In this document: in pieces, positions 1-64,000 of the stretch
Numbering within the stretch: position 1 is the first letter of the stretch
Layout of the letters: the number at the start of each line of letters is the position of its first letter
Made by a program: the position numbers and the translations under genes
Source of the DNA: Flavobacterium alkalisoli
GTDB lineage: Bacteria; Bacteroidota; Bacteroidia; Flavobacteriales; Flavobacteriaceae
NCBI RefSeq assembly: GCF_008000935.1
Contig: NZ_CP042831.1
Span: 3,906,001 to 3,970,000, forward strand
Direction: 5' to 3'
Length of the DNA stretch: 64,000 bases
Notes under the pieces: model-generated
Told to the model about the DNA's origin: nothing
Databases searched by the model: none
Seen by the model: the letters and a program-made list of their open reading frames with translations, nothing else

Positions 1-2
1 AG

Positions 3-56
3 GAAAAGCAGATGTACTACTATCTGGTTTACTTTAACAAAGAACAGAAAAGCTAA
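3..56 (+). CDS. 3' end of a protein gene cut by the window start
   Basis: An open frame runs from the window edge to a TAA stop and encodes 17 residues ending in VYFNKEQKS. It is followed at once by a rho-independent terminator, which supports a real gene end. Too little is visible to name the protein. Another frame could be used, but this is the one that ends just before the hairpin. Confidence 0.45.
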   Translation, partial: EKQMYYYLVYFNKEQKS

Positions 57-73
57 TAACTACAGTTATATTT

Positions 74-98
74 AAAGAGGCCTTGAGCCTCTTTTTTT
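74..98 (+). terminator. Rho-independent terminator of the truncated upstream gene
   Basis: AAAGAGGC pairs with GCCTCTTT around a 5-nt loop and is followed by a run of T residues. Confidence 0.85.
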
Positions 99-196
99 AT
101 TGTTAAATGAATGGTAAAACATACGGCTGACGGTAATTTTAGCGTTTTATTAGCTTTTAATTTCATAATTTTAATTGTAAACCTTTTCTCAGAAAA

Positions 197-2080
197 ATGA
201 CCAAAAAATTACGGTTGCTTATTTTTATAACCTTGTTTTTTGTGGCCCTACCTATGGCTGCACAGGTCGTTCCTACACAAGATTCTCTTCCTGCACAAAA
301 CGATACCGTTAAGCAAAAAAGAGAGGAAATGTACAAAAGCATACAGGAGTATTCTAAAAAGAGAAAGTTTACAAAATTCATGCACAAGCTTATCTTTCGT
401 CCGGTAAGGGAGCAGGAGGCATCCGGCACACGTAAAAGAACGAAAGAAAACGCTCCAGAGATGCAAAGCTCTTTTGCCAAATACAATGGGAAAACCATAC
501 GTAAAATAAAAATAGTAACTCTCGATCCTTTTGGTAACTCCATTACCGATACCCTTAGAAAACCCTCTAACTGGGCCGAAAGAACCGGTAACAACATTCA
601 CCTTAAAACAAAAGAAATGACCATCAGAAATCTTTTGCTATTTAAGGAAGGGAAGCCTTTAGACTCACTATTAGTTGAGGAGTCGGAACGTTTAATACGT
701 TCGCAACGCTATACCAGAAGGGTAATTATTACAGCAAAACCAATAAAAGGAAATAGTGAATATGTAGACGTGGAAGTACGGGTACTCGACTCATGGAGTT
801 TAATACCTAACGGATCGGCTTCCTCATCACGCACCTCTTTTGAATTGACCGAGAGAAACTTTTTCGGATTGGGACACGAGTTCAAAAACGAATTTGATAA
901 AGAGTTAAACACCGGACAATCGGCATATTTAGGTCAGTATACCGTACCCAATGTAATGAATACTTACACCAAGCTCCAGGCTACCTATCAAACAAATACT
1001 GATGACAGTTATTTAAAGAGATTCAGCCTACAAAGAGAATTTTTCTCGGCCTATACACGCTGGGCAGGAGGCTTTATGTGGGAAGAAAGTCTTGTAAGGG
1101 ATTCCCTCCCTAACAGTGCCGGTGTTTTTGCCATGCAAAACATGAAATGGGAAGCAAAGGATTTTTGGGGAGGTTATGCCTTTAAGATATTTAAAGGCTT
1201 TACCGAAGAAGACAGAACCACAAATCTTGTAACAACCGCCAGGGTATATAACAGGCAGTATAAGGAAAAGCCTTTTTTTCAATATGACTCGGTAGGTTAC
1301 TACGGTAACGAAAAGCTTTACATGGCAAGTGTCGGTTTAACATCCCGTAAATTCGTTCAGGATAAATTCCTTTTTAACTATGATATTGTGGAGGATATTC
1401 CCATTGGCCGTACCTACTCCTTTACCGGAGGTATGCAGGATAAAAACAAGCAACGAAGAGTTTATCTGGGTGGACGATATGCCTTTGGTAACTATTACAA
1501 ATGGGGATACATGAGTATTAATGCTGAAGTAGGCTCTTTTTTCTATAAAGACAAAACACAGGAAACCTCACTGCGGTTCGATTTGCTTTATTTTACCAAT
1601 ATGAAACAGTGGGGTAATTGGCGCTTTAGGCATTTTATACAGCCAATATTGGTTTTTGGTGATAACAGGGCAGCAATTATTAAAGATCAGCTAAACCTTA
1701 GCGGTGATGGCGCCATCCCCGACTTTAACAGCACTACCCCATTGGGCACTAAAAAGTTAACCATAAAGCTGCAAACCCAGAGTTATGCTCCTTGGGATGT
1801 TTTTGGCTTCAGGCTTAACCCTTTTGCTAATTTTACAATGGGTGTAATTGGTGATGAAGGGCATAACCTTTATCAAAGTAAAGTGTATACCCAGTTTGGT
1901 ATAGGCCTGCTTATAACTAATGACTACCTTGTATTTAACAGCTTCCAGCTTTCATTAGCTTTCTATCCTACCATACCGGGTAGCGGGGACAATATTTTTA
2001 AAACCAACAGTTTTAAAAACAATGATATAATGCTTCCGGACTTCCAGATTGGCGAACCTAAGGTGGTTCCTTATCAATAA
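197..2080 (+). CDS. Outer-membrane beta-barrel protein with POTRA-like N-terminal region (BamA/TamA-like)
   Basis: 627 residues. A signal peptide ends near residue 22 (PMAAQ). Residues about 95-200 (KYNGKTIRKIKI onward, with RLIRSQRYTRRV and VEVRVLDSWS) read like a POTRA domain. The rest, starting at the RNFFGLGHEF motif typical of Omp85 relatives, is rich in alternating aromatic and polar strands and ends in an aromatic-rich barrel. It probably sits in the outer membrane, with a possible role in protein or lipid export or assembly. It is shorter than BamA (five POTRA domains), so it is not BamA itself. It stands alone, upstream of an ABC exporter pair. The family call rests on architecture; the function is unknown. 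Confidence 0.65.
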   Translation: MTKKLRLLIFITLFFVALPMAAQVVPTQDSLPAQNDTVKQKREEMYKSIQEYSKKRKFTKFMHKLIFRPVREQEASGTRKRTKENAPEMQSSFAKYNGKTIRKIKIVTLDPFGNSITDTLRKPSNWAERTGNNIHLKTKEMTIRNLLLFKEGKPLDSLLVEESERLIRSQRYTRRVIITAKPIKGNSEYVDVEVRVLDSWSLIPNGSASSSRTSFELTERNFFGLGHEFKNEFDKELNTGQSAYLGQYTVPNVMNTYTKLQATYQTNTDDSYLKRFSLQREFFSAYTRWAGGFMWEESLVRDSLPNSAGVFAMQNMKWEAKDFWGGYAFKIFKGFTEEDRTTNLVTTARVYNRQYKEKPFFQYDSVGYYGNEKLYMASVGLTSRKFVQDKFLFNYDIVEDIPIGRTYSFTGGMQDKNKQRRVYLGGRYAFGNYYKWGYMSINAEVGSFFYKDKTQETSLRFDLLYFTNMKQWGNWRFRHFIQPILVFGDNRAAIIKDQLNLSGDGAIPDFNSTTPLGTKKLTIKLQTQSYAPWDVFGFRLNPFANFTMGVIGDEGHNLYQSKVYTQFGIGLLITNDYLVFNSFQLSLAFYPTIPGSGDNIFKTNSFKNNDIMLPDFQIGEPKVVPYQ

Positions 2081-2165
2081 ACATTTTGTTAAAAAAGTTT
2101 AACTTTAGGGGTAACAAAAAAGTAAACAGTTCGTCATATTAACAATAACCCTAAAACAGGAGCTT

Positions 2166-3065
2166 TTGGAAACTATACTGACCATCAATAATCTTGATAA
2201 GAAATTCGGGAGGGTACATGCGGTAAATAACGTGACCTTTGATATTAAAAAAGGAAACGTTTATGGCATACTTGGCCCTAACGGAAGTGGTAAATCTACC
2301 ACGCTTGGTATAATACTTAACGTTGTAAATGCAACCTCAGGCAACTACAGTTGGTTTGGCGGTAATATGGAAACCCACGATGCTCTTAAAAAGGTAGGTG
2401 CAATTATAGAAAGGCCTAATTTTTACCCTTACATGTCGGCTTACGAAAACCTAAAGCTGGTTTGTAAAATCAAGGGAGCCCCTATTGAAAAAATTGACGA
2501 AAAACTGGCTCTTGTTGATCTGCTGGACAGGAAAGACAGTAAGTTTAAAACTTTCTCACTGGGTATGAAACAAAGGCTGGCTATTGCCTCTGCCCTGCTT
2601 AACGATCCAGAAATACTTATACTTGATGAACCTACAAATGGGCTTGACCCTCAGGGTATCCGTCAGATTAGGGATATAATAAGGCATATCGCCTCATTAG
2701 GCACAACCATACTTTTGGCTTCTCACCTTTTAGATGAAGTGGAAAAGGTTTGTACCCATGTTGTTGTTTTAAGGAAAGGTGTTGTTTTATATACCGGAAC
2801 GGTAAACGGAATGATATCTAATGAAGGCTTCTTTGAGTTGCAGGCAAATGATAACTTAAAACTGCAAAACATACTTATGCAGCACAATGCTGTAGACAAG
2901 ATTGAAGAAAATGAAGGAAAACTTATGGTTTATCTTAAAGCTCCATTGGAAGCGGCAGAGCTTAACAGACATTTGGTAGGACATAATATTTACCTTAATC
3001 ATTTAGTAAAACGCCAGTACAGCCTGGAAGAACAATTCCTTCAATTAACATCACCTTCAAAATAA
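2166..3065 (+). CDS. ABC-2 type exporter, ATP-binding subunit
   Basis: 299 residues. Walker A GPNGSGKST lies at residues 37-45, the signature SLGMKQ at 131-136 and Walker B LILDEPTNGLD at 151-161, with the switch His in LASHLLDE. This is the layout of single-domain ATPases that pair with ABC-2 permeases (drug or antibiotic exporters, NatA-like). The start is a TTG with AGGAG seven bases upstream, one of the few good ribosome binding sites here, so TTG is preferred. The permease gene begins seven bases after the stop, so the two surely form one transcript. The substrate cannot be told. Confidence 0.92.
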   Translation: METILTINNLDKKFGRVHAVNNVTFDIKKGNVYGILGPNGSGKSTTLGIILNVVNATSGNYSWFGGNMETHDALKKVGAIIERPNFYPYMSAYENLKLVCKIKGAPIEKIDEKLALVDLLDRKDSKFKTFSLGMKQRLAIASALLNDPEILILDEPTNGLDPQGIRQIRDIIRHIASLGTTILLASHLLDEVEKVCTHVVVLRKGVVLYTGTVNGMISNEGFFELQANDNLKLQNILMQHNAVDKIEENEGKLMVYLKAPLEAAELNRHLVGHNIYLNHLVKRQYSLEEQFLQLTSPSK

Positions 3066-3071
3066 GCCCCT

Positions 3072-3911
3072 ATGAAACGACTTTTAACCATAGAACTACA
3101 AAAACTCTGGAAAAACAGATCCAGTAAAGTACTTATAATAACCTATTTTGTACTACTAAGTTTCTTAGCATTTATATCAAGTATTAAGCTAACCCTTTTT
3201 GGTGCTGAGTTTAAACTGGCTGATCAGGGAGTATTTGACTTTCCTTATATATGGCATTTTAATTTCTTTATAGCCGCACTGCTTAAAATTTTCCTTGCGC
3301 TTATAATTGTATCCATGATGTCTAATGAATATACTTATGGAACACTAAAGCAAAACCTTATAGACGGATTAAGTAAAAAGGAATTCCTTACCTCAAAGGT
3401 ACTAACCGTATTATTATTTTCTGCGATTTCTACCCTATTTGTATTTATTGTTACCATACTTCTGGGATATAGCTTTTCTTCTTATAACGAGGCTTCCATA
3501 GTATTTTCAGAAATGGGTTATGTATTCACTTATTTCTTAAAGTTGGTAGCATTCTTCTGTTTCTGTCTTTTTGCGGGAGTACTTATAAAACGTTCGGCAT
3601 TTGCAATCGGTTTTATAGCGCTGTGGTATGTTATCGAAAAAATAATCCATTTTTCTTTAATGAAATGGTTCTTTAGCGATGATAAATCAATTCAGACTGC
3701 TATTAATTTTTTACCTCTAGAGTCCATGTATAACCTCATAAAGGAGCCATTTACCAAGTTTAAGGCATATAAGGCTATTGAAGGACAGGTAAGCGGGGGC
3801 ATAAACGAACGTTTCTACGGTGTACATTGGTATGAAATTGTTATAGTTTTAGCATGGATTGCCATATTTATAACATTATCCTATAAGATTTTGAAAAAGA
3901 GAGATTTATAA
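3072..3911 (+). CDS. ABC-2 family transporter permease
   Basis: 279 residues with six hydrophobic segments. The first follows a short basic N-terminus (ELQKLWKNRSSK), and the last is near residue 255, before a KILKKRDL tail. The motif SNEYTYGTLKQNLIDGLSKKEF after the second segment is typical of ABC-2 permeases of the NatB/YhaP kind (MMSNEYTYGT is the diagnostic part). It is the membrane half of an exporter with the ATPase encoded just upstream. The substrate is unknown. Confidence 0.85.
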   Translation: MKRLLTIELQKLWKNRSSKVLIITYFVLLSFLAFISSIKLTLFGAEFKLADQGVFDFPYIWHFNFFIAALLKIFLALIIVSMMSNEYTYGTLKQNLIDGLSKKEFLTSKVLTVLLFSAISTLFVFIVTILLGYSFSSYNEASIVFSEMGYVFTYFLKLVAFFCFCLFAGVLIKRSAFAIGFIALWYVIEKIIHFSLMKWFFSDDKSIQTAINFLPLESMYNLIKEPFTKFKAYKAIEGQVSGGINERFYGVHWYEIVIVLAWIAIFITLSYKILKKRDL

Positions 3912-3917
3912 CATAAA

Positions 3918-3975
3918 CAGCAGGAACGTTTTATAAATTTTATATAAATTTACCAAAAGCTTAACATTCCTGCTG
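3918..3975. repeat. Imperfect 13-bp inverted repeat ending on the GTG start of the next gene
   Basis: CAGCAGGAACGTT at 3918-3930 is complementary at 12 of 13 positions to AACATTCCTGCTG at 3963-3975, across a very AT-rich 32-base spacer. In RNA the right arm would hide the first base of the GTG start codon of the T9SS gene. It may be a protein-binding palindrome, a translation-controlling hairpin or a weak transcription stop for the ABC operon (there is no T tract). Confidence 0.6.
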
Positions 3976-6740
3976 TGAAATTGAAATTTACATATTTTTT
4001 AATCTTTCTTTTTAATATTACCGTTTGGGCACAAAGCGATTGCCCCGACGCGATTATGGTATGTGGTGGTATGGACTATTATGGGCTTACTGCCGAGGGT
4101 GTTGGCAACATAATGGAGCTTAGTACCGCCACTAACGATTGTCACAGTCAGGAACATCACAGCGTTTGGTTTAAAATTCAGATAAAGGACGGAGGTACGT
4201 TAGGCTTTATACTTACTCCGGAGAGTTCTGACCTCGTTGTGGATTTTGATTTCTGGTTCTTTGGCCCTAATCTTGAATGTGGTAACCTGGGAGACCCTAT
4301 ACGATGCTCTACAACAAACCCTAACGCTGCCGGCCTAACCTATAACACAACAGGGATGAATGAAACGGAAATCGATGTTTCTGAAGGTCCCAATGAAGAT
4401 GGTAATGCGTTTATACAATGGGTAGATGTTGAGGACGACGATATTTACTACCTCGTGGTAGACCGCCCGCACGGCTTTAGTAATTTTTCTATAGAATGGA
4501 CAGGAACCGCTACCTTTCACGAGGTTCCGGTTTTTTTAAATCCAGATAATATCCCTTTAGACATTGTTCAATGTGATGGTGATGATGGTGTATATGACCA
4601 GTCGGTAACATTTGATTTAACCGTTTATGAAGAAATGTTTATAGGAGACCAGACGGATGTTGAGCTTACCTATCACACCAGCCTTAACGATATGACATTA
4701 GGTGAAAACCCTATGGCTAATCCCTCTGAATTTTTTAGTGATGTTCCAACACAAACCGTTTATTTAAGGATGACCAATCCTATAACCGGGTGTTATGATG
4801 TATTGACGTTTGATGTTGAAATACCTGTAATAAGTGGAAGCTCTGAAGACATAACACTTTGTGACACAAATGAGAATGGTATACAGGAATTTGATTTATC
4901 GGTTAATGATGATGGTATTACAGGAGGTGATCCCGATTATACGGTAACTTATTATACATCTCAGGAAGATGCCGAGAACAATACCGGAGCCATAGGCCCG
5001 TTTTACGAAAATCAGGTTCCCTATGAAGACGAAGTTATTTGGGCCAGGCTAAACAAAACCGGAGAAAGTTGCTTTGACCTATCTTCATTTACTATAAGCA
5101 TATATACTTTTGAAATGCCTCCATCACAAATCACTTTGTGTGATAATGACGGTATAGACGATGGCTTAACAAATTTTGACCTCACCATTAACGAAGATAA
5201 TCTTTCCGGCGGAGCAACCAATGCTTCATTTGTCTATTATGCATCAGCAACTGCTTTGCAAAATAATAATCCTATAGCAAACCCTTCTAACTACACTAAC
5301 ACTTCAAATCCGCAAACAGTATATGTAAGGATGACTAATACCGATACCGGATGTTTTGCAACACAGTCATTTATCATAAATACATCATCAGTAACAGCAG
5401 GTACACCTCAAAATCTTATGTTATGTGATGATAATGTTGACGGCTTTCAGTTATTTGATTTAAGTATAAACCAAAACCTTATTCAAAACGGAGATACAAA
5501 TACTGTAGTAAGTTACCACACAACTCAGCAAAATGCCCTAAACGGTGTAAATCCTATAACCAGCCCTTACCAAAACACTCTGGCCTATACCATCCAGACA
5601 ATATGGGTTAGACTACAAAGAACAAACAATCCTGACTGTTTCGACATCACGTCATTTACCATAAGCATTATTCCACTACCTGTATTTAATAATCCGGATA
5701 ACATCGTTTTAGATTTGAATCAGTGTGATGATGACGGTGTAGACGACCAGTCTAACGAGTTTGACCTCACTGCTCACGAAAATATGTTTACAGGCAATCA
5801 AACCGATCTTGTTTTCTCCTACTATGAAAGTATGGATGACCTTAACGACGGAAATGCGATTGCAAATCCGCAGGCTTATGCTAATACTGTCAATCCGCAA
5901 ACTATATATATACAGATATACAATACAGTAACCGGATGCTATAGTTTACCCGAAAGTTTTGAAATAGAAATTATAAATCCTGTTGTTGCAGGAGAGCCAG
6001 AAGATTTATGGCTATGTGACAGTGATGAAGACGGTTTTCAGCTATTTACATTAAGCCTTAACGATGAGCTCATAAAAAATAGCGAGCCATTTAGGACTGT
6101 AACTTATTATGCCTCCCTTGAAGATGCACAAAATGAAACCAACCCTCTTAACGACATACATCAAAACAGTGTTCCTTATACAGGACAAACCATTTGGGCA
6201 AGGCTGGAAAGCACCAATGGCTGTTTAGGCTACGACATTGTATCCTTTACTATTAGTGTACCGCATTTACCGGATATTGACTACACCATAAGAATAGAAG
6301 ATTTTACAACACATGACAATGCAATAGCTGTTGATATTGCCAATTGGGAAAACTTTGAATATTCACTGGACGGAATAAACTATATAGACATGCCTCATTT
6401 TGGCAATCTTATACCTGGTGTTTATACCATTTATATACGTTCTAAGGATGGTTGTAGTGAGGTTAGCGAAGAGGTTGTTATACTTAACTATCCTAAGTTT
6501 TTTACACCTAACGGAGACGGTATACATGAAACCTGGCAGGTTTTCTTTATCTATTTCCTTCCTAAATCTAAAATCTCCATATTCGACCGTTATGGTAAAC
6601 TGGTAAGCAGCTTTTGGGGAGACAGTATCGGTTGGGACGGCATGTATAACGGCAGACCGCTACCATCTACAGATTACTGGTTTTTACTTGAACTTGAAGA
6701 CGGAAGAAACATAAGAGGACATTTTGCTATGGTCAGGTAA
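3975..6740 (+). CDS. T9SS type B cargo protein with repeated Cys-Asp domains
   Basis: 921 residues. A signal peptide ends near residue 20 (VWAQ). Residues about 25-180 form an N-terminal domain rich in Cys. Six repeats of roughly 93-100 residues follow, each opening with an (L/Q)CD..G...FDL motif and closing with a (T/V)(I/V)W(A/V)RL or TVY(L/V)RM strand. The last 81 residues, from KFFTPNGDGIHETW to GHFAMVR, are the gliding-motility-associated C-terminal domain (type B sorting signal) recognised by the type IX secretion system. The protein is therefore secreted or held on the cell surface and may act in adhesion. GTG is taken as start because it opens directly into the signal peptide. The next gene encodes a relative. 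Confidence 0.9.
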   Translation: MKLKFTYFLIFLFNITVWAQSDCPDAIMVCGGMDYYGLTAEGVGNIMELSTATNDCHSQEHHSVWFKIQIKDGGTLGFILTPESSDLVVDFDFWFFGPNLECGNLGDPIRCSTTNPNAAGLTYNTTGMNETEIDVSEGPNEDGNAFIQWVDVEDDDIYYLVVDRPHGFSNFSIEWTGTATFHEVPVFLNPDNIPLDIVQCDGDDGVYDQSVTFDLTVYEEMFIGDQTDVELTYHTSLNDMTLGENPMANPSEFFSDVPTQTVYLRMTNPITGCYDVLTFDVEIPVISGSSEDITLCDTNENGIQEFDLSVNDDGITGGDPDYTVTYYTSQEDAENNTGAIGPFYENQVPYEDEVIWARLNKTGESCFDLSSFTISIYTFEMPPSQITLCDNDGIDDGLTNFDLTINEDNLSGGATNASFVYYASATALQNNNPIANPSNYTNTSNPQTVYVRMTNTDTGCFATQSFIINTSSVTAGTPQNLMLCDDNVDGFQLFDLSINQNLIQNGDTNTVVSYHTTQQNALNGVNPITSPYQNTLAYTIQTIWVRLQRTNNPDCFDITSFTISIIPLPVFNNPDNIVLDLNQCDDDGVDDQSNEFDLTAHENMFTGNQTDLVFSYYESMDDLNDGNAIANPQAYANTVNPQTIYIQIYNTVTGCYSLPESFEIEIINPVVAGEPEDLWLCDSDEDGFQLFTLSLNDELIKNSEPFRTVTYYASLEDAQNETNPLNDIHQNSVPYTGQTIWARLESTNGCLGYDIVSFTISVPHLPDIDYTIRIEDFTTHDNAIAVDIANWENFEYSLDGINYIDMPHFGNLIPGVYTIYIRSKDGCSEVSEEVVILNYPKFFTPNGDGIHETWQVFFIYFLPKSKISIFDRYGKLVSSFWGDSIGWDGMYNGRPLPSTDYWFLLELEDGRNIRGHFAMVR

Positions 6741-6765
6741 GTTTTTTTTGTAATTTTATAAATCA

Positions 6766-6785
6766 TTTAACGTTAGTCCGTTAAA
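6766..6785. repeat. 7-bp perfect inverted repeat between the two T9SS genes
   Basis: TTTAACG and CGTTAAA flank the 6-nt loop TTAGTC and are followed by TATTTTT. It could be a weak terminator of the first T9SS gene or a regulator site for the second, whose ATG lies 12 bases further on. Confidence 0.4.
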
Positions 6786-6797
6786 TATTTTTCCGCT

Positions 6798-9293
6798 ATG
6801 AAAAAAATCACCTTATTCTTATTACTGTTTTTTACAGTATTTGCTTTTGCCCAAAAAGAAGCCAATTACTGGTATTTTGGCAATAATGCCGGTATACATT
6901 TTCTTGACGACGGTTCTGTAGTTTCACTGGCCGACAGTAATATGACAACCAATGAAGGCTGTAGTTCAATCTCAGATGCACAGGGCAACTTACTATTTTA
7001 TACAGACGGGCGCACCGTTTGGGATAAAAACCACATTATAATGCCAAACGGAAATTACTTGGGCGGAACAGGTTTGCTTGGCGACCCCTCAAGTACACAA
7101 TCGGGCATTATAGTACCAAAAGCCGACGACCCCAATATCTATTATATTTTTACTGTAGATGAACCCCATCATGAAAATGCCGCAACCTACCCTGATCCTT
7201 TTCCCGGACCGTATACAGACGGCAGTACTATTCCCGCTTCAGACGACGGACTCAACAACGGATTCAATTATTCTATAGTAGACCTTTCGGTAATCGGCGC
7301 CAATGGCAGCGAAGGTGATATAACAACAAGAAATGTTCACCTTGTTACTTACAACCCTGCAAATATTGAAGAGATTAAGTACAAATGTTCTGAAAAGATA
7401 ACCGCCGTAAAAAATGCCGACGGTACAGGGTATTGGGTAATTACACAATTTGTAGACCGGTTTTATTCTTTTTTAGTAGATGCCAATGGTGTTAACGAGA
7501 CACCGGTAGTAAGCCAGTTATTACCTGTAATACCAACTTCAGGATACAGGAGAAATGCTATAGGTTGTTTAAAAATATCGCCCACAGGAAATAAACTTGC
7601 CATTGCCCACATGCAGGTAGGCACCGAAACCGGAGGATCAGCCTCAAATGGTATGGTATACCTGTATGATTTTAATAACAGTACGGGAGCGGTATCCAAT
7701 CCACTACCGATAAAAGAAAATGGTCAGCCGTATGGAGTTGAATTTTCACCTTCGGGTAAAAAGCTATATGCATGTTATGATACGGCAAATGTTATTAGCG
7801 GAATATACCAGTATAATCTTGAAGCTGCTAATATTCCCGGTTCAGAAATTTTTATTGCAGACACCCCGCAATCAGGAACGCTTCAGTTAGGGCCTAACGG
7901 TAAAATTTACAGAGCCGTTGTAAGCTCGCAAAATCTGGATGTTATTAACAACCCTGAAGAAACAGGAGCTGCCTGCGGTTATCAGCAAAACGGAATAACA
8001 TTAGCTAACGGAACAAGCTGCTTTTTTGGACTGCCTCCGTTTATTACCTCCTTTTTTTATGCCAGTATAGAGATTGAAAACACCTGCCTTGGCGATACTT
8101 CTGAATTTACTCTTGCTTTTACCAACGAGTTCGACAGCATAGAATGGGATTTTGGTGACGGAAGTCCTACATCTGCAGAAATTAACCCTACCCACATTTA
8201 TACCGATGCCGGCACTTATAATGTGGTTGCTATTATTGAATATACGGGAGAGAGTTTTACCTTTTCTCAAAATGTTACTATTGCAGAAGTTCCTGTAGCC
8301 AATACAGCTGATAATCTTAGAGAATGTGATACAGGTAGTGACGGTATAGAAAACTTTACACTTGGCGATAATACAAACACCATTTTAGGCAATCAGGATC
8401 CGGAGGATTATGAAGTATTGTACTATGAATCGTTAACTAATGCCCAATTATCATCCGGGGCTTTAAATCCGGACAGTTATAACAACACATCCGATCCCCA
8501 AACAATTTATGCCCGTGTACAAAACAAAAACAACACCAACTGTTATGCAATAACAACATTTACCATAGGTACAATGGGTGTTCCGGGAATAGACGATACT
8601 GCCGAAGCAAGAATATGTGCCAATACAGGCGATCCTGTTACCTTAAGCACAGGTATTACAGGAGCACAGTATACGTATGAGTGGTCTAACGGGCGTACTA
8701 CCCCTACCATACAGGTTACACGTTCAGGCACTTTTTCTGTTACCGTAACCAATGCACACGGCTGCTCTAAAACGCAAACCTTTACAGTTATTCCGTCAGA
8801 CGTTGCCATAATAGAAGATATTGACATTATAGATCTTACAGATAACAATACAGTAACCGTTCATGTTTCTCCAACCGGAGGAGTTAATACAACCTATGAA
8901 TTCAGTATAGATAGACCCCACGGTCCTTTTCAGGAGTCCAATCACTTTGAGAAGGTAGAACCCGGGCTACATACTGTATATGTATCTGATGTGAATGGTT
9001 GTGGTGTAGTGTTTAAAGAGATATCTATACTTTCCATACCTAAATTCTTTACTCCAAACGGCGACGGTGTACATGATACTTGGGACATTGTTGGCATGAA
9101 TTTTAAATTTTACCAAAACAGTACCATATATATTTACGACCGTTACGGTAAGCTCATAGCCAATATAGACCCGAAAGGCTCCGGATGGGACGGAACATAT
9201 AACGGAAACCGTTTACCATCTACCGACTACTGGTATGTTATTAAACTTGACGATGGCCGAACTGTTAAGGGACATTTTAGTATGATTAGATAA
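6798..9293 (+). CDS. T9SS type B cargo protein with PKD domain
   Basis: 831 residues. A signal peptide ends near residue 19 (FAFAQ). Residues 20-420 begin with YWYFGNNAGIHF and contain propeller-like repeats (SDAQGNLLFYTDG, FSPSGKKLYACY). A PKD domain lies at about 430-500 (EWDFGDGSP, HIYTDAGTYNV). One CD-type repeat like those of the preceding protein comes at about 505-590, then an Ig-like region. The last 83 residues (KFFTPNGDGVHDTW to GHFSMIR) are the type B sorting domain. This is a surface or secreted protein of unknown ligand. It shares its end and one repeat type with its neighbour, so the pair probably arose by partial duplication and may be co-expressed. Confidence 0.9.
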   Translation: MKKITLFLLLFFTVFAFAQKEANYWYFGNNAGIHFLDDGSVVSLADSNMTTNEGCSSISDAQGNLLFYTDGRTVWDKNHIIMPNGNYLGGTGLLGDPSSTQSGIIVPKADDPNIYYIFTVDEPHHENAATYPDPFPGPYTDGSTIPASDDGLNNGFNYSIVDLSVIGANGSEGDITTRNVHLVTYNPANIEEIKYKCSEKITAVKNADGTGYWVITQFVDRFYSFLVDANGVNETPVVSQLLPVIPTSGYRRNAIGCLKISPTGNKLAIAHMQVGTETGGSASNGMVYLYDFNNSTGAVSNPLPIKENGQPYGVEFSPSGKKLYACYDTANVISGIYQYNLEAANIPGSEIFIADTPQSGTLQLGPNGKIYRAVVSSQNLDVINNPEETGAACGYQQNGITLANGTSCFFGLPPFITSFFYASIEIENTCLGDTSEFTLAFTNEFDSIEWDFGDGSPTSAEINPTHIYTDAGTYNVVAIIEYTGESFTFSQNVTIAEVPVANTADNLRECDTGSDGIENFTLGDNTNTILGNQDPEDYEVLYYESLTNAQLSSGALNPDSYNNTSDPQTIYARVQNKNNTNCYAITTFTIGTMGVPGIDDTAEARICANTGDPVTLSTGITGAQYTYEWSNGRTTPTIQVTRSGTFSVTVTNAHGCSKTQTFTVIPSDVAIIEDIDIIDLTDNNTVTVHVSPTGGVNTTYEFSIDRPHGPFQESNHFEKVEPGLHTVYVSDVNGCGVVFKEISILSIPKFFTPNGDGVHDTWDIVGMNFKFYQNSTIYIYDRYGKLIANIDPKGSGWDGTYNGNRLPSTDYWYVIKLDDGRTVKGHFSMIR

Positions 9294-9322
9294 TCGGTTT
9301 ATACATCTTAATAAAATTCTTT

Positions 9323-9733
9323 ATGAAAAAAATCCTGTTAGCGGCTTTATTACCCGCATTTTTACTTTGCAGTTGTTCTGAAAAAATGAAAGAATTCCAA
9401 AAACAGGCAAATGAACAATTTGGTGACCAACATTTTAAAACAACCCTATCCCTAATAGAACTTTACAAAGTAAGGCATGGTGATTATCCTTCTTCCCTTG
9501 ACAGTCTTGAATTTACCGGAGACTGGGATATGATGGCAATAAATTCCACAGAATATAAAAAGCTTGAAGAAGGTTACGAACTTAACCTTACAAAAGGATG
9601 GATGGGCAATGCCGATAGTCTACAACTCAAATATCCTCCTGCATTTTGGAAAGGGTTAGGCATCAAAAAGTCGAATATTCCTATTACTAAAGATGAAGAT
9701 GTAGCAACGGAAGAAATCGAAGAAACTAAATAA
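9323..9733 (+). CDS. Small lipoprotein of unknown function
   Basis: 136 residues. The N-terminus has a lipoprotein signal with lipobox LLCSC (Cys 18), so the mature protein is membrane-anchored. The mature part has the motif KTTLSLIELYKVRHGDYP, which resembles the start of type II secretion pseudopilin-like proteins that sense length, and ends in an acidic tail. The family is not recognised. It lies 29 bases after the T9SS gene and ends at a strong terminator, so it is probably the last gene of that unit. Confidence 0.75.
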   Translation: MKKILLAALLPAFLLCSCSEKMKEFQKQANEQFGDQHFKTTLSLIELYKVRHGDYPSSLDSLEFTGDWDMMAINSTEYKKLEEGYELNLTKGWMGNADSLQLKYPPAFWKGLGIKKSNIPITKDEDVATEEIEETK

Positions 9734-9763
9734 AAAAATCCCGCCGATTGGCGGGATTTTTTT
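9734..9763. terminator. Bidirectional terminator between a lipoprotein gene and typA
   Basis: AAATCCCGCC and GGCGGGATTT form a near-perfect stem around GATT, with an A tract on one side and a T tract on the other. It can serve both convergent genes. Confidence 0.9.
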
Positions 9764-9773
9764 ATTTATATCA

Positions 9774-11573
9774 TTAAGCGATTTTAAAACGCTTTCTGTC
9801 ATTTTCATTCAGGTAGATTTTACGTAAACGTAAGCTCTTAGGCGTTACCTCTACATACTCATCTTTCTGGATGTACTCTAATGCCTCCTCTAATGAGAAT
9901 TTGATAGCAGGAATAATTCTTGCTTTATCATCAGCACCAGATGAACGAACGTTAGTTAACTTTTTAGTTTTAGTAACGTTTACAACCATATCATCACCAC
10001 GAGAGTTCTCACCAATAACCTGACCTTCGTAAATATCTTCGTTAGGATCAACAAAGAATTTACCTCTGTCCTGAAGTTTATCAATAGAGTAAGGGATTGC
10101 CTTACCGTTCTCCATAGAGATTAATGAACCGTTAATACGTCCAGGAATCTCACCTTTAAACGGTTGGTACTCTAAGTAACGGTGTGCCATGATAGCCTCA
10201 CCTGCTGTAGCCGTTAGTAACTGGTTTCTTAAACCGATGATACCACGTGAAGGAATGATAAACTTAACTATCATACGCTCACCTTTAGGCTCCATACTTA
10301 GCATCTCACCTTTACGCATAGTTACAAACTCAACTGCACGACCTGAAAGGTTTTCCGGTAAGTCGATAGTAAGCTCTTCGATAGGCTCACATTTAACACC
10401 GTCTATTTCTTTGATGATAACCTGAGGCTGACCAATCTGAAGCTCATATCCTTCTCTTCTCATAGTTTCTATAAGAACTGATAAGTGAAGTACACCACGG
10501 CCAAACACCATGAATTTGTCGGCACTATCCGTCTCATTAACTCTAAGCGCAAGGTTTTTCTCAAGCTCCTTGTTTAATCTTTCTTTAATGTGTCTTGAAG
10601 TAACAAACTTACCTTCTTTACCAAAGAAAGGAGAGTCGTTAATTGTAAACAACATACTCATTGTAGGCTCATCAATAGCAATAGTTGCTAATGCTTCAGG
10701 ATTTTCAAAATCAGCAACAGTATCACCAATTTCAAAACCTTCAAGACCTACAAGAGCACAAATATCTCCTGCTTCTACTCTTTCTACTTTTTTACGGCCA
10801 AGCCCTTCAAAAGTGTGAAGCTCTTTTAATTTAGATTTAACCACTTTACCATCACGCTTAACAAGAGAAACATTCATTCCTTCTGTTAAAACACCTCTTT
10901 GTAAACGACCGATAGCAATACGGCCTGTAAAACTTGAGAAGTCTAGAGATGTGATAAGTAATTGCGGAGTACCTTCAGATACTTTAGGAGCAGGAATATG
11001 CTCAAGTACCATATCAAGAAGCGGCTCTATGTTCTCAGTTTTGTTTCTCCAGTCAGTACTCATCCAGTTTTGCTTAGCAGAACCGTATACCGAAGGGAAA
11101 TCAAGCTGCCATTCTTCTGCACCAAGCTCAAACATAAGGTCAAATACCTTTTCGTGTACTTCTTCCGGAGTACAGTTCTCTTTATCCACCTTGTTGATAA
11201 CCACACATGGCTTAAGGCCAAGGTCGATAGCTTTTTGAAGTACAAAACGAGTTTGTGGCATTGGCCCTTCAAAAGCATCAACTAAAAGTAATACACCGTC
11301 AGCCATGTTAAGTACACGCTCTACCTCACCACCAAAGTCGGCGTGGCCCGGAGTATCGATAATGTTGATTTTCGTTCCCTTGTAAGCTACCGATACGTTT
11401 TTAGAAGTAATGGTAATACCTCTTTCACGCTCAAGGTCGTTGTTATCAAGTATCAGGTCGCCTGTGTTCTCGTTTTCGCGGAATAACTGGCAATGGTACA
11501 TAATTTTGTCAACCAGCGTAGTCTTACCGTGGTCAACGTGAGCAATAATTGCAATGTTTCTTATAGACGCCAT
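9774..11573 (-). CDS. typA: Ribosome-associated GTPase TypA/BipA
   Basis: 599 residues from the chosen ATG. G1 [10 protein letters not shown]2 RGITI, G3 [14 protein letters not shown] and G4 NKVDK are in order in the first 140 residues, followed by the EF-G-like beta-barrel, domains III and V, and the TypA C-terminal domain. TypA binds the 70S ribosome and helps 50S assembly, mainly in stress or cold. The frame could start 30 bases upstream, but a TACCTTTGC promoter box lies there, so the transcript would begin within that extension. The start at MASIRNIAI is therefore right and also matches the family. Confidence 0.97.
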
Positions 11574-11591
11574 CTTTCTTTTTTTGAAGCT

Positions 11592-11600
11592 GCAAAGGTA
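11592..11600 (-). promoter_or_regulatory. typA -7 promoter box (TAnnTTTGC)
   Basis: Read on the minus strand, TACCTTTGC is an exact match to the Bacteroidetes -7 element. It ends 18 bases before the ATG of typA and overlaps the upstream extension of its reading frame. Confidence 0.7.
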
Positions 11601-11725
11601 CACTTTATTTTGATATAAAAAACACTAAAAACGAGACACTTAAGATTGTTATAATCTTTATCACACCTAAAATTAACATTAGTTAAATTACAATTAACAG
11701 TCTTCTTATTACAAAAGCAAATAAG

Positions 11726-11733
11726 TATATTTG
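11726..11733 (+). promoter_or_regulatory. -7 promoter box TATATTTG
   Basis: Exact TAnnTTTG match 39 bases upstream of the ATG of the EEP-family gene. Confidence 0.5.
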
Positions 11734-11772
11734 AAGTAACTCAGTGCTTTAGCATAACTTATAGCTTAATAA

Positions 11773-12822
11773 ATGAATACTTTTTTAATAATTTTCACAG
11801 CCTTTATTATCCTCTTCACCATCATACCACTTGTAAGAAATGATTACTGGACTTTCAGGATTTTTGATTATCCTCGGCTGCAAAAGCTAACTCTTTCTGT
11901 TATCTGCATGGTTCTAATACTATTTTATTATGATGGCCCGGCAATAGAATATGCAACTATACTTTCTATAATATCCCTTAATATTATTTACCTGCTTTAT
12001 CATATATTGCCGTTTACGCCTCTTGCAAAAAAACAGATGCTTACAGTCAAACGTACAGATAAAGCTAACACTATAGATATAGTAATTGCAAACGTATATC
12101 AGGAAAACCGTAATGCAAAGGGATGCCTTACAGAAATAAAAAAGGCAGACCCTGATATTGTACTGCTTATAGAAACCGATAATTTTTGGGCTGATGCTAC
12201 ATTGCAGTTAAAAGAAACTTACCCTTACAACAAACTCGTACCGCTTGAAAATACATACGGAATGATCTTATACTCCAAACTGGAACTTAAAAACACCGAA
12301 GTAAAATATATGGTAGAAGATGATATCCCCTCTATCCACACCAAAGTACTATTAAAAAGCGGTCAAGAAATCCAACTATATGCGCTGCACCCTACACCAC
12401 CGGTACCAAACGAAAATATGCAATCTACCGAAAGAGATAAGGAACTTTTGCTTGCAGCAGATTTATGCAAAAAAAGTAAATTTCCGGTAATAGTAATGGG
12501 TGATCTAAATGATGTGGCATGGAGCTATACTACAAAACTGTTTTTAAAAATGAGCGGTATGCTGGACCCAAGGATAGGGCGAGGTTTTTTTAACACCTTC
12601 CATGCGCAGTACCCTTTTATGCGGTTCCCTTTAGACCATGCATTTGCATCTCCGCACTTTAAGTTTGCATGCATGAAACGGCTTAATAACTGCGGTTCAG
12701 ATCATTTTCCTATATATGTAAGCCTACAGCTTGACAAAGGAGCGCAGTTTGAACAACACGGCGAAAAACCTGATAGCGATGATATAGCTGAAGCTAATGA
12801 AAAGAAACAAAAATCAACATAA
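11773..12822 (+). CDS. Membrane-anchored endonuclease/exonuclease/phosphatase (EEP) family protein
   Basis: 349 residues. Three hydrophobic segments fill residues 1-85. The soluble domain starts near residue 100 with the EEP signature IVIANVYQEN, then PDIVLLIETD (metal-binding Glu), IQLYALHPTPP (catalytic His), VIMGDLNDVAWS (GDLND motif) and GSDHFPIYVSL (the closing SDH motif). All catalytic EEP motifs are present, so it is probably an active phosphodiesterase or nuclease facing the periplasm. The substrate is unknown; related proteins are usually left as 'endonuclease/exonuclease/phosphatase family'. The C-terminus is a charged, low-complexity tail. Confidence 0.85.
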   Translation: MNTFLIIFTAFIILFTIIPLVRNDYWTFRIFDYPRLQKLTLSVICMVLILFYYDGPAIEYATILSIISLNIIYLLYHILPFTPLAKKQMLTVKRTDKANTIDIVIANVYQENRNAKGCLTEIKKADPDIVLLIETDNFWADATLQLKETYPYNKLVPLENTYGMILYSKLELKNTEVKYMVEDDIPSIHTKVLLKSGQEIQLYALHPTPPVPNENMQSTERDKELLLAADLCKKSKFPVIVMGDLNDVAWSYTTKLFLKMSGMLDPRIGRGFFNTFHAQYPFMRFPLDHAFASPHFKFACMKRLNNCGSDHFPIYVSLQLDKGAQFEQHGEKPDSDDIAEANEKKQKST

Positions 12823-12852
12823 CAAAAAAAGCTCCTGATGATCCAGGAGCTT
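12822..12852 (-). terminator. rpsT terminator (also faces the EEP gene)
   Basis: GCTCCTG pairs with CAGGAGC around a short loop. The T tract lies on the minus-strand exit side, which points to rpsT, though the hairpin also sits directly after the convergent gene. Confidence 0.8.
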
Positions 12853-12886
12853 CAATTTTATATCTTAACAAGTAGTTATCCTCTTA

Positions 12887-13138
12887 TTAAAGAGCTGCTA
12901 CGTGCTTAGTTAATTTTGATTTTAAGTTTGAAGCTTTGTTAGCGTGGATGATGTTTTTCTTAGCTAACTTATCAATCATTGAAATAACAGAAGATAATTT
13001 TTCTGAAGCTTCATTCTTATCTGTAGCTAAACGTATTGCTTTAATAGCATTACGAGTAGTTTTGTGCTGATACCTGTTCAACACTCTTTTCTTTTCGTTG
13101 CTTCTGATTCTTTTTAAAGCTGACTTGTGATTTGCCAT
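12887..13138 (-). CDS. rpsT: 30S ribosomal protein S20
   Basis: 83 residues, basic, with the family N-terminus MANHKSALKRIRSNEKKR and the S20 pattern of three long helices. Its length is normal for bS20. It is a primary 16S rRNA-binding protein of the small subunit. It is followed by its own terminator and preceded on the same strand by two tRNA-Glu genes. Confidence 0.97.
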   Translation of the reverse strand: MANHKSALKRIRSNEKKRVLNRYQHKTTRNAIKAIRLATDKNEASEKLSSVISMIDKLAKKNIIHANKASNLKSKLTKHVAAL

Positions 13139-13173
13139 TTTGTTAACTTAAATATCTTGTTATATAAAATTTG

Positions 13174-13245
13174 TAGTCCGTAGGGGAATCGAACCCCTGT
13201 TACCAGGATGAAAACCTGGCGTCCTAACCCCTAGACGAACGGACC
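13174..13245 (-). tRNA. tRNA-Glu (anticodon TTC), copy 1
   Basis: 72-nt cloverleaf on the minus strand. The acceptor GGTCCGT pairs with ACGGACT, the D-arm contains GGGGTTAGGAC, the anticodon stem CCAGG/CCTGG encloses TTTTCAT (anticodon TTC), and the T-arm is AGGGG TTCGATT CCCCT. The 3' CCA is not encoded. Sequence-identical to the next copy. Confidence 0.97.
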
Positions 13246-13312
13246 ATTGTTTTGTTACTCTGAAGTCCTTTTTGGATTATTCTCAGTAAAAAATATTAGA
13301 ACTTCAATCTTG

Positions 13313-13384
13313 TAGTCCGTAGGGGAATCGAACCCCTGTTACCAGGATGAAAACCTGGCGTCCTAACCCCTAGACGAACGGACC
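13313..13384 (-). tRNA. tRNA-Glu (anticodon TTC), copy 2
   Basis: Identical to the neighbouring tRNA-Glu over all 72 nt and 67 bases from it, so the pair is a tandem duplication probably transcribed as one precursor. Flanks differ. Confidence 0.97.
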
Positions 13385-13465
13385 GTTTTTGTTTCATTAT
13401 TGCGGTGCAAATGTACAACTATTTTTTATTTACGCAATAGCTGAAACAAAAATTTTTTATTTTTT

Positions 13466-14941
13466 TTAGTACGCCTTTGCAAACAGCACTCGGCCCTTTG
13501 ATGGCGCACCTGTAAGCACACATTTACCCTCTTCTTCTACCCTATCAAGAGCTATACATCTGATTGTAGCCTTAGTAAGTTCTTTTATACGTTCTTCAGT
13601 CTCTCCTGTACCGTCCCAATGAGCCGCTACAAAACCACCTTTATTATCTAAAATATCTTTAAATTCTTCAAAAGAATTTACTTCAGTAATATGTGAATTT
13701 CTGTACTCAATAGCTTTATTAAACAGTTCAGATTGTATCTTTTCAAGAAGATCCTGAATGTAATTTGCGATATCAGCCTTAGCCACTATCTCTTTTGTAA
13801 GGGTATCTCGGCGTGCAACTTCAAAAGTTCCGTTTTCAAGATCTTTTGGCCCTACGGCAATTCTTACAGGAACACCCTTAAGCTCATACTCATTAAACTT
13901 CCATCCCGGTTTATGCGTAGTCCTGTCGTCATACTTAACAGAGATATTAAGTTTTCTTAGCTGAGCCATTAATGTTTTAACCTCTGCCGATATTTCTTCA
14001 AGCTGCTCATCACTTCTGTGAATAGGAACAATCACTACCTGTATAGGCGCAAGGTTTGGCGGAAGCACAAGTCCGTTATCATCACTATGCGTCATTACAA
14101 GAGCTCCCATTAAGCGTGTGGAAACACCCCATGAGGTTGCCCAAACATAATCCTGCTTACCTTCCTGGTTGGCAAACTTAACGTCAAACGCTTTAGCAAA
14201 GTTTTGCCCTAAAAAGTGCGAAGTACCTGCCTGTAGTGCCTTACCGTCCTGCATTAAAGCCTCAATACAATATGTCTCCTCTGCTCCGGCAAAACGCTCG
14301 TTAGCCGTTTTCACCCCTTTTATTACGGGTATAGCCATAAAGTTCTCAGCAAACTCAGCATACACGTTCATCATTTGTTCAGCTTCGGCTATTGCCTCCT
14401 GCTTAGTTGCGTGAGCAGTATGTCCTTCCTGCCATAAAAACTCTGCAGTCCTTAAAAACAAACGGGTTCTCATTTCCCAACGCACTACATTTGCCCACTG
14501 GTTAACAAGAATAGGCAGGTCGCGGTACGATTGTATCCATTTTCTGTAAGTATCCCATATAATGGTTTCGGAAGTAGGCCTAACTATAAGCTCTTCTTCA
14601 AGCTTAGCATCAGGGTCTACCTCTATGGTTTTTCCGTCTTCACTTGTTTTAAGCCTGTAATGAGTAACTACAGCACATTCTTTTGCAAAGCCGTCTACAT
14701 GGCTCGCCTCCTTACTAAAATAAGATTTGGGTATAAATAAGGGGAAGTAAGCGTTTTGGTGTCCTGTTTCTTTAAACATCCTGTCTAACTCTGCCTGCAT
14801 TTTTTCCCAAATTGCATAGCCGTATGGTTTGATTACCATACATCCCCTAACCCCTGAATTCTCAGCAAGGTCTGCTTTTACAACCAGTTCATTATACCAT
14901 TTGGAATAATCTTCTGATCGTTTAGTTAAATTCTTACTCAT
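13466..14941 (-). CDS. proS: Prolyl-tRNA synthetase, archaeal/eukaryal-type short form
   Basis: 491 residues. It has the class II motifs: motif 1 region [18 protein letters not shown], motif 2 with the ELIVRPTSE signature and [20 protein letters not shown], and motif 3 in the C-terminal part of the catalytic core. It lacks the INS editing insertion of the 570-residue bacterial form, and its anticodon-binding domain is followed by the extra C-terminal domain of the archaeal-like type. It attaches proline to tRNA-Pro in the cytoplasm. The start [20 protein letters not shown] is the usual one for Bacteroidetes. Confidence 0.96.
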
Positions 14942-15006
14942 TTCAATTAAATTGGCACAAATATTGTTTTCTTAAAATATATTACTAACTGTTTGGCAAA
15001 ACTAAC

Positions 15007-15014
15007 TATTTTTG
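15007..15014 (+). promoter_or_regulatory. -7 promoter box TATTTTTG
   Basis: Exact TAnnTTTG match 30 bases before the ATG of the Gly/Tyr-rich lipoprotein. Confidence 0.5.
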
Positions 15015-15044
15015 TTAGTCCAACAATAAAAAAAATGCAGCGTT

Positions 15045-16106
15045 ATGAAAACTAACTACTTCACACTACGTACAATCTCCCTGCATACCCTGTTAGGGTT
15101 TTTGACCCTTACCGTAGTCTCGTGCGGTTCTTACCAAAACACCTCTTCTTATAATGACGGTATTTATGGTTCGGTTCCCCGTGACAGCAACAACAATCCT
15201 GTTTATACTTACAACGACGGAAACGTACAGCAGTACAGAGACGGAAATGTTTCAGGACAAAACACAAACTATAAAGGTTACTTCGAATCTTTAAAAAATG
15301 AATACCCTGTATATGATGATGAGGCTACTACAGAAAACGACTCTGTTGTTAGTGTTACCAACTACAACAACGCATATACAACTAACTCTTACCCAGGTTG
15401 GGGTGAAAATCCTGACAACATAACCGTAAATGTTTATGACGGCTATGGCTATGGTGGTTGGGGTTATCCTTACTATGGTTGGGGCTATGGCGGTTGGGGC
15501 TATCCTTACTACGGAGGCGGCTGGGGCTGGGGCCTTGGCTGGAACTCATGGGGCGGATGGAATGTTGGCATCGGCTGGGGTTACGGCTATGGCGGATGGG
15601 GTTACCCATACTATGGCTGGGGCGGCTACTACGGAAACTGGGGCTACTACCCTTACGGACACGCTTATTACTATAATGACTACAACGGACGTTATCCATA
15701 CAGCGCAGGAAGATCTAACGTTGCTTATGGCGGAAACAGAAGCGGTATAAGCGGAAGAAGTAACGTTGCAGGCAGAGGCTATCAAACAGGACGAAGCAAT
15801 GTAGCCGGAAGGAATTCTTCTTATACCCCTAACAGATCTTCTATGTCCAGAAACAGTTCTACAGTAAGATCAAGAGGTAACAACACCAGCGACAGAAGTT
15901 CTTACTCTAACTCATCAAGAGCTACCAGAAGCAGCAGTAACAGAGAATATACTCCTTCAAGCAATACAAGAAGTAATAATAATTATACTCCTTCAAGAAG
16001 CAGCTCATCACCAAGCAGGTCTTACAGTCCTTCTCCTTCAAGAAGCTCAGGCGGCGGATTTGGCGGCGGTAGATCCGGTGGCGGCGGCGGTGGAAGAAGA
16101 GGATAA
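15045..16106 (+). CDS. Gly/Tyr/Trp-rich lipoprotein with Ser/Arg-rich tail
   Basis: 353 residues. The long signal ends in a lipobox-like TVVSCGS (Cys 27). Residues about 135-215 are an array of GYGGWGYPYYGWG-type units, 215-260 contain four copies of (G/A)RSNVA, and the rest is Ser/Arg/Asn-rich, ending in a GGGFGGGRSGGGG tail. It is probably an exported structural or aggregating protein of the cell envelope. The repeats make any homology-based function unsafe; such proteins have been named oddly in databases (for example vitellogenin-like). A terminator follows. Confidence 0.75.
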   Translation: MKTNYFTLRTISLHTLLGFLTLTVVSCGSYQNTSSYNDGIYGSVPRDSNNNPVYTYNDGNVQQYRDGNVSGQNTNYKGYFESLKNEYPVYDDEATTENDSVVSVTNYNNAYTTNSYPGWGENPDNITVNVYDGYGYGGWGYPYYGWGYGGWGYPYYGGGWGWGLGWNSWGGWNVGIGWGYGYGGWGYPYYGWGGYYGNWGYYPYGHAYYYNDYNGRYPYSAGRSNVAYGGNRSGISGRSNVAGRGYQTGRSNVAGRNSSYTPNRSSMSRNSSTVRSRGNNTSDRSSYSNSSRATRSSSNREYTPSSNTRSNNNYTPSRSSSSPSRSYSPSPSRSSGGGFGGGRSGGGGGGRRG

Positions 16107-16120
16107 TTAACCAATAATAC

Positions 16121-16158
16121 GGCTCCATGCTATTTGACAAAACAGTATGGAGCTTTTC
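16121..16158 (+). terminator. Rho-independent terminator
   Basis: GCTCCATGCT pairs with AGTATGGAGC (one G-T pair) around a 12-nt loop and is followed by TTTT. It lies in the gap before the FadL-like gene. Confidence 0.7.
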
Positions 16159-16172
16159 AAAATCAATTGACT

Positions 16173-17669
16173 ATGAAAAAATATCTATTCCTTGCTGCTT
16201 TTTCATTAACTGCAGCAGCTTTACACGCTCAGCAGGACCTAAATACTCCTGAAGATGCTGTAAGATATGCAACCGGCAACCTTACAGGTACTGCACGTTT
16301 CCGCGCATTAAGCGGTGCTTTTGGAGCACTGGGCGGCGATCTTTCTGCCATTAATGTAAACCCGGCAGGTTCGGCAGTTTTCAATTACAATGCAGGTACA
16401 GTTTCGTTAACGAGTTTTAATATCACTAACGAATCCAATTACTTTGGCACAAACACAAAAAAGAACGATAATTCAATAGAATTAAACCAGCTTGGTGCTG
16501 TTTTTGTTTTTAACAACTCCAATGAAAATGCTACTCTTAAAAAGTTTGCCATAGCATTTAACTATGAAAATACAGATAATTTTGACAACAGTATTTTCTC
16601 TGCAGGCTATAACCCAAACAACTCTATAGACAGGTATTTTCTGCGATATGCTAACGGCATAGGTAATGAAGGAGGAATTCCGCTAAGCGCACTTAACAAC
16701 GCTTACTATGAAGACCTGAACTTTATAGACCAGCAGGCTTACTTAGGCTACAATGGTTACATGTTTAACCCCGATGTAAATACTCCGGACAATACTACTT
16801 ATTCCAGCAATGTTCCCGCAGGACCCTACTATAACGAAAACAGTGTTTCTACAAGGGGATATAACGGCAAGGTGGCCATTAACTTTGCAGGACAGTTTTC
16901 TAACTGGCTTTATCTTGGGGCTAACCTAAATGCACATTTTACCGATTATATTAAAACCTATAGTGTTTACGAAGACTATCAGGATCCAACTACAGGCTTA
17001 GAAGCCGTTCGTTTCAATAACGAAAGATACACATATGGAGGAGGCTTCTCTTTTAACCTTGGTGCTATTGCAAAAGTTACCGAAGCTTTCCGTTTAGGAC
17101 TTGCTTATGAGTCACCTACATGGTACAGGCTTCAGGATGAAATCACACAAAACATAATTGTTCAAAACAATGGCAGCCGCGTTGTTACCGACCCGGGAAT
17201 GACTTTTATTATGGACGATTACGGACTTAAAACACCTGGTAAATATACCGGAAGCTTAGCTTATATTTTTGGGCAGTCGGGACTTATAAGTATCGATTAC
17301 TCACTTAAAGACTATAGCAATACCAAGTTTACAAGCAGGGGTTACGACATGATTAACGACCAGCTTGGAAGCACTCTGGATTTAGCAAGTGAATTCCGTG
17401 CTGGTATTGAATACCGTATTAAAAGTGTAAGTATTAGAGGTGGTTACCGCTTTGAGCAAAGTCCTTATAAAAATGGTTATACAATGGGCGACCTTACCGG
17501 ATACTCGGGAGGTTTAGGCTTTAACTTCAGGGGATCAAGATTAGACCTGACCTACTCTTACTTTAACAGAAAATCGGATGCGCCTTTATTAACCGCAGCA
17601 TTAACCGATTCTGCAAGAATAAACAGCTGCAACAATAATGTTACTGTTTCATATTCTATGGATCTGTAA
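16173..17669 (+). CDS. OmpP1/FadL-family outer-membrane transport protein
   Basis: 498 residues from MKKYLFLAAFSL, whose signal peptide ends at HAQ. The mature N-terminus (RYATGNLTGTARFRALSGAF, GALGGDLSAINVNPAGSAVF) is the hatch-region signature of the OMPP1/FadL/TodX family, in which a 14-strand barrel passes hydrophobic compounds across the outer membrane. In Flavobacteriia it is often labelled 'hemin receptor'. The frame is open 39 bases further upstream, but that part lies partly in the terminator of the preceding gene, so the internal ATG is chosen. Confidence 0.85.
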   Translation: MKKYLFLAAFSLTAAALHAQQDLNTPEDAVRYATGNLTGTARFRALSGAFGALGGDLSAINVNPAGSAVFNYNAGTVSLTSFNITNESNYFGTNTKKNDNSIELNQLGAVFVFNNSNENATLKKFAIAFNYENTDNFDNSIFSAGYNPNNSIDRYFLRYANGIGNEGGIPLSALNNAYYEDLNFIDQQAYLGYNGYMFNPDVNTPDNTTYSSNVPAGPYYNENSVSTRGYNGKVAINFAGQFSNWLYLGANLNAHFTDYIKTYSVYEDYQDPTTGLEAVRFNNERYTYGGGFSFNLGAIAKVTEAFRLGLAYESPTWYRLQDEITQNIIVQNNGSRVVTDPGMTFIMDDYGLKTPGKYTGSLAYIFGQSGLISIDYSLKDYSNTKFTSRGYDMINDQLGSTLDLASEFRAGIEYRIKSVSIRGGYRFEQSPYKNGYTMGDLTGYSGGLGFNFRGSRLDLTYSYFNRKSDAPLLTAALTDSARINSCNNNVTVSYSMDL

Positions 17670-17693
17670 ATTTTCATCTTACATAGTTACTTT

Positions 17694-17730
17694 AAAAACC
17701 GCCCCTACAAAAGAGAGGCGGTTTTTATTT
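17694..17730 (+). terminator. Rho-independent terminator after the FadL-like gene
   Basis: AAAAACCGCC pairs with GGCGGTTTTT and is followed by ATTTTAT. Confidence 0.9.
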
Positions 17731-17788
17731 TATAGACCTTTCCACATAAATTTTAACGCTATATACTCCTGTTTATCAATAAAAAGCG

Positions 17789-17797
17789 TAATTTTGC
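17789..17797 (+). promoter_or_regulatory. rimO -7 promoter box TAATTTTGC
   Basis: Exact TAnnTTTGC match 18 bases before the rimO ATG. No Shine-Dalgarno site lies between. Confidence 0.65.
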
Positions 17798-17815
17798 ACT
17801 CCAATTTTCAAGTAC

Positions 17816-19144
17816 ATGAGAACCAAATCGTTAAAGAAAAATAAAATCAACGTAGTAACACTTGGGTGTTCTAAAAATGTTTATGACAGCGAAGTGCTTA
17901 TGGGCCAGCTTAGAGCCAGTGGTAAAGATGTTACCCACGAAGCACCTGCACATGAGGAAGGAAACATTATTGTTATAAACACTTGTGGTTTTATTGATAA
18001 TGCAAAGGAAGAATCGGTTAACATGATCCTTAATTATGTTGACAAGAAAGAACAGGGACTGGTAGACAAAGTATTTGTTACCGGATGCCTTTCTGAACGA
18101 TACAAACCGGATTTGGTTAAGGAAATACCTGATGTAGACCAGTATTTTGGCACTACAGAGCTTCCGTTACTTTTAAAGGCACTTGGAGCCGATTATAAGC
18201 ATGAGCTTTTAGGGGAGCGTTTAACAACTACTCCTAAAAACTACGCTTACCTTAAAATTGCTGAAGGATGCGACCGTCCGTGCAGTTTTTGTGCTATCCC
18301 GTTAATGAGGGGTAAACACGTTTCCCAACCGATAGAAAAACTGGTTAAGGAAGCCGAAGGCCTTGCAAGAAACGGAGTTAAGGAACTTATACTTATTGCT
18401 CAGGATCTTACTTACTACGGTCTTGACCTTTATAAAAAACGTAATCTTGCCGAACTACTTGAAAACCTTGTAAAAGTTGAAGGTATAGAATGGATAAGGT
18501 TACACTACGCTTTCCCTACAGGATTCCCGATGGATGTGCTTGAACTAATGAAGCGTGAGCCTAAAATATGTAATTACATAGATATTCCGCTACAGCACAT
18601 AAGTGATAATGTACTTAAGTCTATGCGCCGTGGTACTACTTATGAAAAAACAACCAAACTATTAAAAGAGTTTAGGGAAACCGTGCCGGGAATGGCTATC
18701 AGAACCACCCTTATTGTAGGTTATCCGGGAGAGACCGAAGAGGATTTCCAGATACTTAAAAACTGGGTAGAGGAAATGCGTTTTGAGCGTCTTGGATGCT
18801 TTACCTACTCTCACGAAGAGAATACTCATGCCTACCTTCTTGAGGATGACGTACCTGCTGAAGTAAAACAACAGCGCGCTAACGAAATAATGGAAATACA
18901 GTCGCAAATTTCATGGGATCTTAACCAGGAAAAGATAGGGCAGGTTTACCGTTGTATCATCGACCGTAAAGAAGGGAACCACTTTGTGGCAAGAACTGAA
19001 TTCGACAGTCCTGATGTGGATAACGAAGTACTCATTGATGCTTCTTTAACTTACCTTAAAACAGGAGAGTTTACAGATATTAAGATTACTGATGCCACCG
19101 AGTTTGACCTGTATGGTGTACCGGCAAACATGGCCACAGAATAA
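17816..19144 (+). CDS. rimO: Ribosomal protein S12 methylthiotransferase RimO
   Basis: 442 residues. The N-terminal MTTase domain carries Cys 18, 57 and 91 for the auxiliary cluster. The radical SAM motif GCDRPCSFC supplies Cys 152, 156 and 159, and a TRAM domain ends the protein. RimO adds a methylthio group to the conserved Asp of ribosomal protein S12, using two [4Fe-4S] clusters and SAM. RimO rather than MiaB is indicated by the CxxxCxxC spacing context GCDRPCSFCAIPLMRG and the overall length. It stands alone between two terminators. Confidence 0.95.
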   Translation: MRTKSLKKNKINVVTLGCSKNVYDSEVLMGQLRASGKDVTHEAPAHEEGNIIVINTCGFIDNAKEESVNMILNYVDKKEQGLVDKVFVTGCLSERYKPDLVKEIPDVDQYFGTTELPLLLKALGADYKHELLGERLTTTPKNYAYLKIAEGCDRPCSFCAIPLMRGKHVSQPIEKLVKEAEGLARNGVKELILIAQDLTYYGLDLYKKRNLAELLENLVKVEGIEWIRLHYAFPTGFPMDVLELMKREPKICNYIDIPLQHISDNVLKSMRRGTTYEKTTKLLKEFRETVPGMAIRTTLIVGYPGETEEDFQILKNWVEEMRFERLGCFTYSHEENTHAYLLEDDVPAEVKQQRANEIMEIQSQISWDLNQEKIGQVYRCIIDRKEGNHFVARTEFDSPDVDNEVLIDASLTYLKTGEFTDIKITDATEFDLYGVPANMATE

Positions 19145-19149
19145 TACCT

Positions 19150-19185
19150 AAAAGCTAAAGTTGATGAACTTTAGCTTTTTTGTTT
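19150..19185 (+). terminator. rimO terminator
   Basis: AAAAGCTAAAGTT and AACTTTAGCTTTT form a 13-bp perfect stem around GATG, with a T-rich exit. Confidence 0.92.
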
Positions 19186-19225
19186 AAAAATCATTAAGTT
19201 TGACCTTATTATAAAGTATTGCATC

Positions 19226-19672
19226 ATGAAATATTTTAAACTTTTGGCTATTACCTTTCTTCTTTTTACCGGACACGAAGCTATGGCTCAGTATGGTTAC
19301 GGTTACGATCCTTATTACAACTCCGGTTACAGACCGGGTGTTGACCGAAGAATAGACACTCAGAGAAGGGCTCCTGATACACATAAGAAAAAAGATGAAA
19401 AGCCTAAAGACCTTTCGGAAGTAATGTCTGAATACCTTGCTAAAGAACTTAAGCTGGATGATTTTCAAAAAGCTGCTGTTAAGGTAATTTATGACGATCA
19501 CAAAGACCAGATACTTGAACTGTCTAATAACGAAAGTGATACCCGCCAGGTTTTAAAAGATAAATTCAATGCGATAAGTGAGGAGATTGATAAAAAAATC
19601 CTTCCGTTATTATCTGAAGATCAGAAAAAATCATATCAGAAAATTATCGACGACAGAAATAAGCAAAAGTAA
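19226..19672 (+). CDS. Small secreted protein with CpxP/Spy-like helical region
   Basis: 148 residues. A signal peptide ends at AMAQ (residue 22) and is followed by a Tyr/Gly-rich linker and a basic Lys-rich stretch. Residues 70-148 are helical and charged (LKLDDFQKAAVKVIYDDHKD, ILPLLSEDQKKSYQKI), with the LSEDQ-type motif seen in Spy/CpxP-like periplasmic proteins of Bacteroidetes. It may be a periplasmic chaperone or metal-stress protein; this is inference. Its stop lies six bases from the stop of the convergent radical SAM gene, with no hairpin between. Confidence 0.75.
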   Translation: MKYFKLLAITFLLFTGHEAMAQYGYGYDPYYNSGYRPGVDRRIDTQRRAPDTHKKKDEKPKDLSEVMSEYLAKELKLDDFQKAAVKVIYDDHKDQILELSNNESDTRQVLKDKFNAISEEIDKKILPLLSEDQKKSYQKIIDDRNKQK

Positions 19673-19678
19673 TTACAG

Positions 19679-21880
19679 TTACAATATAAGCAACCCGTAT
19701 TCGCGTAAAGTGTTTACGGGTTTACTATACCAAAACAGTTCAAAATCTTCCAGCCCTGCATCTTCGTAGTTTTGCTTTACCTGCTGGAATCCTGTTACCT
19801 TATTATCCGGAGTCACTGCTATTTGCTGTAATAATATAACCAACCATTCGCCCTGTTCTTTATTAACCTGAATGGTATAACTCTCCTTTTTATCGTGAAA
19901 AGTAAATGCGGCCAACTCAAAAGTGTGGCCTTTTTTGTTTTTTGTAAAGTAGGATACCGTTGGCTTCCCTCCTATCCATACTACTTTTGCGGTAGGCTTA
20001 ACCGTAAAACTATCTTCCTCATGCAGTACGTTATAAATATAATCGTGTTGCACTTTAGTACGCGGTACCTTAAACTCAAACCAATCCTGTAACGGATAGT
20101 CAAAGCAAATACCGTGCATGTAGTTAAAGAGAGACTTTTTAAGTCCGTAACTGAATTTATCGTGGTTAGTACCTGTTTTATCTATATGTACAATGTCGTT
20201 ATTGGCAAAAGAACCTATGGCTTCAGTTTCCTTTAATACACCAAACTTTTCAGGATACATTCCTACAGGGCTATGGGCTGTCATAGCAAACTGGTGCCAA
20301 AACCCCGACTGTAGTATTCCCAGTTCAAACATTTGCCTAACCATCTCAAGCGAATCTACAGTTTCTTGTGCTGTTTGCGTTGGAAAACCATACATAAGGT
20401 AAGCATGCACCATAATACCGGCTTCGGTAAAATTGCGGGTTACCCTTGCTACCTGAGCCACCGTTACCCCTTTTTGTATCAGTTCCAATAACCTGTCGGA
20501 AGCCACTTCAAGTCCGCCTGAAACCGCTATACAACCGGATGCTTTTAGCAATCGGCATAAATCGGCCGTAAAGCTTTTTTCAAAACGTATGTTAGTCCAC
20601 CAGGTTACTGCCAGTTTCCTTCGGATAATCTCTAAAGCCACTTCACGCATTAAGGCAGGAGGTGCAGCCTCATCCACAAAATGGAAACCGTTTTGCCCTG
20701 TTTGTGCTACAAGCTCTTCCATTCTGTCTACCAAAAGCTTTGCGGCAACAGGCTCATAAATTTTTATGTAATCTAATGATATATCACAAAAAGTACACTT
20801 ACCCCAATAACAACCGTGAGCCATGGTCAGTTTATTCCACCTTCCGTCACTCCACATGCGGTGCATAGGGTTTACAATCTCTATAACCGAAATATAGTCG
20901 TCAAGCAGTAAATCAGAATAATCGGGAGTACCTACCTCACTCTGTTTATAATCCCTGCAGGCCGAATTATCAATATAAGTTACCTTTCCGTCTACCAGTG
21001 CAAAAGTGCGCTTAAGTTCATTCAGACTTCTTTTATCTTCAAGATATTCTACAAGGCATTCTACCGGAGCTTCCCCGTCATCCAGCGTAATAAAATCGAA
21101 AAACTCCATTACACGTCCATCCGAAAGCGAACGCAACTCGGTATTCGGGAACCCGCCTCCCATACTGATTTTTACATCAGGAAATATCTTTTTAATGTAC
21201 TGTGCACTCCTGAAAGCTGCATATAAATTGCCGGGGAACGGTACCGAAAAACCAACAAGCACAGGATTAACTTCCCTCATCCTTTCATGAAGGATATCAA
21301 TCAGTAGCTCATCAATATAAGTATAGGGCTGTTGCAGGCTTTCATACAATTCATCAAACGAATTTGCAGAGCGCCCTAACCTTTCGGCATAACGGCTAAA
21401 CCCAAAATGCGGGTCGATGCAGTCTACAATAAGGTCGGATATATCTTCAAGATATAGCGTAGCCAAATGCTTCGCCTTATCCTGAGTTCCCATACTGCCA
21501 AATGCCCAGTCCAATTCTTCAAGCTGTGCAAAACGTGATGCCTCGGGTAAAAAATCTTCCTGACATATCAGGTGCGACAGCGTAGGGTTCTTACCCTGCA
21601 GGAACAGCATTACGGCATCTATGGTTTTAAGGTATTCCTCCTTAAGAGCTATAATACGTTCTGAATTCGGGCTTAGGTTTTCAGCATTTTGTTCTATGCG
21701 GTTAAACAAATCGGTAAGCCCCTGTTTTGAGAAAAGCTTTAAAATTACCTCTATACCCAAATCGGCCTGAAAACAGGATATACCTTTAGTATTAAGGAAT
21801 CCCTTAAGATATGCCGTTGCCGGATAAGGCGTATTTAACTGGGTAAAAGGCGGTGTTATTAAAAATACTTTAGTACTCAA
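19679..21880 (-). CDS. B12-binding-domain radical SAM protein
   Basis: 733 residues. Residues 1-330 hold a B12-binding-like domain (VFLITPPFTQLNTPYPA; GFSVPFPGNLYAA; ISMGGGFPNTELR). The radical SAM cluster motif HGCYWGKCTFCD lies near residues 353-364, and EVASDRLLELIQKGVT and a C-terminal extension follow. The architecture suits a SAM-radical enzyme that modifies a lipid, cofactor or peptide; the substrate is not known. The two neighbouring genes on its strand are far away, so it appears monocistronic. Confidence 0.85.
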   Translation of the reverse strand: MSTKVFLITPPFTQLNTPYPATAYLKGFLNTKGISCFQADLGIEVILKLFSKQGLTDLFNRIEQNAENLSPNSERIIALKEEYLKTIDAVMLFLQGKNPTLSHLICQEDFLPEASRFAQLEELDWAFGSMGTQDKAKHLATLYLEDISDLIVDCIDPHFGFSRYAERLGRSANSFDELYESLQQPYTYIDELLIDILHERMREVNPVLVGFSVPFPGNLYAAFRSAQYIKKIFPDVKISMGGGFPNTELRSLSDGRVMEFFDFITLDDGEAPVECLVEYLEDKRSLNELKRTFALVDGKVTYIDNSACRDYKQSEVGTPDYSDLLLDDYISVIEIVNPMHRMWSDGRWNKLTMAHGCYWGKCTFCDISLDYIKIYEPVAAKLLVDRMEELVAQTGQNGFHFVDEAAPPALMREVALEIIRRKLAVTWWTNIRFEKSFTADLCRLLKASGCIAVSGGLEVASDRLLELIQKGVTVAQVARVTRNFTEAGIMVHAYLMYGFPTQTAQETVDSLEMVRQMFELGILQSGFWHQFAMTAHSPVGMYPEKFGVLKETEAIGSFANNDIVHIDKTGTNHDKFSYGLKKSLFNYMHGICFDYPLQDWFEFKVPRTKVQHDYIYNVLHEEDSFTVKPTAKVVWIGGKPTVSYFTKNKKGHTFELAAFTFHDKKESYTIQVNKEQGEWLVILLQQIAVTPDNKVTGFQQVKQNYEDAGLEDFELFWYSKPVNTLREYGLLIL

Positions 21881-21997
21881 AACAGTAATGGTTTAGCCTG
21901 CTAAAATAGTCGATATTTTTGGGATTTTACAAACATCACTCATATAGAAATATGCATTCATTTTTTCGCTAACTTTACAGGAAAATAATTTACTACA

Positions 21998-23587
21998 ATG
22001 CCGTCAGACTGTATCAGCTTTCAAAGTTCAGGATATTTTACCCCACTAATAACCGATTACCTAAACCAAAAAGAAAACCTGAAGCCGTTATACAACCGCT
22101 TCCCTACCCTGGAAAACTTTAAGCAGCAGGCACTTGAAAAACAGCACAACTACAATAGTGATTTCCGTAATGTTTTAGTAAATGCCCTGCAACAGCAGTA
22201 TGTCGGATTCAACATATCTAACAGTACAAAGCAAAACATTGAGCTACTTAATAAAGACAATACCTTTACCATAACCACAGGCCATCAGTTAAACCTGTTT
22301 ACGGGCCCGCTTTACTTTTTGTATAAAATCGTGAGCACCATAAACCTTAGCAGGCAATTGACTGAAACCTATCCCGAATACAATTTTGTTCCGGTTTACT
22401 GGATGGCTACCGAAGATCATGACTTCGACGAGATTAACTACTTTAACTTTAAGGAAAAGAAAATAAGCTGGAACAGGGAAAGTTCAGGCCCTGTAGGTCG
22501 ATTATCCACTCTTGGACTGGAAGCGGTACTTGAGGTTTTTGAAAAAGAACTTGGCCCCGGAAACAATGCAGCATGGCTAAAAGAGCTGTTTAGGGAAACC
22601 TACATAAAACACAGTAACCTTACCGATGCCACCCGATATCTGGCTAACAGACTTTTTGGCGACACAGGACTGGTAATAGTAGACGGAGACAGCTCAAGTC
22701 TTAAAAAACTGTTTACTCCTCATGTTAAGGAAGAGCTTTTACACCAGACATCGCATACTAAAGTTGCCGAAACAGCACACTTATTAAAAGACTACAATAT
22801 ACAGGTTAACCCAAGGGAAATAAACCTGTTTTATATAGAAGACAACATAAGGGAACGTATTATTTTACAGGACGGCACCTATTATGTAAACAATACCGAA
22901 ATTAAATTTAGCGAGGCAGAAATACTGGCTTTACTGGAGTCGAATCCGGAAAAGTTTAGTCCTAATGTTATTATGCGTCCGCTTTATGAGGAGGTTATAT
23001 TGCCTAACCTGTGCTATATAGGCGGAGGAGGTGAGTTGGCTTACTGGCTGGAGTTAAAAACCTATTTTGAGTCGGCGGGGGTTACCTTTCCTATATTACT
23101 GTTACGTAATTCGGTACTACTTACTACCCAAAAACAGGCCGACAAACTGGACAAGCTAAACCTTACGTGGGGCGATATATTTATGAAACAGCAGGAGCTT
23201 GTTACTAAAAAAACTCAGGAATTCTCGGAACTAGGCCTTGATTTTAGCGAACAGAAAAAGTTTTTAAAACAACAGTTTGCCAAGCTGTATGATATGGCTG
23301 CAAAAACTGACGCTACCTTTACCGGAGCCGTAAAGGCCCAAGAGCTTAAACAACTGAAAGGGCTTGAAAATCTGGAAAAGAAATTGCTTAGGGCAGAAAA
23401 GAAAAACCATGCCGACAAGCTGGAGCGTATAACAGAACTTCAAAATGAGCTTTTCCCGGGCAGAAGCCTGCAGGAACGCAAAGCCAACTTCTCACAATTC
23501 TATCTTGAATTTGACGGCAAGCTTACCGAAAAACTGTTTGCCGACTTAAAGCCTTTGGAGCAGGAGTTTAACATTGTGGTTTTGTAA
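21998..23587 (+). CDS. bshC: Bacillithiol biosynthesis cysteine-adding enzyme BshC
   Basis: 529 residues, normal for the family. TTGHQLNLFTGPLYFLYKI and WMATEDHDFDEI are the BshC signatures, and the C-terminal half has the long coiled-coil characteristic of the family. BshC joins cysteine to glucosaminyl-malate in the last step of bacillithiol synthesis, the main low-molecular-weight thiol of many Bacteroidetes and Firmicutes. The bshA and bshB genes are not in this window. It lies alone between a divergent gene and ndk. Confidence 0.93.
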   Translation: MPSDCISFQSSGYFTPLITDYLNQKENLKPLYNRFPTLENFKQQALEKQHNYNSDFRNVLVNALQQQYVGFNISNSTKQNIELLNKDNTFTITTGHQLNLFTGPLYFLYKIVSTINLSRQLTETYPEYNFVPVYWMATEDHDFDEINYFNFKEKKISWNRESSGPVGRLSTLGLEAVLEVFEKELGPGNNAAWLKELFRETYIKHSNLTDATRYLANRLFGDTGLVIVDGDSSSLKKLFTPHVKEELLHQTSHTKVAETAHLLKDYNIQVNPREINLFYIEDNIRERIILQDGTYYVNNTEIKFSEAEILALLESNPEKFSPNVIMRPLYEEVILPNLCYIGGGGELAYWLELKTYFESAGVTFPILLLRNSVLLTTQKQADKLDKLNLTWGDIFMKQQELVTKKTQEFSELGLDFSEQKKFLKQQFAKLYDMAAKTDATFTGAVKAQELKQLKGLENLEKKLLRAEKKNHADKLERITELQNELFPGRSLQERKANFSQFYLEFDGKLTEKLFADLKPLEQEFNIVVL

Positions 23588-23640
23588 AAAAGAATAAAAA
23601 AACATTAATAATTTATTAAAGTTATTAATGTAAAAACCAC

Positions 23641-23649
23641 TACTTTTGC
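23641..23649 (+). promoter_or_regulatory. ndk -7 promoter box TACTTTTGC
   Basis: Exact TAnnTTTGC match ending 18 bases before the ndk ATG. Confidence 0.7.
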
Positions 23650-23667
23650 AGCAAATTTAAAAAGACT

Positions 23668-24087
23668 ATGGCAACAAACAGGACATTTACAATGATTAAG
23701 CCGGATGCTGTTGAAAAAGGACACATCGGTGGTATTTTATCTATGATAACTGAAGCTGGCTTCAGAATCGTTTCTCTAAAATTAACTCAACTTACTTTAG
23801 CTGATGCTCAGGCATTTTATGCCGTACACAAAGAAAGACCTTTCTTTGGTGAGCTTGTTGAGTTCATGACAAGAGGACCTATCGTAGCTGCTATCCTTGA
23901 GAAAGAAAATGCTGTTGAAGATTTCAGAGCTCTAATTGGTGCTACTAACCCTGCTGATGCTGCTGAAGGTACAATCCGTAAAAAATATGCTACATCTGTA
24001 GGTGAAAATGCGGTTCACGGTTCAGACAGCGATGAGAACGCTGCTATCGAGAGCAACTTCCACTTTGCAGGAAGAGAGCAGTTCTAA
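23668..24087 (+). CDS. ndk: Nucleoside diphosphate kinase
   Basis: 139 residues. Lys 11 in [14 protein letters not shown], the [15 protein letters not shown] region and the active-site NAVHGSDS with phospho-acceptor His 117 are intact. It transfers the gamma phosphate between nucleoside tri- and diphosphates to balance NTP pools. Full length for the family. It has its own promoter and a strong terminator. Confidence 0.97.
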
Positions 24088-24110
24088 GAATATAATCCCG
24101 AACTGAAATA

Positions 24111-24143
24111 AAAAAGGCTGTCTATAAATAGACAGCCTTTTTC
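24111..24143. terminator. Bidirectional terminator after ndk
   Basis: A 14-bp perfect stem (AAAAAGGCTGTCTA with TAGACAGCCTTTTT) around TAAA. It has A and T tracts on both sides and can serve ndk and the convergent DciA-like gene. Confidence 0.93.
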
Positions 24144-24214
24144 CATTTCGACGAATGGAGAAATCTCAAAATTTGACGTAGATTTCTCGACTACATTGCA
24201 TTGCGCTCGAAATG
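24144..24214. repeat. REP-like palindromic intergenic element
   Basis: Nested inverted repeats: an outer pair CATTTCGA (24144-24151) with TCGAAATG (24207-24214) and an inner pair GAGAAATCT (24158-24166) with AGATTTCTC (24180-24188). The ATTTCGA...GGAGAAATCTC wording matches a family of dispersed palindromes common in flavobacterial intergenic regions (recalled, not searched). It lies between convergent genes, the usual place for such elements. Confidence 0.7.
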
Positions 24215-24227
24215 AAAAAACATTTAT

Positions 24228-24524
24228 TTATCTTAAAACAACTTCCTTTACTACTTCCCTACCCAGTTCTTCATTAATCATCTTCACTATCTTTTCCTTT
24301 CCAAAACTTAGCTCTTCGCGCAAAACTGCCGAAGTCAGCGCCACATAAAGTGTAGTACCTTTCAGCATAATTTCACTGGTATAATTATTTACCCCGTTAC
24401 CCATAAGATTTTTCCATGCATCACGCACATCAATCTTATCCATACCTTTTTGCAGGTTATTCTTCTGGATAATTTCTTTAAGCACATCACCTAGTGAACT
24501 GTGATCGTTTAACCGTTTTGCCAT
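24228..24524 (-). CDS. DUF721 / DciA-like protein
   Basis: 98 residues with the DUF721 core: KIDVRDAWKNLMGNGVNNYT, the KGTTLYVALTSAVLREELSF strand-helix, and a terminal INEELGREVVKEVVLR. DciA-type proteins load the replicative helicase in bacteria lacking DnaC, but short DUF721 proteins of Bacteroidetes have not all been tested, so the role is inferred. Its ATG overlaps the stop of the upstream lipoprotein gene by one base (TAATG), so the two are translationally coupled. Confidence 0.85.
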   Translation of the reverse strand: MAKRLNDHSSLGDVLKEIIQKNNLQKGMDKIDVRDAWKNLMGNGVNNYTSEIMLKGTTLYVALTSAVLREELSFGKEKIVKMINEELGREVVKEVVLR

Positions 24525-24943
24525 TATTTTATAGTAAAGGGTTCGGGTTTCTGGTAGTGGTATTCTATATCCTGCTCATTTTTCAAAACAAGGTTCTCAT
24601 CGTCAAGCTCAATTATCTGCTCTTTCCATTTAGCATGATCGGTAGTATAATTTATATAAGTCTTTCCGTCTTCTTCACTTAATGCGATCTTTTCTGTCAG
24701 CTCATTGGTTCTGTATGTACCGTCTACCTGAGGCATTACCTTTTGACGGAAACCTTCTTTTCCTTTCAACTCAAAAAAATCTATCGTAGGATTAACCGTG
24801 TATTCTTTTTCTTGTCCATCAGGCATTATAACCTCTTTTATTTCCCAATATCCGTTAAGTTTATACAGATTAGCCTCTTCAATTTTTTGGGAACAGGAAA
24901 CAGTTGCTAATGCCATTAGCAAAAAAAGGCATAGTTTTTTCAT
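24524..24943 (-). CDS. Lipocalin-like lipoprotein
   Basis: 139 residues. The lipobox ATVSC puts the lipidated Cys at residue 17. The mature part starts LNGYWEIKEVIMPDGQEKEY and ends with strands typical of the lipocalin-like DUF family of Bacteroidetes (KIALSEEDGKTYINYTT, VLKNEQDIEYHYQ). It is a membrane-anchored small barrel of unknown ligand. It is the first gene of a two-gene operon with the DciA-like gene. Confidence 0.78.
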   Translation of the reverse strand: MKKLCLFLLMALATVSCSQKIEEANLYKLNGYWEIKEVIMPDGQEKEYTVNPTIDFFELKGKEGFRQKVMPQVDGTYRTNELTEKIALSEEDGKTYINYTTDHAKWKEQIIELDDENLVLKNEQDIEYHYQKPEPFTIK

Positions 24944-24967
24944 GATATCTTTTTGTTTTGGTTAGCA

Positions 24968-24975
24968 CAAATTTA
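24968..24975 (-). promoter_or_regulatory. -7 promoter box TAAATTTG
   Basis: Exact TAnnTTTG on the minus strand, 24 bases before the ATG of the lipocalin-like lipoprotein. Confidence 0.6.
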
Positions 24976-25064
24976 ATCATTTAAAAGTGTCCTCAAATGT
25001 TATAACGGTAGTTTAACGAAAACAAGTATTTAATATCTTTAGCATCAGCTAACAAAAAAATTAT

Positions 25065-26147
25065 ATGAGAAAATTATTTCCTTTACTACTTACAGGTGTC
25101 CTGTTTTTTAGTTGTAGTTCTTCCGATGACAGTAACAATCCGGATACTAGCCCTACCCCTGAAGAAAGCATGTATTTCCCTGACAACAATACCGATGTTT
25201 GGGAAACTACCAGTCCGGCTTCGTTGGGCTGGAATGAAAGTGCCGTACCTGCACTCTTACAATATCTTGAAGAAAAACACAGCAAATCGTTTATGATACT
25301 TGTAAATGGTAAGATTGTAATGGAAAACTATTTTGACGGGCATTCAGCCACTACCCCCTGGTATTGGGCAAGTGCCGGAAAAACCCTTACGTCTACAGTA
25401 ACAGGAATTGCCCAGCAGGAAAATTACATCAATATAAACAACAAAGTATCCGATTATTTAGGCACAGGATGGACAAGTGCTAATTTAGATAAAGAGAACC
25501 TTATAACCTGCAGACACCTGCTTACTATGAGTTCCGGCCTTGACGATTCTCTGGGTGATGATGTTTCTCCAGAAAACCTGCAATACGTAGCCGATGCCGG
25601 CACCCGATGGGCCTACCATAATGTTTATGTAAAACTACAGGATGTTGTGGCACAGGCTACCAACCAAACCTGGAGCGGTTATTTCAATTCCAAACTTAGA
25701 GACCCTATAGGAATGACAGGCGTATGGATAGATAGCGGCGATGACCTTAGTGTTTACTGGAGTACTACACGAAGCATGGCTCGATTTGGCCTTTTAGCAT
25801 TAAATAACGGAAAGTGGAAAGAAACCCAAATAATAAATACAACTTATTTTAACGAGGCTGTAAACACCTCTCAGGATATTAACAAAGGCTACGGTTATTT
25901 ATGGTGGCTTAACGGTAAGCAGAGCTACCACCTGCCGCAAACACAGTTTGAATTTAACGGTAGCATTATCCCTTCCGGGGCTAATGATATGTATATGGCA
26001 TTAGGCAAAAATGACCAGAAGATTTATGTAATACCATCTAAAAAGATGGTGGTAATAAGAATGGGTAATGCAGCCGATGGCGAAAACTTTGCCCTTTCGG
26101 GTTTTGATGATAACCTATGGCAAAAGATAAATGCTGTTATAGAATAA
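25065..26147 (+). CDS. Class C beta-lactamase-family serine hydrolase, lipoprotein
   Basis: 360 residues. The lipobox VLFFSC gives a lipidated Cys 17. The catalytic SxxK motif SAGK is at residues 103-106, with the second motif Y-H-N at 184-186, where penicillin-binding proteins and AmpC-type enzymes have Y-x-N. The LLTMSSGLDD helix is typical of the family. It is probably an envelope peptidase or esterase anchored to a membrane; real beta-lactamase activity is not implied. It shares a bidirectional terminator with the convergent gene. Confidence 0.85.
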   Translation: MRKLFPLLLTGVLFFSCSSSDDSNNPDTSPTPEESMYFPDNNTDVWETTSPASLGWNESAVPALLQYLEEKHSKSFMILVNGKIVMENYFDGHSATTPWYWASAGKTLTSTVTGIAQQENYININNKVSDYLGTGWTSANLDKENLITCRHLLTMSSGLDDSLGDDVSPENLQYVADAGTRWAYHNVYVKLQDVVAQATNQTWSGYFNSKLRDPIGMTGVWIDSGDDLSVYWSTTRSMARFGLLALNNGKWKETQIINTTYFNEAVNTSQDINKGYGYLWWLNGKQSYHLPQTQFEFNGSIIPSGANDMYMALGKNDQKIYVIPSKKMVVIRMGNAADGENFALSGFDDNLWQKINAVIE

Positions 26148-26175
26148 AGAAGCCGCTCAATGAGCGGCTTCTTTA
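26147..26175. terminator. Bidirectional terminator
   Basis: AAGAAGCCGCTC pairs with GAGCGGCTTCTT around a 3-nt loop, with A and T tracts on both sides. It fills the whole gap between convergent genes. Confidence 0.9.
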
Positions 26176-27393
26176 TTAGAATGTATATTTAAAATTCAAT
26201 CCCAGTTTACTGAATTTATAGTTACTGTTATAGTCAACCACTTCTCTCGGAGTATCATATCTTACTTCAAGTCCCATATTTTCTGAAAGGGCATAACCAA
26301 AACCGGCAGTCAGATAAAAATTATGAGCCAGATTATACGTTTGAGTTGAAGCCGTATAATATTCACCTTGAGCATTTGTCGCTAACTGATTCTTGGTTAA
26401 ATCACCAAAAGCAAAGCTCATTCCAAAACCGGCGTCAATAAAAAACCCTTTTTTGTTTTTATTTTCACTTAAAAAATATCTGGGTCCTAAAACAGCGCTA
26501 AAAAAGCTGGCATTAAGAACAGATTGTTCAACAAGCCTGTTTGTATTTGCAAAAGGTGTTATTGTTTCAAGCTCTGTTGCCATTGCATATTCAAGTCTGA
26601 AAAAACCTCCCAAATTACCTGCAGGCATTACAATAACAGCCTCAGCTCCTAAATTAAAACCTATGCTACTGTCATTACCGCTTCCGCCTTGTGTTTTTGT
26701 AGCTAACATATTCATTGTTGGTCCGGCATAACCACTTACCAGCAATTCTATTTTTAATGAGCCTTTATTATCATAAACTTTGTATTGTGAACTTTTACAA
26801 CTATTATAAACTTCAAAAACTTTCTTTAGAGAACTTTCTTTATAAGACAGAGTCCCGAAGTTAACGGAACTGTCTCCACAGTTAACCTCATTATAAAGGG
26901 TTTGCTGGTATTCTTTATTTTCTTTTACTTCATTTCCGTATAAGTACATTTTGTGTACCAGTTGGGTAATTTTTATTTTTTTGGAATCTATCGAATAAAA
27001 ATATTTTTTCTCTTCGTTAAAGTAGCCTGAATATAAAGATGCATCTCCTTCAACAAGTACATTCAGGAAAAGCTCAGTCTTTTCCCACTCAGCCTCTTTA
27101 AAAGTACTATAATATCTTTGAGAATCAGATCTCGACTTATCGACTTTAACTGTTCTTTTTATGAATTTAAACTGATCGCTTATACCATATTCTTTAACTG
27201 TTAAAAATGGTAAAGACTGGTATTCCCCTGTTTCATTTTGCCTGATTTGAATCTTATCAGTTTTTGCAAAATCTGTTGGTTTAAAATAGACATCTATCCT
27301 AGTGTCACTGTTAGTTATATAATAGCCTTTTATATCCTGGCCATAGGAAACCACAGCAATAAGGAATATTGCCAGCAAAGAAAAAAATCTCAT
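26176..27393 (-). CDS. Outer-membrane beta-barrel protein (porin-like, unknown role)
   Basis: 405 residues. A signal peptide ends at SYGQ (residue 19). Residues 20-220 form a soluble region dominated by short strands (YYITNSDTRIDVYFKPTDF). Residues 220-405 look like an eight-strand barrel (GPTMNMLATK, RYFLSENKNKKGFFIDAGFG, NFYLTAGFGYALSENMGLEV) that ends with the aromatic residue of KLGLNFKYTF, as outer-membrane proteins do. The function is unknown. Confidence 0.75.
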   Translation of the reverse strand: MRFFSLLAIFLIAVVSYGQDIKGYYITNSDTRIDVYFKPTDFAKTDKIQIRQNETGEYQSLPFLTVKEYGISDQFKFIKRTVKVDKSRSDSQRYYSTFKEAEWEKTELFLNVLVEGDASLYSGYFNEEKKYFYSIDSKKIKITQLVHKMYLYGNEVKENKEYQQTLYNEVNCGDSSVNFGTLSYKESSLKKVFEVYNSCKSSQYKVYDNKGSLKIELLVSGYAGPTMNMLATKTQGGSGNDSSIGFNLGAEAVIVMPAGNLGGFFRLEYAMATELETITPFANTNRLVEQSVLNASFFSAVLGPRYFLSENKNKKGFFIDAGFGMSFAFGDLTKNQLATNAQGEYYTASTQTYNLAHNFYLTAGFGYALSENMGLEVRYDTPREVVDYNSNYKFSKLGLNFKYTF

Positions 27394-27441
27394 CTTGTAA
27401 GGTGATTAATTTAGTTAGTTAATTGGTTATTGGTAAAAAAT

Positions 27442-28395
27442 TTATTTGAAGAAGGAATCTACAAATTCATACTTGTTAAATACCTGTAAATCCTCAATTC
27501 CTTCACCCACACCAATGTATTTAACCGGTATCTGGAACTGGTCTGAAATACCAATTACCACACCTCCTTTTGCCGTTCCGTCAAGTTTGGTAACGGCAAG
27601 TGAGGTTACCTCTGTTGCAGCAGTAAACTGTTTAGCCTGTTCAAAAGCATTTTGACCTGTAGAACCGTCAAGTACAAGCAACACATCATGAGGTGCATCG
27701 CCCACTACTTTTTGCATTACCCTTTTTACTTTGGTAAGCTCGTTCATCAGGTTTACTTTATTATGAAGCCTTCCGGCTGTATCTATAATAACAACATCAG
27801 CATTTTGCTTAACGGCCGACTGTAACGTATCAAAAGCAACAGAAGCCGGGTCACTACCCATTTGCTGTTTTACGATTGGTACATTTACCCTGTCTGCCCA
27901 TACCTGTAACTGATCTATAGCAGCAGCCCTAAAAGTATCGGCAGCACCAAGCACCACATTGTGCCCGGCTTTTTTAAACTGGTAAGCAAGTTTACCTATA
28001 GTTGTGGTTTTACCCACACCATTTACACCTACCACCATTAGTACATATGGCTTTTTGTCTGCCGGAACTTCAAAATCTGTAGCTTCTCCGGTATTGGTTT
28101 CCGAAAGCAGGCCTGCAATCTCTTCTCTTAATATAGCATTAAGTTCATCTGTACCTAAATATTTATCTTTAGATACGCGCTCTTCTATACGCTCAATAAT
28201 TTTAAGGGTAGTATTTACACCTACATCAGATGATACAAGTATCTCTTCAAGATTATCAAGTACCTCATCATCTACTTTAGATTTACCTGCTACAGCTTTA
28301 GATAACTTAGAGAAAAAAGAAGTTTTAGTTTTCTCAAGACCTTTATCTAAAGTTTCCTTCTTTTCAGAAGAAAATATTTTTTTAAAGAAGTTCAT
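27442..28395 (-). CDS. ftsY: Signal recognition particle receptor FtsY
   Basis: 317 residues. A short N domain is followed by the SRP-type GTPase: G1 GVNGVGKT at 123-130, G2 DTFRAAA, G3 DTAGR, G4 TKLDGTAKGG. There is no long acidic A domain, as usual in Bacteroidetes. FtsY docks ribosome-SRP complexes at the membrane. It follows the ribosomal-protein cluster on the same strand after a terminator. Confidence 0.97.
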   Translation of the reverse strand: MNFFKKIFSSEKKETLDKGLEKTKTSFFSKLSKAVAGKSKVDDEVLDNLEEILVSSDVGVNTTLKIIERIEERVSKDKYLGTDELNAILREEIAGLLSETNTGEATDFEVPADKKPYVLMVVGVNGVGKTTTIGKLAYQFKKAGHNVVLGAADTFRAAAIDQLQVWADRVNVPIVKQQMGSDPASVAFDTLQSAVKQNADVVIIDTAGRLHNKVNLMNELTKVKRVMQKVVGDAPHDVLLVLDGSTGQNAFEQAKQFTAATEVTSLAVTKLDGTAKGGVVIGISDQFQIPVKYIGVGEGIEDLQVFNKYEFVDSFFK

Positions 28396-28431
28396 ATGCT
28401 TTTTTAGTCTCGTTTTTCCTTTGGTAAATAT

Positions 28432-28474
28432 AGAAAATAAAAAAGCTACTCCCGTTACTGAAAGTAGCTTTTCT
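28432..28474 (-). terminator. Terminator of the rpmB-rpmG-bL38 cluster
   Basis: On the minus strand AAGCTACTTT...AGTAGCTTTTTT forms a 9-10-bp stem with a T-rich exit. It separates the ribosomal cluster from ftsY. Confidence 0.8.
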
Positions 28475-28492
28475 ATATATGTTTAGGACTTA

Positions 28493-28645
28493 TTATTTCT
28501 TCTTAAGAAAATCATCCACTAATTCTGGAGCCATTACGCTCTCAACAAAAGTATAAGCACCTGTTTTAGGAGACTTTACCATTTTGATAGCTTTAGTTAG
28601 CCTTTTAGAAGCTGTCTGTAACGATGCTACGGTTTTCTTTGCCAT
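28493..28645 (-). CDS. Bacteroidetes-specific ribosomal protein (DUF4295, bL38-type)
   Basis: 50 residues, starting MAKKTVASLQTASKRLTKAI and ending DDFLKKK. It is basic. It belongs to DUF4295, a short family found next to rpmG and rpmB only in Bacteroidetes. I recall that a cryo-EM structure of the Flavobacterium johnsoniae ribosome revealed an extra large-subunit protein named bL38, and I believe it is this family; that link is from memory. The start lies nine bases after the rpmG stop on the same strand, which puts it in the ribosomal operon. Confidence 0.85.
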   Translation of the reverse strand: MAKKTVASLQTASKRLTKAIKMVKSPKTGAYTFVESVMAPELVDDFLKKK

Positions 28646-28654
28646 GACGTAATA

Positions 28655-28837
28655 TTATTTTATTTCTTTATGAACAGTTACTCTCTTAAGGATAGGATTG
28701 AATTTTTTGATCTCTAACCTGTCCGGAGTGTTTTTCTTATTTTTAGTAGTGATGTATCTTGAAGTTCCTGGTACGCCAGAAGCTTTGTGCTCAGTACACT
28801 CTAAAATTACCTGGATTCTGTTACCTTTCTTTGCCAT
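28655..28837 (-). CDS. rpmG: 50S ribosomal protein L33
   Basis: 60 residues, [20 protein letters not shown] with the bL33 strand pattern and the VTVHKEIK end. It lacks the zinc-ribbon Cys pairs (only one Cys remains), so it is the zinc-free form. It lies between rpmB and the bL38-type gene in the usual Bacteroidetes order. Confidence 0.96.
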
Positions 28838-28867
28838 CTTGCTATATATTTATTTAGGTACGGATTA

Positions 28868-29104
28868 TTATTTAATAAATCCTTTAGCTTTAGCGTCTTT
28901 TAGAACAGCAGCTAAACCATTTTTATTAATTGTCTTGATAGTAGAAGCAGCTACCCTAAGAGTAATCCATCTGTCCTCTTCAGGAAGATAAAAACGCTTC
29001 TTCACTAAGTTTACACTAAACTTTCTCTTAGTCTTGTTCATTGCGTGGGAAACGTTATTTCCAACCATCGCTTTTTTACCAGTAAGGGCACAAACTCTTG
29101 ACAT
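28868..29104 (-). CDS. rpmB: 50S ribosomal protein L28
   Basis: 78 residues, [20 protein letters not shown] with the typical [20 protein letters not shown] core. The CALTGKK start is diagnostic for bL28. It is the first gene of the three-gene ribosomal cluster. A near-consensus -7 box (TTACTTTGC, one mismatch to TAnnTTTGC) lies at 29142-29150 upstream. Confidence 0.97.
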
Positions 29105-29183
29105 TATTTATCGCTTTTATATCGTTATTCAAAATCAGGGTGCAAAGTAACAAAAAATAAAACTATTACACAAACATAATCAA

Positions 29184-30431
29184 TCAGTTTTTTAAAATTT
29201 CCTGATAAATTTTTTCCAAAGCTTTATTTGCCGCACGTTCTATTACCTTTTCACGGGGCTGACCAAACTCAAACTTCTCACTGTAAACGCCTTTTGGAGT
29301 AGCTATACCTATAAAAACCGTACCCACTTCGGCATCAGAATCTCCCTTTGTAGGCCCCGCATTTCCGGTGGTTGCTACGGCATAATCTGTCCCAAAAATC
29401 TTCTTTGCCTGCAAAGCCATCGCTTCGGCCACTTTAGGACTTACCACACTAAATATATCTATAAGCTGCTGGTCTATCTTTAGTATATTAACTTTTGCTT
29501 CGGTAGCATAAGCCACTGCGCTTCCTTTAAAATAAGCCGAAGACCCCGGCAGAGAAGTTAGCATTTGCGCTATCCTGCCCCCTGTACAACTTTCGGCTGC
29601 CGATATGGTAAGACGCTGTTCCGTTAAAACCTTTGCCAAAACAACCTCAAGCGATTCTTCCTCTTCATAACCAACTATAATATCGCCTATTATAGCTTTT
29701 AGCTTTTCAGATTCTTCCTTAATGCTTTCCTGTAAAAACTCTTCGTTGATACCTCTTGCCGAAAGGCGAAGCCTTACTTTACCCGGACTTGGCAGGTAAG
29801 CAAGTTTAATAAACTCCGGCAGGTTGTTCTCCCAGTCTTCAATACGCTCGGCAATAAGGCTTTCTCCCTGTCCGTATGTATTTATGGTTTTATGAAGTAT
29901 ATAAGGCCTTTTAAATTTAGAAATAAGCCTAAGGATAACCTCATTATCCATTAGGTATTTCATTTCATAAGGAACACCCGGCAGCGACACAAAAACGGTA
30001 TTTTCGTTTTCCATCCATATCCCTGGTGCAGTCCCTACCCTGTTAAAAAGCACAGTCCCTCTTGAGGGTACAAGCGCCTGGTCTTTATTCATCTGCGAAA
30101 CCGGACGGTTCATAACCTTTTGTATCAGTTCTTCAACATGAATAAGAACCGCTTCATCAGTCACAAGGTCATCGTTAAAATACTCTGCAAGGGTCTTTTT
30201 GGTAATATCATCTTTGGTTGGACCAAGTCCTCCTGTCATGACAACCAAATCCACCTTATTTTGCAGCGTTTCCAGCGTTTTCAGTATATGTTCACGACTG
30301 TCGCTTATGGAAAGCATTTCAACTACTCCTATACCTATTTTATCTAAAGACTTTGCGATAAAAGCAGAATTGGTATCCACAATCTGCCCTATCAGGATCT
30401 CATCCCCAATGGTAACAACCGCTGCTTTCAT
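29184..30431 (-). CDS. cinA: CinA-family protein (nicotinamide-nucleotide amidohydrolase type)
   Basis: 415 residues with both domains. The N-terminal MoaB/MogA-like domain begins [20 protein letters not shown] and has the [16 protein letters not shown] site. The C-terminal PncC-like domain carries [20 protein letters not shown] and [14 protein letters not shown]. Such proteins have pyrophosphatase and NMN deamidase activity in NAD recycling, and the family is historically linked to competence. It is the last gene of a compact operon. Confidence 0.95.
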
Positions 30432-30436
30432 ATCTA

Positions 30437-30781
30437 TTAAAGGCCGTAATCTTTTTTTATTTCTTTTAGTGCATGGTCTATCCTGTCCTTAAGACTCTTA
30501 TACACCTCTTTAATTTCCTTTTTCTTACCCTCGCTCCTGCTCCATGTCTCTATAGACAAAACATCCTCATAAGCCAGGTCCATACCCAGCATATCAAGCG
30601 TAGGCTTTATTTTATGTGCAGCATGGTATACCCTTTCATAATCCTTTTCTTTTAGTCCCTGCCTTATATTTTTAATTTCCGGCGGAACCTCTTCGGTAAA
30701 AAGTACCATTATCTGCCTTGCAAAATCCACATCGTTATCGGAAATCGCATATACTTTGGATAAATTATAGTGTAAAGCCAT
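30437..30781 (-). CDS. Histidine-containing phosphotransfer (HPt) domain protein
   Basis: 114 residues that are almost all one HPt four-helix bundle. The phospho-accepting His is probably 56 in [14 protein letters not shown] (H-K-x-K-P motif). It would receive phosphate from a hybrid kinase receiver and pass it on; no kinase or regulator gene lies nearby. It is an orphan HPt inside an operon of metabolic genes. It overlaps the upstream FAH gene by one base and the gap to cinA is five bases. Confidence 0.9.
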
Positions 30782-31392
30782 TATTTTACCTGTATCCTGA
30801 ATAATTTTTTACCTTCTATCGAACCTTCCAACACATCGTCGGGGTTAACTTTGCCCACGCCTTCCGGCGTTCCGGTAAAAATAACATCTCCCGTTCTTAA
30901 TGTAAAATATTGCGAAACATAAGCAACAAGCTCATCAATCTTCCAAAGCATATTTTGGGTATTGCCTTTTTGTACTACCTCATCATTTTTGGTAAGCTCA
31001 AAGTTTATGCTGTCTAACGATCCTAATTCTGATTTATTGATAAAATCCCCAATTACAGCCGAACCGTCAAACGCTTTGGCTTTTTCCCATGGCAGCCCTT
31101 TTTCCTTAAGTTTTGCCTGAATGTCTCTGGCTGTAAAATCGATACCTAAACCTATCTCGTCATAATACTTATGGGCAAATTTTGCATCTATATACTTACC
31201 TACCTTATTTATCTTAACAAGTACTTCTACTTCATAGTGTACATCGTTACTAAACTCCGGTATAACAAATGGAAACTGTTTTTGCACTACTGCCGTGTCA
31301 GGCTTCAGGAAAATAACAGGCTCATCTGGCCTTTCGTTTTTAAGTTCCTCTATATGGCTGGCATAATTCCTGCCTATGCATATTATCTTCAT
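30781..31392 (-). CDS. Fumarylacetoacetate hydrolase family protein
   Basis: 203 residues. It starts MKIICIGRNYASHIEELKN, with the FAH metal-site motifs HYEVEVLVKI and GIDFTARDIQ, and the RTGDVIFTGTPEGVG loop. Small proteins of this family act as acylpyruvate hydrolases or oxaloacetate decarboxylases. The substrate is not determined by the sequence. It is in one operon with the HPt gene downstream (one-base overlap) and the exonuclease upstream. Confidence 0.92.
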   Translation of the reverse strand: MKIICIGRNYASHIEELKNERPDEPVIFLKPDTAVVQKQFPFVIPEFSNDVHYEVEVLVKINKVGKYIDAKFAHKYYDEIGLGIDFTARDIQAKLKEKGLPWEKAKAFDGSAVIGDFINKSELGSLDSINFELTKNDEVVQKGNTQNMLWKIDELVAYVSQYFTLRTGDVIFTGTPEGVGKVNPDDVLEGSIEGKKLFRIQVK

Positions 31393-31420
31393 GCGTATGC
31401 GTTATCTTGTGGGGATTATT

Positions 31421-32197
31421 TTATACTAATTTATTATTTAATTTTCTTAATTTAATAGCTGTAAGCACTTTTTTAGTGTATAAAGGGAAATCGGCATTCT
31501 GAATCCACCCGAAATAACCGGGCTCCTGCTCCAGTATTTTCTCCACTTTTGCACCTTTGTGCTTACCAAAAGTAAATATCTCTTCCCCATCATCATCAAG
31601 AACTATAAAACCTGCAAAATCTACTGCTTTTTTACGGGTTGTAAATTCCGAAAGCTCCTTAATATCATTTTTAAGATCTTCATACCGGTCCAGTTGCGAT
31701 TTTAATATCTCATAAGTAGCATTGGTATCTGCCGCTGCACTATGTGCGTTTTCAAGCACCTGCCCGCAATAAAACTTAAAGGCAGCACTAAGGGTACGTT
31801 CTTCTTTTTTATGGAAGATTGTCTGCACGTCTACAGTTACCCTGTTTTTCATATCAAAGTCAACACCTGCCCTTAAAAGCTCTTCTGCCAAAAGCGGTAT
31901 ATCAAATCTGTCTGAATTATATCCGGCAAGGTCAGAATCCTTAATCATATTATACACCTGATGAGAAAGATCTTTAAAGGTAGGCTCGTTTGCCACTTTT
32001 TCATCGTCTATACCATGAAAAGCTGTAGACTGTGGCGGAATAGGCCTTTCCGGATTTACAAGCCAGGTTTTGCTTTCCTTATTTCCGTTAGGGTATACCT
32101 TAAGTATCGCTATTTCAACTATTCTGTCTTTAGTAATATCTGTACCTGTAGTTTCCAGATCAAAAAAACATATAGGCCTGTGCAGTTTAAGTTCCAT
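31421..32197 (-). CDS. DnaQ-like 3'-5' exonuclease
   Basis: 258 residues. The DEDD motifs are present: ExoI FFDLETTGTD (Asp 13, Glu 15), ExoII GYNSDRFDIPLLAEEL, and ExoIII NAHSAAADTNAT with the catalytic His. It is a stand-alone nuclease rather than a Pol III subunit fusion. A C-terminal region (EEIFTFGKHKGAKVEKILEQ) follows the nuclease domain, as in family members of Bacteroidetes. It may act in DNA repair or RNA trimming. Confidence 0.9.
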   Translation of the reverse strand: MELKLHRPICFFDLETTGTDITKDRIVEIAILKVYPNGNKESKTWLVNPERPIPPQSTAFHGIDDEKVANEPTFKDLSHQVYNMIKDSDLAGYNSDRFDIPLLAEELLRAGVDFDMKNRVTVDVQTIFHKKEERTLSAAFKFYCGQVLENAHSAAADTNATYEILKSQLDRYEDLKNDIKELSEFTTRKKAVDFAGFIVLDDDGEEIFTFGKHKGAKVEKILEQEPGYFGWIQNADFPLYTKKVLTAIKLRKLNNKLV

Positions 32198-32202
32198 TTT
32201 AT

Positions 32203-32877
32203 TTATTGTTGTGTTTGTTCATTACACTCCCATCTAAAATCGGAAGTCTCATATTTTTTCTTTCTGTAATCAAAGTGCCACCATTCATTATCATAAGGTG
32301 TAAATCCTGCCTCATTCATTATAACTCTAAGCAGCTTTCGGTTATTTTGCGCTTTTTCAGATATCTTATCAGACATGTAATGGGAAAGGCTTGAAAAATC
32401 ATCAAACTCATTACCCATGTCAAGCAAATCACCGTTTTCATCCGCCAGAGATAAATCTACTGCTGCTCCCCTGTTATGATTAGAGCCTTTACCCGGCGGA
32501 GCAACATATTTGGGATTGTTTACAATTTCATACATCTTTTGCTGATAGCCGTAAGGACGATAGCAATCAAAAATAACCAATTTAAGGTTTTTAGCATTAG
32601 CCAGCATGTTAGCTTTTTCTAAAGCTTCTGCTACCTCCGGCCTTAAAAAGCATCGGGCACAGGGATAAATTTTCTGCTTCATAAAATTAGCAGTATCGGC
32701 ATAAGCCATTTTATTGACCATGTCTAATGTATCCATCTTTATTTCTGCCCAGTTGGCTGTATCTTTCATAACTATAGTGTGATGAAAATCTTCTGTAAGT
32801 CTTTTATCATCAACTTTAGCGGTGCTTAATGCAAAAAGCACTATAACCAATACTATTACCCCGAAAGTTTTCACCAA
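32203..32877 (-). CDS. D-alanyl-D-alanine dipeptidase (VanX/DdpX-like, peptidase M15)
   Basis: 224 residues. A hydrophobic N-terminal segment suggests export. The zinc site is complete: GSNHNRGAAVDLSL (His and Asp ligands) and NEWWHFDYR (catalytic Glu, His ligand), with VIFDCYRPYGYQ matching the family's Arg loop. It hydrolyses D-Ala-D-Ala, probably for recycling of cell-wall peptides in the periplasm. TTG and, one codon later, GTG are possible starts; a -7 box 17 bases upstream leaves a very short leader. It is the first gene of the five-gene operon that ends with cinA. Confidence 0.9.
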   Translation of the reverse strand: MVKTFGVIVLVIVLFALSTAKVDDKRLTEDFHHTIVMKDTANWAEIKMDTLDMVNKMAYADTANFMKQKIYPCARCFLRPEVAEALEKANMLANAKNLKLVIFDCYRPYGYQQKMYEIVNNPKYVAPPGKGSNHNRGAAVDLSLADENGDLLDMGNEFDDFSSLSHYMSDKISEKAQNNRKLLRVIMNEAGFTPYDNEWWHFDYRKKKYETSDFRWECNEQTQQ

Positions 32878-32893
32878 TTATACTTTTATCTTT

Positions 32894-32902
32894 ACAAAGA
32901 TA
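32894..32902 (-). promoter_or_regulatory. Operon promoter -7 box TATCTTTGT
   Basis: TAnnTTTG on the minus strand just upstream of the VanX-like gene. It probably drives the operon through to cinA. Confidence 0.65.
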
Positions 32903-32930
32903 GGGAATTGAATTTATGACCAAAGACAAA

Positions 32931-32963
32931 TAAAAAAAGGGAGACAGAAAAACTGTCTCCCTT
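32931..32963 (-). terminator. rtcB terminator
   Basis: On the minus strand AAGGGAGACAG and CTGTCTCCCTT form an 11-bp perfect stem around a 5-nt loop, followed by TTTTTTT. It ends the Ro60-Y RNA-RtcB unit. Confidence 0.93.
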
Positions 32964-32974
32964 AGCACCCATTG

Positions 32975-34399
32975 TTAATCTTCCCGGCTTCCGTCATCGG
33001 CCATTCTTACCATTTTAGGGGTAAATTTAGCCACGACATCCACAAGGTCTGTTTGTGAGGCCATCACGGTGTTGATATCTTTATAAGCCATAGGCGCTTC
33101 ATCTTTTCCTGCCCCAATAAGGGTCACGCCATGGTCTTTAAGTACTTGTCTCATATCATCTCGGGTAATGCTTTTTATAGCCTGTGTTCGGCTCATTTGC
33201 CTTCCCGCTCCATGTGAAGCTGAGTTAATGGAATTTTCTTCTCCTTTACCTCTCACAAGGAATCCCGGTGCCGTCATACTACCCGGTATAATACCCATAA
33301 CCCCTTTACCGGCCGGTGTTGCCCCCTTACGGTGTACTATTACCTCTTCTCCGTTAAGGATTTCCTTCCATGCAAAATTATGATGATTCTCTACCTTAGC
33401 CAGCACTTTACCTCCTAAAGCCCTTTCCATCTTATCATGTATTACCTGATGACAGGCCGATGCATAATCTCCAGCCAGGTTCATAGCCATCCAGTATTCC
33501 TGCCCCTCCTGAGTACTAAGATCCAGATAAGCAAGGTTTTGAGCTTCCCTTGGCAGTTTGCACATACTCTTGGCAAGCTTGGTATAATGTCCTGCTATAG
33601 TAGCACCCAAACCACGTGAACCCGAATGGGTAAGCAAAGCCACATAACGTCCCTTATCTATGTTAAGTATCTCATCTCTTTGTTCAAACTCTATAATACC
33701 AAATTCCACAAAGTGATTACCTCCTCCCGAAGTACCTAACTGAGACCAGGCTTTATCCTGGAGGCTTTTTAAAAGTTGGTTCATATTAAACTCATCACGG
33801 TCTAATATATCGTGAGTCGTTTTATCTCTCCCTTTAAAACCCTGCCCTGCACCAAATTTAGACTGAGCAATAAGCTCCCTTTTAAACTTAGCCTGATTTT
33901 CCATAAAGAATCCTTCAGGAATATCGTATACCGACAGTGCCATTCTACAACCTATATCTACCCCAACCCCATAAGGAATTATGGCATTTTTTGTTGCAAG
34001 CACACCACCTATAGGAAGGCCGTATCCCTGATGGGCATCGGGCATTAAAGACCCCGCTACCGTTACCGGCAGTTTCATTGCCACATCCATTTGGGTCTTC
34101 GCCCCTTCTTCTATATGTTTTTCACCATATATAGTATACGTCTCCGGATTTTCAACAAGAGGTATTTCGTCTTCCTTCAAAATGTTTGCTTCCTCTATCA
34201 TTGCCGAAGCCAGTGTTCCTAAAACTTCGTCATCAAGAAAATTCTCCGGATAATCATTTACTTTCTTTAATAAAGCCAATACTTCTTCTTTTTCCTGAGA
34301 AGCATATTTTTCATTTACCAATGTTAAGGCATGCCCTAAAACCGTGTTTTCTTTAAAACCGATAGTCAATAAATCGGTTCCTGTAATTAATCGTTCCAT
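32975..34399 (-). CDS. rtcB: RtcB-family RNA ligase
   Basis: 474 residues, somewhat longer than the E. coli protein. Catalytic features in order: MPDAHQGYG (121-127), GVDIGCRM with the metal ligand Cys 151, GGGNHF (His 229), THSGSRG (His 258), the ENHHNFAW pair (His 339-340), and SHGAGR with the GMP-accepting His 396. RtcB joins 2',3'-cyclic-phosphate or 3'-phosphate RNA ends to 5'-OH ends using GTP, and repairs broken tRNA and rRNA. It lies downstream of Ro60 and the Y RNA array on the same strand, so it probably ends that transcript. No rtcA gene is present here. Confidence 0.95.
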   Translation of the reverse strand: MERLITGTDLLTIGFKENTVLGHALTLVNEKYASQEKEEVLALLKKVNDYPENFLDDEVLGTLASAMIEEANILKEDEIPLVENPETYTIYGEKHIEEGAKTQMDVAMKLPVTVAGSLMPDAHQGYGLPIGGVLATKNAIIPYGVGVDIGCRMALSVYDIPEGFFMENQAKFKRELIAQSKFGAGQGFKGRDKTTHDILDRDEFNMNQLLKSLQDKAWSQLGTSGGGNHFVEFGIIEFEQRDEILNIDKGRYVALLTHSGSRGLGATIAGHYTKLAKSMCKLPREAQNLAYLDLSTQEGQEYWMAMNLAGDYASACHQVIHDKMERALGGKVLAKVENHHNFAWKEILNGEEVIVHRKGATPAGKGVMGIIPGSMTAPGFLVRGKGEENSINSASHGAGRQMSRTQAIKSITRDDMRQVLKDHGVTLIGAGKDEAPMAYKDINTVMASQTDLVDVVAKFTPKMVRMADDGSRED

Positions 34400-34453
34400 A
34401 ACTTTTTATGTTTGCAATGGTTGCTTTAAACTTAATTTATAATTTTTAAATAG

Positions 34454-34531
34454 AAAAAGAGGCAATAAGCGTAAAGTGATGTAAGATGTCGATTTGGAAA
34501 CGAAGTAACACTTTACAACGGCACTCTTTTA
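34454..34531 (-). ncRNA. Y RNA-like module 6 (minimal, no tRNA-like head)
   Basis: Basal helix AAAAGAG/CTCTTTT (34524-34530 with 34455-34461). The internal loop carries TGCCGT on one strand and GCTTATTGC on the other. The upper helix GTAAAGTG/CACTTTAC has 8 pairs. Only about 30 nt remain for the head, beginning TTACTTCG. All Ro-binding-type features match the other modules, but T- and D-arms are absent, so it is probably a shortened Y RNA or a 3'-terminal form of the array. Confidence 0.75.
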
Positions 34532-34537
34532 CTGCCG

Positions 34538-34619
34538 GGGCTATAAGCAGGAAGTGACATGCAGGATTCGAACCCGCTTTAATCAGCCAGGCGAAGTAAC
34601 ACTTCCCTACGGCACTCAA
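34538..34619 (-). ncRNA. Y RNA-like module 5 (T-arm only, basal helix not found)
   Basis: It has the conserved 5' strand TGCCGTA (34608-34614), the 3' strand GCTTATAGC (34540-34548), an upper helix GGAAGTG/CACTTCC (7 perfect pairs) and TTACTTCG. The head is a single perfect T-arm hairpin GCGGG TTCGAAT CCTGC (34561-34577) with no D-arm or acceptor-like stem. No complementary basal strands are visible. It may be a degenerating copy, or may rely on its neighbours in the precursor. Confidence 0.65.
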
Positions 34620-34635
34620 CAATTTTTTAAAGAAC

Positions 34636-34770
34636 AAAGGAGCAAAAAACGGTAAGAGAACGGGGGCATGTCAAGCCGGAGTCGAACCGGATAGCCTTGC
34701 CATATTAAAATGACTACGCTATTCCTCCCCCTAAGTGGTGACGAAGTATCCCTTACCTACGGCATCCTTA
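34636..34770 (-). ncRNA. Y RNA-like module 4 (three-way-junction head)
   Basis: Basal helix AAGGA/TCCTT, internal-loop strands TGCCGTA and GTTTTTTGC, and the longest upper helix of the set (GGTAAGGGA with TCTCTTACC, nine pairs including one G-T). The head differs from modules 1-3. A GGGGG/CCCCC stem (34727-34731 with 34662-34666) encloses a hairpin (34692-34721) and a T-arm hairpin CCGG TTCGACT CCGG (34676-34690), in the normal tRNA order rather than permuted. The conserved TACTTCG follows the upper helix. Confidence 0.75.
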
Positions 34771-34775
34771 TTTTA

Positions 34776-34912
34776 AAACAGGGCTACAAACGAAAAGAGA
34801 CTATTTCCCGCGCTTACCATCTAAGCTATATCTTTCACTTTCTCGAAGAAAGGGAGAATCGAACTCCCGTCTCAGGAATGGACGAAGTAACTCTTATCTA
34901 CGGCACCTGTTA
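34776..34912 (-). ncRNA. Y RNA-like module 3 with permuted tRNA-like head
   Basis: Basal helix AACAGG/CCTGTT, internal-loop strands TGCCGTA and GTTTGTAGC, upper helix AAGAG/CTCTT. The head holds, in this order, a perfect T-arm GGGAG TTCGATT CTCCC (34852-34868), a closed hairpin TTTCT/AGAAA with a TCG loop, a 12-nt linker and a D-arm GCTTAGATGGTAAGC (34812-34826). The long linker makes it less tRNA-like than modules 1 and 2. It lies four bases after module 2. Confidence 0.82.
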
Positions 34913-34916
34913 TATT

Positions 34917-35051
34917 AAGATGAGGCTATAACCGGAAAGACCTCTCTAACAAGTCTTACCAATTAGACGATATCCTTTTACAGGATAGCAGCTTTTGAAA
35001 CTGCATTGTGTTAACCCCAACGAAGTAATTCTTCCCTACGGCACTCATCTA
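34917..35051 (-). ncRNA. Y RNA-like module 2 with permuted tRNA-like head
   Basis: Basal helix AGATGAG/CTCATCT (7 perfect pairs), internal-loop strands TGCCGTA and GGTTATAGC, upper helix GGGAAGA/TCTTTCC. The T-arm GCAGT TTCAAAA GCTGC (34988-35004) is directly followed by an acceptor-like hairpin TATCC/GGATA (34971-34987), then a 2-nt linker and the D-arm GTCTAATTGGTAAGAC (34953-34968). Spacing equals that of tRNA positions 1-25 and 49-72 if the acceptor ends are joined. It is preceded by hairpin H2. Confidence 0.87.
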
Positions 35052-35066
35052 ATAAGCTTTTATTAA

Positions 35067-35095
35067 GCTCCCGCAACATCCCCTGTTGCAGGAGC
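35067..35095 (-). ncRNA. Hairpin H2 before Y module 2
   Basis: On the minus strand GCTCCTGCAAC pairs with GTTGCGGGAGC (11 pairs, one T-G) around AGGGGAT, followed by TTAATAAAAG. It is a copy of H1 with paired substitutions that keep the helix, so it is selected as RNA. There is no T tract, so a processing signal or protein site is more likely than a terminator. Confidence 0.8.
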
Positions 35096-35106
35096 AATCT
35101 ACAATT

Positions 35107-35229
35107 CAAACAGGGCAAAAGGCAAAAAGAGTTTCTTGCTCTACCAGACTGAGCTACATCTTACGATGACAGGATTTGAACCTGTGACACAGAACTTACG
35201 GAGTAACTCTTATTTACGGCACCTGTTTT
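35107..35229 (-). ncRNA. Y RNA-like module 1 with permuted tRNA-like head
   Basis: Basal helix AAACAGG/CCTGTTT (7 perfect pairs), internal-loop strands TGCCGTA and GCCTTTTGC, upper helix AAGAGTT/AACTCTT (7 perfect pairs). The T-arm ACAGG TTCAAAT CCTGT (35169-35185) abuts an acceptor-like stem CATC/GATG closed by a GTAA loop (35157-35168), then a TA linker and the D-arm GCTC AGTCTGGTA GAGC (35138-35154) with the GG needed for D-loop/T-loop contact. The 5' and 3' ends lie where a tRNA has its anticodon arm, as described for bacterial YrlA RNAs. Confidence 0.9.
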
Positions 35230-35254
35230 TATTATGTTTATGAACTTTTATTAA

Positions 35255-35283
35255 GCTTCCGCAGCATCCCCGGCTGCGGAAGC
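35255..35283 (-). ncRNA. Hairpin H1 between Ro60 and Y module 1
   Basis: GCTTCCGCAGC pairs with GCTGCGGAAGC (11 perfect pairs) around CGGGGAT, followed by TTAATAAAAG. It starts three bases after the Ro60 stop codon. It may protect the mRNA end, mark a cleavage site that frees the Y RNAs, or attenuate transcription. Confidence 0.82.
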
Positions 35284-35286
35284 GAT

Positions 35287-36801
35287 CTACAATTTGATTT
35301 GGCTTATCTTTTCCATAGCAATTGCCGTATCATTTACAGCATTAAGAACATCAAAGATCTTGTCAGACCAGCCAGCTATCAAATACACATCATTTCTTTT
35401 TATATCTAAAGGCATTTTACCATGCCCTGCAAGGTCAAATATATACAGGCTGGCATTTGGTGCTATTTCCTTATACTTTTTCCATGAGCCTTCAAACGAA
35501 TTGAAGCCTGTGCTATCATACATCTGCACATCGGTAAACAACATAACTTTATCTACAACCTCTTTTCTTTTTATAAGGTCGTTAACAACCAGGTAGCCAT
35601 TTGTAGCATAACCTACTTCACCTTCCCTTCTGTAATACTCCAGTACATTTGCCAGTACATTTCTCCTTGGCATGTTTATTATTTTCCAACGGTCGCCAAA
35701 CATACCGCTTATAACATTTTTACATTGCGACTGCATAAGCATACCCAGCATTAGGCCTATATCATAAAGCATTACACTACTCTTTGCCGAAACAGGTTGC
35801 TGCATTGAACCTGAAACGTCGCAGGCAATAACAACCGATGTATTCACACCAAAACCTTTTATGTTTTTAGCACTATGCATTACCGCATCCTCAAGAGCTT
35901 CGAGAACCATAGAGGTATATTTCGATTCATGCTTTTTAACTTCTCTATAAGCTGCAAGAAACCTAAAAGGCAATTGTTTAGATGTTGCCACAGCCTGTTC
36001 GTTAGAAATATAACTGCAAACCATTTTAATATGATTTACGGAAACGCCTGCATCAAGTATATTTCTCAGGTTACGCATTATAGCCATATACCCTACTTTT
36101 TTACTCTCTATTAATTCCTGCCATTTTTGAGCAACTGCCATCTGTTTAACAACCTGATTCTCAAACCTGGTTTTTCCCAGTTCAGAAAGCTCAGTTTCCC
36201 ATGTATAAGGCACAGCAAGTGTATTGGCAGCAATCTTATTAAATACTTCCTGCTGGCTCTCATCTTTTGCTTTAGGGTGAACCAAAAACAGGGCGTCTTT
36301 AAGTTTCACTTCTGTTTTCCTGTTGTATTTGGCAAACTGGTATTCATCAAACCTGTTAAACGACTCTGCAAGTCCTTTTTGTACCTGCTTAGAAAGGCTT
36401 CCCAGTTTTTTTGCACCCTGCCTTTTGTTTGCTATCTGATAGTAAGCTAAAAGCTCGGCAATCTCATCGGCACGCTGTACTACTCCGTTTATTGTTTTAC
36501 TTACTATTGAAGTACCCGACGCCTGTTTTGCAAGTTCAACCGAAAGCACTAAAGGAATACTCCTTAAATACATTTGTGTTCTAACATAAACGGCTAACTT
36601 TGCAACAAACTCGGCATCACATAAAGCCATAAGGTTTATAATTCTTTTAAGTCTTTCGCTTCCCGATTCGTAAAATGTATCACTCAGCCCGGTTGTAACC
36701 ACTGCTGTATACAGTTCCATTTCGGGAGTAACTTTATAAGCTTTAGCTCCTTGGTGATTTACAGTTATGTTTTTGTTTTTGGCTAAAAAATTGAATTTCA
36801 T
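35287..36801 (-). CDS. Ro60/Rsr-type TROVE domain RNA-binding protein
   Basis: 504 residues, close to the length of Ro60. The TROVE HEAT-repeat ring fills residues about 15-310 (LYTAVVTTGLSDTFYE; FVAKLAVYVRTQMYLRSIPL; MAIMRNLRNILDAGVS at 239-254). A von Willebrand A-type domain follows, with an intact metal site DVSGSM at 328-333 (Asp 328, Ser 330, Ser 332). Ro60 rings bind misfolded RNAs through the central hole and Y RNAs on the outer surface; bacterial Rsr with a Y RNA can gate a nuclease. The array of Y-like modules directly downstream on the same strand fits this exactly. Confidence 0.93.
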   Translation of the reverse strand: MKFNFLAKNKNITVNHQGAKAYKVTPEMELYTAVVTTGLSDTFYESGSERLKRIINLMALCDAEFVAKLAVYVRTQMYLRSIPLVLSVELAKQASGTSIVSKTINGVVQRADEIAELLAYYQIANKRQGAKKLGSLSKQVQKGLAESFNRFDEYQFAKYNRKTEVKLKDALFLVHPKAKDESQQEVFNKIAANTLAVPYTWETELSELGKTRFENQVVKQMAVAQKWQELIESKKVGYMAIMRNLRNILDAGVSVNHIKMVCSYISNEQAVATSKQLPFRFLAAYREVKKHESKYTSMVLEALEDAVMHSAKNIKGFGVNTSVVIACDVSGSMQQPVSAKSSVMLYDIGLMLGMLMQSQCKNVISGMFGDRWKIINMPRRNVLANVLEYYRREGEVGYATNGYLVVNDLIKRKEVVDKVMLFTDVQMYDSTGFNSFEGSWKKYKEIAPNASLYIFDLAGHGKMPLDIKRNDVYLIAGWSDKIFDVLNAVNDTAIAMEKISQIKL

Positions 36802-36868
36802 AATACTAATCTTTTACTGTTAAACTTAAAATTGATAAGGTGTGGTTTTAATGTCTCATCCTGACATT

Positions 36869-36877
36869 GCAAATATG
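36869..36877 (-). promoter_or_regulatory. Probable -7 box of the Ro60 promoter
   Basis: CATATTTGC on the minus strand, one mismatch from TAnnTTTGC. The operator-like repeat lies just upstream of it, over the expected -33 region. The leader to the Ro60 ATG would be about 65 bases. Confidence 0.45.
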
Positions 36878-36887
36878 GCCGTACGTA

Positions 36888-36906
36888 TGCGCAATGAAAA
36901 TGCGCA
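36888..36906. promoter_or_regulatory. Operator-like repeat TGCGCA-N7-TGCGCA, Ro60 side
   Basis: Two self-complementary TGCGCA hexamers seven bases apart, with the spacer ATGAAAA. The same layout occurs 112 bases away beside the regulator's promoter. It probably binds the WYL regulator. Confidence 0.7.
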
Positions 36907-36999
36907 GTGAATTTTTTTTTCATTATTTTCAATGAAAATATTGACTACCAATCATTTAACAAGTAAAATAATTTCAAAATATGTTTAAAAAAACAAATC

Positions 37000-37018
37000 T
37001 GCGCAAATAGAATGCGCA
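37000..37018. promoter_or_regulatory. Operator-like repeat TGCGCA-N7-TGCGCA, regulator side
   Basis: Two TGCGCA hexamers seven bases apart, with the spacer AATAGAA. It ends 17 bases before the -7 box of the WYL gene, covering the -33 region, so autoregulation is likely. Confidence 0.7.
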
Positions 37019-37035
37019 GTAAAAGTATTTTTATC

Positions 37036-37043
37036 TATTTTTG
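37036..37043 (+). promoter_or_regulatory. -7 box TATTTTTG of the WYL regulator gene
   Basis: Exact TAnnTTTG match, 38 bases before the ATG. Confidence 0.6.
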
Positions 37044-37081
37044 AAAGGCCTTTTTTAACCAAAAAACCAAATCCTTACCAA

Positions 37082-38107
37082 ATGGCTACAAATAAGCTTG
37101 CCCTTTTACGATATAAAACCATTGACGAATGCCTTAAAAACCGATTCAGGAAATGGACACTGGAAGACCTTATAGAAAAAGTATCGTATGCCTTATACGA
37201 ATATGAGGGTATTTCTACCGGGGTAAGCAAAAGGACTATTCAGTCTGACATTCAAACCATGCGTAGTGATAAGCTGGGATACAATGCCCCTATTGTTGTT
37301 ATTGACAAAAGGTTTTATACTTATGAAGATTCCGATTACAGTATAACCAATTCTCCTATCAATACTGCCGATATGGATAAGATGAAGGAGATAGTAAGCG
37401 TTTTGAAGCACTTAAATGGCTTTAACTACTTTGACGAAATGAGTGATCTTATCGCAAAACTGGAAAACAACGTAAACAAATCGGCCGACAGTAATAAGAA
37501 CTACATTCAGTTTGAAGACAACAAAAACCTTAAGGGAATTGAACATATTAGCCCTTTGTATCAGGCTATTTTAAATAAAACACCGCTACTTATAGAGTAT
37601 AAATCATTCAAAGCTTTAAAAGCTAGTAATGAAATTTACTACCCATACCTTTTAAAAGAGTACAGAAACAGATGGTTTTTGGTTTGCAGGCCAAAAAAAA
37701 ACCAAAACCTTCTTACTCTGGCCCTGGACAGGATTATTGAATTTCATTCCCTTTCAAAAGAACTGTATGTTGAATATGACGGTGTAAATTTTGACCGTTA
37801 TTTTAATGATTTGCTGGGAGTAACAAAATCTCAAAAAGACAGGCCCAGTAAAGTAATACTGCATGTAAACAAATACAACGCCCCTTATGTAATAACTAAA
37901 CCCATCCATCATTCGCAACAGATTGTTAAAGAGGATGAAACCGGTATTATAATACGGATAGATGTGGTTCATAACTTTGAATTGGAAAGGGAGATATTGG
38001 GCTTTGGGGAATGCATGAAGGTTTTGGCCCCAAGAAAGCTTAAAAGTATTATAGCTGCGAGGATTAATAAATCGGCAGAAAGATATCATAACGAAGAGGA
38101 ATCTTAA
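37082..38107 (+). CDS. WYL-domain transcriptional regulator with N-terminal HTH
   Basis: 341 residues. An N-terminal winged-helix region (RKWTLEDLIEKVSYALYEY, GVSKRTIQSDIQTMRSD) is followed by a linker, a WYL domain (LIEYKSFKALKAS, YPYLLKEYRNRWFLVC, LALDRI) and a WCX-like C-terminus. WYL domains bind ligands, in some cases nucleic acids or nucleotides, and control DNA-repair and defence genes. It is divergent from Ro60 with two matching TGCGCA-N7-TGCGCA sites between, so it probably controls the Ro60-Y RNA-RtcB unit, the job done by RtcR in Proteobacteria. Confidence 0.9.
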   Translation: MATNKLALLRYKTIDECLKNRFRKWTLEDLIEKVSYALYEYEGISTGVSKRTIQSDIQTMRSDKLGYNAPIVVIDKRFYTYEDSDYSITNSPINTADMDKMKEIVSVLKHLNGFNYFDEMSDLIAKLENNVNKSADSNKNYIQFEDNKNLKGIEHISPLYQAILNKTPLLIEYKSFKALKASNEIYYPYLLKEYRNRWFLVCRPKKNQNLLTLALDRIIEFHSLSKELYVEYDGVNFDRYFNDLLGVTKSQKDRPSKVILHVNKYNAPYVITKPIHHSQQIVKEDETGIIIRIDVVHNFELEREILGFGECMKVLAPRKLKSIIAARINKSAERYHNEEES

Positions 38108-38197
38108 TTATTCTCTATTGTCAACATTAATGTCAACGCAGGTATTGTTTATGTAATTACCTGTGAAATAATTTTGTATGATTTCGAAAAATGAAGT

Positions 38198-38219
38198 CTC
38201 AAAATTTTTTGAGGTTTTT
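38198..38219 (+). terminator. Possible terminator after the WYL gene
   Basis: CTCAAA pairs with TTTGAG around a 4-nt loop and is followed by GTTTTT. The hairpin is short and the call is weak. Confidence 0.4.
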
Positions 38220-38295
38220 GCACAACCCACCTATCCATTTGTGTTGTACATTTACACTACTTTTTAAAATCATCATCATCAAAAAACCGACAATT

Positions 38296-38511
38296 ATGAA
38301 AAAAGTGTTTGTTTTTAAAACCTCCGTCAAAACCAACAGACAAATCAAATTCGCAAGTAAAATACTTGCCGCAATAGACTCTGTATTAAGAGTGGATTTT
38401 GACCCGGAGGATTGCGACCGTATCGTTCGTGTTGAAAGCAACAAAGAAATCGCAACTAAAGTAATTAACCTTTTCAGGGCTAACGGACTTAACTGCGAAG
38501 AATTAGTTTAA
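38296..38511 (+). CDS. Small HMA-fold-like protein without the CxxC motif
   Basis: 71 residues from MKKVFVFKTSVKTNRQIKFA. The strand-helix-strand-strand-helix-strand pattern (VFVFKTSV; FASKILAAIDSV; RVDFDPEDCDRIVRVES; KVINLFRANGL) resembles a heavy-metal-associated domain, but the metal-binding CxxC is absent; only single Cys residues remain. The frame extends 35 codons upstream, but that part is unlike a protein start and includes a hairpin region, so the inner ATG is chosen. It is 30 bases before the DinB gene, probably in an operon. Confidence 0.65.
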   Translation: MKKVFVFKTSVKTNRQIKFASKILAAIDSVLRVDFDPEDCDRIVRVESNKEIATKVINLFRANGLNCEELV

Positions 38512-38540
38512 AACAATCATCAATCAAAAAATCAACATTT

Positions 38541-39071
38541 ATGATCACCAAACCCCTTATTGGCGAATATCCGCCGAGACTGGAAGCGTATATAGGCCTC
38601 ACTAAAGAAGACGGACTTATACATTTAATGAGACAGGATAGAAACTGTACCTATAATTTCTTTAAGAACATCAGTCCTGACATGGCTAATTACTGCTATG
38701 CCGAAGGAAAATGGAGCATTAAACAGGTACTGATGCATATAAATTATGTGGAGAGAATCATGCAGTATCGTGCATTAGCTGCATCAAGAGGAGACAACCA
38801 AACTCCTTTTGGATTTACCAACCACGAAGCCTACATACAAAACGCAGAAGTGGAACGCCATGACATTGACGAACTTTTGGAAGAGTTTAATGTAATACGC
38901 AATTATAGCATAGAATTCTTTTCAGGATTAACAGAAAAGCAATCACAACTTTGCCTTGGAAGCGGAGAAGACACTGTTTCTGCAAGAGCAGTAGGATACG
39001 CCCTGTTGGGCCATGTGCGCCACCACATGAATATTATTAACGAACGCTATCTTAACACCGTAGCAGAATAA
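38541..39071 (+). CDS. DinB-family protein
   Basis: 176 residues forming a DinB/YfiT four-helix bundle: LMRQDRNCTYNFFKNIS, YAEGKWSIKQVLMHINYVER with the first metal-binding His, and LLGHVRHHMNIINERYL with the second pair. Members are metal-dependent, thiol-dependent enzymes or of unknown function; some act in bacillithiol use, and bshC is in this window, but a link is only a guess. It lies between the HMA-like and reductase-like genes. Confidence 0.85.
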   Translation: MITKPLIGEYPPRLEAYIGLTKEDGLIHLMRQDRNCTYNFFKNISPDMANYCYAEGKWSIKQVLMHINYVERIMQYRALAASRGDNQTPFGFTNHEAYIQNAEVERHDIDELLEEFNVIRNYSIEFFSGLTEKQSQLCLGSGEDTVSARAVGYALLGHVRHHMNIINERYLNTVAE

Positions 39072-39100
39072 ATCATGCACGTAATAAACGAACTTTAACT

Positions 39101-39664
39101 ATGAGAAAAGTAATTCTAGACCTTGCCGTTACGCTTGATGGTTTTATTGAAGGACCAAATGGTGAAATTGACTGGTGCATTATGGATACAGATATTGGAG
39201 CAGGAGAGAAAAATTTCCTGGAAACTTTTCCTGAAGAAATTGACACTGTATTTTACGGACGAAAAAGCTATGAACTATATGGCAACTATCAACCTGAAGA
39301 AGAAAGTGGCTTCAAAGACTTTTATGATAAAATAAATCGAATGAAAAAATATATTTTTTCATCAACACTTACCAATGCCGGAGAAAATACCATAATAAGA
39401 GATAAAATTGCTGAAGAAGTAAATCAGATAAAAAACCAAAAAGGAAAGGATATCTGGCTTTTTGGAGGTGCATCTCTTATTACAGCTTTCATCAACAACA
39501 ATCTTATTGATGAATACAGACTTGCAGTTCATCCTGTAGTATTAGGTGGTGGAAAGCCATTGTTTCAGGATATAAGACAGCGATTAAACCTCGAGCTTAT
39601 CGAAGTAAGGTCTTCTAAATCGGGTGTTACAAGTTTATATTACAAACCTGCTTCAGTCAAATAA
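39101..39664 (+). CDS. Dihydrofolate reductase / RibD C-terminal family protein
   Basis: 187 residues, starting KVILDLAVTLDGFIEGPNGE (family signature), with GRKSYELYG, KYIFSSTLTN, KGKDIWLFGGASLITAFINN and the EYRLAVHPVVLGGGKPLF end. NAD(P)H-dependent reductases of this type have unassigned substrates. A strong terminator follows immediately, closing a three-gene run. Confidence 0.92.
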   Translation: MRKVILDLAVTLDGFIEGPNGEIDWCIMDTDIGAGEKNFLETFPEEIDTVFYGRKSYELYGNYQPEEESGFKDFYDKINRMKKYIFSSTLTNAGENTIIRDKIAEEVNQIKNQKGKDIWLFGGASLITAFINNNLIDEYRLAVHPVVLGGGKPLFQDIRQRLNLELIEVRSSKSGVTSLYYKPASVK

Positions 39665-39692
39665 AAAAAGCGGCTATTAAGCCGCTTTTTTT
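39661..39692. terminator. Bidirectional terminator
   Basis: AAAAAAAGCGGCT pairs with AGCCGCTTTTTTT. It serves the reductase gene and the convergent acyltransferase gene. Confidence 0.92.
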
Positions 39693-39709
39693 ATTTATAC
39701 TATTCAGTA

Positions 39710-41032
39710 TTATATATCTCTGTTTGGATCAAAAGCCTCCAGGTATTCAGCAACACGCTTAACGAATGAACCCCCAAGAGCTCCGTCTACCACACGGTGA
39801 TCGTAGCTGTGAGAAAGGAACATTTTCTGGCGGATACCGATAAAGTCACCTTCAGGAGTTTCGATAACTGCAGGTACTTTTCTGATAGCTCCAAGAGCAA
39901 GGATACCTACCTGCGGCTGGTTGATAATTGGTGTACCAAACACACTGCCAAATGTACCAACGTTAGTTACTGTATAAGTACCTCCCTGAGTATCGTCCGG
40001 TTTAAGTTTACCTGCTTTTGCACGGTTACCTAAATCGTTAACGGCTTTTGCCATACCTACAAGGTTTAGCTGATCGGCATTTTTAATAACAGGTACAATT
40101 AGGTTACCGTTAGGTAATGCAGCCGCCATACCTAGATTTATATTTTTCTTCTTGATGATATACTCACCATCTACAGATATATTCATTAAAGGGAAATCCT
40201 TAAGTGCTTTTGCAACTGCTTCCATGAATATAGGAGTAAAAGTAAGTTTTTCACCTTCTCTTTTCTCGAATGCGTTTTTAACCTTATCTCTCCATTTAAC
40301 GATATTGGTAACGTCTACTTCAATAAACGACTGTACGTGAGCCGAAGTTTGAACAGACTGTACCATATATCCTGAGATAAGTTTTCTCATACGGTCCATT
40401 TCCACAATCTCGTCCTGTCCGTTTACAGATACGGGAGCAGCTTTTGCCACCTGAGCCTGTGCTGTTGGAGGAACCGGTGAAGGAGCAGCGGCAGGTGCTG
40501 GCTGTGCAGGTGCTGGAGCCGGCTTAGAACCTCTGTTCTTAACGTAATCTAATATATCGTTTTTAGTAACTCTTCCGTCTTTACCTGTACCGTTAATTGA
40601 TTCAAGTTCAGCAAGAGATACGCCTTCTTCTTTAGCTATATTCTTAACAAGCGGAGAGAAAAACTTATCTGAATCCGAAAAATCAACAGGAGCTGCAGTC
40701 GAAGTTTCCTTAGCAGCCTCAACAGTTTTTTCTACTGCCTGTACGCTTGGTGCACTTGTTTCCTCTTTTGGAGCATCAACAGCAACACCACCTTCGGTCT
40801 CGATATAAGCAATGGTTTGACCAACCTGAACAACATCGTCAACCTGGAAAAGTATTTCAGAAAGAACACCTGAAACTTCAGACGGTACTTCTGAGTCCAC
40901 TTTATCTGTGGCAATCTCTAAAACCGCTTCATCAGCATCAATGTGGTCACCCACATTTTTTAACCAATTTGTAATTGTTGCCTCTGCAACACTTTCCCCC
41001 ATTTTGGGTAATTTTAATTCAAATTTTGCCAT
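39710..41032 (-). CDS. 2-oxo acid dehydrogenase E2 (dihydrolipoamide acyltransferase)
   Basis: 440 residues. A lipoyl domain with the acceptor Lys 44 (EIATDKVDSEVP) is followed by a Pro/Ala-rich linker, a peripheral-subunit-binding domain (FFSPLVKNIAKEEG, GRVTKNDILDYV near 130-165), a second Pro/Ala linker and the catalytic core ending HSYDHRVVDG (catalytic His 412, Asp 416). It transfers the acyl group to CoA in an oxo-acid dehydrogenase complex. It is of the branched-chain type by its lipoyl domain; E1 and E3 are not adjacent. Confidence 0.93.
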   Translation of the reverse strand: MAKFELKLPKMGESVAEATITNWLKNVGDHIDADEAVLEIATDKVDSEVPSEVSGVLSEILFQVDDVVQVGQTIAYIETEGGVAVDAPKEETSAPSVQAVEKTVEAAKETSTAAPVDFSDSDKFFSPLVKNIAKEEGVSLAELESINGTGKDGRVTKNDILDYVKNRGSKPAPAPAQPAPAAAPSPVPPTAQAQVAKAAPVSVNGQDEIVEMDRMRKLISGYMVQSVQTSAHVQSFIEVDVTNIVKWRDKVKNAFEKREGEKLTFTPIFMEAVAKALKDFPLMNISVDGEYIIKKKNINLGMAAALPNGNLIVPVIKNADQLNLVGMAKAVNDLGNRAKAGKLKPDDTQGGTYTVTNVGTFGSVFGTPIINQPQVGILALGAIRKVPAVIETPEGDFIGIRQKMFLSHSYDHRVVDGALGGSFVKRVAEYLEAFDPNRDI

Positions 41033-41135
41033 ATCGTTAACCTAAAGGTAAAATTAATCTTTGTGCTTGCGAATTTACTAAAAAAAATCAGTTTTGTCCT
41101 GTTTTGTTACGGCTTTATAAAACCGTTAAGACTTT

Positions 41136-42296
41136 TCAGGATTTTATAACAATTACAGTCCCTCTGTCGTTACTGTCGTTACTTCCTATAATAAAATTAC
41201 TCCCTCTCGGCTTTATTTTAAAGGTAAGGCCTGATTTTTTAAAAAGCTCCATTAATTTAATTATCTCAAAAAAATCAAGCGTTTCATTATCAAATATCAC
41301 TTCAAACCTCTTTAAACCTGAAATCGATTGCGAAATTAATAATTTTTCGAAATCTTTTTCATGTCGGTCCACTTTTTTTTCAAGACTGACTTCCAGAGCA
41401 GTACGTAAATCTTCATTATAAGATAAGAGTATATAGCTATCGGGTACTATTACAGCCACCTTTTTCTTTTGTTTTGCCAAAGCAAAAAACAAAGTCCCTG
41501 CCCGCATAAACAAATCAAAAACAGGAGAACTCCTAAAATGCTTCTTATAGAAAAACTGCATCGCTTCCCTAAAGCGATTCATATAAGTACCATCCTTAAC
41601 CGTACTCTCTCCTTTATAATGTACAACGGTTGTTTCGTGAAAATAATAATTGATCTTACCCTTTTGTTGTACCGTATAAGACAAATCAATATCATCGCTG
41701 TACATAAAACAGCCTTCATCAAAACCTCCTACTTCAAGATAAAGCTCACGTTTCATAACCATAAAGGCCCCAACAAGTATATCTACCTCACCCGTTTGAT
41801 CTTCATCAAGGTGTTGAGCATAATACTTATTAAAGAGCGATGATTTGGAAAAAGCTTTATTAAGTGCTGTTATTTTTGTAAAGGCTACCCAGGGAGTAGG
41901 CACTCCCCTCTTGCTTTCCGGCAGGAAGTTACCACGGCCGTCTACCAATTTTCCCCCTACAATACCCAGATTGGTTTTGCTTTGTGCAAACTGCAGTACT
42001 TTTTTAAAGGTATCTTCCGCGACGACAGTATCAGGGTTAAGTATACAGATGTATTCACCCTTTGCAGCAGCCACACCTATATTATTACCCTTCGGGAATC
42101 CGGCGTTATCCTTATTCTCTATAAGTGTAACCTCAGGGAAGCGCTGGCTCATCATAGCACAGCTATCATCAGGAGAGTTATTATCAACTACAATTATTTC
42201 ACCGTCAATATCTTTTAAAGCCTTTTGTACACTAAGTACACACTGCTCTAAAAAATAGCGGACATTATAATTAAGGATAATTACCGATAACTGCAT
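41136..42296 (-). CDS. Family 2 glycosyltransferase
   Basis: 386 residues. The GT-A domain begins LSVIILNYNVRYFLEQCVLS, with IIVVDNNSPDDS, FPKGNNIGVAAAKGEYICIL and the metal-binding NPDTV variant, then GGFDEGCFMYSDDIDLSYTV. The C-terminal half (after about 290) is a soluble extension without clear membrane spans. Members of this kind add rhamnose or other sugars to envelope polysaccharides. The acceptor is unknown. It stands alone. Confidence 0.92.
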   Translation of the reverse strand: MQLSVIILNYNVRYFLEQCVLSVQKALKDIDGEIIVVDNNSPDDSCAMMSQRFPEVTLIENKDNAGFPKGNNIGVAAAKGEYICILNPDTVVAEDTFKKVLQFAQSKTNLGIVGGKLVDGRGNFLPESKRGVPTPWVAFTKITALNKAFSKSSLFNKYYAQHLDEDQTGEVDILVGAFMVMKRELYLEVGGFDEGCFMYSDDIDLSYTVQQKGKINYYFHETTVVHYKGESTVKDGTYMNRFREAMQFFYKKHFRSSPVFDLFMRAGTLFFALAKQKKKVAVIVPDSYILLSYNEDLRTALEVSLEKKVDRHEKDFEKLLISQSISGLKRFEVIFDNETLDFFEIIKLMELFKKSGLTFKIKPRGSNFIIGSNDSNDRGTVIVIKS

Positions 42297-42361
42297 GCCG
42301 CAAATATAATTATTATGTTGAATTGGTTAATTGCAATACTTAGATTTACCTTACAACAAAT

Positions 42362-42393
42362 AAAAAAGCACCCTGAAACCAGAGTGCTTTTTC
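42362..42393 (-). terminator. hsp20 terminator
   Basis: AAGCAC...GTGCTT with a second inner CTG/CAG pair, and TTTTTT on the minus-strand exit side. Confidence 0.85.
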
Positions 42394-42414
42394 AAACCAA
42401 CTAAACTCAAATCA

Positions 42415-42843
42415 TTATGAAATATCTATTAACCTCTTTTCTTTAGGTAACGCTTCCTCTTTTTTAGGAAGTGTAAGTTTAAGGATACCGTTATCGTATG
42501 AAGCAGTAATAGCCTCCTGATTTACGGTTTCCGGAAGTGTAAACGATCTTTTAAAAGAAGAGAAGCTAAACTCTTTGCGCGTAAATTTACCTTCTTCACC
42601 TTCCGTTTTCTCTGTTTTTACTTCAGATGAAATCGTTAAAAGGTCATTGTCAAGTTCAACATTAAAATCTTCTTTTTTTAACCCCGGAGCCATAAGCTCC
42701 ACCAGGAAGTTGTTTTCTGTTTCTTTTATGTTTACGGGTGCAGTTACTTTATTTACATACTGTGTACCACCCATTAAATCTTTAAAAATTTCGTCCATTA
42801 CAAATGGAAAACCGTTTGTGTTGTTGCGTTTTACTAAGTTCAT
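42415..42843 (-). CDS. Hsp20/alpha-crystallin-family small heat shock protein
   Basis: 142 residues from MNLVKRNNTNGFPFVMDEIF. The alpha-crystallin domain runs about 40-135 (NIKETENNFLVELMAPGLKK; RKEFSFSSFKRSFTLPETVN; ASYDNGILKLTLPKKE), ending in an I-D-I-like tail needed for oligomer contacts. It binds unfolding proteins without ATP. The frame opens 45 bases further upstream, but Bacteroidetes Hsp20 proteins start at this Met. Confidence 0.95.
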   Translation of the reverse strand: MNLVKRNNTNGFPFVMDEIFKDLMGGTQYVNKVTAPVNIKETENNFLVELMAPGLKKEDFNVELDNDLLTISSEVKTEKTEGEEGKFTRKEFSFSSFKRSFTLPETVNQEAITASYDNGILKLTLPKKEEALPKEKRLIDIS

Positions 42844-42955
42844 ATCTTTTAATTTTTTAGTTTCAAATATTTGCTTAGTAATAGTCAACTTTTATTCCAA
42901 TGCATTTTTTAACGCCAAAATGGCACTTTACATGACTTTTTGTCTGATTTATACT

Positions 42956-42984
42956 TAAGAAAAAAGCGCTCCGACTGGAACGCT
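42956..42984 (-). terminator. Terminator of the DUF2199 gene
   Basis: On the minus strand AAGCGTTCC...GGAGCGCTT (short mismatch) is followed by TTTTTTC. Confidence 0.75.
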
Positions 42985-43010
42985 TCTGTCAAATATTGAG
43001 ATATAATAAA

Positions 43011-43568
43011 CTAAATATTATCATTAAACCTCTGCAAAATATTATCAACCCGCTTTTGCGCTTCTTTTTTAGCAATACCATTATAGTAGTCCTCAACAAA
43101 AGGATGGGAAAAACTTTTATGCGGTATAATTTCAGGCCTGTTGCTACCTCCATTATACACCACATCAACAGGAACACTCAAAGTATCATCATACCCCTCT
43201 AAAATATTACTTATCCAACCAAAATACACAGCTTCATAATCATTTGAATCAAAATGAGATTTATAATCTAAAAAACTCTTTTCACTAAGAGACACCCATA
43301 ATCCGTAATGTAAATCCTCACAGCTATCATACACTCTTTGAATTAGTATCACACGAATAAATCTATCGGTTTGATCAGGGTATTCAATAACACAAAAATC
43401 ACGATCCAAAGAAGCTATACTTCCCTTATCTTCAGTAGGCAATTGCGAATAATTAATAGGAGCATCATAACACAATGCGGGCCAGTCTTGATGATACTCC
43501 CCACATTCCGGACATTTATATTTTTTCTTCCTTTTAGGAAAGAATATATTTTTTAAGCCTTTAAACAT
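43011..43568 (-). CDS. DUF2199 domain protein with zinc-ribbon start
   Basis: 185 residues from MFKGLKNIFFPKRKKKYKCP. CPECGEYHQDWPALCYDAP gives a Cys pair typical of DUF2199; SLSEKSFLDYKSHFDSNDYE and YDDTLSVPVDVVYNGGSNRP follow. A membership of immunity or regulatory proteins is possible, but no function is established. The upstream 63-base extension reads as membrane-like filler and is left out. Flanked by terminator and the ABC-F promoter. Confidence 0.85.
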   Translation of the reverse strand: MFKGLKNIFFPKRKKKYKCPECGEYHQDWPALCYDAPINYSQLPTEDKGSIASLDRDFCVIEYPDQTDRFIRVILIQRVYDSCEDLHYGLWVSLSEKSFLDYKSHFDSNDYEAVYFGWISNILEGYDDTLSVPVDVVYNGGSNRPEIIPHKSFSHPFVEDYYNGIAKKEAQKRVDNILQRFNDNI

Positions 43569-43644
43569 ATAATACAATTTATAAACCTCAAGGTAAAGAT
43601 AACAGCTAAAGTAAGTTTCAAGACAAAACATGATACAAAAAGAC

Positions 43645-43653
43645 TACTTTTGC
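43645..43653 (+). promoter_or_regulatory. -7 promoter box TACTTTTGC of the ABC-F gene
   Basis: Exact TAnnTTTGC match 16 bases before the GTG start. Confidence 0.7.
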
Positions 43654-43669
43654 AAAAAATAATACAGCA

Positions 43670-45535
43670 GTGAACTATCTTTCAGTAGAAAACATATCAA
43701 AGTCTTTTGGCGAGCGTACTCTTTTTGACAATCTTTCTTTCGGGATAAACAAAGACCAGAAAATAGCCTTTGTTGCAAAAAACGGTACAGGAAAAACAAG
43801 CATCCTTAAAATAATTACGGGAGAAGACACTCCCGACACAGGACAGGTTGTTATACGTAAGGATATTAAGATGGCTTTCTTATCACAGGAACCCAATCTG
43901 GATCCTGAACTTACCATTGAGGAAAGCATATTTGCTTCAGACAACGATATACTGAAAGTTATAGAACAGTATGAAAAGGCGCTTGAAAACCCTGAAGACG
44001 AAGAGGCATACCAAAAAGCGTTTGAGCGCATGGACGCCAACAACGCATGGGATTTCGAAACCCAATACAAGCAAATCCTTTTTAAACTAAAAATGGAAGA
44101 CCTTAAGTTAAAGGTTAAAAATCTTTCGGGAGGGCAAAAAAAGCGCTTGGCTCTGGCTATAATCCTTATTAACAAGCCCGATCTTTTAATACTGGATGAG
44201 CCTACCAACCACCTGGACCTGGAAATGATTGAATGGCTTGAGAATTATTTCGCTAAAGAGAACATGACCCTGTTTATGGTAACGCACGACCGTTTCTTTT
44301 TAGAGCGTGTTTGTAATGAGATTATTGAGCTAGAACACGCAAAGCTATACCAGTACAAAGGAAACTACTCGTATTATCTTACTAAAAAAGAGGAAAGAAT
44401 AGCTGCCGAAAACGCCAGTATAGACAAAGCCAAAAATCTTTTCGTTAAAGAACTTGACTGGATGCGTCGTCAGCCAAAGGCAAGAACCACTAAGTCTAAA
44501 TCAAGACAGGACGACTTTTATGTAATTAAGGAAAAGGCTCATAGCCGCCGCAAAGACCACCAGATAGAGCTTGAAATAAACATGGAGCGCATGGGTAGCA
44601 AGGTTGTGGAACTACATAATGTTTCTAAAAAGTTTAAGGACAAAACCATACTGGATAACTTTAACTACAACTTTAAACGTGGCGAACGCATAGGCATAAT
44701 AGGTAAAAACGGTACCGGCAAATCCACCTTTCTTAATATACTTACACAAACCATACAGCCCGACAACGGTAAGGTTGTAATAGGCGAAACAATAAAACTG
44801 GGCTATTACACGCAGGCAGGTATCAACCCTAAGCCGGAACAAAAGGTGATAGATATTATTAAGGAGTTTGGCGAATACATTCCGCTTACAAAAGGAAGAA
44901 CAATATCGGCAGCACAGTTACTGGAGCGCTTTTTATTCGACCGTAAAAAACAATATGACTTTGTAGAGAAACTTAGCGGGGGCGAACTAAAACGCCTGTA
45001 TTTATGTACGGTACTTATACAAAACCCTAACTTCCTTATACTGGATGAACCTACAAATGACCTCGACATTGTAACCCTAAACGTACTGGAAGCATTCCTT
45101 TTAGATTATCCGGGATGTTTACTGGTTGTATCTCACGACCGTTACTTTATGGATAAGATTGTAGACCACCTGTTTGTTTTCCGTGGCGAAGGCGAGGTAG
45201 AAGACTTCCCGGGCAACTACAGCGATTTCCGTGCTTATGAAGACAGTGCCGAACCTGCAAAAGACGATGCAAAACCTGCAGCCGATAAAAAAGCATGGAA
45301 ACAAAATCAGGTAAAAACAGGACTTACCTTTAACGAACAGAAGGAATACCAGAAAATAGAAAAGGAAATTAAAGACCTTGAAAGGGAAAAAGAAGCCATC
45401 GAATTGCTTTTCTCTGAAGGTAAGGTAGCCGATGCCGACATCACCAAAAAAGCAGACGAACTTCAGGTTGTACTCAACAAGATTGATGAAAAAACCGAAC
45501 GTTGGTTTGAGTTAAGTGCTAAAATGGAAGAATAA
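43670..45535 (+). CDS. ABC-F family ATPase, Uup-like
   Basis: 621 residues with two full ATPase cassettes: Walker A AKNGTGKTS and GKNGTGKST, signatures LSGGQKKRLALA and LSGGELKRLYL, and Walker B LILDEPTNHLD and LILDEPTNDLD. The C-terminal coiled-coil (about 545-621, EQKEYQKIEKEIKDLEREKE) is characteristic of Uup. There are no membrane spans. ABC-F proteins act on the ribosome or, for Uup, on DNA ends and replication. The start is GTG, 16 bases after a clear -7 box. Confidence 0.93.
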   Translation: MNYLSVENISKSFGERTLFDNLSFGINKDQKIAFVAKNGTGKTSILKIITGEDTPDTGQVVIRKDIKMAFLSQEPNLDPELTIEESIFASDNDILKVIEQYEKALENPEDEEAYQKAFERMDANNAWDFETQYKQILFKLKMEDLKLKVKNLSGGQKKRLALAIILINKPDLLILDEPTNHLDLEMIEWLENYFAKENMTLFMVTHDRFFLERVCNEIIELEHAKLYQYKGNYSYYLTKKEERIAAENASIDKAKNLFVKELDWMRRQPKARTTKSKSRQDDFYVIKEKAHSRRKDHQIELEINMERMGSKVVELHNVSKKFKDKTILDNFNYNFKRGERIGIIGKNGTGKSTFLNILTQTIQPDNGKVVIGETIKLGYYTQAGINPKPEQKVIDIIKEFGEYIPLTKGRTISAAQLLERFLFDRKKQYDFVEKLSGGELKRLYLCTVLIQNPNFLILDEPTNDLDIVTLNVLEAFLLDYPGCLLVVSHDRYFMDKIVDHLFVFRGEGEVEDFPGNYSDFRAYEDSAEPAKDDAKPAADKKAWKQNQVKTGLTFNEQKEYQKIEKEIKDLEREKEAIELLFSEGKVADADITKKADELQVVLNKIDEKTERWFELSAKMEE

Positions 45536-45560
45536 TTCTAACCAAAAACTATATTATCTG

Positions 45561-45613
45561 TCATTTTGAGAGTAATACAATACCGTGAAAAAACTCTCGT
45601 TAAAGTGAAATGA
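45561..45613. repeat. Degenerate REP-like palindrome
   Basis: Outer TCATTT/AAATGA (45561-45566 with 45608-45613) and inner GAGAG/CTCTC arms. It resembles the element at 24144-24214 (TCATTT with a nested GAG/CTC palindrome) but has decayed. Confidence 0.4.
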
Positions 45614-45620
45614 TTTTTAT

Positions 45621-45628
45621 TAAATTTG
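45621..45628 (+). promoter_or_regulatory. -7 promoter box TAAATTTG
   Basis: Exact TAnnTTTG match that ends six bases before the ATG of the next gene, so the transcript would have almost no leader. Confidence 0.55.
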
Positions 45629-45634
45629 GGAACG

Positions 45635-46240
45635 ATGTCATACTTAGAATTTCTTTTAAAGTCTAAAAACGCACATGGGGTTCACTCCCCTTTTGTGTTT
45701 GATCTTGTTACCGATGGTTTTTATTTCGGCAAGAAAGTAAAAATCAGCAATAATAGTGTCAGCAATCAGGCACTAACTACCCTTTTTAAAACTATTAATC
45801 ATTTCAGGTCGTTTAAACTCGCCATTATGGGAGAAAATGCCCATGACATGACCGAAGCCATTCGTGAAGCGGGAGAAAAAACCAAAACACAAATATGGTT
45901 CTTCTCTCCTCTTGCGTCAGTACCGGGCGGACTGGACATGAGCGTAATTTGCGGACATGATAAACACACCATCCTTCCTGTATTTAATAAGCTTCTGGAC
46001 AACGTAGCCGAGAAAAATATCTTTGTACTTACAGATCCACATGCTACTCCTGAAAGGGAAGCTGCATGGGAAGCCATAAAAAAAGACCCAAATGTTACGG
46101 TCACGGTAGACACATATCATTTAGGCCTTATCTTTTTCCGTAAGGGACAGGCGAAACAACATTTCAACATACGCCCTTACCGTTCCTTTGCACTCGACCT
46201 TGTTTTAGGTGTTCGCAATTTATGGGGATTATTAGCTTAG
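45635..46240 (+). CDS. Degenerate class I methyltransferase-like protein
   Basis: 201 residues from MSYLEFLLKSKNAHGVHSPF. That N-terminus and the C-terminal WEAIKKDPNVTVTVDTYHLG and LIFFRKGQAKQHFNIRPY stretches match a Bacteroidetes family annotated as SAM-dependent methyltransferases. The glycine-rich SAM-binding motif I and the acidic motifs between are missing; the middle is shorter. It may have lost methyltransferase activity. A TTG nine bases upstream overlaps the -7 box and is not a sensible start. Its stop overlaps that of the convergent gene. Confidence 0.75.
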   Translation: MSYLEFLLKSKNAHGVHSPFVFDLVTDGFYFGKKVKISNNSVSNQALTTLFKTINHFRSFKLAIMGENAHDMTEAIREAGEKTKTQIWFFSPLASVPGGLDMSVICGHDKHTILPVFNKLLDNVAEKNIFVLTDPHATPEREAAWEAIKKDPNVTVTVDTYHLGLIFFRKGQAKQHFNIRPYRSFALDLVLGVRNLWGLLA

Positions 46241-46491
46241 TTTGTGCGCAATGCATGAGCAAGTTCTGCCTTGGTCATTTTGCTTCTTCCTTCAATTCCC
46301 ACTTTTTTCGCTTCTTCATAAAGGCTTTGCTTAGTGCGGTCTTCATATTTCTTTGCTTTACCGCCACGATGTTCGGCACCTTTGCTGTTAGCTATACGCG
46401 CCGACTTCTCCTTACTATAGCCTTTGTCTCTTAGTGCCTCATACTGGGCTTTATCCTTTACCTCAGGCCCTGGGCTTTTTCTTCCTGGCAT
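46237..46491 (-). CDS. Small basic protein with Rho-N/SAP-like C-terminus
   Basis: 84 residues, highly charged (KDKAQYEALRDKGYSKEKSA; AKKYEDRTKQSLYEEAKKVG) with a C-terminal KMTKAELAHALR helix like a Rho N-terminal/SAP motif. Such proteins occur widely as 'Rho termination factor' or plasmid-stabilisation-like entries and may bind nucleic acid. No function is proven. Its stop overlaps the last four bases of the convergent gene. Confidence 0.8.
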   Translation of the reverse strand: MPGRKSPGPEVKDKAQYEALRDKGYSKEKSARIANSKGAEHRGGKAKKYEDRTKQSLYEEAKKVGIEGRSKMTKAELAHALRTN

Positions 46492-46582
46492 AACTAAATT
46501 TTTTATGGTTTAACTACCTTAAAGGTATTAAACCACTAAACAAGAACACGTTAACCACCGGTTAAAGTATACCCAATAAAAA

Positions 46583-46610
46583 CAAAAAATGCCGGCTATT
46601 GCCGGCATTT
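46583..46610 (-). terminator. Terminator of the DUF6565-like lipoprotein gene
   Basis: AAATGCCGGC pairs with GCCGGCATTT around TATT, followed on the minus strand by a TTTTTTGTTTTT run. Confidence 0.9.
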
Positions 46611-46644
46611 CCACAAACACAAATTTATATAAAACCTTTACATA

Positions 46645-47310
46645 TTACTCTGCTGCTTCTTCTTTAGCCTCTTTGTTTTCTTCGCCTTTAGCAGTCATAC
46701 GCTCCCATTTAAATTTCGGAGCAAACTCTAATTTAAGCTTAGCAATTGCATTGTTGTCTTCAGAAGAAAGACCTTCTTTCTCAACAGTGTTTTTTCTTGC
46801 ATCAAGAGCCTCATACCAAACTTTAATCTGGTCAAAGTCTTCTCTTGAGTAAGTGTCTTTGTTTTTCTCAAAAGTATCTACAAAGTTTTGGTAAACACTA
46901 AGAATGTTGTCTTTGTTTACCCAGTCAAAGTTAAGATCGCTACCAACCATGTTGTTTGGACCGAAGTAAGATACTATAAGAGCATTACCCTGAGTTTCTT
47001 TTACAGTGTTTTGAGTCTCAGTTTTTACGTTTTCGTACTCTGTTTTAGAGTCGTTAATTCTTGTTTCAGCATTTTGGCTGTCTTTTGCATCAGCTAGCGC
47101 AGCTTCTGCTTCAGCAAGTCTTGCATTGTATTCTGCATCAATTGCTTCCCAGTTAGACGTTCTTTCTGTAGCATCAAGACGGCTTATTGAGTCAACATAA
47201 GATTCATAACGGTCAATGTTTTGTTCCGCCATTTGCTCAGTATCCGTTTTACATGATGTCATACCTGCTGCGATTAAAGCAGCTCCTAATAATAGATTCA
47301 ATCTTTTCAT
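46645..47310 (-). CDS. Lipoprotein with coiled-coil (DUF6565-like)
   Basis: 221 residues. The lipobox AAGMTSC makes Cys 20 the lipidated residue. Residues 25-105 are coiled-coil rich (NIDRYESYVDSISRLDATER; YNARLAEAEAALADAKDSQN), 106-200 form a compact domain (NALIVSYFGPNNMVGSDLNF; FDQIKVWYEALDARKNTVEK) and the tail is acidic (GEENKEAKEEAAE). The family is found in Flavobacteriia, is well expressed by its codon use, and is functionally unassigned. Monocistronic. Confidence 0.8.
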   Translation of the reverse strand: MKRLNLLLGAALIAAGMTSCKTDTEQMAEQNIDRYESYVDSISRLDATERTSNWEAIDAEYNARLAEAEAALADAKDSQNAETRINDSKTEYENVKTETQNTVKETQGNALIVSYFGPNNMVGSDLNFDWVNKDNILSVYQNFVDTFEKNKDTYSREDFDQIKVWYEALDARKNTVEKEGLSSEDNNAIAKLKLEFAPKFKWERMTAKGEENKEAKEEAAE

Positions 47311-47341
47311 AGTCGTTTTGATTATTTGTTACTTGATAGAT

Positions 47342-47349
47342 CAAAGGTA
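47342..47349 (-). promoter_or_regulatory. -7 promoter box TACCTTTG
   Basis: Exact TAnnTTTG on the minus strand, 31 bases upstream of the lipoprotein ATG. Confidence 0.65.
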
Positions 47350-47453
47350 ACTGCATGTTTACGACAATTCAAAATTTTAGCTAAATTATTAAGAATAGTT
47401 TAATACACTTAAACAGTTTATTAAGATTTTTAAGAAATAGTTAACGGAATTAT

Positions 47454-47542
47454 AGTCGAAAGTCGGAAGGATTTAAAGTCTAGGAATAGGTATAATAATC
47501 TGATAAGCCTTAACAGACTTTAGACTTTACAAACTTTCGACT
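47454..47542. repeat. Bipartite inverted repeat
   Basis: AGTCGAAAGT (47454-47463) pairs with ACTTTCGACT (47533-47542), and AAAGTCTA (47475-47482) with TAGACTTT (47521-47528). The two arms are separated by 11 and 4 unpaired bases. It fills the gap after the DUF4833 gene and may be a dispersed repeat or a long terminator-like structure. Confidence 0.65.
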
Positions 47543-47548
47543 TTAAGT

Positions 47549-48067
47549 TTATTTGCTGATGTACATAATTTCGGTAAGCTTCTTTTTGGTTTTTAAGTCC
47601 TTACCGTAAAATTCAATTTTAGAAACCCCTGTACCAAGGGCATTGCAGTGTAAAAACATTCTTTCCAGCTGGATATCCTTACCGTTTATGTTTACGGTAA
47701 CTACAGGATGCCCGGAATGAAGTGCCAGCGTAAGTGTTTTTTCGGGATAGGCAGCCAGTGTGAATTCAAAACGGTTCTCGCTCACCCTGTTAAAGGTAAT
47801 ACCATAAGCCATTTTACGTTGCAGTGCGGTAAGCTCCTCACGGGTACCGTCCTTTTTGTAGTCTATCTGATATACATCTATAGGATCGGAATCATTAATA
47901 CGTGTGCTGCTGCTAAAATTAGCATCATATACATAGGTATTATGATTCTTACTGTGCTGAATGTAAAAAAGGCGTTTATGAGTATCAGGAGGTTCAGGAT
48001 AGCCCTCCTGTGCCAGGCAAGCCGGCATGCTAATAATGAAGAGTATGATTAGCAATTGATTTTTCAT
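47549..48067 (-). CDS. DUF4833 secreted protein
   Basis: 172 residues. A signal peptide ends at ACLAQ (residue 20). The mature part (KRLFYIQHSKNHNTYVYDAN; YQIDYKKDGTREELTALQRK; LQRKMAYGITF) matches DUF4833, a family of about this length found in bacteria with outer membranes, with no known function. It is probably periplasmic. Monocistronic. Confidence 0.82.
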   Translation of the reverse strand: MKNQLLIILFIISMPACLAQEGYPEPPDTHKRLFYIQHSKNHNTYVYDANFSSSTRINDSDPIDVYQIDYKKDGTREELTALQRKMAYGITFNRVSENRFEFTLAAYPEKTLTLALHSGHPVVTVNINGKDIQLERMFLHCNALGTGVSKIEFYGKDLKTKKKLTEIMYISK

Positions 48068-48294
48068 ATACTGATTGTCAACACTATAAATATAGTAAAA
48101 ATTTTGTTAGACAGGCAGTTTATGTAAAGAAATTGTAAAGTTGCAGGCTTTGATAAATATTTTTTATTTCACTATTTGCACTTTAAACAAAACCAACACA
48201 CATGTCAAAATATAAAAAAACTACATAATAAACTAAACACACCTTTTCATCATTCCAACAAAAATTCCTTACTTTTAAGCCTCAAAATAAAAGT

Positions 48295-48996
48295 ATGGCA
48301 CAACCAATTATCGATATAAAAGGTATTACAAGAAATTTTCCGTTGGGTAACGAAGTTGTAAAAGTTTTAAAAGGTATAGACCTAACTATAGAAAAAGGTG
48401 AATATGTAGCACTAATGGGGCCGTCGGGTTCGGGTAAATCTACCCTAATGAACCTGTTGGGCTGTCTTGACACCCCTACCGGAGGCACCTATATCCTTAA
48501 CGGAAAAGACGTAAGCCAGATGACCGATAACGAGTTGGCCGAAATACGCAACAAGGAAATAGGCTTTGTTTTTCAAACCTTTAACCTTTTACCAAGAACC
48601 ACAGCACTGGATAATGTAGCCCTGCCTATGGTATATGCCGGTTATAAAAAACCCGAGCGTACCCAACGCGCCACACAGGTACTTACACAGGTAGGCCTTG
48701 ACGACCGGATGGACCACAAACCCAACCAGCTTTCGGGAGGTCAGCGTCAAAGGGTAGCCGTAGCACGTGCCTTGGTTAATCACCCTTCTATCATCCTTGC
48801 CGATGAGCCTACAGGTAACCTGGACAGTAAAACATCCATAGAGATCATGAAGCTTTTTAACGAGATACATGCAAACGGCAATACGGTTATATTAGTAACC
48901 CACGAAGAGGATATTGCTGCCTACGCCCACAGGGTAATACGCCTTAGGGATGGTGTGATAGAAAGCGACAGGGTAAATCCTAATCCGCACAGGTAA
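48295..48996 (+). CDS. LolD/MacB-type ABC transporter ATP-binding protein
   Basis: 233 residues. Walker [10 protein letters not shown], the Q-loop in [18 protein letters not shown], the signature [15 protein letters not shown] and Walker [12 protein letters not shown], ending in a tail typical of the MacB/LolD subfamily. It would power a FtsX-like permease that moves lipoproteins, peptides or drugs out of the inner membrane. No permease gene is next to it, so the partner is encoded elsewhere. Confidence 0.92.
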
Positions 48997-49041
48997 TTGT
49001 AAGTGATCAGTATTTTAATCAATCCATCACTCAAAAGTAAA

Positions 49042-49078
49042 ACTTAGCGACTAAGCTACTTAGAAACTCAGCAACTTT
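49042..49078 (+). repeat. Degenerate 8-bp tandem repeat
   Basis: ACTTAGCG, ACTAAGCT, ACTTAGAA, ACTCAGCA and ACTTT follow one another in an exact 8-base rhythm. This is a small array just upstream of the adenosyltransferase gene; similar ACTTAG-rich arrays occur in flavobacterial intergenic DNA (recalled). Confidence 0.5.
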
Positions 49079-49086
49079 AATACAAA

Positions 49087-49659
49087 ATGAAAGTATATAC
49101 TAAAACAGGAGACAAAGGTACCACAGCACTTTTTGGCGGTACACGCGTACCTAAACATCATATAAGAATAGAAAGCTACGGTACTGTAGACGAACTTAAC
49201 TCACACATTGGGCTTATCCGCGATCAGGATATGAACCCGCTTTATAAGAAAGTACTGGAGCGCATACAGGACAGGCTGTTTACTTTAGGTGCCATATTGG
49301 CAACAGACCCCGAGAAATCGATCCTGAAAAACGGAAAAGAAAGACTTAATATCCCTAAAATTACAGAAGCCGACATTCAACTGCTTGAAAATGAGATAGA
49401 CTTAATGGACAGCCAGCTGCCACCTATGACGCATTTTGTGCTTCCGGGCGGGCACACCACCGTGTCATATTGTCACATTGCACGTTGTGTTTGCCGTCGT
49501 GCAGAGCGACTTTCGGTACATTTACACGAACTGGAACCTACAGATGAGATGGTTTTGACATACTTAAACCGACTTTCTGACTACCTTTTTGTACTGGCAC
49601 GAAAGTTGTCCCATGATTTACAGGCCGACGAAGTGAAGTGGATACCAGAAAAGTATTAG
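49087..49659 (+). CDS. PduO-type cob(I)yrinic acid a,c-diamide adenosyltransferase
   Basis: 190 residues. The ATP-binding N-terminus TGDKGTTALFGGTRVPKH and the RCVCRRAERLSV helix near the C-terminal end are the PduO signatures. It converts cobalamin to adenosylcobalamin, the cofactor of methylmalonyl-CoA mutase, whose accessory GTPase gene (meaB) is in this window, though not adjacent. Typical length for the family. Confidence 0.94.
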   Translation: MKVYTKTGDKGTTALFGGTRVPKHHIRIESYGTVDELNSHIGLIRDQDMNPLYKKVLERIQDRLFTLGAILATDPEKSILKNGKERLNIPKITEADIQLLENEIDLMDSQLPPMTHFVLPGGHTTVSYCHIARCVCRRAERLSVHLHELEPTDEMVLTYLNRLSDYLFVLARKLSHDLQADEVKWIPEKY

Positions 49660-49781
49660 TTTGCCAAAGGGTTAAAACAGTAAAGAGATACAAAGCAGGT
49701 CTAAAAAAGCCCTTTTGAGTACCTATATAAGACACCCGAAAAACGTTCTTAACTTTTTACAGAAAATAAACATAATTTTAC

Positions 49782-49812
49782 TTGACTTTTTCAGTAGAAA
49801 ATTTATTTTTGC
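49782..49812 (+). promoter_or_regulatory. Promoter of the DUF2795 gene (-33 TTGAC and -7 TATTTTTGC)
   Basis: TTGAC at 49782-49786 and TATTTTTGC at 49804-49812 with 17 bases between. Both elements are consensus-like, giving one of the clearest promoters here. It is 22 bases upstream of the ATG. Confidence 0.75.
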
Positions 49813-49834
49813 ATAAAATTAAATCGTTTAGAAG

Positions 49835-50056
49835 ATGTATTGGACATTAGAATTAGCATCCTATTTAAGTGATGCCCCGTGGCCGGCTACTAAAGATGAG
49901 CTAATTGATTACGCCATCAGAACAGGTGCACCTCTTGAGGTAGTAGAAAACCTGCAATCTATCGAAGATGAAGGAGAAATCTACGAATCGATGGAAGAAA
50001 TATGGCCGGATTATCCGACAGACGAAGATTATCTTTGGAACGAGGATGAATACTAG
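49835..50056 (+). CDS. DUF2795 protein
   Basis: 73 residues, acidic, starting MYWTLELASYLSDAPWPATK with the DUF2795 helix pattern (ELIDYAIRTGAPLEVVENLQ). Small one-domain members occur in many bacteria, possibly nucleic-acid-associated; no function is established. It has its own promoter and terminator and lies just before secA. Confidence 0.88.
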   Translation: MYWTLELASYLSDAPWPATKDELIDYAIRTGAPLEVVENLQSIEDEGEIYESMEEIWPDYPTDEDYLWNEDEY

Positions 50057-50074
50057 GAAAAATAAATTCAATTG

Positions 50075-50103
50075 AAAAGTCTCTTCTTGAGGCTTTTTTT
50101 TTG
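50075..50103 (+). terminator. Terminator of the DUF2795 gene
   Basis: AAAAGTCTC pairs with GAGGCTTTT (one T-G) around TTCTT and is followed by a T run. Confidence 0.85.
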
Positions 50104-50105
50104 GT

Positions 50106-50113
50106 TAAATTTG
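50106..50113 (+). promoter_or_regulatory. secA -7 promoter box TAAATTTG
   Basis: Exact TAnnTTTG directly after the preceding terminator, 38 bases before the chosen secA ATG. Confidence 0.65.
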
Positions 50114-50151
50114 TACCTAAGCATAGACAAATAAAAAGTAATTATATAATA

Positions 50152-53100
50152 ATGAGTTTAATAAACAGCATTTTAAAAGCCTTTGTAGGTGATAAATCGC
50201 AAAAGGACATAAAGGCTATCCAGCCTTTAATAAGTAAGAGCAAGACTTACGAACAGGCTTTGTCGCAGCTTTCTAACGACGAGCTTAGAGCCAAGACTAT
50301 CTATTTTAAAGATATGATTCGCGAAGCCCGTGCCGATAAAGACGCTAAAATAGCTTCATATCAGCAGGAAGTTGAGAAAACAGAAGACATTGATGCAAGA
50401 GAAGATATTTATGCATCTATAGATGCTCTTGAAAAAGAAGCATACGATATTAGTGAGAAAGTATTAATGGACATACTGCCGGAAGCGTTTGCAGTAGTTA
50501 AGGAAACGGCTCGCCGCTTTAAAGAGAACAGTACTATTACGGTTAAGGCTACTCCTAAGGATATTGAGTTCTCGGCTACCAAACCATACATCACTATAGA
50601 AGGTGATAACGCATTATGGTCTAATACATGGAATGCAGCAGGTAAGGAAATTACCTGGGACATGATTCACTACGATGTACAGCTGATAGGTGGTATAGTA
50701 CTGCACCAGGGTAAGATTGCAGAGATGCAAACGGGTGAAGGTAAAACCCTTGTGGCTACCCTTCCGCTTTACCTTAACGCACTTACAGGAAACGGTGTTC
50801 ACCTTGTAACCGTAAACGACTACCTTGCAAGAAGGGATAGTACCTGGAAAGCGCCTTTATTTGAGTTCCATGGTATGACAGTTGACTGTATAGACAACCA
50901 CCAGCCCAACTCTGAAGGAAGAAGAAAAGCTTATGCTGCCGATATTACTTATGGTACAAACAACGAATTTGGTTTTGACTACCTAAGGGACAACATGGCA
51001 CACTCGCCAAACGATCTTGTACAAAGAAAACACAACTTTGCCATTGTCGATGAGGTCGACTCGGTATTAGTGGATGACGCACGTACGCCGCTTATTATCT
51101 CTGGTCCGGTTCCTCAGGGAGACCGTCACGAGTTTAATGAGCTTAAACCTAAAGTAGATAATCTTTATAACTTACAGCGTACTTTAATAAACGGTGTTTT
51201 AGCTGAGGCTAAAAAACTTATTAAAGAAGGTAACACTAAAGAAGGTGGTTTCCTTTTATTAAGAGCGCACCGTGGTTTACCTAAAAACAAGGCCCTTATT
51301 AAGTTTTTAAGTGAGGAAGGTGTAAAACAGCTGCTTCAAAAAACTGAAAATCATTACATGCAGGACAACAACCGTGAAATGCATAAAATTGATGAGGCAC
51401 TTTACTTTGTAATTGAAGAGAAAAACAATCAGGTAGAGCTTACCGATAACGGTATTCAGTTCCTTTCTCAGGATACTGACAAGGATTTCTTTATCCTTCC
51501 GGATATTGGTACTGCGATTGCCAACATAGAAAAACAAAAGCTTTCTAAAGACGATGAAGCGGAAGCTAAAGAAGAGCTTTTCAAAGACTTTACTATTAAG
51601 AGTGAGCGTATTCATACGCTAACTCAGCTATTAAAAGCTTATACCCTGTTTGAAAAAGATGTTGAGTATGTAATCATGGACAACAAGATCATGATTGTAG
51701 ACGAGCAGACAGGCCGTATTATGGATGGAAGACGTTATTCTGACGGTTTACACCAGGCTATTGAGGCTAAAGAGAACGTTAAGATTGAAGCAGCTACGCA
51801 AACATTTGCTACCATTACGCTTCAAAACTACTTCAGGATGTACAACAAGCTTGGAGGTATGACGGGTACTGCCGTTACCGAAGCAGGCGAGTTTTGGGAA
51901 ATATACAAATTGGACGTTGTTGAAATTCCAACAAACAGGCCAATTGCACGTAAAGACCAGCATGACCTTATTTACCGTACAATGCGTGAGAAGTTTAATG
52001 CCGTTATTGAAGATGTAACGCAACTTTCTAATGCAGGAAGGCCTGTACTTATCGGTACTACATCGGTAGAGATCTCTGAGTTATTAAGCCGTATGCTTAA
52101 GATGAGAAATGTACCTCACAATGTACTGAACGCGAAACTTCATAAAAAAGAGGCAGAAATTGTTGCCGAAGCAGGTAAACCGGGCGTAGTGACCATTGCT
52201 ACTAACATGGCAGGTCGTGGTACCGATATTAAGCTTACTCCGGAAGTAAAAGCTGCTGGTGGTTTAGCAATTATAGGTACAGAGCGTCACGATTCAAGAC
52301 GTGTTGACAGACAGCTTCGCGGTCGTGCAGGACGTCAGGGAGACCCTGGAAGCTCACAGTTCTATGTATCTCTTGAAGATAACCTGATGCGTTTATTCGG
52401 TTCTGAAAGGGTTGCTAAGATCATGGACAGAATGGGACTTAAAGAGGGTGAGGTTATTCAGCACTCAATGATGACCAAGTCTATTGAGCGTGCACAGAAA
52501 AAAGTGGAAGAAAACAACTTTGGTGTACGTAAACGGCTTCTTGAGTATGACGACGTTATGAACGCACAACGTGAAGTGGTTTACAAACGCAGAAGACACG
52601 CATTGTTTGGAGAAAGACTTAAAGTGGATATCGCAAACATGATGTATGATGTTGCCGAAGTTATCTCTGAAAACAACAAACTGTCTAACGACTTTAAAAA
52701 CTTTGAATTTGAATTAATCCGTAACTTCTCTATAAGTTCTCCGGTTAGCGAATCTGAATTTGCTAAACTAAGCGCAAGAGATATTACAGGAAAAGTATAT
52801 AAAGCGGCTAGCCAGGCTTACCATGATAAAAACGAGCGTAACGCTGCAGAAGCTTTTATAGTTATTAAAAACGTATATGAGAACAACGAAGGCCAGTATG
52901 AGCGTATCGTAGTTCCGTTTACAGATGGTGTTAAATCGCTTAACGTGGTTACTAACCTTGAAAAAGCTTACCAGTCTGAAGGTAAAACGCTAATCAACGA
53001 TTTCGAGAAAAACATTACTCTTGCTATTGTTGACGAAGCATGGAAAAAACACCTTCGCAAAATGGACGAGCTTAAGCAATCGGTACAGCTTGCGGTTCAC

Positions 53101-53514
53101 GAACAGAAAGACCCGCTTCTTATCTATAAGTTTGAGGCATTTGAACTGTTCAAGAAAACGCTTGACAGTATCAATAAAGATGTAATATCATTCCTTTTTA
53201 AAGGTGACTTACCATCTCAAAATGCTCAGCAAATACAGGACGCAAGACAACAGGTTCAGCAAAAAGAACAGTACACCGAAAGTAAGGAAGACGTTCTAAA
53301 TACAGATGAAATGGCTTCACAGGCACGCCAGGTATCTCAACAGAGCCAAAGCCGCCCTCAGGTTACTGAAACCATCGTTAGGGATGCTCCAAAAATTAAC
53401 CGTAACGACAACGTGACCATTAAACACGTTATGAGCGGTAAAACTGAAACCATGAAATACAAAAAGGCAGAAAGCCTTATTGCAACCGGTGAATGGGTTG
53501 TGGTTAACGACTAA
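50152..53514 (+). CDS. secA: Preprotein translocase ATPase SecA
   Basis: 1120 residues from MSLINSILKAFVGDKSQKDI. Helicase motifs: Walker A MQTGEGKTLVATLPLYL, DEVDSVLVDDARTPLIISG, TNMAGRGTDIKL and the RQLRGRAGRQGDPG motif VI; the preprotein-crosslinking and scaffold domains follow. It is longer than E. coli SecA (901) by insertions typical of Bacteroidetes, and the C-terminus has no zinc-binding Cys cluster, ending AESLIATGEWVVVND instead. It drives Sec-dependent export. The frame could begin 51 bases earlier, but the promoter sits there. Confidence 0.97.
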   Translation: MSLINSILKAFVGDKSQKDIKAIQPLISKSKTYEQALSQLSNDELRAKTIYFKDMIREARADKDAKIASYQQEVEKTEDIDAREDIYASIDALEKEAYDISEKVLMDILPEAFAVVKETARRFKENSTITVKATPKDIEFSATKPYITIEGDNALWSNTWNAAGKEITWDMIHYDVQLIGGIVLHQGKIAEMQTGEGKTLVATLPLYLNALTGNGVHLVTVNDYLARRDSTWKAPLFEFHGMTVDCIDNHQPNSEGRRKAYAADITYGTNNEFGFDYLRDNMAHSPNDLVQRKHNFAIVDEVDSVLVDDARTPLIISGPVPQGDRHEFNELKPKVDNLYNLQRTLINGVLAEAKKLIKEGNTKEGGFLLLRAHRGLPKNKALIKFLSEEGVKQLLQKTENHYMQDNNREMHKIDEALYFVIEEKNNQVELTDNGIQFLSQDTDKDFFILPDIGTAIANIEKQKLSKDDEAEAKEELFKDFTIKSERIHTLTQLLKAYTLFEKDVEYVIMDNKIMIVDEQTGRIMDGRRYSDGLHQAIEAKENVKIEAATQTFATITLQNYFRMYNKLGGMTGTAVTEAGEFWEIYKLDVVEIPTNRPIARKDQHDLIYRTMREKFNAVIEDVTQLSNAGRPVLIGTTSVEISELLSRMLKMRNVPHNVLNAKLHKKEAEIVAEAGKPGVVTIATNMAGRGTDIKLTPEVKAAGGLAIIGTERHDSRRVDRQLRGRAGRQGDPGSSQFYVSLEDNLMRLFGSERVAKIMDRMGLKEGEVIQHSMMTKSIERAQKKVEENNFGVRKRLLEYDDVMNAQREVVYKRRRHALFGERLKVDIANMMYDVAEVISENNKLSNDFKNFEFELIRNFSISSPVSESEFAKLSARDITGKVYKAASQAYHDKNERNAAEAFIVIKNVYENNEGQYERIVVPFTDGVKSLNVVTNLEKAYQSEGKTLINDFEKNITLAIVDEAWKKHLRKMDELKQSVQLAVHEQKDPLLIYKFEAFELFKKTLDSINKDVISFLFKGDLPSQNAQQIQDARQQVQQKEQYTESKEDVLNTDEMASQARQVSQQSQSRPQVTETIVRDAPKINRNDNVTIKHVMSGKTETMKYKKAESLIATGEWVVVND

Positions 53515-53535
53515 TCAGATTTTCATTCTATAGAT

Positions 53536-53570
53536 TAAAAAGTCCTGCTATATAGCGGGACTTTTTATTA
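53536..53570 (+). terminator. secA terminator
   Basis: AAAAAGTCCTGCT pairs with AGCGGGACTTTTT (one T-G), then ATTATTATTTTT. Confidence 0.9.
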
Positions 53571-53607
53571 TTATTTTTGCCTAACCAAATAACAAGATAC
53601 TTTAACC

Positions 53608-54195
53608 ATGAAAAAAATTTTCTTATTTACATTTCTTATTTTATCGGTAACTAATTTTTACAGTCAGGACGAAAAAAAATTAGTGTCGCGAGCTAATGAA
53701 ATGCATAATTACTCCATACAGGGAAATAACAGAATTGTTATTGAAGAATATATTTATCCCGGTGTTTATGAATCTGTTGACAAAGAAGATGTAATTGCCT
53801 TTTTAGAAAACACTAAAGAATTTAATAATGAAGAAGCAGAAGAATTCGGTTACAGAGACTACAAAGTTGTTCCTGTAGATATTAAACCAAATTTTGAATT
53901 CAGTATATTTACAAAAATTGATGATGGTTATTACTGCTATGTGAAATATAACGGATCATCAAAATTTGTATATAAAGATAAGATAAATCAAGACGAACGT
54001 GCAGAATTAGTTGAAGGACATAAAAGACTAAGCAGGGCCGATGAAGCTTATTTTGACGTAGAAGCCAATGCCATAGTTACAAAGTCAACTATATACAATA
54101 TTGCCATCTGCAATAAAAAATCAAACTTCAAATGGACTTTCTGTAATATTTCAGACATTGACCCTGCTCTTAGGGCGCAAATAAAAACACAATAA
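53608..54195 (+). CDS. Secreted protein of unknown function (paralog 1)
   Basis: 195 residues. A signal peptide ends near residue 19 (NFYSQ). The mature part starts with an EKKLVSRANEMHNYSIQGNN helix and has IKPNFEFSIFTKIDDGYYCY, a segment shared with the next gene (PPNFTFGEIKKIDDGWYSL). It is predicted soluble, periplasmic or extracellular. The family is not recognised. It is 23 bases upstream of its paralog; both are probably one operon. Confidence 0.75.
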   Translation: MKKIFLFTFLILSVTNFYSQDEKKLVSRANEMHNYSIQGNNRIVIEEYIYPGVYESVDKEDVIAFLENTKEFNNEEAEEFGYRDYKVVPVDIKPNFEFSIFTKIDDGYYCYVKYNGSSKFVYKDKINQDERAELVEGHKRLSRADEAYFDVEANAIVTKSTIYNIAICNKKSNFKWTFCNISDIDPALRAQIKTQ

Positions 54196-54218
54196 TAAAC
54201 TAACATAATTTATCTTTA

Positions 54219-54794
54219 ATGAAAAAACACCTTATCACACTTATCTTACTATTAGTCGCTTTTTCAGTATTTTCACAGGATAGAGAATCCATGGAAAAGA
54301 GAGCCGGCGAAATGTATAACAGCATTGCAGACGGTAATTTTGATCAGCTAATGGATTACACCTATTCAAAGCTTTTTGAAATAGCTCCAAGAGATATCAT
54401 ACTCAAAAGCTTTAAACAAATGCTTGAAGGAAATGAAGAGTTCAAAATAAAAATAATAAACATACCTCCTAACTTTACTTTCGGTGAAATTAAAAAAATT
54501 GATGATGGCTGGTACAGCCTTATCAAACATGACTTAAAAATGGAGATGATATTTACAGAGAAAATAGAAAGCGACGAGAAAGAACTAATGATAGATATTT
54601 TTAAGGAAACCATGGAAACTGAAAGCGTTAGCTTTAATGATGAAACCAACACTATGACGATTACAAAAAAATCTACAATGATTGCTATTTTCGATAGCTA
54701 TACTAACAAACAATGGTCTTTTATAAATAAATCTAAAAGTCCTTTAATGGAAAAACTTTTTAGTAAAGAAGTACGAAAAGAATTAAACCTATAA
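54219..54794 (+). CDS. Secreted protein of unknown function (paralog 2)
   Basis: 191 residues. A signal peptide ends near residue 20 (SVFSQ). It has the same layout as paralog 1: an N-terminal helical MEKRAGEMYNSIADGNFDQL segment, the PNFTFGEIKKIDDGWY motif and a C-terminal FNDETNTMTITKKSTMIAIF part. Tandem duplication with divergence is clear. It ends at a strong terminator. Confidence 0.75.
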   Translation: MKKHLITLILLLVAFSVFSQDRESMEKRAGEMYNSIADGNFDQLMDYTYSKLFEIAPRDIILKSFKQMLEGNEEFKIKIINIPPNFTFGEIKKIDDGWYSLIKHDLKMEMIFTEKIESDEKELMIDIFKETMETESVSFNDETNTMTITKKSTMIAIFDSYTNKQWSFINKSKSPLMEKLFSKEVRKELNL

Positions 54795-54812
54795 AATCGT
54801 AACAGTATATCA

Positions 54813-54840
54813 CAAAAGCCCTTTTTTAAGGGCTTTTTGC
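54813..54840 (+). terminator. Terminator after the secreted paralogs
   Basis: AAAAGCCCTT and AAGGGCTTTT form a 10-bp perfect stem around TTTT. Confidence 0.92.
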
Positions 54841-54873
54841 ATTTTTCACAGTAGGTAATCCTTTACTTTTCCT

Positions 54874-54881
54874 TATTTTTG
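54874..54881 (+). promoter_or_regulatory. -7 promoter box TATTTTTG
   Basis: Exact TAnnTTTG match 43 bases before the ATG of the antiporter gene. Confidence 0.5.
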
Positions 54882-54924
54882 AGAAAATCTGATTTCACCC
54901 CACTTTTAGCATCTATACAAGCCT

Positions 54925-56166
54925 ATGGAATTATACTATTCTCTCTCAGTACTGATAGTATTAGCATCTTTTTTTGCCTATTTTAATGTACGGTTCTTAA
55001 AGCTACCCTCAACAATCGGTATCATGGTAATTGCTATGGCGGTATCCATATTTCTGGTAGTTTTTGGTAATGTATTCCCTAACACGCTTAACCATATCTC
55101 TTCACTTATATCAAAGTTCGATTTTACCGAACTCCTTATGGGAGCCATGCTTAACTTCATGCTTTTTGCAGGGGCCATTCACATCAACCTCAAAGACCTT
55201 AGGGAACAAAGGTTACCCATTATGGTATTCTCAACCGTAAGTGTTGTAATATCAACCTTTGTGGTAGGTACGTTTTTATATTACCTCACGCCTTTTTTAC
55301 ACTTAAGTATACCTTACTCCTATTGCCTGCTGTTTGGGGCATTAATATCCCCAACTGATCCTGTTGCGGTATTGAGTATACTAAAGGAAGTTAAGGTGCG
55401 TAAATCACTTGAAACCAAAATTGCAGGAGAATCGTTATTTAACGACGGTATGGCTATCGTAGCATTTGCCGTAATACTAAATATTGCTCAGGATAATGAG
55501 TACACTCCTACTGTATTTAATGTGCTATGGCTATTTTTAAGGGAAGCTGGCGGAGGGTTCTTACTCGGAGTCCTATTGGGTATAGGAGCCGCTAAAGCCA
55601 TGCGAAAAATAGACGATTACAAGGTATCGGTACTTATTACACTGTCTGTTGTCATGGGAGGTTACCTTATAGCTTCTGCCCTGCACATATCAGGGCCGCT
55701 TACCATGGTTTTTGCCGGATTGATTATCGGTAACTTTAAAAAGACATCCGTAATGTCGCCAACAACTAAAGATTACCTTGACAAGTTTTGGGAATTAAAC
55801 GATGAAATACTCAATGCCGTTTTATTCCTTTTTATAGGTTTTAATCTTTTAATGGTAACCGATATAAACAATTACTGGTTACCGGGCCTTGCCTGTGTAA
55901 TTGTGGTACTGCTGGCGCGTTATGTTTCAATATGGCTGCCTACATTAATAATACCATTTAAAAAGAAATTTAACAGCAACACCATAAAAATTCTTGTTTG
56001 GGGCGGACTCAGAGGCGGTGTATCTATTGCCTTAGCACTGTCTATAGATGATGTTCCTTACAAAAATGACATTATAGCCATTACCTATTTTGTTGTGGTG
56101 TTCTCTATACTGGTACAGGGATTATCTATTGCCAAGATAGCAGGAAAGCTACTTGGCAAGAAATAA
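54925..56166 (+). CDS. CPA1-family Na+/H+ antiporter (NhaP-like)
   Basis: 413 residues with about 12 membrane spans. The ion-binding motifs are ALISPTDPVAVLSILKEV and AGESLFNDGMAIVAFAV (conserved Asp in the ND pair), with a late GGLRGGVSIALALS segment, all typical of CPA1 exchangers. It extrudes Na+ (or K+) against protons for pH and salt balance. It is not followed by the long cytoplasmic tail of some NhaP proteins. Its stop is immediately next to that of the convergent FAD gene. Confidence 0.93.
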   Translation: MELYYSLSVLIVLASFFAYFNVRFLKLPSTIGIMVIAMAVSIFLVVFGNVFPNTLNHISSLISKFDFTELLMGAMLNFMLFAGAIHINLKDLREQRLPIMVFSTVSVVISTFVVGTFLYYLTPFLHLSIPYSYCLLFGALISPTDPVAVLSILKEVKVRKSLETKIAGESLFNDGMAIVAFAVILNIAQDNEYTPTVFNVLWLFLREAGGGFLLGVLLGIGAAKAMRKIDDYKVSVLITLSVVMGGYLIASALHISGPLTMVFAGLIIGNFKKTSVMSPTTKDYLDKFWELNDEILNAVLFLFIGFNLLMVTDINNYWLPGLACVIVVLLARYVSIWLPTLIIPFKKKFNSNTIKILVWGGLRGGVSIALALSIDDVPYKNDIIAITYFVVVFSILVQGLSIAKIAGKLLGKK

Positions 56167-57579
56167 CTACGCCATATTATCAGGTAATACCTTACCCGGA
56201 TTAAGCACATTATTAGGATCGAATATCTTCTTGATGCTTTTCATTAATTGAAGCTGAGTGTCATTAAAAGCTATATCCATATAGTTTTTTTGCACATAGC
56301 CTATACCATGTTCTCCCGATAGTGTTCCTTTTAAAGAAACGGTCAGTTCAAATATTTCACGTATTCCTTTAGGTACTTCAGTTTTCCAGTTTTCATCAGT
56401 CATGTCACCTTTAATGATGTTTACATGCAGATTACCATCACCGGCATGCCCGTAACAAACCGAATGAAATCCATATTTCTTACCTATGGATTTTATTCCG
56501 GCCAAAAGTGTTGGCAGTTCATACCTGGGCACTACTGTGTCCTCTTCCTTATATATCGAGTTAGATTTTACAGCCTCACCTACTGCCCTTCTCATTTTCC
56601 AAAGTGCATTCTTCTGGTCTTCGGTATCGGCAAACAGAATCTCATCTATTTCAAACTGCTCGAGTACTCCGGTAATTTTTTCTGCATCGGCAAAAAGTAC
56701 GTCAGGATAATTACCATCTACCTCTATAAGCAGATGCGCCTCTACCTCATCTTTAATATCCAGGCTAACACCGTCAACATATCTAAGTGTCCAGTCTATG
56801 GCATCACGCTCCATAAATTCAAGGGCACTTGGCACTATACCCGCCCTAAAAATCTTTGCGACCGCTTCACAGGCCTGCCCTGCCTTAAAGAAAGGCACCA
56901 ACATCAATATATTATGGGAATTATCAGGCAATAGCTTCATCACTATTTTGGTAATAACACCAAGTGTACCTTCGCTACCCACCATTAACTGGGTAAGATT
57001 ATATCCTGTTGAGTTCTTAAGGGTGTTGGCTCCTGTCCATATAACTTCTCCGGTAGGCAAAACCACTTCCAGATTAAGCACATAATCTTTGGTTACACCA
57101 TATTTTACAGCTCTCGCTCCGCCTGCGTTCTCAGCTACATTACCTCCTATGGTACAACTCCCCTGACTACTTGGATCGGGTGGGTAAAACAATCCTTTTT
57201 CCTTAACCGCTTCCCTAAATACCTGAGTTATAACAGCAGGCTCAACAACAGCCTGAAGGTTTTTTTCATCAATATCTATATTGGCAAAGCGCTCCATAGA
57301 AAGCCCAATACCACCATGAATACTAAGTGCACCACCACTAAGCCCTGTACGTCCGCCAATAGGGACAACAGGAATACCATATTGGTTAGCAAACTTCATT
57401 ATAGCAGCAACCTCATCAGTATTTCCCGGCTTAACCACAACCGAAGGAGGGAAAACATAATCTTCGGTCTCGTCATGCCCGTAATGGTTTCTTGTATCTG
57501 TATCTAAAAAAAGAAATGACCGCCCGACTATATTTTCAAGTCCGACAATCATTTCATTTGATAACGACTCAGTATTCAT
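56167..57579 (-). CDS. FAD-linked oxidase, GlcD / D-lactate dehydrogenase type
   Basis: 470 residues. FAD-binding domain (PIGGRTGLSGGALSIHGG; NVAENAGGARAVKYGVT) and the C-terminal substrate domain with GHAGDGNLHVNIIKG and LSGEHGIGYVQK. These flavoproteins oxidise D-lactate, glycolate or D-2-hydroxy acids and pass electrons to quinone or cytochrome. The exact substrate is not decidable. It abuts the stop of the antiporter gene with no gap, so neither gene has a private terminator. Confidence 0.93.
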   Translation of the reverse strand: MNTESLSNEMIVGLENIVGRSFLFLDTDTRNHYGHDETEDYVFPPSVVVKPGNTDEVAAIMKFANQYGIPVVPIGGRTGLSGGALSIHGGIGLSMERFANIDIDEKNLQAVVEPAVITQVFREAVKEKGLFYPPDPSSQGSCTIGGNVAENAGGARAVKYGVTKDYVLNLEVVLPTGEVIWTGANTLKNSTGYNLTQLMVGSEGTLGVITKIVMKLLPDNSHNILMLVPFFKAGQACEAVAKIFRAGIVPSALEFMERDAIDWTLRYVDGVSLDIKDEVEAHLLIEVDGNYPDVLFADAEKITGVLEQFEIDEILFADTEDQKNALWKMRRAVGEAVKSNSIYKEEDTVVPRYELPTLLAGIKSIGKKYGFHSVCYGHAGDGNLHVNIIKGDMTDENWKTEVPKGIREIFELTVSLKGTLSGEHGIGYVQKNYMDIAFNDTQLQLMKSIKKIFDPNNVLNPGKVLPDNMA

Positions 57580-57604
57580 AGTTTTTCATGTATGTATTAC
57601 ACAT

Positions 57605-57612
57605 CAAAAATA
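57605..57612 (-). promoter_or_regulatory. -7 promoter box TATTTTTG
   Basis: Exact TAnnTTTG on the minus strand, 25 bases upstream of the ATG of the FAD oxidase gene. Confidence 0.55.
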
Positions 57613-57646
57613 CTATAAAAACAAGCCTTAAAAAAATATACAAGTA

Positions 57647-58075
57647 CTAATAAAACATCTTTCTGTTCTTCCTGCATATAACATGATCCAAAGAGTATTT
57701 ACCGCTGCCTGTAACCAATAACATTACATACACCATAAGATAAATACCTCCCAACTCCTGACGCTCAAAACCATCAGAGCCATGTATCATAAATACTGCA
57801 ACCACCATGGTAACAATTAAAGGAATAACAACCAATCGGGTTGCAAGGCCTATAATAAGCAAGGCAGAGCATACTACCTCTGCAAAAATTACCATTGTTA
57901 GTGTAACAACAGGACCAAAATTAAAAGGATCTGCAAACTGTACAGGATCATCTGATAATAAAAGGTCTATTTTTTTTAGCCCATGCGTAAGCATAAAACA
58001 GGCTATCGTAATTCTAACTAAAAAAATAACAAAATTGTATAACTTCTTTTCTCTTGTTGTTTCAAAAATCCACAT
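57647..58075 (-). CDS. DoxX-family membrane protein
   Basis: 142 residues with four hydrophobic spans (VRITIACFMLTHGLKKIDLL; VVTLTMVIFAEVVCSALLII; VIPLIVTMVVAVFMIHGSDG; GIYLMVYVMLLVTGSGKYSL). The HGLKK and GLATR motifs are those of DoxX proteins, small membrane subunits linked to oxidoreductases. The specific activity is unknown. A RBS-like AAGGAA lies upstream; a small reading frame precedes it. Confidence 0.88.
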   Translation of the reverse strand: MWIFETTREKKLYNFVIFLVRITIACFMLTHGLKKIDLLLSDDPVQFADPFNFGPVVTLTMVIFAEVVCSALLIIGLATRLVVIPLIVTMVVAVFMIHGSDGFERQELGGIYLMVYVMLLVTGSGKYSLDHVICRKNRKMFY

Positions 58076-58096
58076 AATTAAATTCCTTATTTTATG

Positions 58097-58270
58097 TTAA
58101 GCGGGGAAATTGCTGTTACATCTGTGGGGGAATTTGTTATTTTTTACCGGAATAGGTACCGGCTTTAATTTTGTGGGGAGTTGGGCACTGGTAGTATCAA
58201 AAACTACAAGCCTGGCTGATCTTAGTAATTTCACTAAAACCGAACCAGCTAATTGCTTAATTCTATACAT
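58097..58270 (-). CDS. Possible 57-residue basic small protein upstream of DoxX
   Basis: Starts MYRIKQLAGSVLVKLLRSAR, then a VVFDTTS strand and a Pro/Lys-rich tail ending HRCNSNFPA. The stop is followed 21 bases later by the DoxX ATG with an AAGGAA between, so an operon is plausible. Codon use is like that of the neighbours. The opposite strand also holds an open frame of similar length. The family is not recognised; if it is not a gene, the 308 bases between DoxX and the AEC transporter hold nothing else clear. Confidence 0.45.
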   Translation of the reverse strand: MYRIKQLAGSVLVKLLRSARLVVFDTTSAQLPTKLKPVPIPVKNNKFPHRCNSNFPA

Positions 58271-58383
58271 TTTAACCGAGTTTAGATGGATATATAAACT
58301 TAAGGAAAATGCTACAAAAAAAATCAAAATAGATTAATAAAAACAATATTAATATGGATTGTTAGAAATATAACTAAGCACTA

Positions 58384-59307
58384 TTAATAATTAAGAAGTA
58401 ACCAATACCAAAAATCCATAGTTATAAAGGATAGCGGTATACCTACCCCCACCATCATACCGGCAAGTTTTGGTTTTAATCCGTAAGCTGACGCTAGTAC
58501 AGCAGCGGTTACCATTGGCCCCATTGCCGATTCTATTACCGATACATCTGCCGCCAATCCTTTACCTCCCAAAAAGACTTTATAAATGGTAAAAATAATA
58601 GCAGGCATAAGGATAAGTTTAAAGAAGAGCCCTATATAAAGTGAGTTCCAGTATTTGCTTTTTCTGTCGATCTTAAGCTGCATACCAACAGCTACAAGTG
58701 CTAACGGTGCCGTTGTGCGGCAAATACTCATTAGTACTGACTGTATATCATCCGTAAAATCAAACCCTGATAAATTCATGCAGGCACTAATTAAAAAAGC
58801 AATAAAAGGCGGAAATGAAAATACTTTCTTCAGGATGTCACCTGCCCCCGACCCTGCAGCTTTCATCTTAAGCGAGTGTGTTGCCGCTATTACAATCCCT
58901 AAGGTAGCCATAACCACAAAAGTACCCGCCTGATCTAAAACAATTGCTGTTTGTAACCCCGGTTTACCAAAAAGGGCTTCCACTACAGGAAAACCTATAA
59001 AGGCCGTATTACCCAATCCCCCCGTTAAAATGAGGCAACCGGTTAGCTTTTTAGACCAGCCCAGCCATTTACCTAAAGCGGTAAAGAACACATAAGCAAA
59101 GGCAAAGCCTATCCACGACGTAAATAACGGAAAGAACAAAGCTCCCGAAAGTACTATTTTAGGTATGAAATATAAACTTAAAGCCGGTAAGGATATATAA
59201 ATTACATACTGATTTAATGTTGCATGACCATTAACAGGGAATACACGCAGCTTTTGAAGCAAAACTCCCAGTATAAGACAAATAAAGATTAAAATAACAT
59301 TATCCAT
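58384..59307 (-). CDS. AEC-family (auxin efflux carrier-like) transporter
   Basis: 307 residues from MDNVILIFICLILGVLLQKL, with about ten spans and the two-half layout of the AEC family (FIGFPVVEALFGKPGLQTAI; VESAMGPMVTAAVLASAYGL in the second half). Members export malate, other organic anions or auxin-like compounds. A TTG six bases upstream is possible, but the ATG overlaps the stop of the preceding small gene by eight bases, a normal coupling distance. Confidence 0.88.
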   Translation of the reverse strand: MDNVILIFICLILGVLLQKLRVFPVNGHATLNQYVIYISLPALSLYFIPKIVLSGALFFPLFTSWIGFAFAYVFFTALGKWLGWSKKLTGCLILTGGLGNTAFIGFPVVEALFGKPGLQTAIVLDQAGTFVVMATLGIVIAATHSLKMKAAGSGAGDILKKVFSFPPFIAFLISACMNLSGFDFTDDIQSVLMSICRTTAPLALVAVGMQLKIDRKSKYWNSLYIGLFFKLILMPAIIFTIYKVFLGGKGLAADVSVIESAMGPMVTAAVLASAYGLKPKLAGMMVGVGIPLSFITMDFWYWLLLNY

Positions 59308-59545
59308 TATCAACAGGGGCAGTTAGGGGGTTACTTAAAATAAGAGTAAATTTCTTACTAAAAAGCAATATAACTACAAATGCTGAAAAACTAAAACTTA
59401 AGAGATGAAAAAAATGTAAAACCTGAATATTCGTCGGTAAACTTATATTAAGATAAAAGATCATCGTGAATAATAAAACAATCGCTAATAAGTAAAACAA
59501 CTTATTAGTCACAAAACCAAAAGTATTGTTTTGTGTCACAATCAT
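59300..59545 (-). CDS. Small membrane protein with two spans
   Basis: 81 residues. Two hydrophobic segments (FYLLAIVLLFTMIFYLNISL; LLSFSFSAFVVILLFSKKF) are separated by a short polar loop, with a basic turn after the second. No family is recognised. Its end overlaps the start of the AEC transporter gene by eight bases, which suggests a translationally coupled partner or a short leader protein. The reading frame is not much longer than chance allows in AT-rich DNA. Confidence 0.55.
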   Translation of the reverse strand: MIVTQNNTFGFVTNKLFYLLAIVLLFTMIFYLNISLPTNIQVLHFFHLLSFSFSAFVVILLFSKKFTLILSNPLTAPVDNG

Positions 59546-59733
59546 TTAATTTCTGTGGTAGTTTTGTAGTTATATGTTAAAGACAAATATATACTTTAAT
59601 TCTTTTTTACCTAATTTTTAAATACAAACATTTTTTGATTGAGAATAGTACAATCTGATTACCTTAAGCTATCTTGAGCCCTGTCGGAAAAATTAGCTAA
59701 AAAAGCTTAATTTTACGGTATAAGAAAAAGAAA

Positions 59734-60823
59734 GTGAACAATCCTAAAGCCCATAAAACTGCCCTATACGAAAAAGAAGGTATTAACCAGCCTGAGAGTA
59801 TCAGCAAGGCTTCTATTGAAAACATTACCAAGCTAAGAAAAAAGCAACCTTCCGCTGTAGAGCTGATTGAAGGTATTCTTAAAAGCGATAAGACTGCGCT
59901 TAGCCGTGCCATTACTTTAATAGAAAGCACAAACCCCTCCCACCTTGAAAAGGCAAATGAGGTTATTGCAGGGTGTCTGCCTCATGCCAATAAATCTGTT
60001 CGTATAGGAATAACGGGGGTACCAGGTGTAGGAAAGAGTACTTTTATTGAGGCTTTTGGCAAACACCTTACCACAGCAGCTAGAAAGGTTGCCGTACTGG
60101 CCGTAGACCCAAGCAGTTCCTTATCCCATGGCAGCATACTGGGAGATAAAACCCCGCATGGAGGAACTGGTTAAGGACGAGAATGCATACATACGCCCTT
60201 CGGCCTCCGGAGATACTTTAGGAGGTGTGGCACGTAAAACCCGTGAAGCTATTATTTTATGTGAAGCATGCGGGTTTGATACCATAATTATAGAGACTGT
60301 AGGTGTAGGGCAAAGTGAAACCGCCGTACATAGTATGGTAGACTTTTTCCTATTACTAAAAATAGCCGGTGCCGGAGACGAGCTTCAGGGCATTAAGCGC
60401 GGTATTATGGAAATGGCCGACCTTATAGTAATCAACAAAGCGGACGGCGACAATATCAAAAAAGCAAGACTTGCCAAAACCGAATTTAACAGGGCGCTTC
60501 ATCTTTTCCCTGCAAAAACATCGGGGTGGCAACCTAAGGTTACCACATGCAGTGCTGTTACTAAAGATGGTATTGACGATGTATGGAATATAATGAACGA
60601 CTACTTTACCCTTACCAAAGAAAACCATTACTTTGATAGCCGAAGAAGTGAGCAAAACAGCCACTGGCTTACCGAAACCATAAACGAACAGCTAAAAAAC
60701 CGTTTTTATAACAGGCCTGATATTGCGCAACTGCTTACAGAAAACAAAAAAGCGGTACAAAACAATGAAATTTCACCGTTTGTAGCCGCTCATATATTGT
60801 TAGAAAAGTATTTTAATAAATAA
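59734..60823 (+). pseudogene. meaB: MeaB-type GTPase gene, broken by one extra C (or sequencing error)
   Basis: The first frame (GTG start) gives [20 protein letters not shown] and [20 protein letters not shown], then stops at 60174. The second frame, from about 60150, continues [40 protein letters not shown] and VINKADGD to a normal end. Deleting one C from the CCCC run at 60152-60155 gives D-K-T-R-M-E-E-L, the exact family sequence, and one 362-residue protein. MeaB protects and reloads methylmalonyl-CoA mutase with adenosylcobalamin. Everything else in the gene is intact, so the break is recent or artefactual. Confidence 0.9.
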
Positions 60824-60835
60824 TAAGTCTAAACT

Positions 60836-61066
60836 TTATTCCTTTTCATAACGTTCCATTTCCCTGTCGTAAAAATTGTTAGCCTGCTCGATAAGACCCT
60901 CCATCTCGCTGTTTAGTTCATTCTCATCAAGATCTTCGGGTTCTTCAAGAAACTCCACCTCATCATCTTTAAGATTAATGATAAAACGCGGGTAATCAAG
61001 ATGTATAATGTATATATCTTCCGGATGATCTGTATTGTCTCCCAATAAAAATTTAGGTAATTCCAT
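60836..61066 (-). CDS. Small acidic protein of unknown function
   Basis: 76 residues, MELPKFLLGDNTDHPEDIYI with a hydrophobic YPRFIINL strand and a very acidic middle (FLEEPEDLDENELNSEMEG), ending in a helical MERYEKE. It looks like a small cytoplasmic protein that is recurrent in Flavobacteriia. No function is known. The gap to the convergent meaB end is 12 bases. Confidence 0.75.
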   Translation of the reverse strand: MELPKFLLGDNTDHPEDIYIIHLDYPRFIINLKDDEVEFLEEPEDLDENELNSEMEGLIEQANNFYDREMERYEKE

Positions 61067-61100
61067 AGTATCTGTTTATAAAAGTATGTCTTAAAAAAGC

Positions 61101-62489
61101 TTACGCGGCTTTGCTAACAGAATTAGCAATTAGCCTCTTGGTAAGAATATGAAAGCGAATATACAAAAATATTGCGGCAGCTGTTAATCCTGCCAAAAGC
61201 CCTATCCATATACCGGCAGCCTTAAGTTCTGTGTGCAGCCCCAAGTAATAAGATATTGGAAACCCTATAACCCAGTACGCAATAAAGGTTATATAGGTTG
61301 GTATTTTTACATCCTGTAATCCGCGTAATGCTCCAAGCACCACTACCTGTATACCATCGGTAATCTGGAAAACGGCAGCAACCAATAATAACTGAGACGC
61401 TATACTTATAACCTCTGAGTTTTCCAGTGCCAGTTCAGGATTCTTCATATTAAGAAAGTACAAAGGCAGGTAATCGTGAAATAACACAAAAAATAAGGCA
61501 AAGATTATTTCAAGGATAATTGCCAGCAAAAATATGGAACGTGCCACTAGCTGAAGTTTTTTATAATCCTGTAATCCCCTCTGGTTTCCTACCCTAATCA
61601 TAGAAGCTACACTTAAACCCATAGCAAACATAAAGGTCATGGAAGCAAGGCTAAGTGCAATTTGGTTTGCTGCCTGGCTATTAGCACCTATTGATCCCGA
61701 AAGCCATACAGCCCCTGTAAATAAAGCAACCTCAAACAGCATCTGCATAGAAGAAGGCACACCTATAGAGGTAATCTTTTTAAGGATGGATTTCTTGATT
61801 TCACCAAAGGTAAATCCGGTGAAATAAGTTTTAAGCTTACTGTTTAGATACAAACTGTAGTGCATATATACCAGCATGAAAATCCTGGATACCACAGTTC
61901 CTAATGCCGCACCAACAATACCCATTTTAGGGAATATCCATACACCGTATATAAGAAGGTAGTTTACAACTATATTAATGATATTAGACACTATTACCGC
62001 ATACATAGCATATTTGGTAAGCGAAAGCCCGTCGGCAAACTGCTTGTACCCCTGGAATATTACCATAGGTAATAGCGAGAAAGCTACCCAGTCCACATAA
62101 GGTGCCGCAAGGTTTACCACCTCATCGGGTTGTCCCATAAGATGCATTAACGGCTTTGCAAACCATACTACTGCAAACAGCATTATCCCTAACAATGTAC
62201 ACAAGAACAGGCCATGATGAAAAACCGTTCTTACCTTAGCCGTATCCTTTTCTGCATCACCCTCTGCTATAATAGGCGTAATAGCTGTAGAAAAACCAAT
62301 ACCTACCGACATAGCCACAAACACCATACTGTTCCCCAGTGAAGCCGCAGCCAGTTCGGCAGCTCCCAGCTTACCCACCATAATATTATCTATAATACCT
62401 GTAATGGTATGACCAAGCATACCCAGTATTACAGGATAAGCCAGTCTAATATTGTAGGAGAATTCTTTTGTGTATTGAGCTAAGTTCAC
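61101..62489 (-). CDS. MATE-family multidrug efflux transporter
   Basis: 462 residues from the GTG start, about 12 spans in two related halves (YPVILGMLGHTITGIIDNIM; GVPSSMQMLFEVALFTGAVW). The MATE fold exchanges drugs or metabolites for Na+ or H+. A TTG 18 bases upstream is often chosen, but it is part of the TAATTTTGC promoter box, so transcription starts after it; the GTG that follows, opening NLAQYTKEFSYNIRLAYPV, is the sensible start. Confidence 0.93.
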   Translation of the reverse strand: MNLAQYTKEFSYNIRLAYPVILGMLGHTITGIIDNIMVGKLGAAELAAASLGNSMVFVAMSVGIGFSTAITPIIAEGDAEKDTAKVRTVFHHGLFLCTLLGIMLFAVVWFAKPLMHLMGQPDEVVNLAAPYVDWVAFSLLPMVIFQGYKQFADGLSLTKYAMYAVIVSNIINIVVNYLLIYGVWIFPKMGIVGAALGTVVSRIFMLVYMHYSLYLNSKLKTYFTGFTFGEIKKSILKKITSIGVPSSMQMLFEVALFTGAVWLSGSIGANSQAANQIALSLASMTFMFAMGLSVASMIRVGNQRGLQDYKKLQLVARSIFLLAIILEIIFALFFVLFHDYLPLYFLNMKNPELALENSEVISIASQLLLVAAVFQITDGIQVVVLGALRGLQDVKIPTYITFIAYWVIGFPISYYLGLHTELKAAGIWIGLLAGLTAAAIFLYIRFHILTKRLIANSVSKAA

Positions 62490-62503
62490 TTTGTAATTTT
62501 TCT

Positions 62504-62512
62504 GCAAAATTA
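62504..62512 (-). promoter_or_regulatory. -7 promoter box TAATTTTGC of the MATE gene
   Basis: Exact TAnnTTTGC match on the minus strand, overlapping a possible TTG start and 14 bases before the GTG. Confidence 0.7.
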
Positions 62513-62670
62513 AGAAGAAGCTTGGCTATAAACACGAACGACCTCAAAATCAGTTTATTAAAACCATAAAAGTTAAAATATTAAAAAGTATAACTATTTT
62601 TAACTTTATCTTAAAAATATTATTAGATTTACCGCAGTAATTTTACTTCATAATCATAATACTTGAATAT

Positions 62671-63180
62671 ATGAAGTTGATGAAACGATTTTTAATTGCT
62701 GCCGTACTGTTAGTTGCAGGGGGCGCAAATGCACAGGAAACAATAACTGATAATAACTATGACCAGGGATTCCGTTTAGGATTTGGTATTAATGCAGGAG
62801 GAGTTACCAACGATGCTTTTAATTTTGCATTTGGTGGTGACGTAAGATTACAATACGACCTTTCTCAGGACACCTCCCTAACCCTTACAACTGGATTCAC
62901 TAATCTTTTTGCAAAGGAAAATGAATTTAAGGATTTAGGTTTCATTCCGGTAAAGGCAGGTTTTAAGGCCTTTATTAACAGTAGCCCTTTTTATGTAATG
63001 GGCGAAACCGGTGCCGGTTTTGCAGTTACAAACGGTTATGACGAAACAACCTTTATCTGGTCGCCGGGAGTAGGATATGCCAACGACTTTATTGACCTTA
63101 GTGTACGATATGAAGATGTAGACTCCTATTACGACTCAGGAATTATAGCATTAAGACTGGCCTATGGCTTTAAATTGTAA
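62671..63180 (+). CDS. Small outer-membrane beta-barrel protein
   Basis: 169 residues. A signal peptide ends at GANAQ (residue 22). The mature part is an eight-strand-like barrel (FRLGFGINAGGVTNDAFNFA; FGGDVRLQYDLSQDTSLTLT; SPFYVMGETGAGFAVTNGYD; YDSGIIALRLAYGFKL) with a terminal hydrophobic residue. It resembles OmpX/OprF-barrel-like proteins of Bacteroidetes. The role is unknown. A second Met (position 4) is an alternative start. Confidence 0.8.
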   Translation: MKLMKRFLIAAVLLVAGGANAQETITDNNYDQGFRLGFGINAGGVTNDAFNFAFGGDVRLQYDLSQDTSLTLTTGFTNLFAKENEFKDLGFIPVKAGFKAFINSSPFYVMGETGAGFAVTNGYDETTFIWSPGVGYANDFIDLSVRYEDVDSYYDSGIIALRLAYGFKL

Positions 63181-63221
63181 ACACCAAAACAATTAATACA
63201 ATAACCTAAGTAAACTAACCT

Positions 63222-63255
63222 AAAAGCCTGTAGCAGAGATGTTACAGGCTTTATT
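63222..63255 (+). terminator. Terminator of the barrel gene
   Basis: AAAGCCTGTA pairs with TACAGGCTTT around a 10-nt loop, then ATTTATTT. Its end touches the stop of the convergent PPK2 gene. Confidence 0.85.
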
Positions 63256-64000
63256 TATTTCCAGGCTTTTCATTAAGTAGTTTTACTCTGTATAAAGCGA
63301 TATTATCAAGCACATCCTCATTAACTTCAGGCTCCTGAAAATCATACTTTTTAAGTTCGTTTAATATTGCTTTTGCTACAAGCAGGCGGGCTGTTTCTTT
63401 ATCGTCTGCCGGAATCGCATACCAAGGGGCATGATTGGTAGAAGTTTTGTTTATGGCTTCCTCATAATACTTTTGGTATTTACCCCACAAATCCCTTTCA
63501 TCAAGGTCGCCAGCCGAAAATTTCCAGTAACGCTCTTCCTTTTCAAGACGCCTAAGCAGTCTTTGCCTCTGCTCCTCTTTACTTAAATGAAGGAAGAATT
63601 TCAAAACTATAGTTCCGTTTTGGGCAATATGTTTTTCAAAACTGTTTATCTGCTTAAATCTTTCTTCCCAAAAACCCTCGGTAATATCCTTAACCTTTTC
63701 TATACCCGGAAGGTTCTCGTTTAAGAGATATTCCGGATGCACACGCGTTACAAGCACATTTTCGTAATGAGAACGATTAAACACCGAAAACTTACCTCTC
63801 TCCGGCAAAGCAATATAATGACGCCATAAATAATCATGATCCAGTTCAAGAGGTGTAGGTGTCTTAAAGCTGTGCACCACTACTCCCCTGGCATTAAAGT
63901 TTTTAAACACTTCCCTTATAAGGCTGTCCTTACCCGAAGTATCCATACCCTGTATACAGATAAGTACACCATACCTGTTGTTAGCATACATCTTATCCTG
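63251..64000 (-). CDS. Polyphosphate kinase 2 family protein, 5' end beyond the window
   Basis: At least 249 residues are visible; the frame continues past the window edge (Q-D-K before MYANNRYGVLICIQGMDTSG), so the internal Met is not the start. Walker A GMDTSGKDSL, the catalytic HSFKTPTPLELDHDYLWR segment and the lid NRSHYENVLVTRVHP are PPK2 signatures. It uses polyphosphate to phosphorylate nucleotides (AMP, ADP or GDP depending on class). The subclass cannot be set without the rest. Confidence 0.92.
   Translation of the reverse strand, partial: QDKMYANNRYGVLICIQGMDTSGKDSLIREVFKNFNARGVVVHSFKTPTPLELDHDYLWRHYIALPERGKFSVFNRSHYENVLVTRVHPEYLLNENLPGIEKVKDITEGFWEERFKQINSFEKHIAQNGTIVLKFFLHLSKEEQRQRLLRRLEKEERYWKFSAGDLDERDLWGKYQKYYEEAINKTSTNHAPWYAIPADDKETARLLVAKAILNELKKYDFQEPEVNEDVLDNIALYRVKLLNEKPGNK

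What the first reader, a model, noticed from the sequence alone, without database searches (positions are those of the whole stretch)
32975..38107. Ro60 - Y RNA array - RtcB island with a WYL regulator
A TROVE/Ro60 gene and an RtcB ligase gene lie on one strand with about 890 bases between them that carry six Y RNA-like modules and no protein gene. A WYL regulator is divergent, with paired palindromic sites in the shared promoter region. This is an RNA-repair or RNA quality-control operon parallel to the Rsr-YrlA-RtcBA operons of Proteobacteria, but with a different type of regulator, no rtcA here, and an array of structurally different Y RNAs instead of one or two. I am not aware of such an expanded array being described.
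Basis: partly seen in the sequence, partly recalled or inferred. Interest (0 to 1): 0.95.

Follow-up and report, generated by a model that had tools for sequence, protein, structure and literature searches.

The report
Array of interchangeable Ro60 adaptor RNAs
Between a Ro60 gene and an RNA-ligase gene, this Flavobacterium-like genome carries six predicted small-RNA genes in a row that share one stem but differ in their heads, several of them tRNA-like, and they likely let one ring-shaped protein dock with different RNA-handling partners when cellular RNA is damaged.

Summary
TROVE/Ro60 and RtcB flank 887 nt with six Y-RNA modules. A covariance model built only from relatives, window left out, finds those six and nothing else in the window up to E=10, or in the 3.99-Mb genome at E<=1e-3. 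Three heads are permuted-tRNA-like, one is a T-arm junction head, one a T arm alone; the sixth module has none. Arrays are the rule in the loci examined: 79 of 81 have at least 3 modules, up to 11, with recurring head types and strong covariation. In 11 of 81 loci, not here, one module carries 23S rRNA H69-H71 sequence, 33/33 nt at best. A relaxed form of TGCGCA-N7-TGCGCA lies in 77 of 81 Ro60 promoters (36 of 1567 random stretches) and before other RNA-processing genes, so the divergent WYL protein probably controls an RNA-repair regulon. Most likely Ro60 uses the Y RNAs as exchangeable adaptors; expression and binding are untested. Bacterial Y RNAs are known; the array, head variety, rRNA mimic and WYL regulon look new, but key reviews could not be read.

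The parts
32975..34399 (-). RtcB RNA ligase, last gene of the likely operon
   Evidence: PF01139 281.6 bits; PDB relatives are RtcB ligases; 72-88% identical RtcB downstream of Ro60 in 10 of 11 same-genus loci fetched, one of them a partial match
34455..34532 (-). Y module M6: minimal, stem only, no head
   Evidence: R1 match 50.9 bits, E 2.4e-9; fold z -3.0
34533..34623 (-). Y module M5: T-arm-only head (GCGGGTTCGAATCCTGC)
   Evidence: R1 match 39.5 bits, E 8.7e-7; T arm. Against: minimum-energy fold of the single sequence does not show the Y stem
34635..34773 (-). Y module M4: type B head (GGGG/CCCC, GGAATAGC/GCTATCC with hairpin, T arm)
   Evidence: R1 match 134.7 bits, E 3.8e-28; 58-sequence alignment, 20 of 29 pairs covary
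34776..34914 (-). Y module M3: permuted-tRNA-like head (T arm then AGCUUAG D arm)
   Evidence: R1 match 43.3 bits, E 1.3e-7; weak YrlA match 16.1 bits
34918..35052 (-). Y module M2: permuted-tRNA-like head, CGUCUAA D arm, odd T loop
   Evidence: R1 match 36.8 bits, E 3.6e-6; D-arm class. Against: minimum-energy fold keeps the outer stem but not the inner one
35108..35230 (-). Y module M1: permuted-tRNA-like head (T arm, acceptor-like hairpin, AGCUCAG D arm)
   Evidence: Rfam YrlA 43.8 bits, E 3.9e-8, below gathering 69; R1 43.7 bits, E 1e-7
35052..35106 (-). second copy of the hairpin segment found after the Ro60 stop codon, in front of M2
   Evidence: 84% identical over 55 nt to 35240-35294
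35240..35294 (-). hairpin segment overlapping the Ro60 stop codon, in front of M1; possible processing or termination element
   Evidence: direct repeat and inverted repeat
35287..36801 (-). TROVE/Ro60 ring protein with vWA domain; D328, S330, S332, T400, D424 (MIDAS motif, recalled) invariant in the 17 aligned proteins
   Evidence: PF05731 100.8 bits; alignment A1; model matches solved Ro60/Rsr folds, e.g. 2nvo TMq 0.68, 9kop 0.69
36870..36873 (-). TTTG of the likely Ro60 promoter (-7 element, Bacteroidota type, recalled)
   Evidence: TTTG starts 14 nt past the operator; 13-14 nt in 72 of the 77 loci with an operator there
36888..36906 (.). operator 1, TGCGCA-N7-TGCGCA, about 87 bp upstream of Ro60
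37000..37018 (.). operator 2, TGCGCA-N7-TGCGCA, about 63 bp upstream of the WYL gene; next TTTG 21 nt on, not at the 13-14 nt spacing of the Ro60 side
37082..38107 (+). divergent WYL/WCX transcription regulator
   Evidence: PF13280 39.3 bits, PF25583 39 bits; no PDB relative by sequence at E<=0.001

Best explanation
The locus encodes one Ro60 ring protein, an RtcB RNA ligase and six predicted Y RNAs that share a Ro60-type stem but differ in their heads, and these RNAs likely serve as exchangeable adaptors that connect the ring to different RNA-handling partners. Proposed working: the divergent WYL protein probably holds the divergent promoters through the TGCGCA-N7-TGCGCA sites, and on a damage signal (inferred: a nucleic-acid fragment) it would allow transcription of Ro60, array and RtcB. 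The long transcript would then be cut into separate Y RNAs, each protected by Ro60 (inferred). Heads that imitate tRNA parts, or 23S H69-H71 in some Chryseobacterium, would recruit enzymes that act on those RNAs, such as PNPase or modifying enzymes; the headless form would simply close the Ro60 surface. RtcB would rejoin salvageable broken RNAs while Ro60 with the exonuclease would clear the rest. Shown here: the gene order, six modules, shared stem, head variety and its recurrence in relatives, the operators and their placement. Inferred: transcription, processing, Ro60 binding, partners, direction of regulation.
For: Six modules found independently of the window and nowhere else in the genome; two genomes without a Ro60 match have none, one of which, G022, does carry a 71% RtcB. 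All 412 matches (E<=0.01) in 80 named loci lie on the Ro60 strand (38 of these modules built the model), as do all 36 (E<=0.05) in 13 of 19 more distant loci. Stem pairing: own arms score 30.5 against 18.4 for arms swapped between loci and 17.6 for shuffles, 402 modules. Type B: 98.4% of cells paired, 20 pairs with double changes, 0 of 500 shuffles reach it, slid versions 38-52% paired. Head order recurs: A-B-m-T-m in 11 of 23 Flavobacterium loci, arrays ending in A-B in 29 of 42 Chryseobacterium/Epilithonimonas loci (types, counted). Head swapping: the type-A module of F. beibuense has end segments 93-95% like M3 and a central part 90% like M1. R head: 33/33 nt of 23S H69-H71, E 1e-12, with an H69-like hairpin re-formed using the Y core. 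Relaxed operator in 77 of 81 Ro60 upstream stretches against 36 of 1567 random stretches of the same loci, also within 130 nt upstream of a module in 25 of 81 loci and of rtcB in 6 of 24. Elsewhere it stands before RtcB-like, RlaP, or phosphoesterase-exonuclease genes. Literature: in D. radiodurans Y RNA tethers Rsr to PNPase (PMC7790460, passages; PMC8394870, passages).
Against: No expression, processing or binding data exist here. M2 and M5 do not show the full Y stem in their single-sequence minimum-energy folds, and M3, M4 and M5 fold little or no better than shuffles (z -0.9, -1.3, -0.3). The array stands without adjacent rtcB and WYL in all 42 Chryseobacterium/Epilithonimonas loci (one of the 42, L207, is cut off before any array), so RtcB is not an obligate neighbour. 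No partner of any head is identified. The B-type pseudoknot is only weakly supported (own 3.52 bp, swapped 3.23, largest of 200 swaps 3.375). The R head is absent from this window.
Confidence: 0.55

Rival explanations
1. Decoy array: the heads imitate tRNA D and T arms and the 23S H69-H71 strand so as to occupy toxins or nucleases that attack tRNA and rRNA, while RtcB repairs what has been cut. The shared stem would only stabilise the decoys on Ro60.
For: A, Tx and x heads match tRNA D and T arms far above shuffles (mean score D 13.7 against 7.6, T 15.1 against 7.0, 209 modules), and R heads match 23S rRNA. More than one D-arm class occurs in 17 of 76 loci. Hughes et al. suggest the tRNA-like part of YrlA could competitively inhibit an anticodon nuclease (PMC7790460, passage).
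Against: In the permuted layout the Y stem takes the place of the anticodon arm, the usual target of tRNases (my reading of the sequences, not a systematic test). Headless modules, present in 69 of the 80 loci that have modules by my rules, could not be decoys.
Confidence: 0.2
2. Gene-dosage expansion: tandem duplication raised the number of ordinary Y RNAs, and the heads have drifted without separate functions.
For: Hairpin plus module looks duplicated in this window; module number varies from 2 to 11 between loci that have any.
Against: Head types, their order and their pairing recur between species and genera, and the R head keeps a 23S sequence; drift would not do this.
Confidence: 0.1
3. 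The array is a cis-acting leader of rtcB: folding or processing of tRNA-like modules tunes read-through into RtcB according to tRNA damage.
For: In the window there is no operator between array and rtcB, so one transcript probably covers both; M6 ends 55 nt before the RtcB start codon.
Against: In 6 of 24 loci with rtcB downstream, rtcB has its own operator within 140 nt upstream, after the array, and 42 of 42 Chryseobacterium/Epilithonimonas loci lack rtcB next to Ro60.
Confidence: 0.07

Closest known systems
rsr-yrlBA-rtcBA RNA-repair operon of Salmonella (Hughes et al. 2020, PMC7790460, passages read)
   Same: Ro60 gene, Y RNA genes and RtcB in one cluster in that order; a regulator gene adjacent
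   Different: WYL regulator instead of the CARF-domain activator RtcR; no RtcA in this genome or 9 others searched; six Y modules instead of two
YrlA, Rfam RF02553
   Same: permuted-tRNA head on a Ro60-type stem; M1 aligns over the full model
   Different: M1 scores 43.8 bits against a gathering score of 69; M3 16.1; the other four are not matched at E<=5
Deinococcus radiodurans Rsr-Y RNA-PNPase (RYPER)
   Same: Ro60 fold (2nvo TMq 0.68); the adaptor idea is taken from this system (passages)
   Different: one tethering Y RNA described in what I read; here several head types in one array
WYL regulators PafBC, DriD, CapW, BrxR
   Same: WYL domain protein beside promoters it may control; ssDNA is the ligand of PafBC and DriD (PMC11804915, abstract and passages)
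   Different: no PDB relative by sequence; likely targets are RNA-repair genes; PafBC was not activated by a 12-nt ssRNA in vitro (passage)
RtcB2-PrfH rRNA-repair operon (PMC9223846, abstract)
   Same: an RtcB-like ligase outside the Ro60 locus; in Chryseobacterium-type genomes the WYL homologue sits near such a gene
   Different: RlaP lies near that ligase in the three loci scanned, and its score is far below the release_rtcB cut-off (50.5 of 271.8 bits); PrfH was not looked for

Membership tests
TROVE/Ro60 protein | TROVE domain at Pfam cut-off | tested here: met
   100.8 bits, cut-off 23
TROVE/Ro60 protein | ring plus vWA fold | tested here: met
   model mean pLDDT 81.9; the 13 best PDB matches are Ro60/Rsr/TROVE structures, E down to 6.9e-19
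Rsr equivalog (NCBIfam NF041674) | curated score 900 | tested here: not met
   28.7 bits; so Ro60-like, not filed as that Rsr subfamily
YrlA (RF02553) | gathering score 69 | tested here: not met
   best 43.8 bits
bacterial Y RNA in the wide sense | gene next to a Ro60 gene on the same strand | tested here: met
   412 of 412 matches on the Ro60 strand; none in two genomes without Ro60
bacterial Y RNA in the wide sense | conserved basal stem formed by 5' and 3' ends | tested here: met
   M2 and M5 less clear as single sequences
bacterial Y RNA in the wide sense | tRNA-like head in at least one RNA of the set | tested here: met
bacterial Y RNA in the wide sense | binding to Ro60 | not testable with these tools
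   needs pull-down
RtcB ligase | RtcB domain with catalytic motifs | tested here: met
   281.6 bits; DIGC, GNHF, HSGSRG, VHRKGAT, SHGAGR present in the alignment to 4dwr (motif roles recalled)
RtcR-controlled rtcBA operon | rtcA and RtcR | tested here: not met
   no RTC domain in 10 of 10 genomes; adjacent regulator is WYL; RtcR itself was not searched
WYL regulator | WYL and WCX domains | tested here: met
   39.3 and 39 bits, above cut-offs 21.8 and 23.9
WYL regulator | binds the palindromes and responds to a ligand | not testable with these tools
   placement only

The most novel reading that the evidence does not exclude
Bacteroidota keep a recombining library of Ro60 guide RNAs: cassettes with one docking stem and swappable heads that copy pieces of the cell's own tRNAs and 23S rRNA, switched on as a set by a WYL sensor, so that a single Ro60 ring can be re-addressed to whichever RNA class, or its processing enzymes, is in trouble.
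Probability: 0.3. Interest if true: 0.93.

Novelty: new variant of a known kind. Interest (0 to 1): 0.83.

Why it matters
What Y RNAs do beyond one bacterial tether is an old open question. A natural series of Y RNAs with a constant stem and recurring, different heads (tRNA-like, T-arm only, junction type, none, and 23S-like in relatives) in one locus, ready for single deletions and pull-downs, makes the adaptor idea directly testable. The 23S-like head would be the first Y RNA known to me that imitates rRNA. The shared operator ties Ro60, Y RNAs and RtcB to other RNA-processing genes (RtcB-like ligase, RlaP, Band-7/phosphoesterase/exonuclease clusters) and gives a likely second regulatory route to RNA repair besides RtcR. 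No module reaches Rfam's gathering score in the window or in the ten related loci scanned, so annotation based on Rfam misses them.

Tried and rejected
Rejected: chance repeats; degenerate tRNA genes (ARAGORN sees only two tRNA-Glu elsewhere in the window); assembly artefact for the 23S-like head (11 named loci from separate records); all heads being rRNA mimics (at E<=0.01 only R modules hit rRNA, type A hits the tRNAs of the rDNA operon, shuffles give 1 hit); the ~215-nt tRNA-like RNA as a core part (5 of 395 genomes of the order, of which only G152 is also among the 36 with Ro60); 16S or 23S mimicry of that RNA (no rRNA match over 15 nt). A first reading that the operator of G068 precedes an Rnl2-type RNA ligase was dropped on checking: that gene points towards the operator, and what follows is a stretch with tRNA-like arms and a Band_7-phosphoesterase-exonuclease cluster. 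Weak and left open: pseudoknot in type B; assignment of single heads to one tRNA isotype (127 of 209 D arms fall in 'other' by my strict patterns).

Module types come from simple rules; some long inserts join two modules, and T and m are at times confused (e.g. L146, L147). Of 483 scan hits I dropped 8 (4 inside rtcB, 4 isolated); an earlier filter (474), used, also wrongly dropped the four hits of L222. The type-B alignment A2 holds 58 of 65 distinct type-B hits; A5 holds 38.

Papers: Chen 2014, Sim and Wolin 2018, Sim 2020 and Burroughs and Aravind 2016 are not held. From recall, Chen 2014 reports Y RNAs near Ro60 in more than 250 species, at least one per species tRNA-like. Searches for YrlA/Ro60, Y RNA with Flavobacterium or Chryseobacterium, rRNA mimic and similar terms listed no paper on arrays or rRNA-like Y RNAs by title or abstract start.


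Full report
What is there. The window lies in a 3,985,855-base single-contig genome whose closest named Ro60 relatives are Flavobacterium beibuense and F. rakeshii at 86-87%. On the minus strand follow Ro60 (35287-36801), 887 nt with no ORF over 73 aa, and RtcB (32975-34399); a WYL/WCX regulator (37082-38107) points away. The Ro60 protein is divergent by sequence (NCBIfam Rsr 28.7 of 900 bits) but its predicted structure matches solved Ro60/Rsr structures.

Six modules. Each begins GUG-Y-CGU or a close variant, then the 5' arm of an inner helix, then UACUUCG or a close variant, and closes with the inner and outer 3' arms. Rfam's YrlA model gives 43.8 bits for M1 and 16.1 for M3, below its gathering score of 69. 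To test independently, I aligned 38 type-B modules from relatives, left the window out, and built a covariance model. It finds six matches in the window, E 3.8e-28 to 3.6e-6, and none other up to E=10. In the whole genome it finds the same six at E<=1e-3; in G152, G118 and G338, which carry Ro60, it finds 5, 3 and 2; in G010 and G022, which had no Ro60 match, none. G022 does carry a 71% RtcB, so the modules go with Ro60, not with RtcB.

Heads. M1 and M3 carry T arm followed by D arm, the circularly permuted tRNA of YrlA. M2 has the same plan with a CGUCUAA-type D arm and an odd T loop. M4 is a distinct type B: GGGG/CCCC, GGA(A)UAGC/GCUAUCC enclosing a hairpin, then a T arm. M5 has a T arm only. 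M6 has no head. In 58 type-B sequences 98.4% of cells pair, 20 of 29 pairs change on both sides, no shuffle of 500 reaches this, and slid partners drop to 38-52%. Against: the single-sequence minimum-energy folds of M2 and M5 miss part or all of the Y stem, and only M1, M2 and M6 fold clearly better than shuffles.

Arrays are general. Ro60 of this type occurs in 9 of 150 near relatives, 36 of 395 genomes of the order and 31 of 395 of the phylum, this genome counted each time. In 80 named loci plus the window a stem scan finds, at score 24 or more, 477 hits on the Ro60 strand against 19 on the other. After clean-up 475 modules remain; 79 of 81 loci have three or more, 63 five or more, one has 11; the one locus with none ends about 200 bases after Ro60. 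The covariance model gives 412 matches at E<=0.01 in the 80 loci, every one on the Ro60 strand, and 36 at E<=0.05 in 13 of 19 more distant loci, again all on that strand. Order recurs: A-B-m-T-m appears unbroken in 11 of 23 Flavobacterium loci, and the array ends in A-B, at most followed by one stray hit, in 29 of 42 Chryseobacterium/Epilithonimonas loci.

Head swapping. The type-A module of F. beibuense has end segments 93-95% identical to M3 and a central part 90% identical to M1. So stem and head appear to recombine as cassettes. This genome holds two modules more than F. beibuense and F. rakeshii.

A 23S-like head. In 11 of 81 loci (10 of 42 Chryseobacterium/Epilithonimonas, one MAG) a module of about 225 nt carries, directly after the UUCG of the core, 23S H69-H71 sequence: 33/33 nt at best (E 1e-12 against 23S of this genome and of G313, which holds the same array as L189), 88-97% over 25-33 nt in the others tested. 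The consensus fold of ten of them re-forms an H69-like hairpin (three of its four pairs in 10 of 10, the fourth in 9; the loop is shortened in four) and the Y stem with double changes. Other module types do not match rRNA at E<=0.01. The window has no such head. A further head with the conserved CCYGAAUAACAGUAAGGA occurs in 11 loci and stays unassigned.

Regulation. TGCGYA-N7-TGCGCA occurs in this genome only at 36888-36906 and 37000-37018. A relaxed form lies within 220 nt upstream of Ro60 in 77 of 81 loci, against 36 of 1567 random stretches of that size from the same loci, with TTTG 13-14 nt further on in 72 of the 77; it would cover the -33 region of the likely promoter (promoter type recalled). 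It also stands within 130 nt upstream of a module in 25 of 81 loci and within 140 nt of rtcB in 6 of 24. Elsewhere in the genomes searched exactly it lies between a divergent RtcB-like ligase and a 110-aa gene followed by the WYL homologue, with RlaP next (G352); 36 nt before RlaP in a neighbourhood with an RtcB-like gene and the WYL homologue (G313); and before clusters with calcineurin-like phosphoesterase and RNase_T exonuclease genes in G068 and G231 (with Band_7 in G068, not seen in G231), or before a 131-aa ORF, Band_7 and phosphoesterase in G079. In three genomes (G011, G079, G347) further TGCGTA-type matches lie on other contigs or far away and were not examined. This points to a WYL-controlled RNA-repair regulon. 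Activation or repression is not decided: PafBC and DriD are activators responding to ssDNA, while immune-system WYL factors are repressors (PMC11804915, passages).

Mechanism. Known biology (PMC7790460 and PMC8394870, passages) has Y RNA tether Rsr to PNPase, and YrlA heads accepted by tRNA-modifying enzymes. The array extends this: constant stem, varied heads. I therefore favour exchangeable adaptors, with decoys as the main rival. Transcription, processing, binding and partners are inferred.

Verdict. The wider finding is that this is a typed, apparently recombining Y RNA array shared by many Bacteroidota Ro60 loci, with an rRNA-like member in relatives, under a shared operator.

Noticed in passing
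L041 (4814-5027 -), L045 (3906-4119 -), L153, L177, L193, L194, L198, L201, L209: A ~215-nt RNA-like element with tRNA-like acceptor, D and T arms and a strongly conserved ~140-nt insert in place of the anticodon arm, in L153, L177 and L201 right behind a WYL-type operator. In the order it occurs in 5 of 395 genomes, only one of which also has this Ro60; no Rfam match at gathering in L041 and L045.
   Followed up: partly
L276 (G068), about 7330-7540 on the minus strand: Tandem T-arm and D-arm-like stretches directly after a WYL-type operator, in front of a Band_7-phosphoesterase-exonuclease cluster; perhaps another tRNA-like RNA of the regulon.
   Followed up: no
own genome, G000:C1:1014336-1015706: A second RtcB homologue (51%) with six in-frame stops; intact ~51-53% copies exist in relatives.
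   Followed up: no
L041, L045, L047 between Ro60 and rtcB: Protein-coding stretches inserted in the array region; one of them, similar by eye in all three, stands behind its own WYL-type operator in L041.
   Followed up: no
L167, L168, L189, L192, L196, L206, L210, L213, L216, L218, L224: A further Y-module head with the conserved CCYGAAUAACAGUAAGGA motif; no rRNA match.
   Followed up: partly
L268 (G352), L270 (G313), L272 (G323): RtcB-like ligase with RlaP nearby; a conserved ~585-aa protein of no Pfam or NCBIfam family lies beside the RtcB-like gene in L268.
   Followed up: partly
window 38541-39664: DinB-family and RibD_C-domain genes downstream of the WYL gene; no sign of a link to the array.
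   Followed up: no
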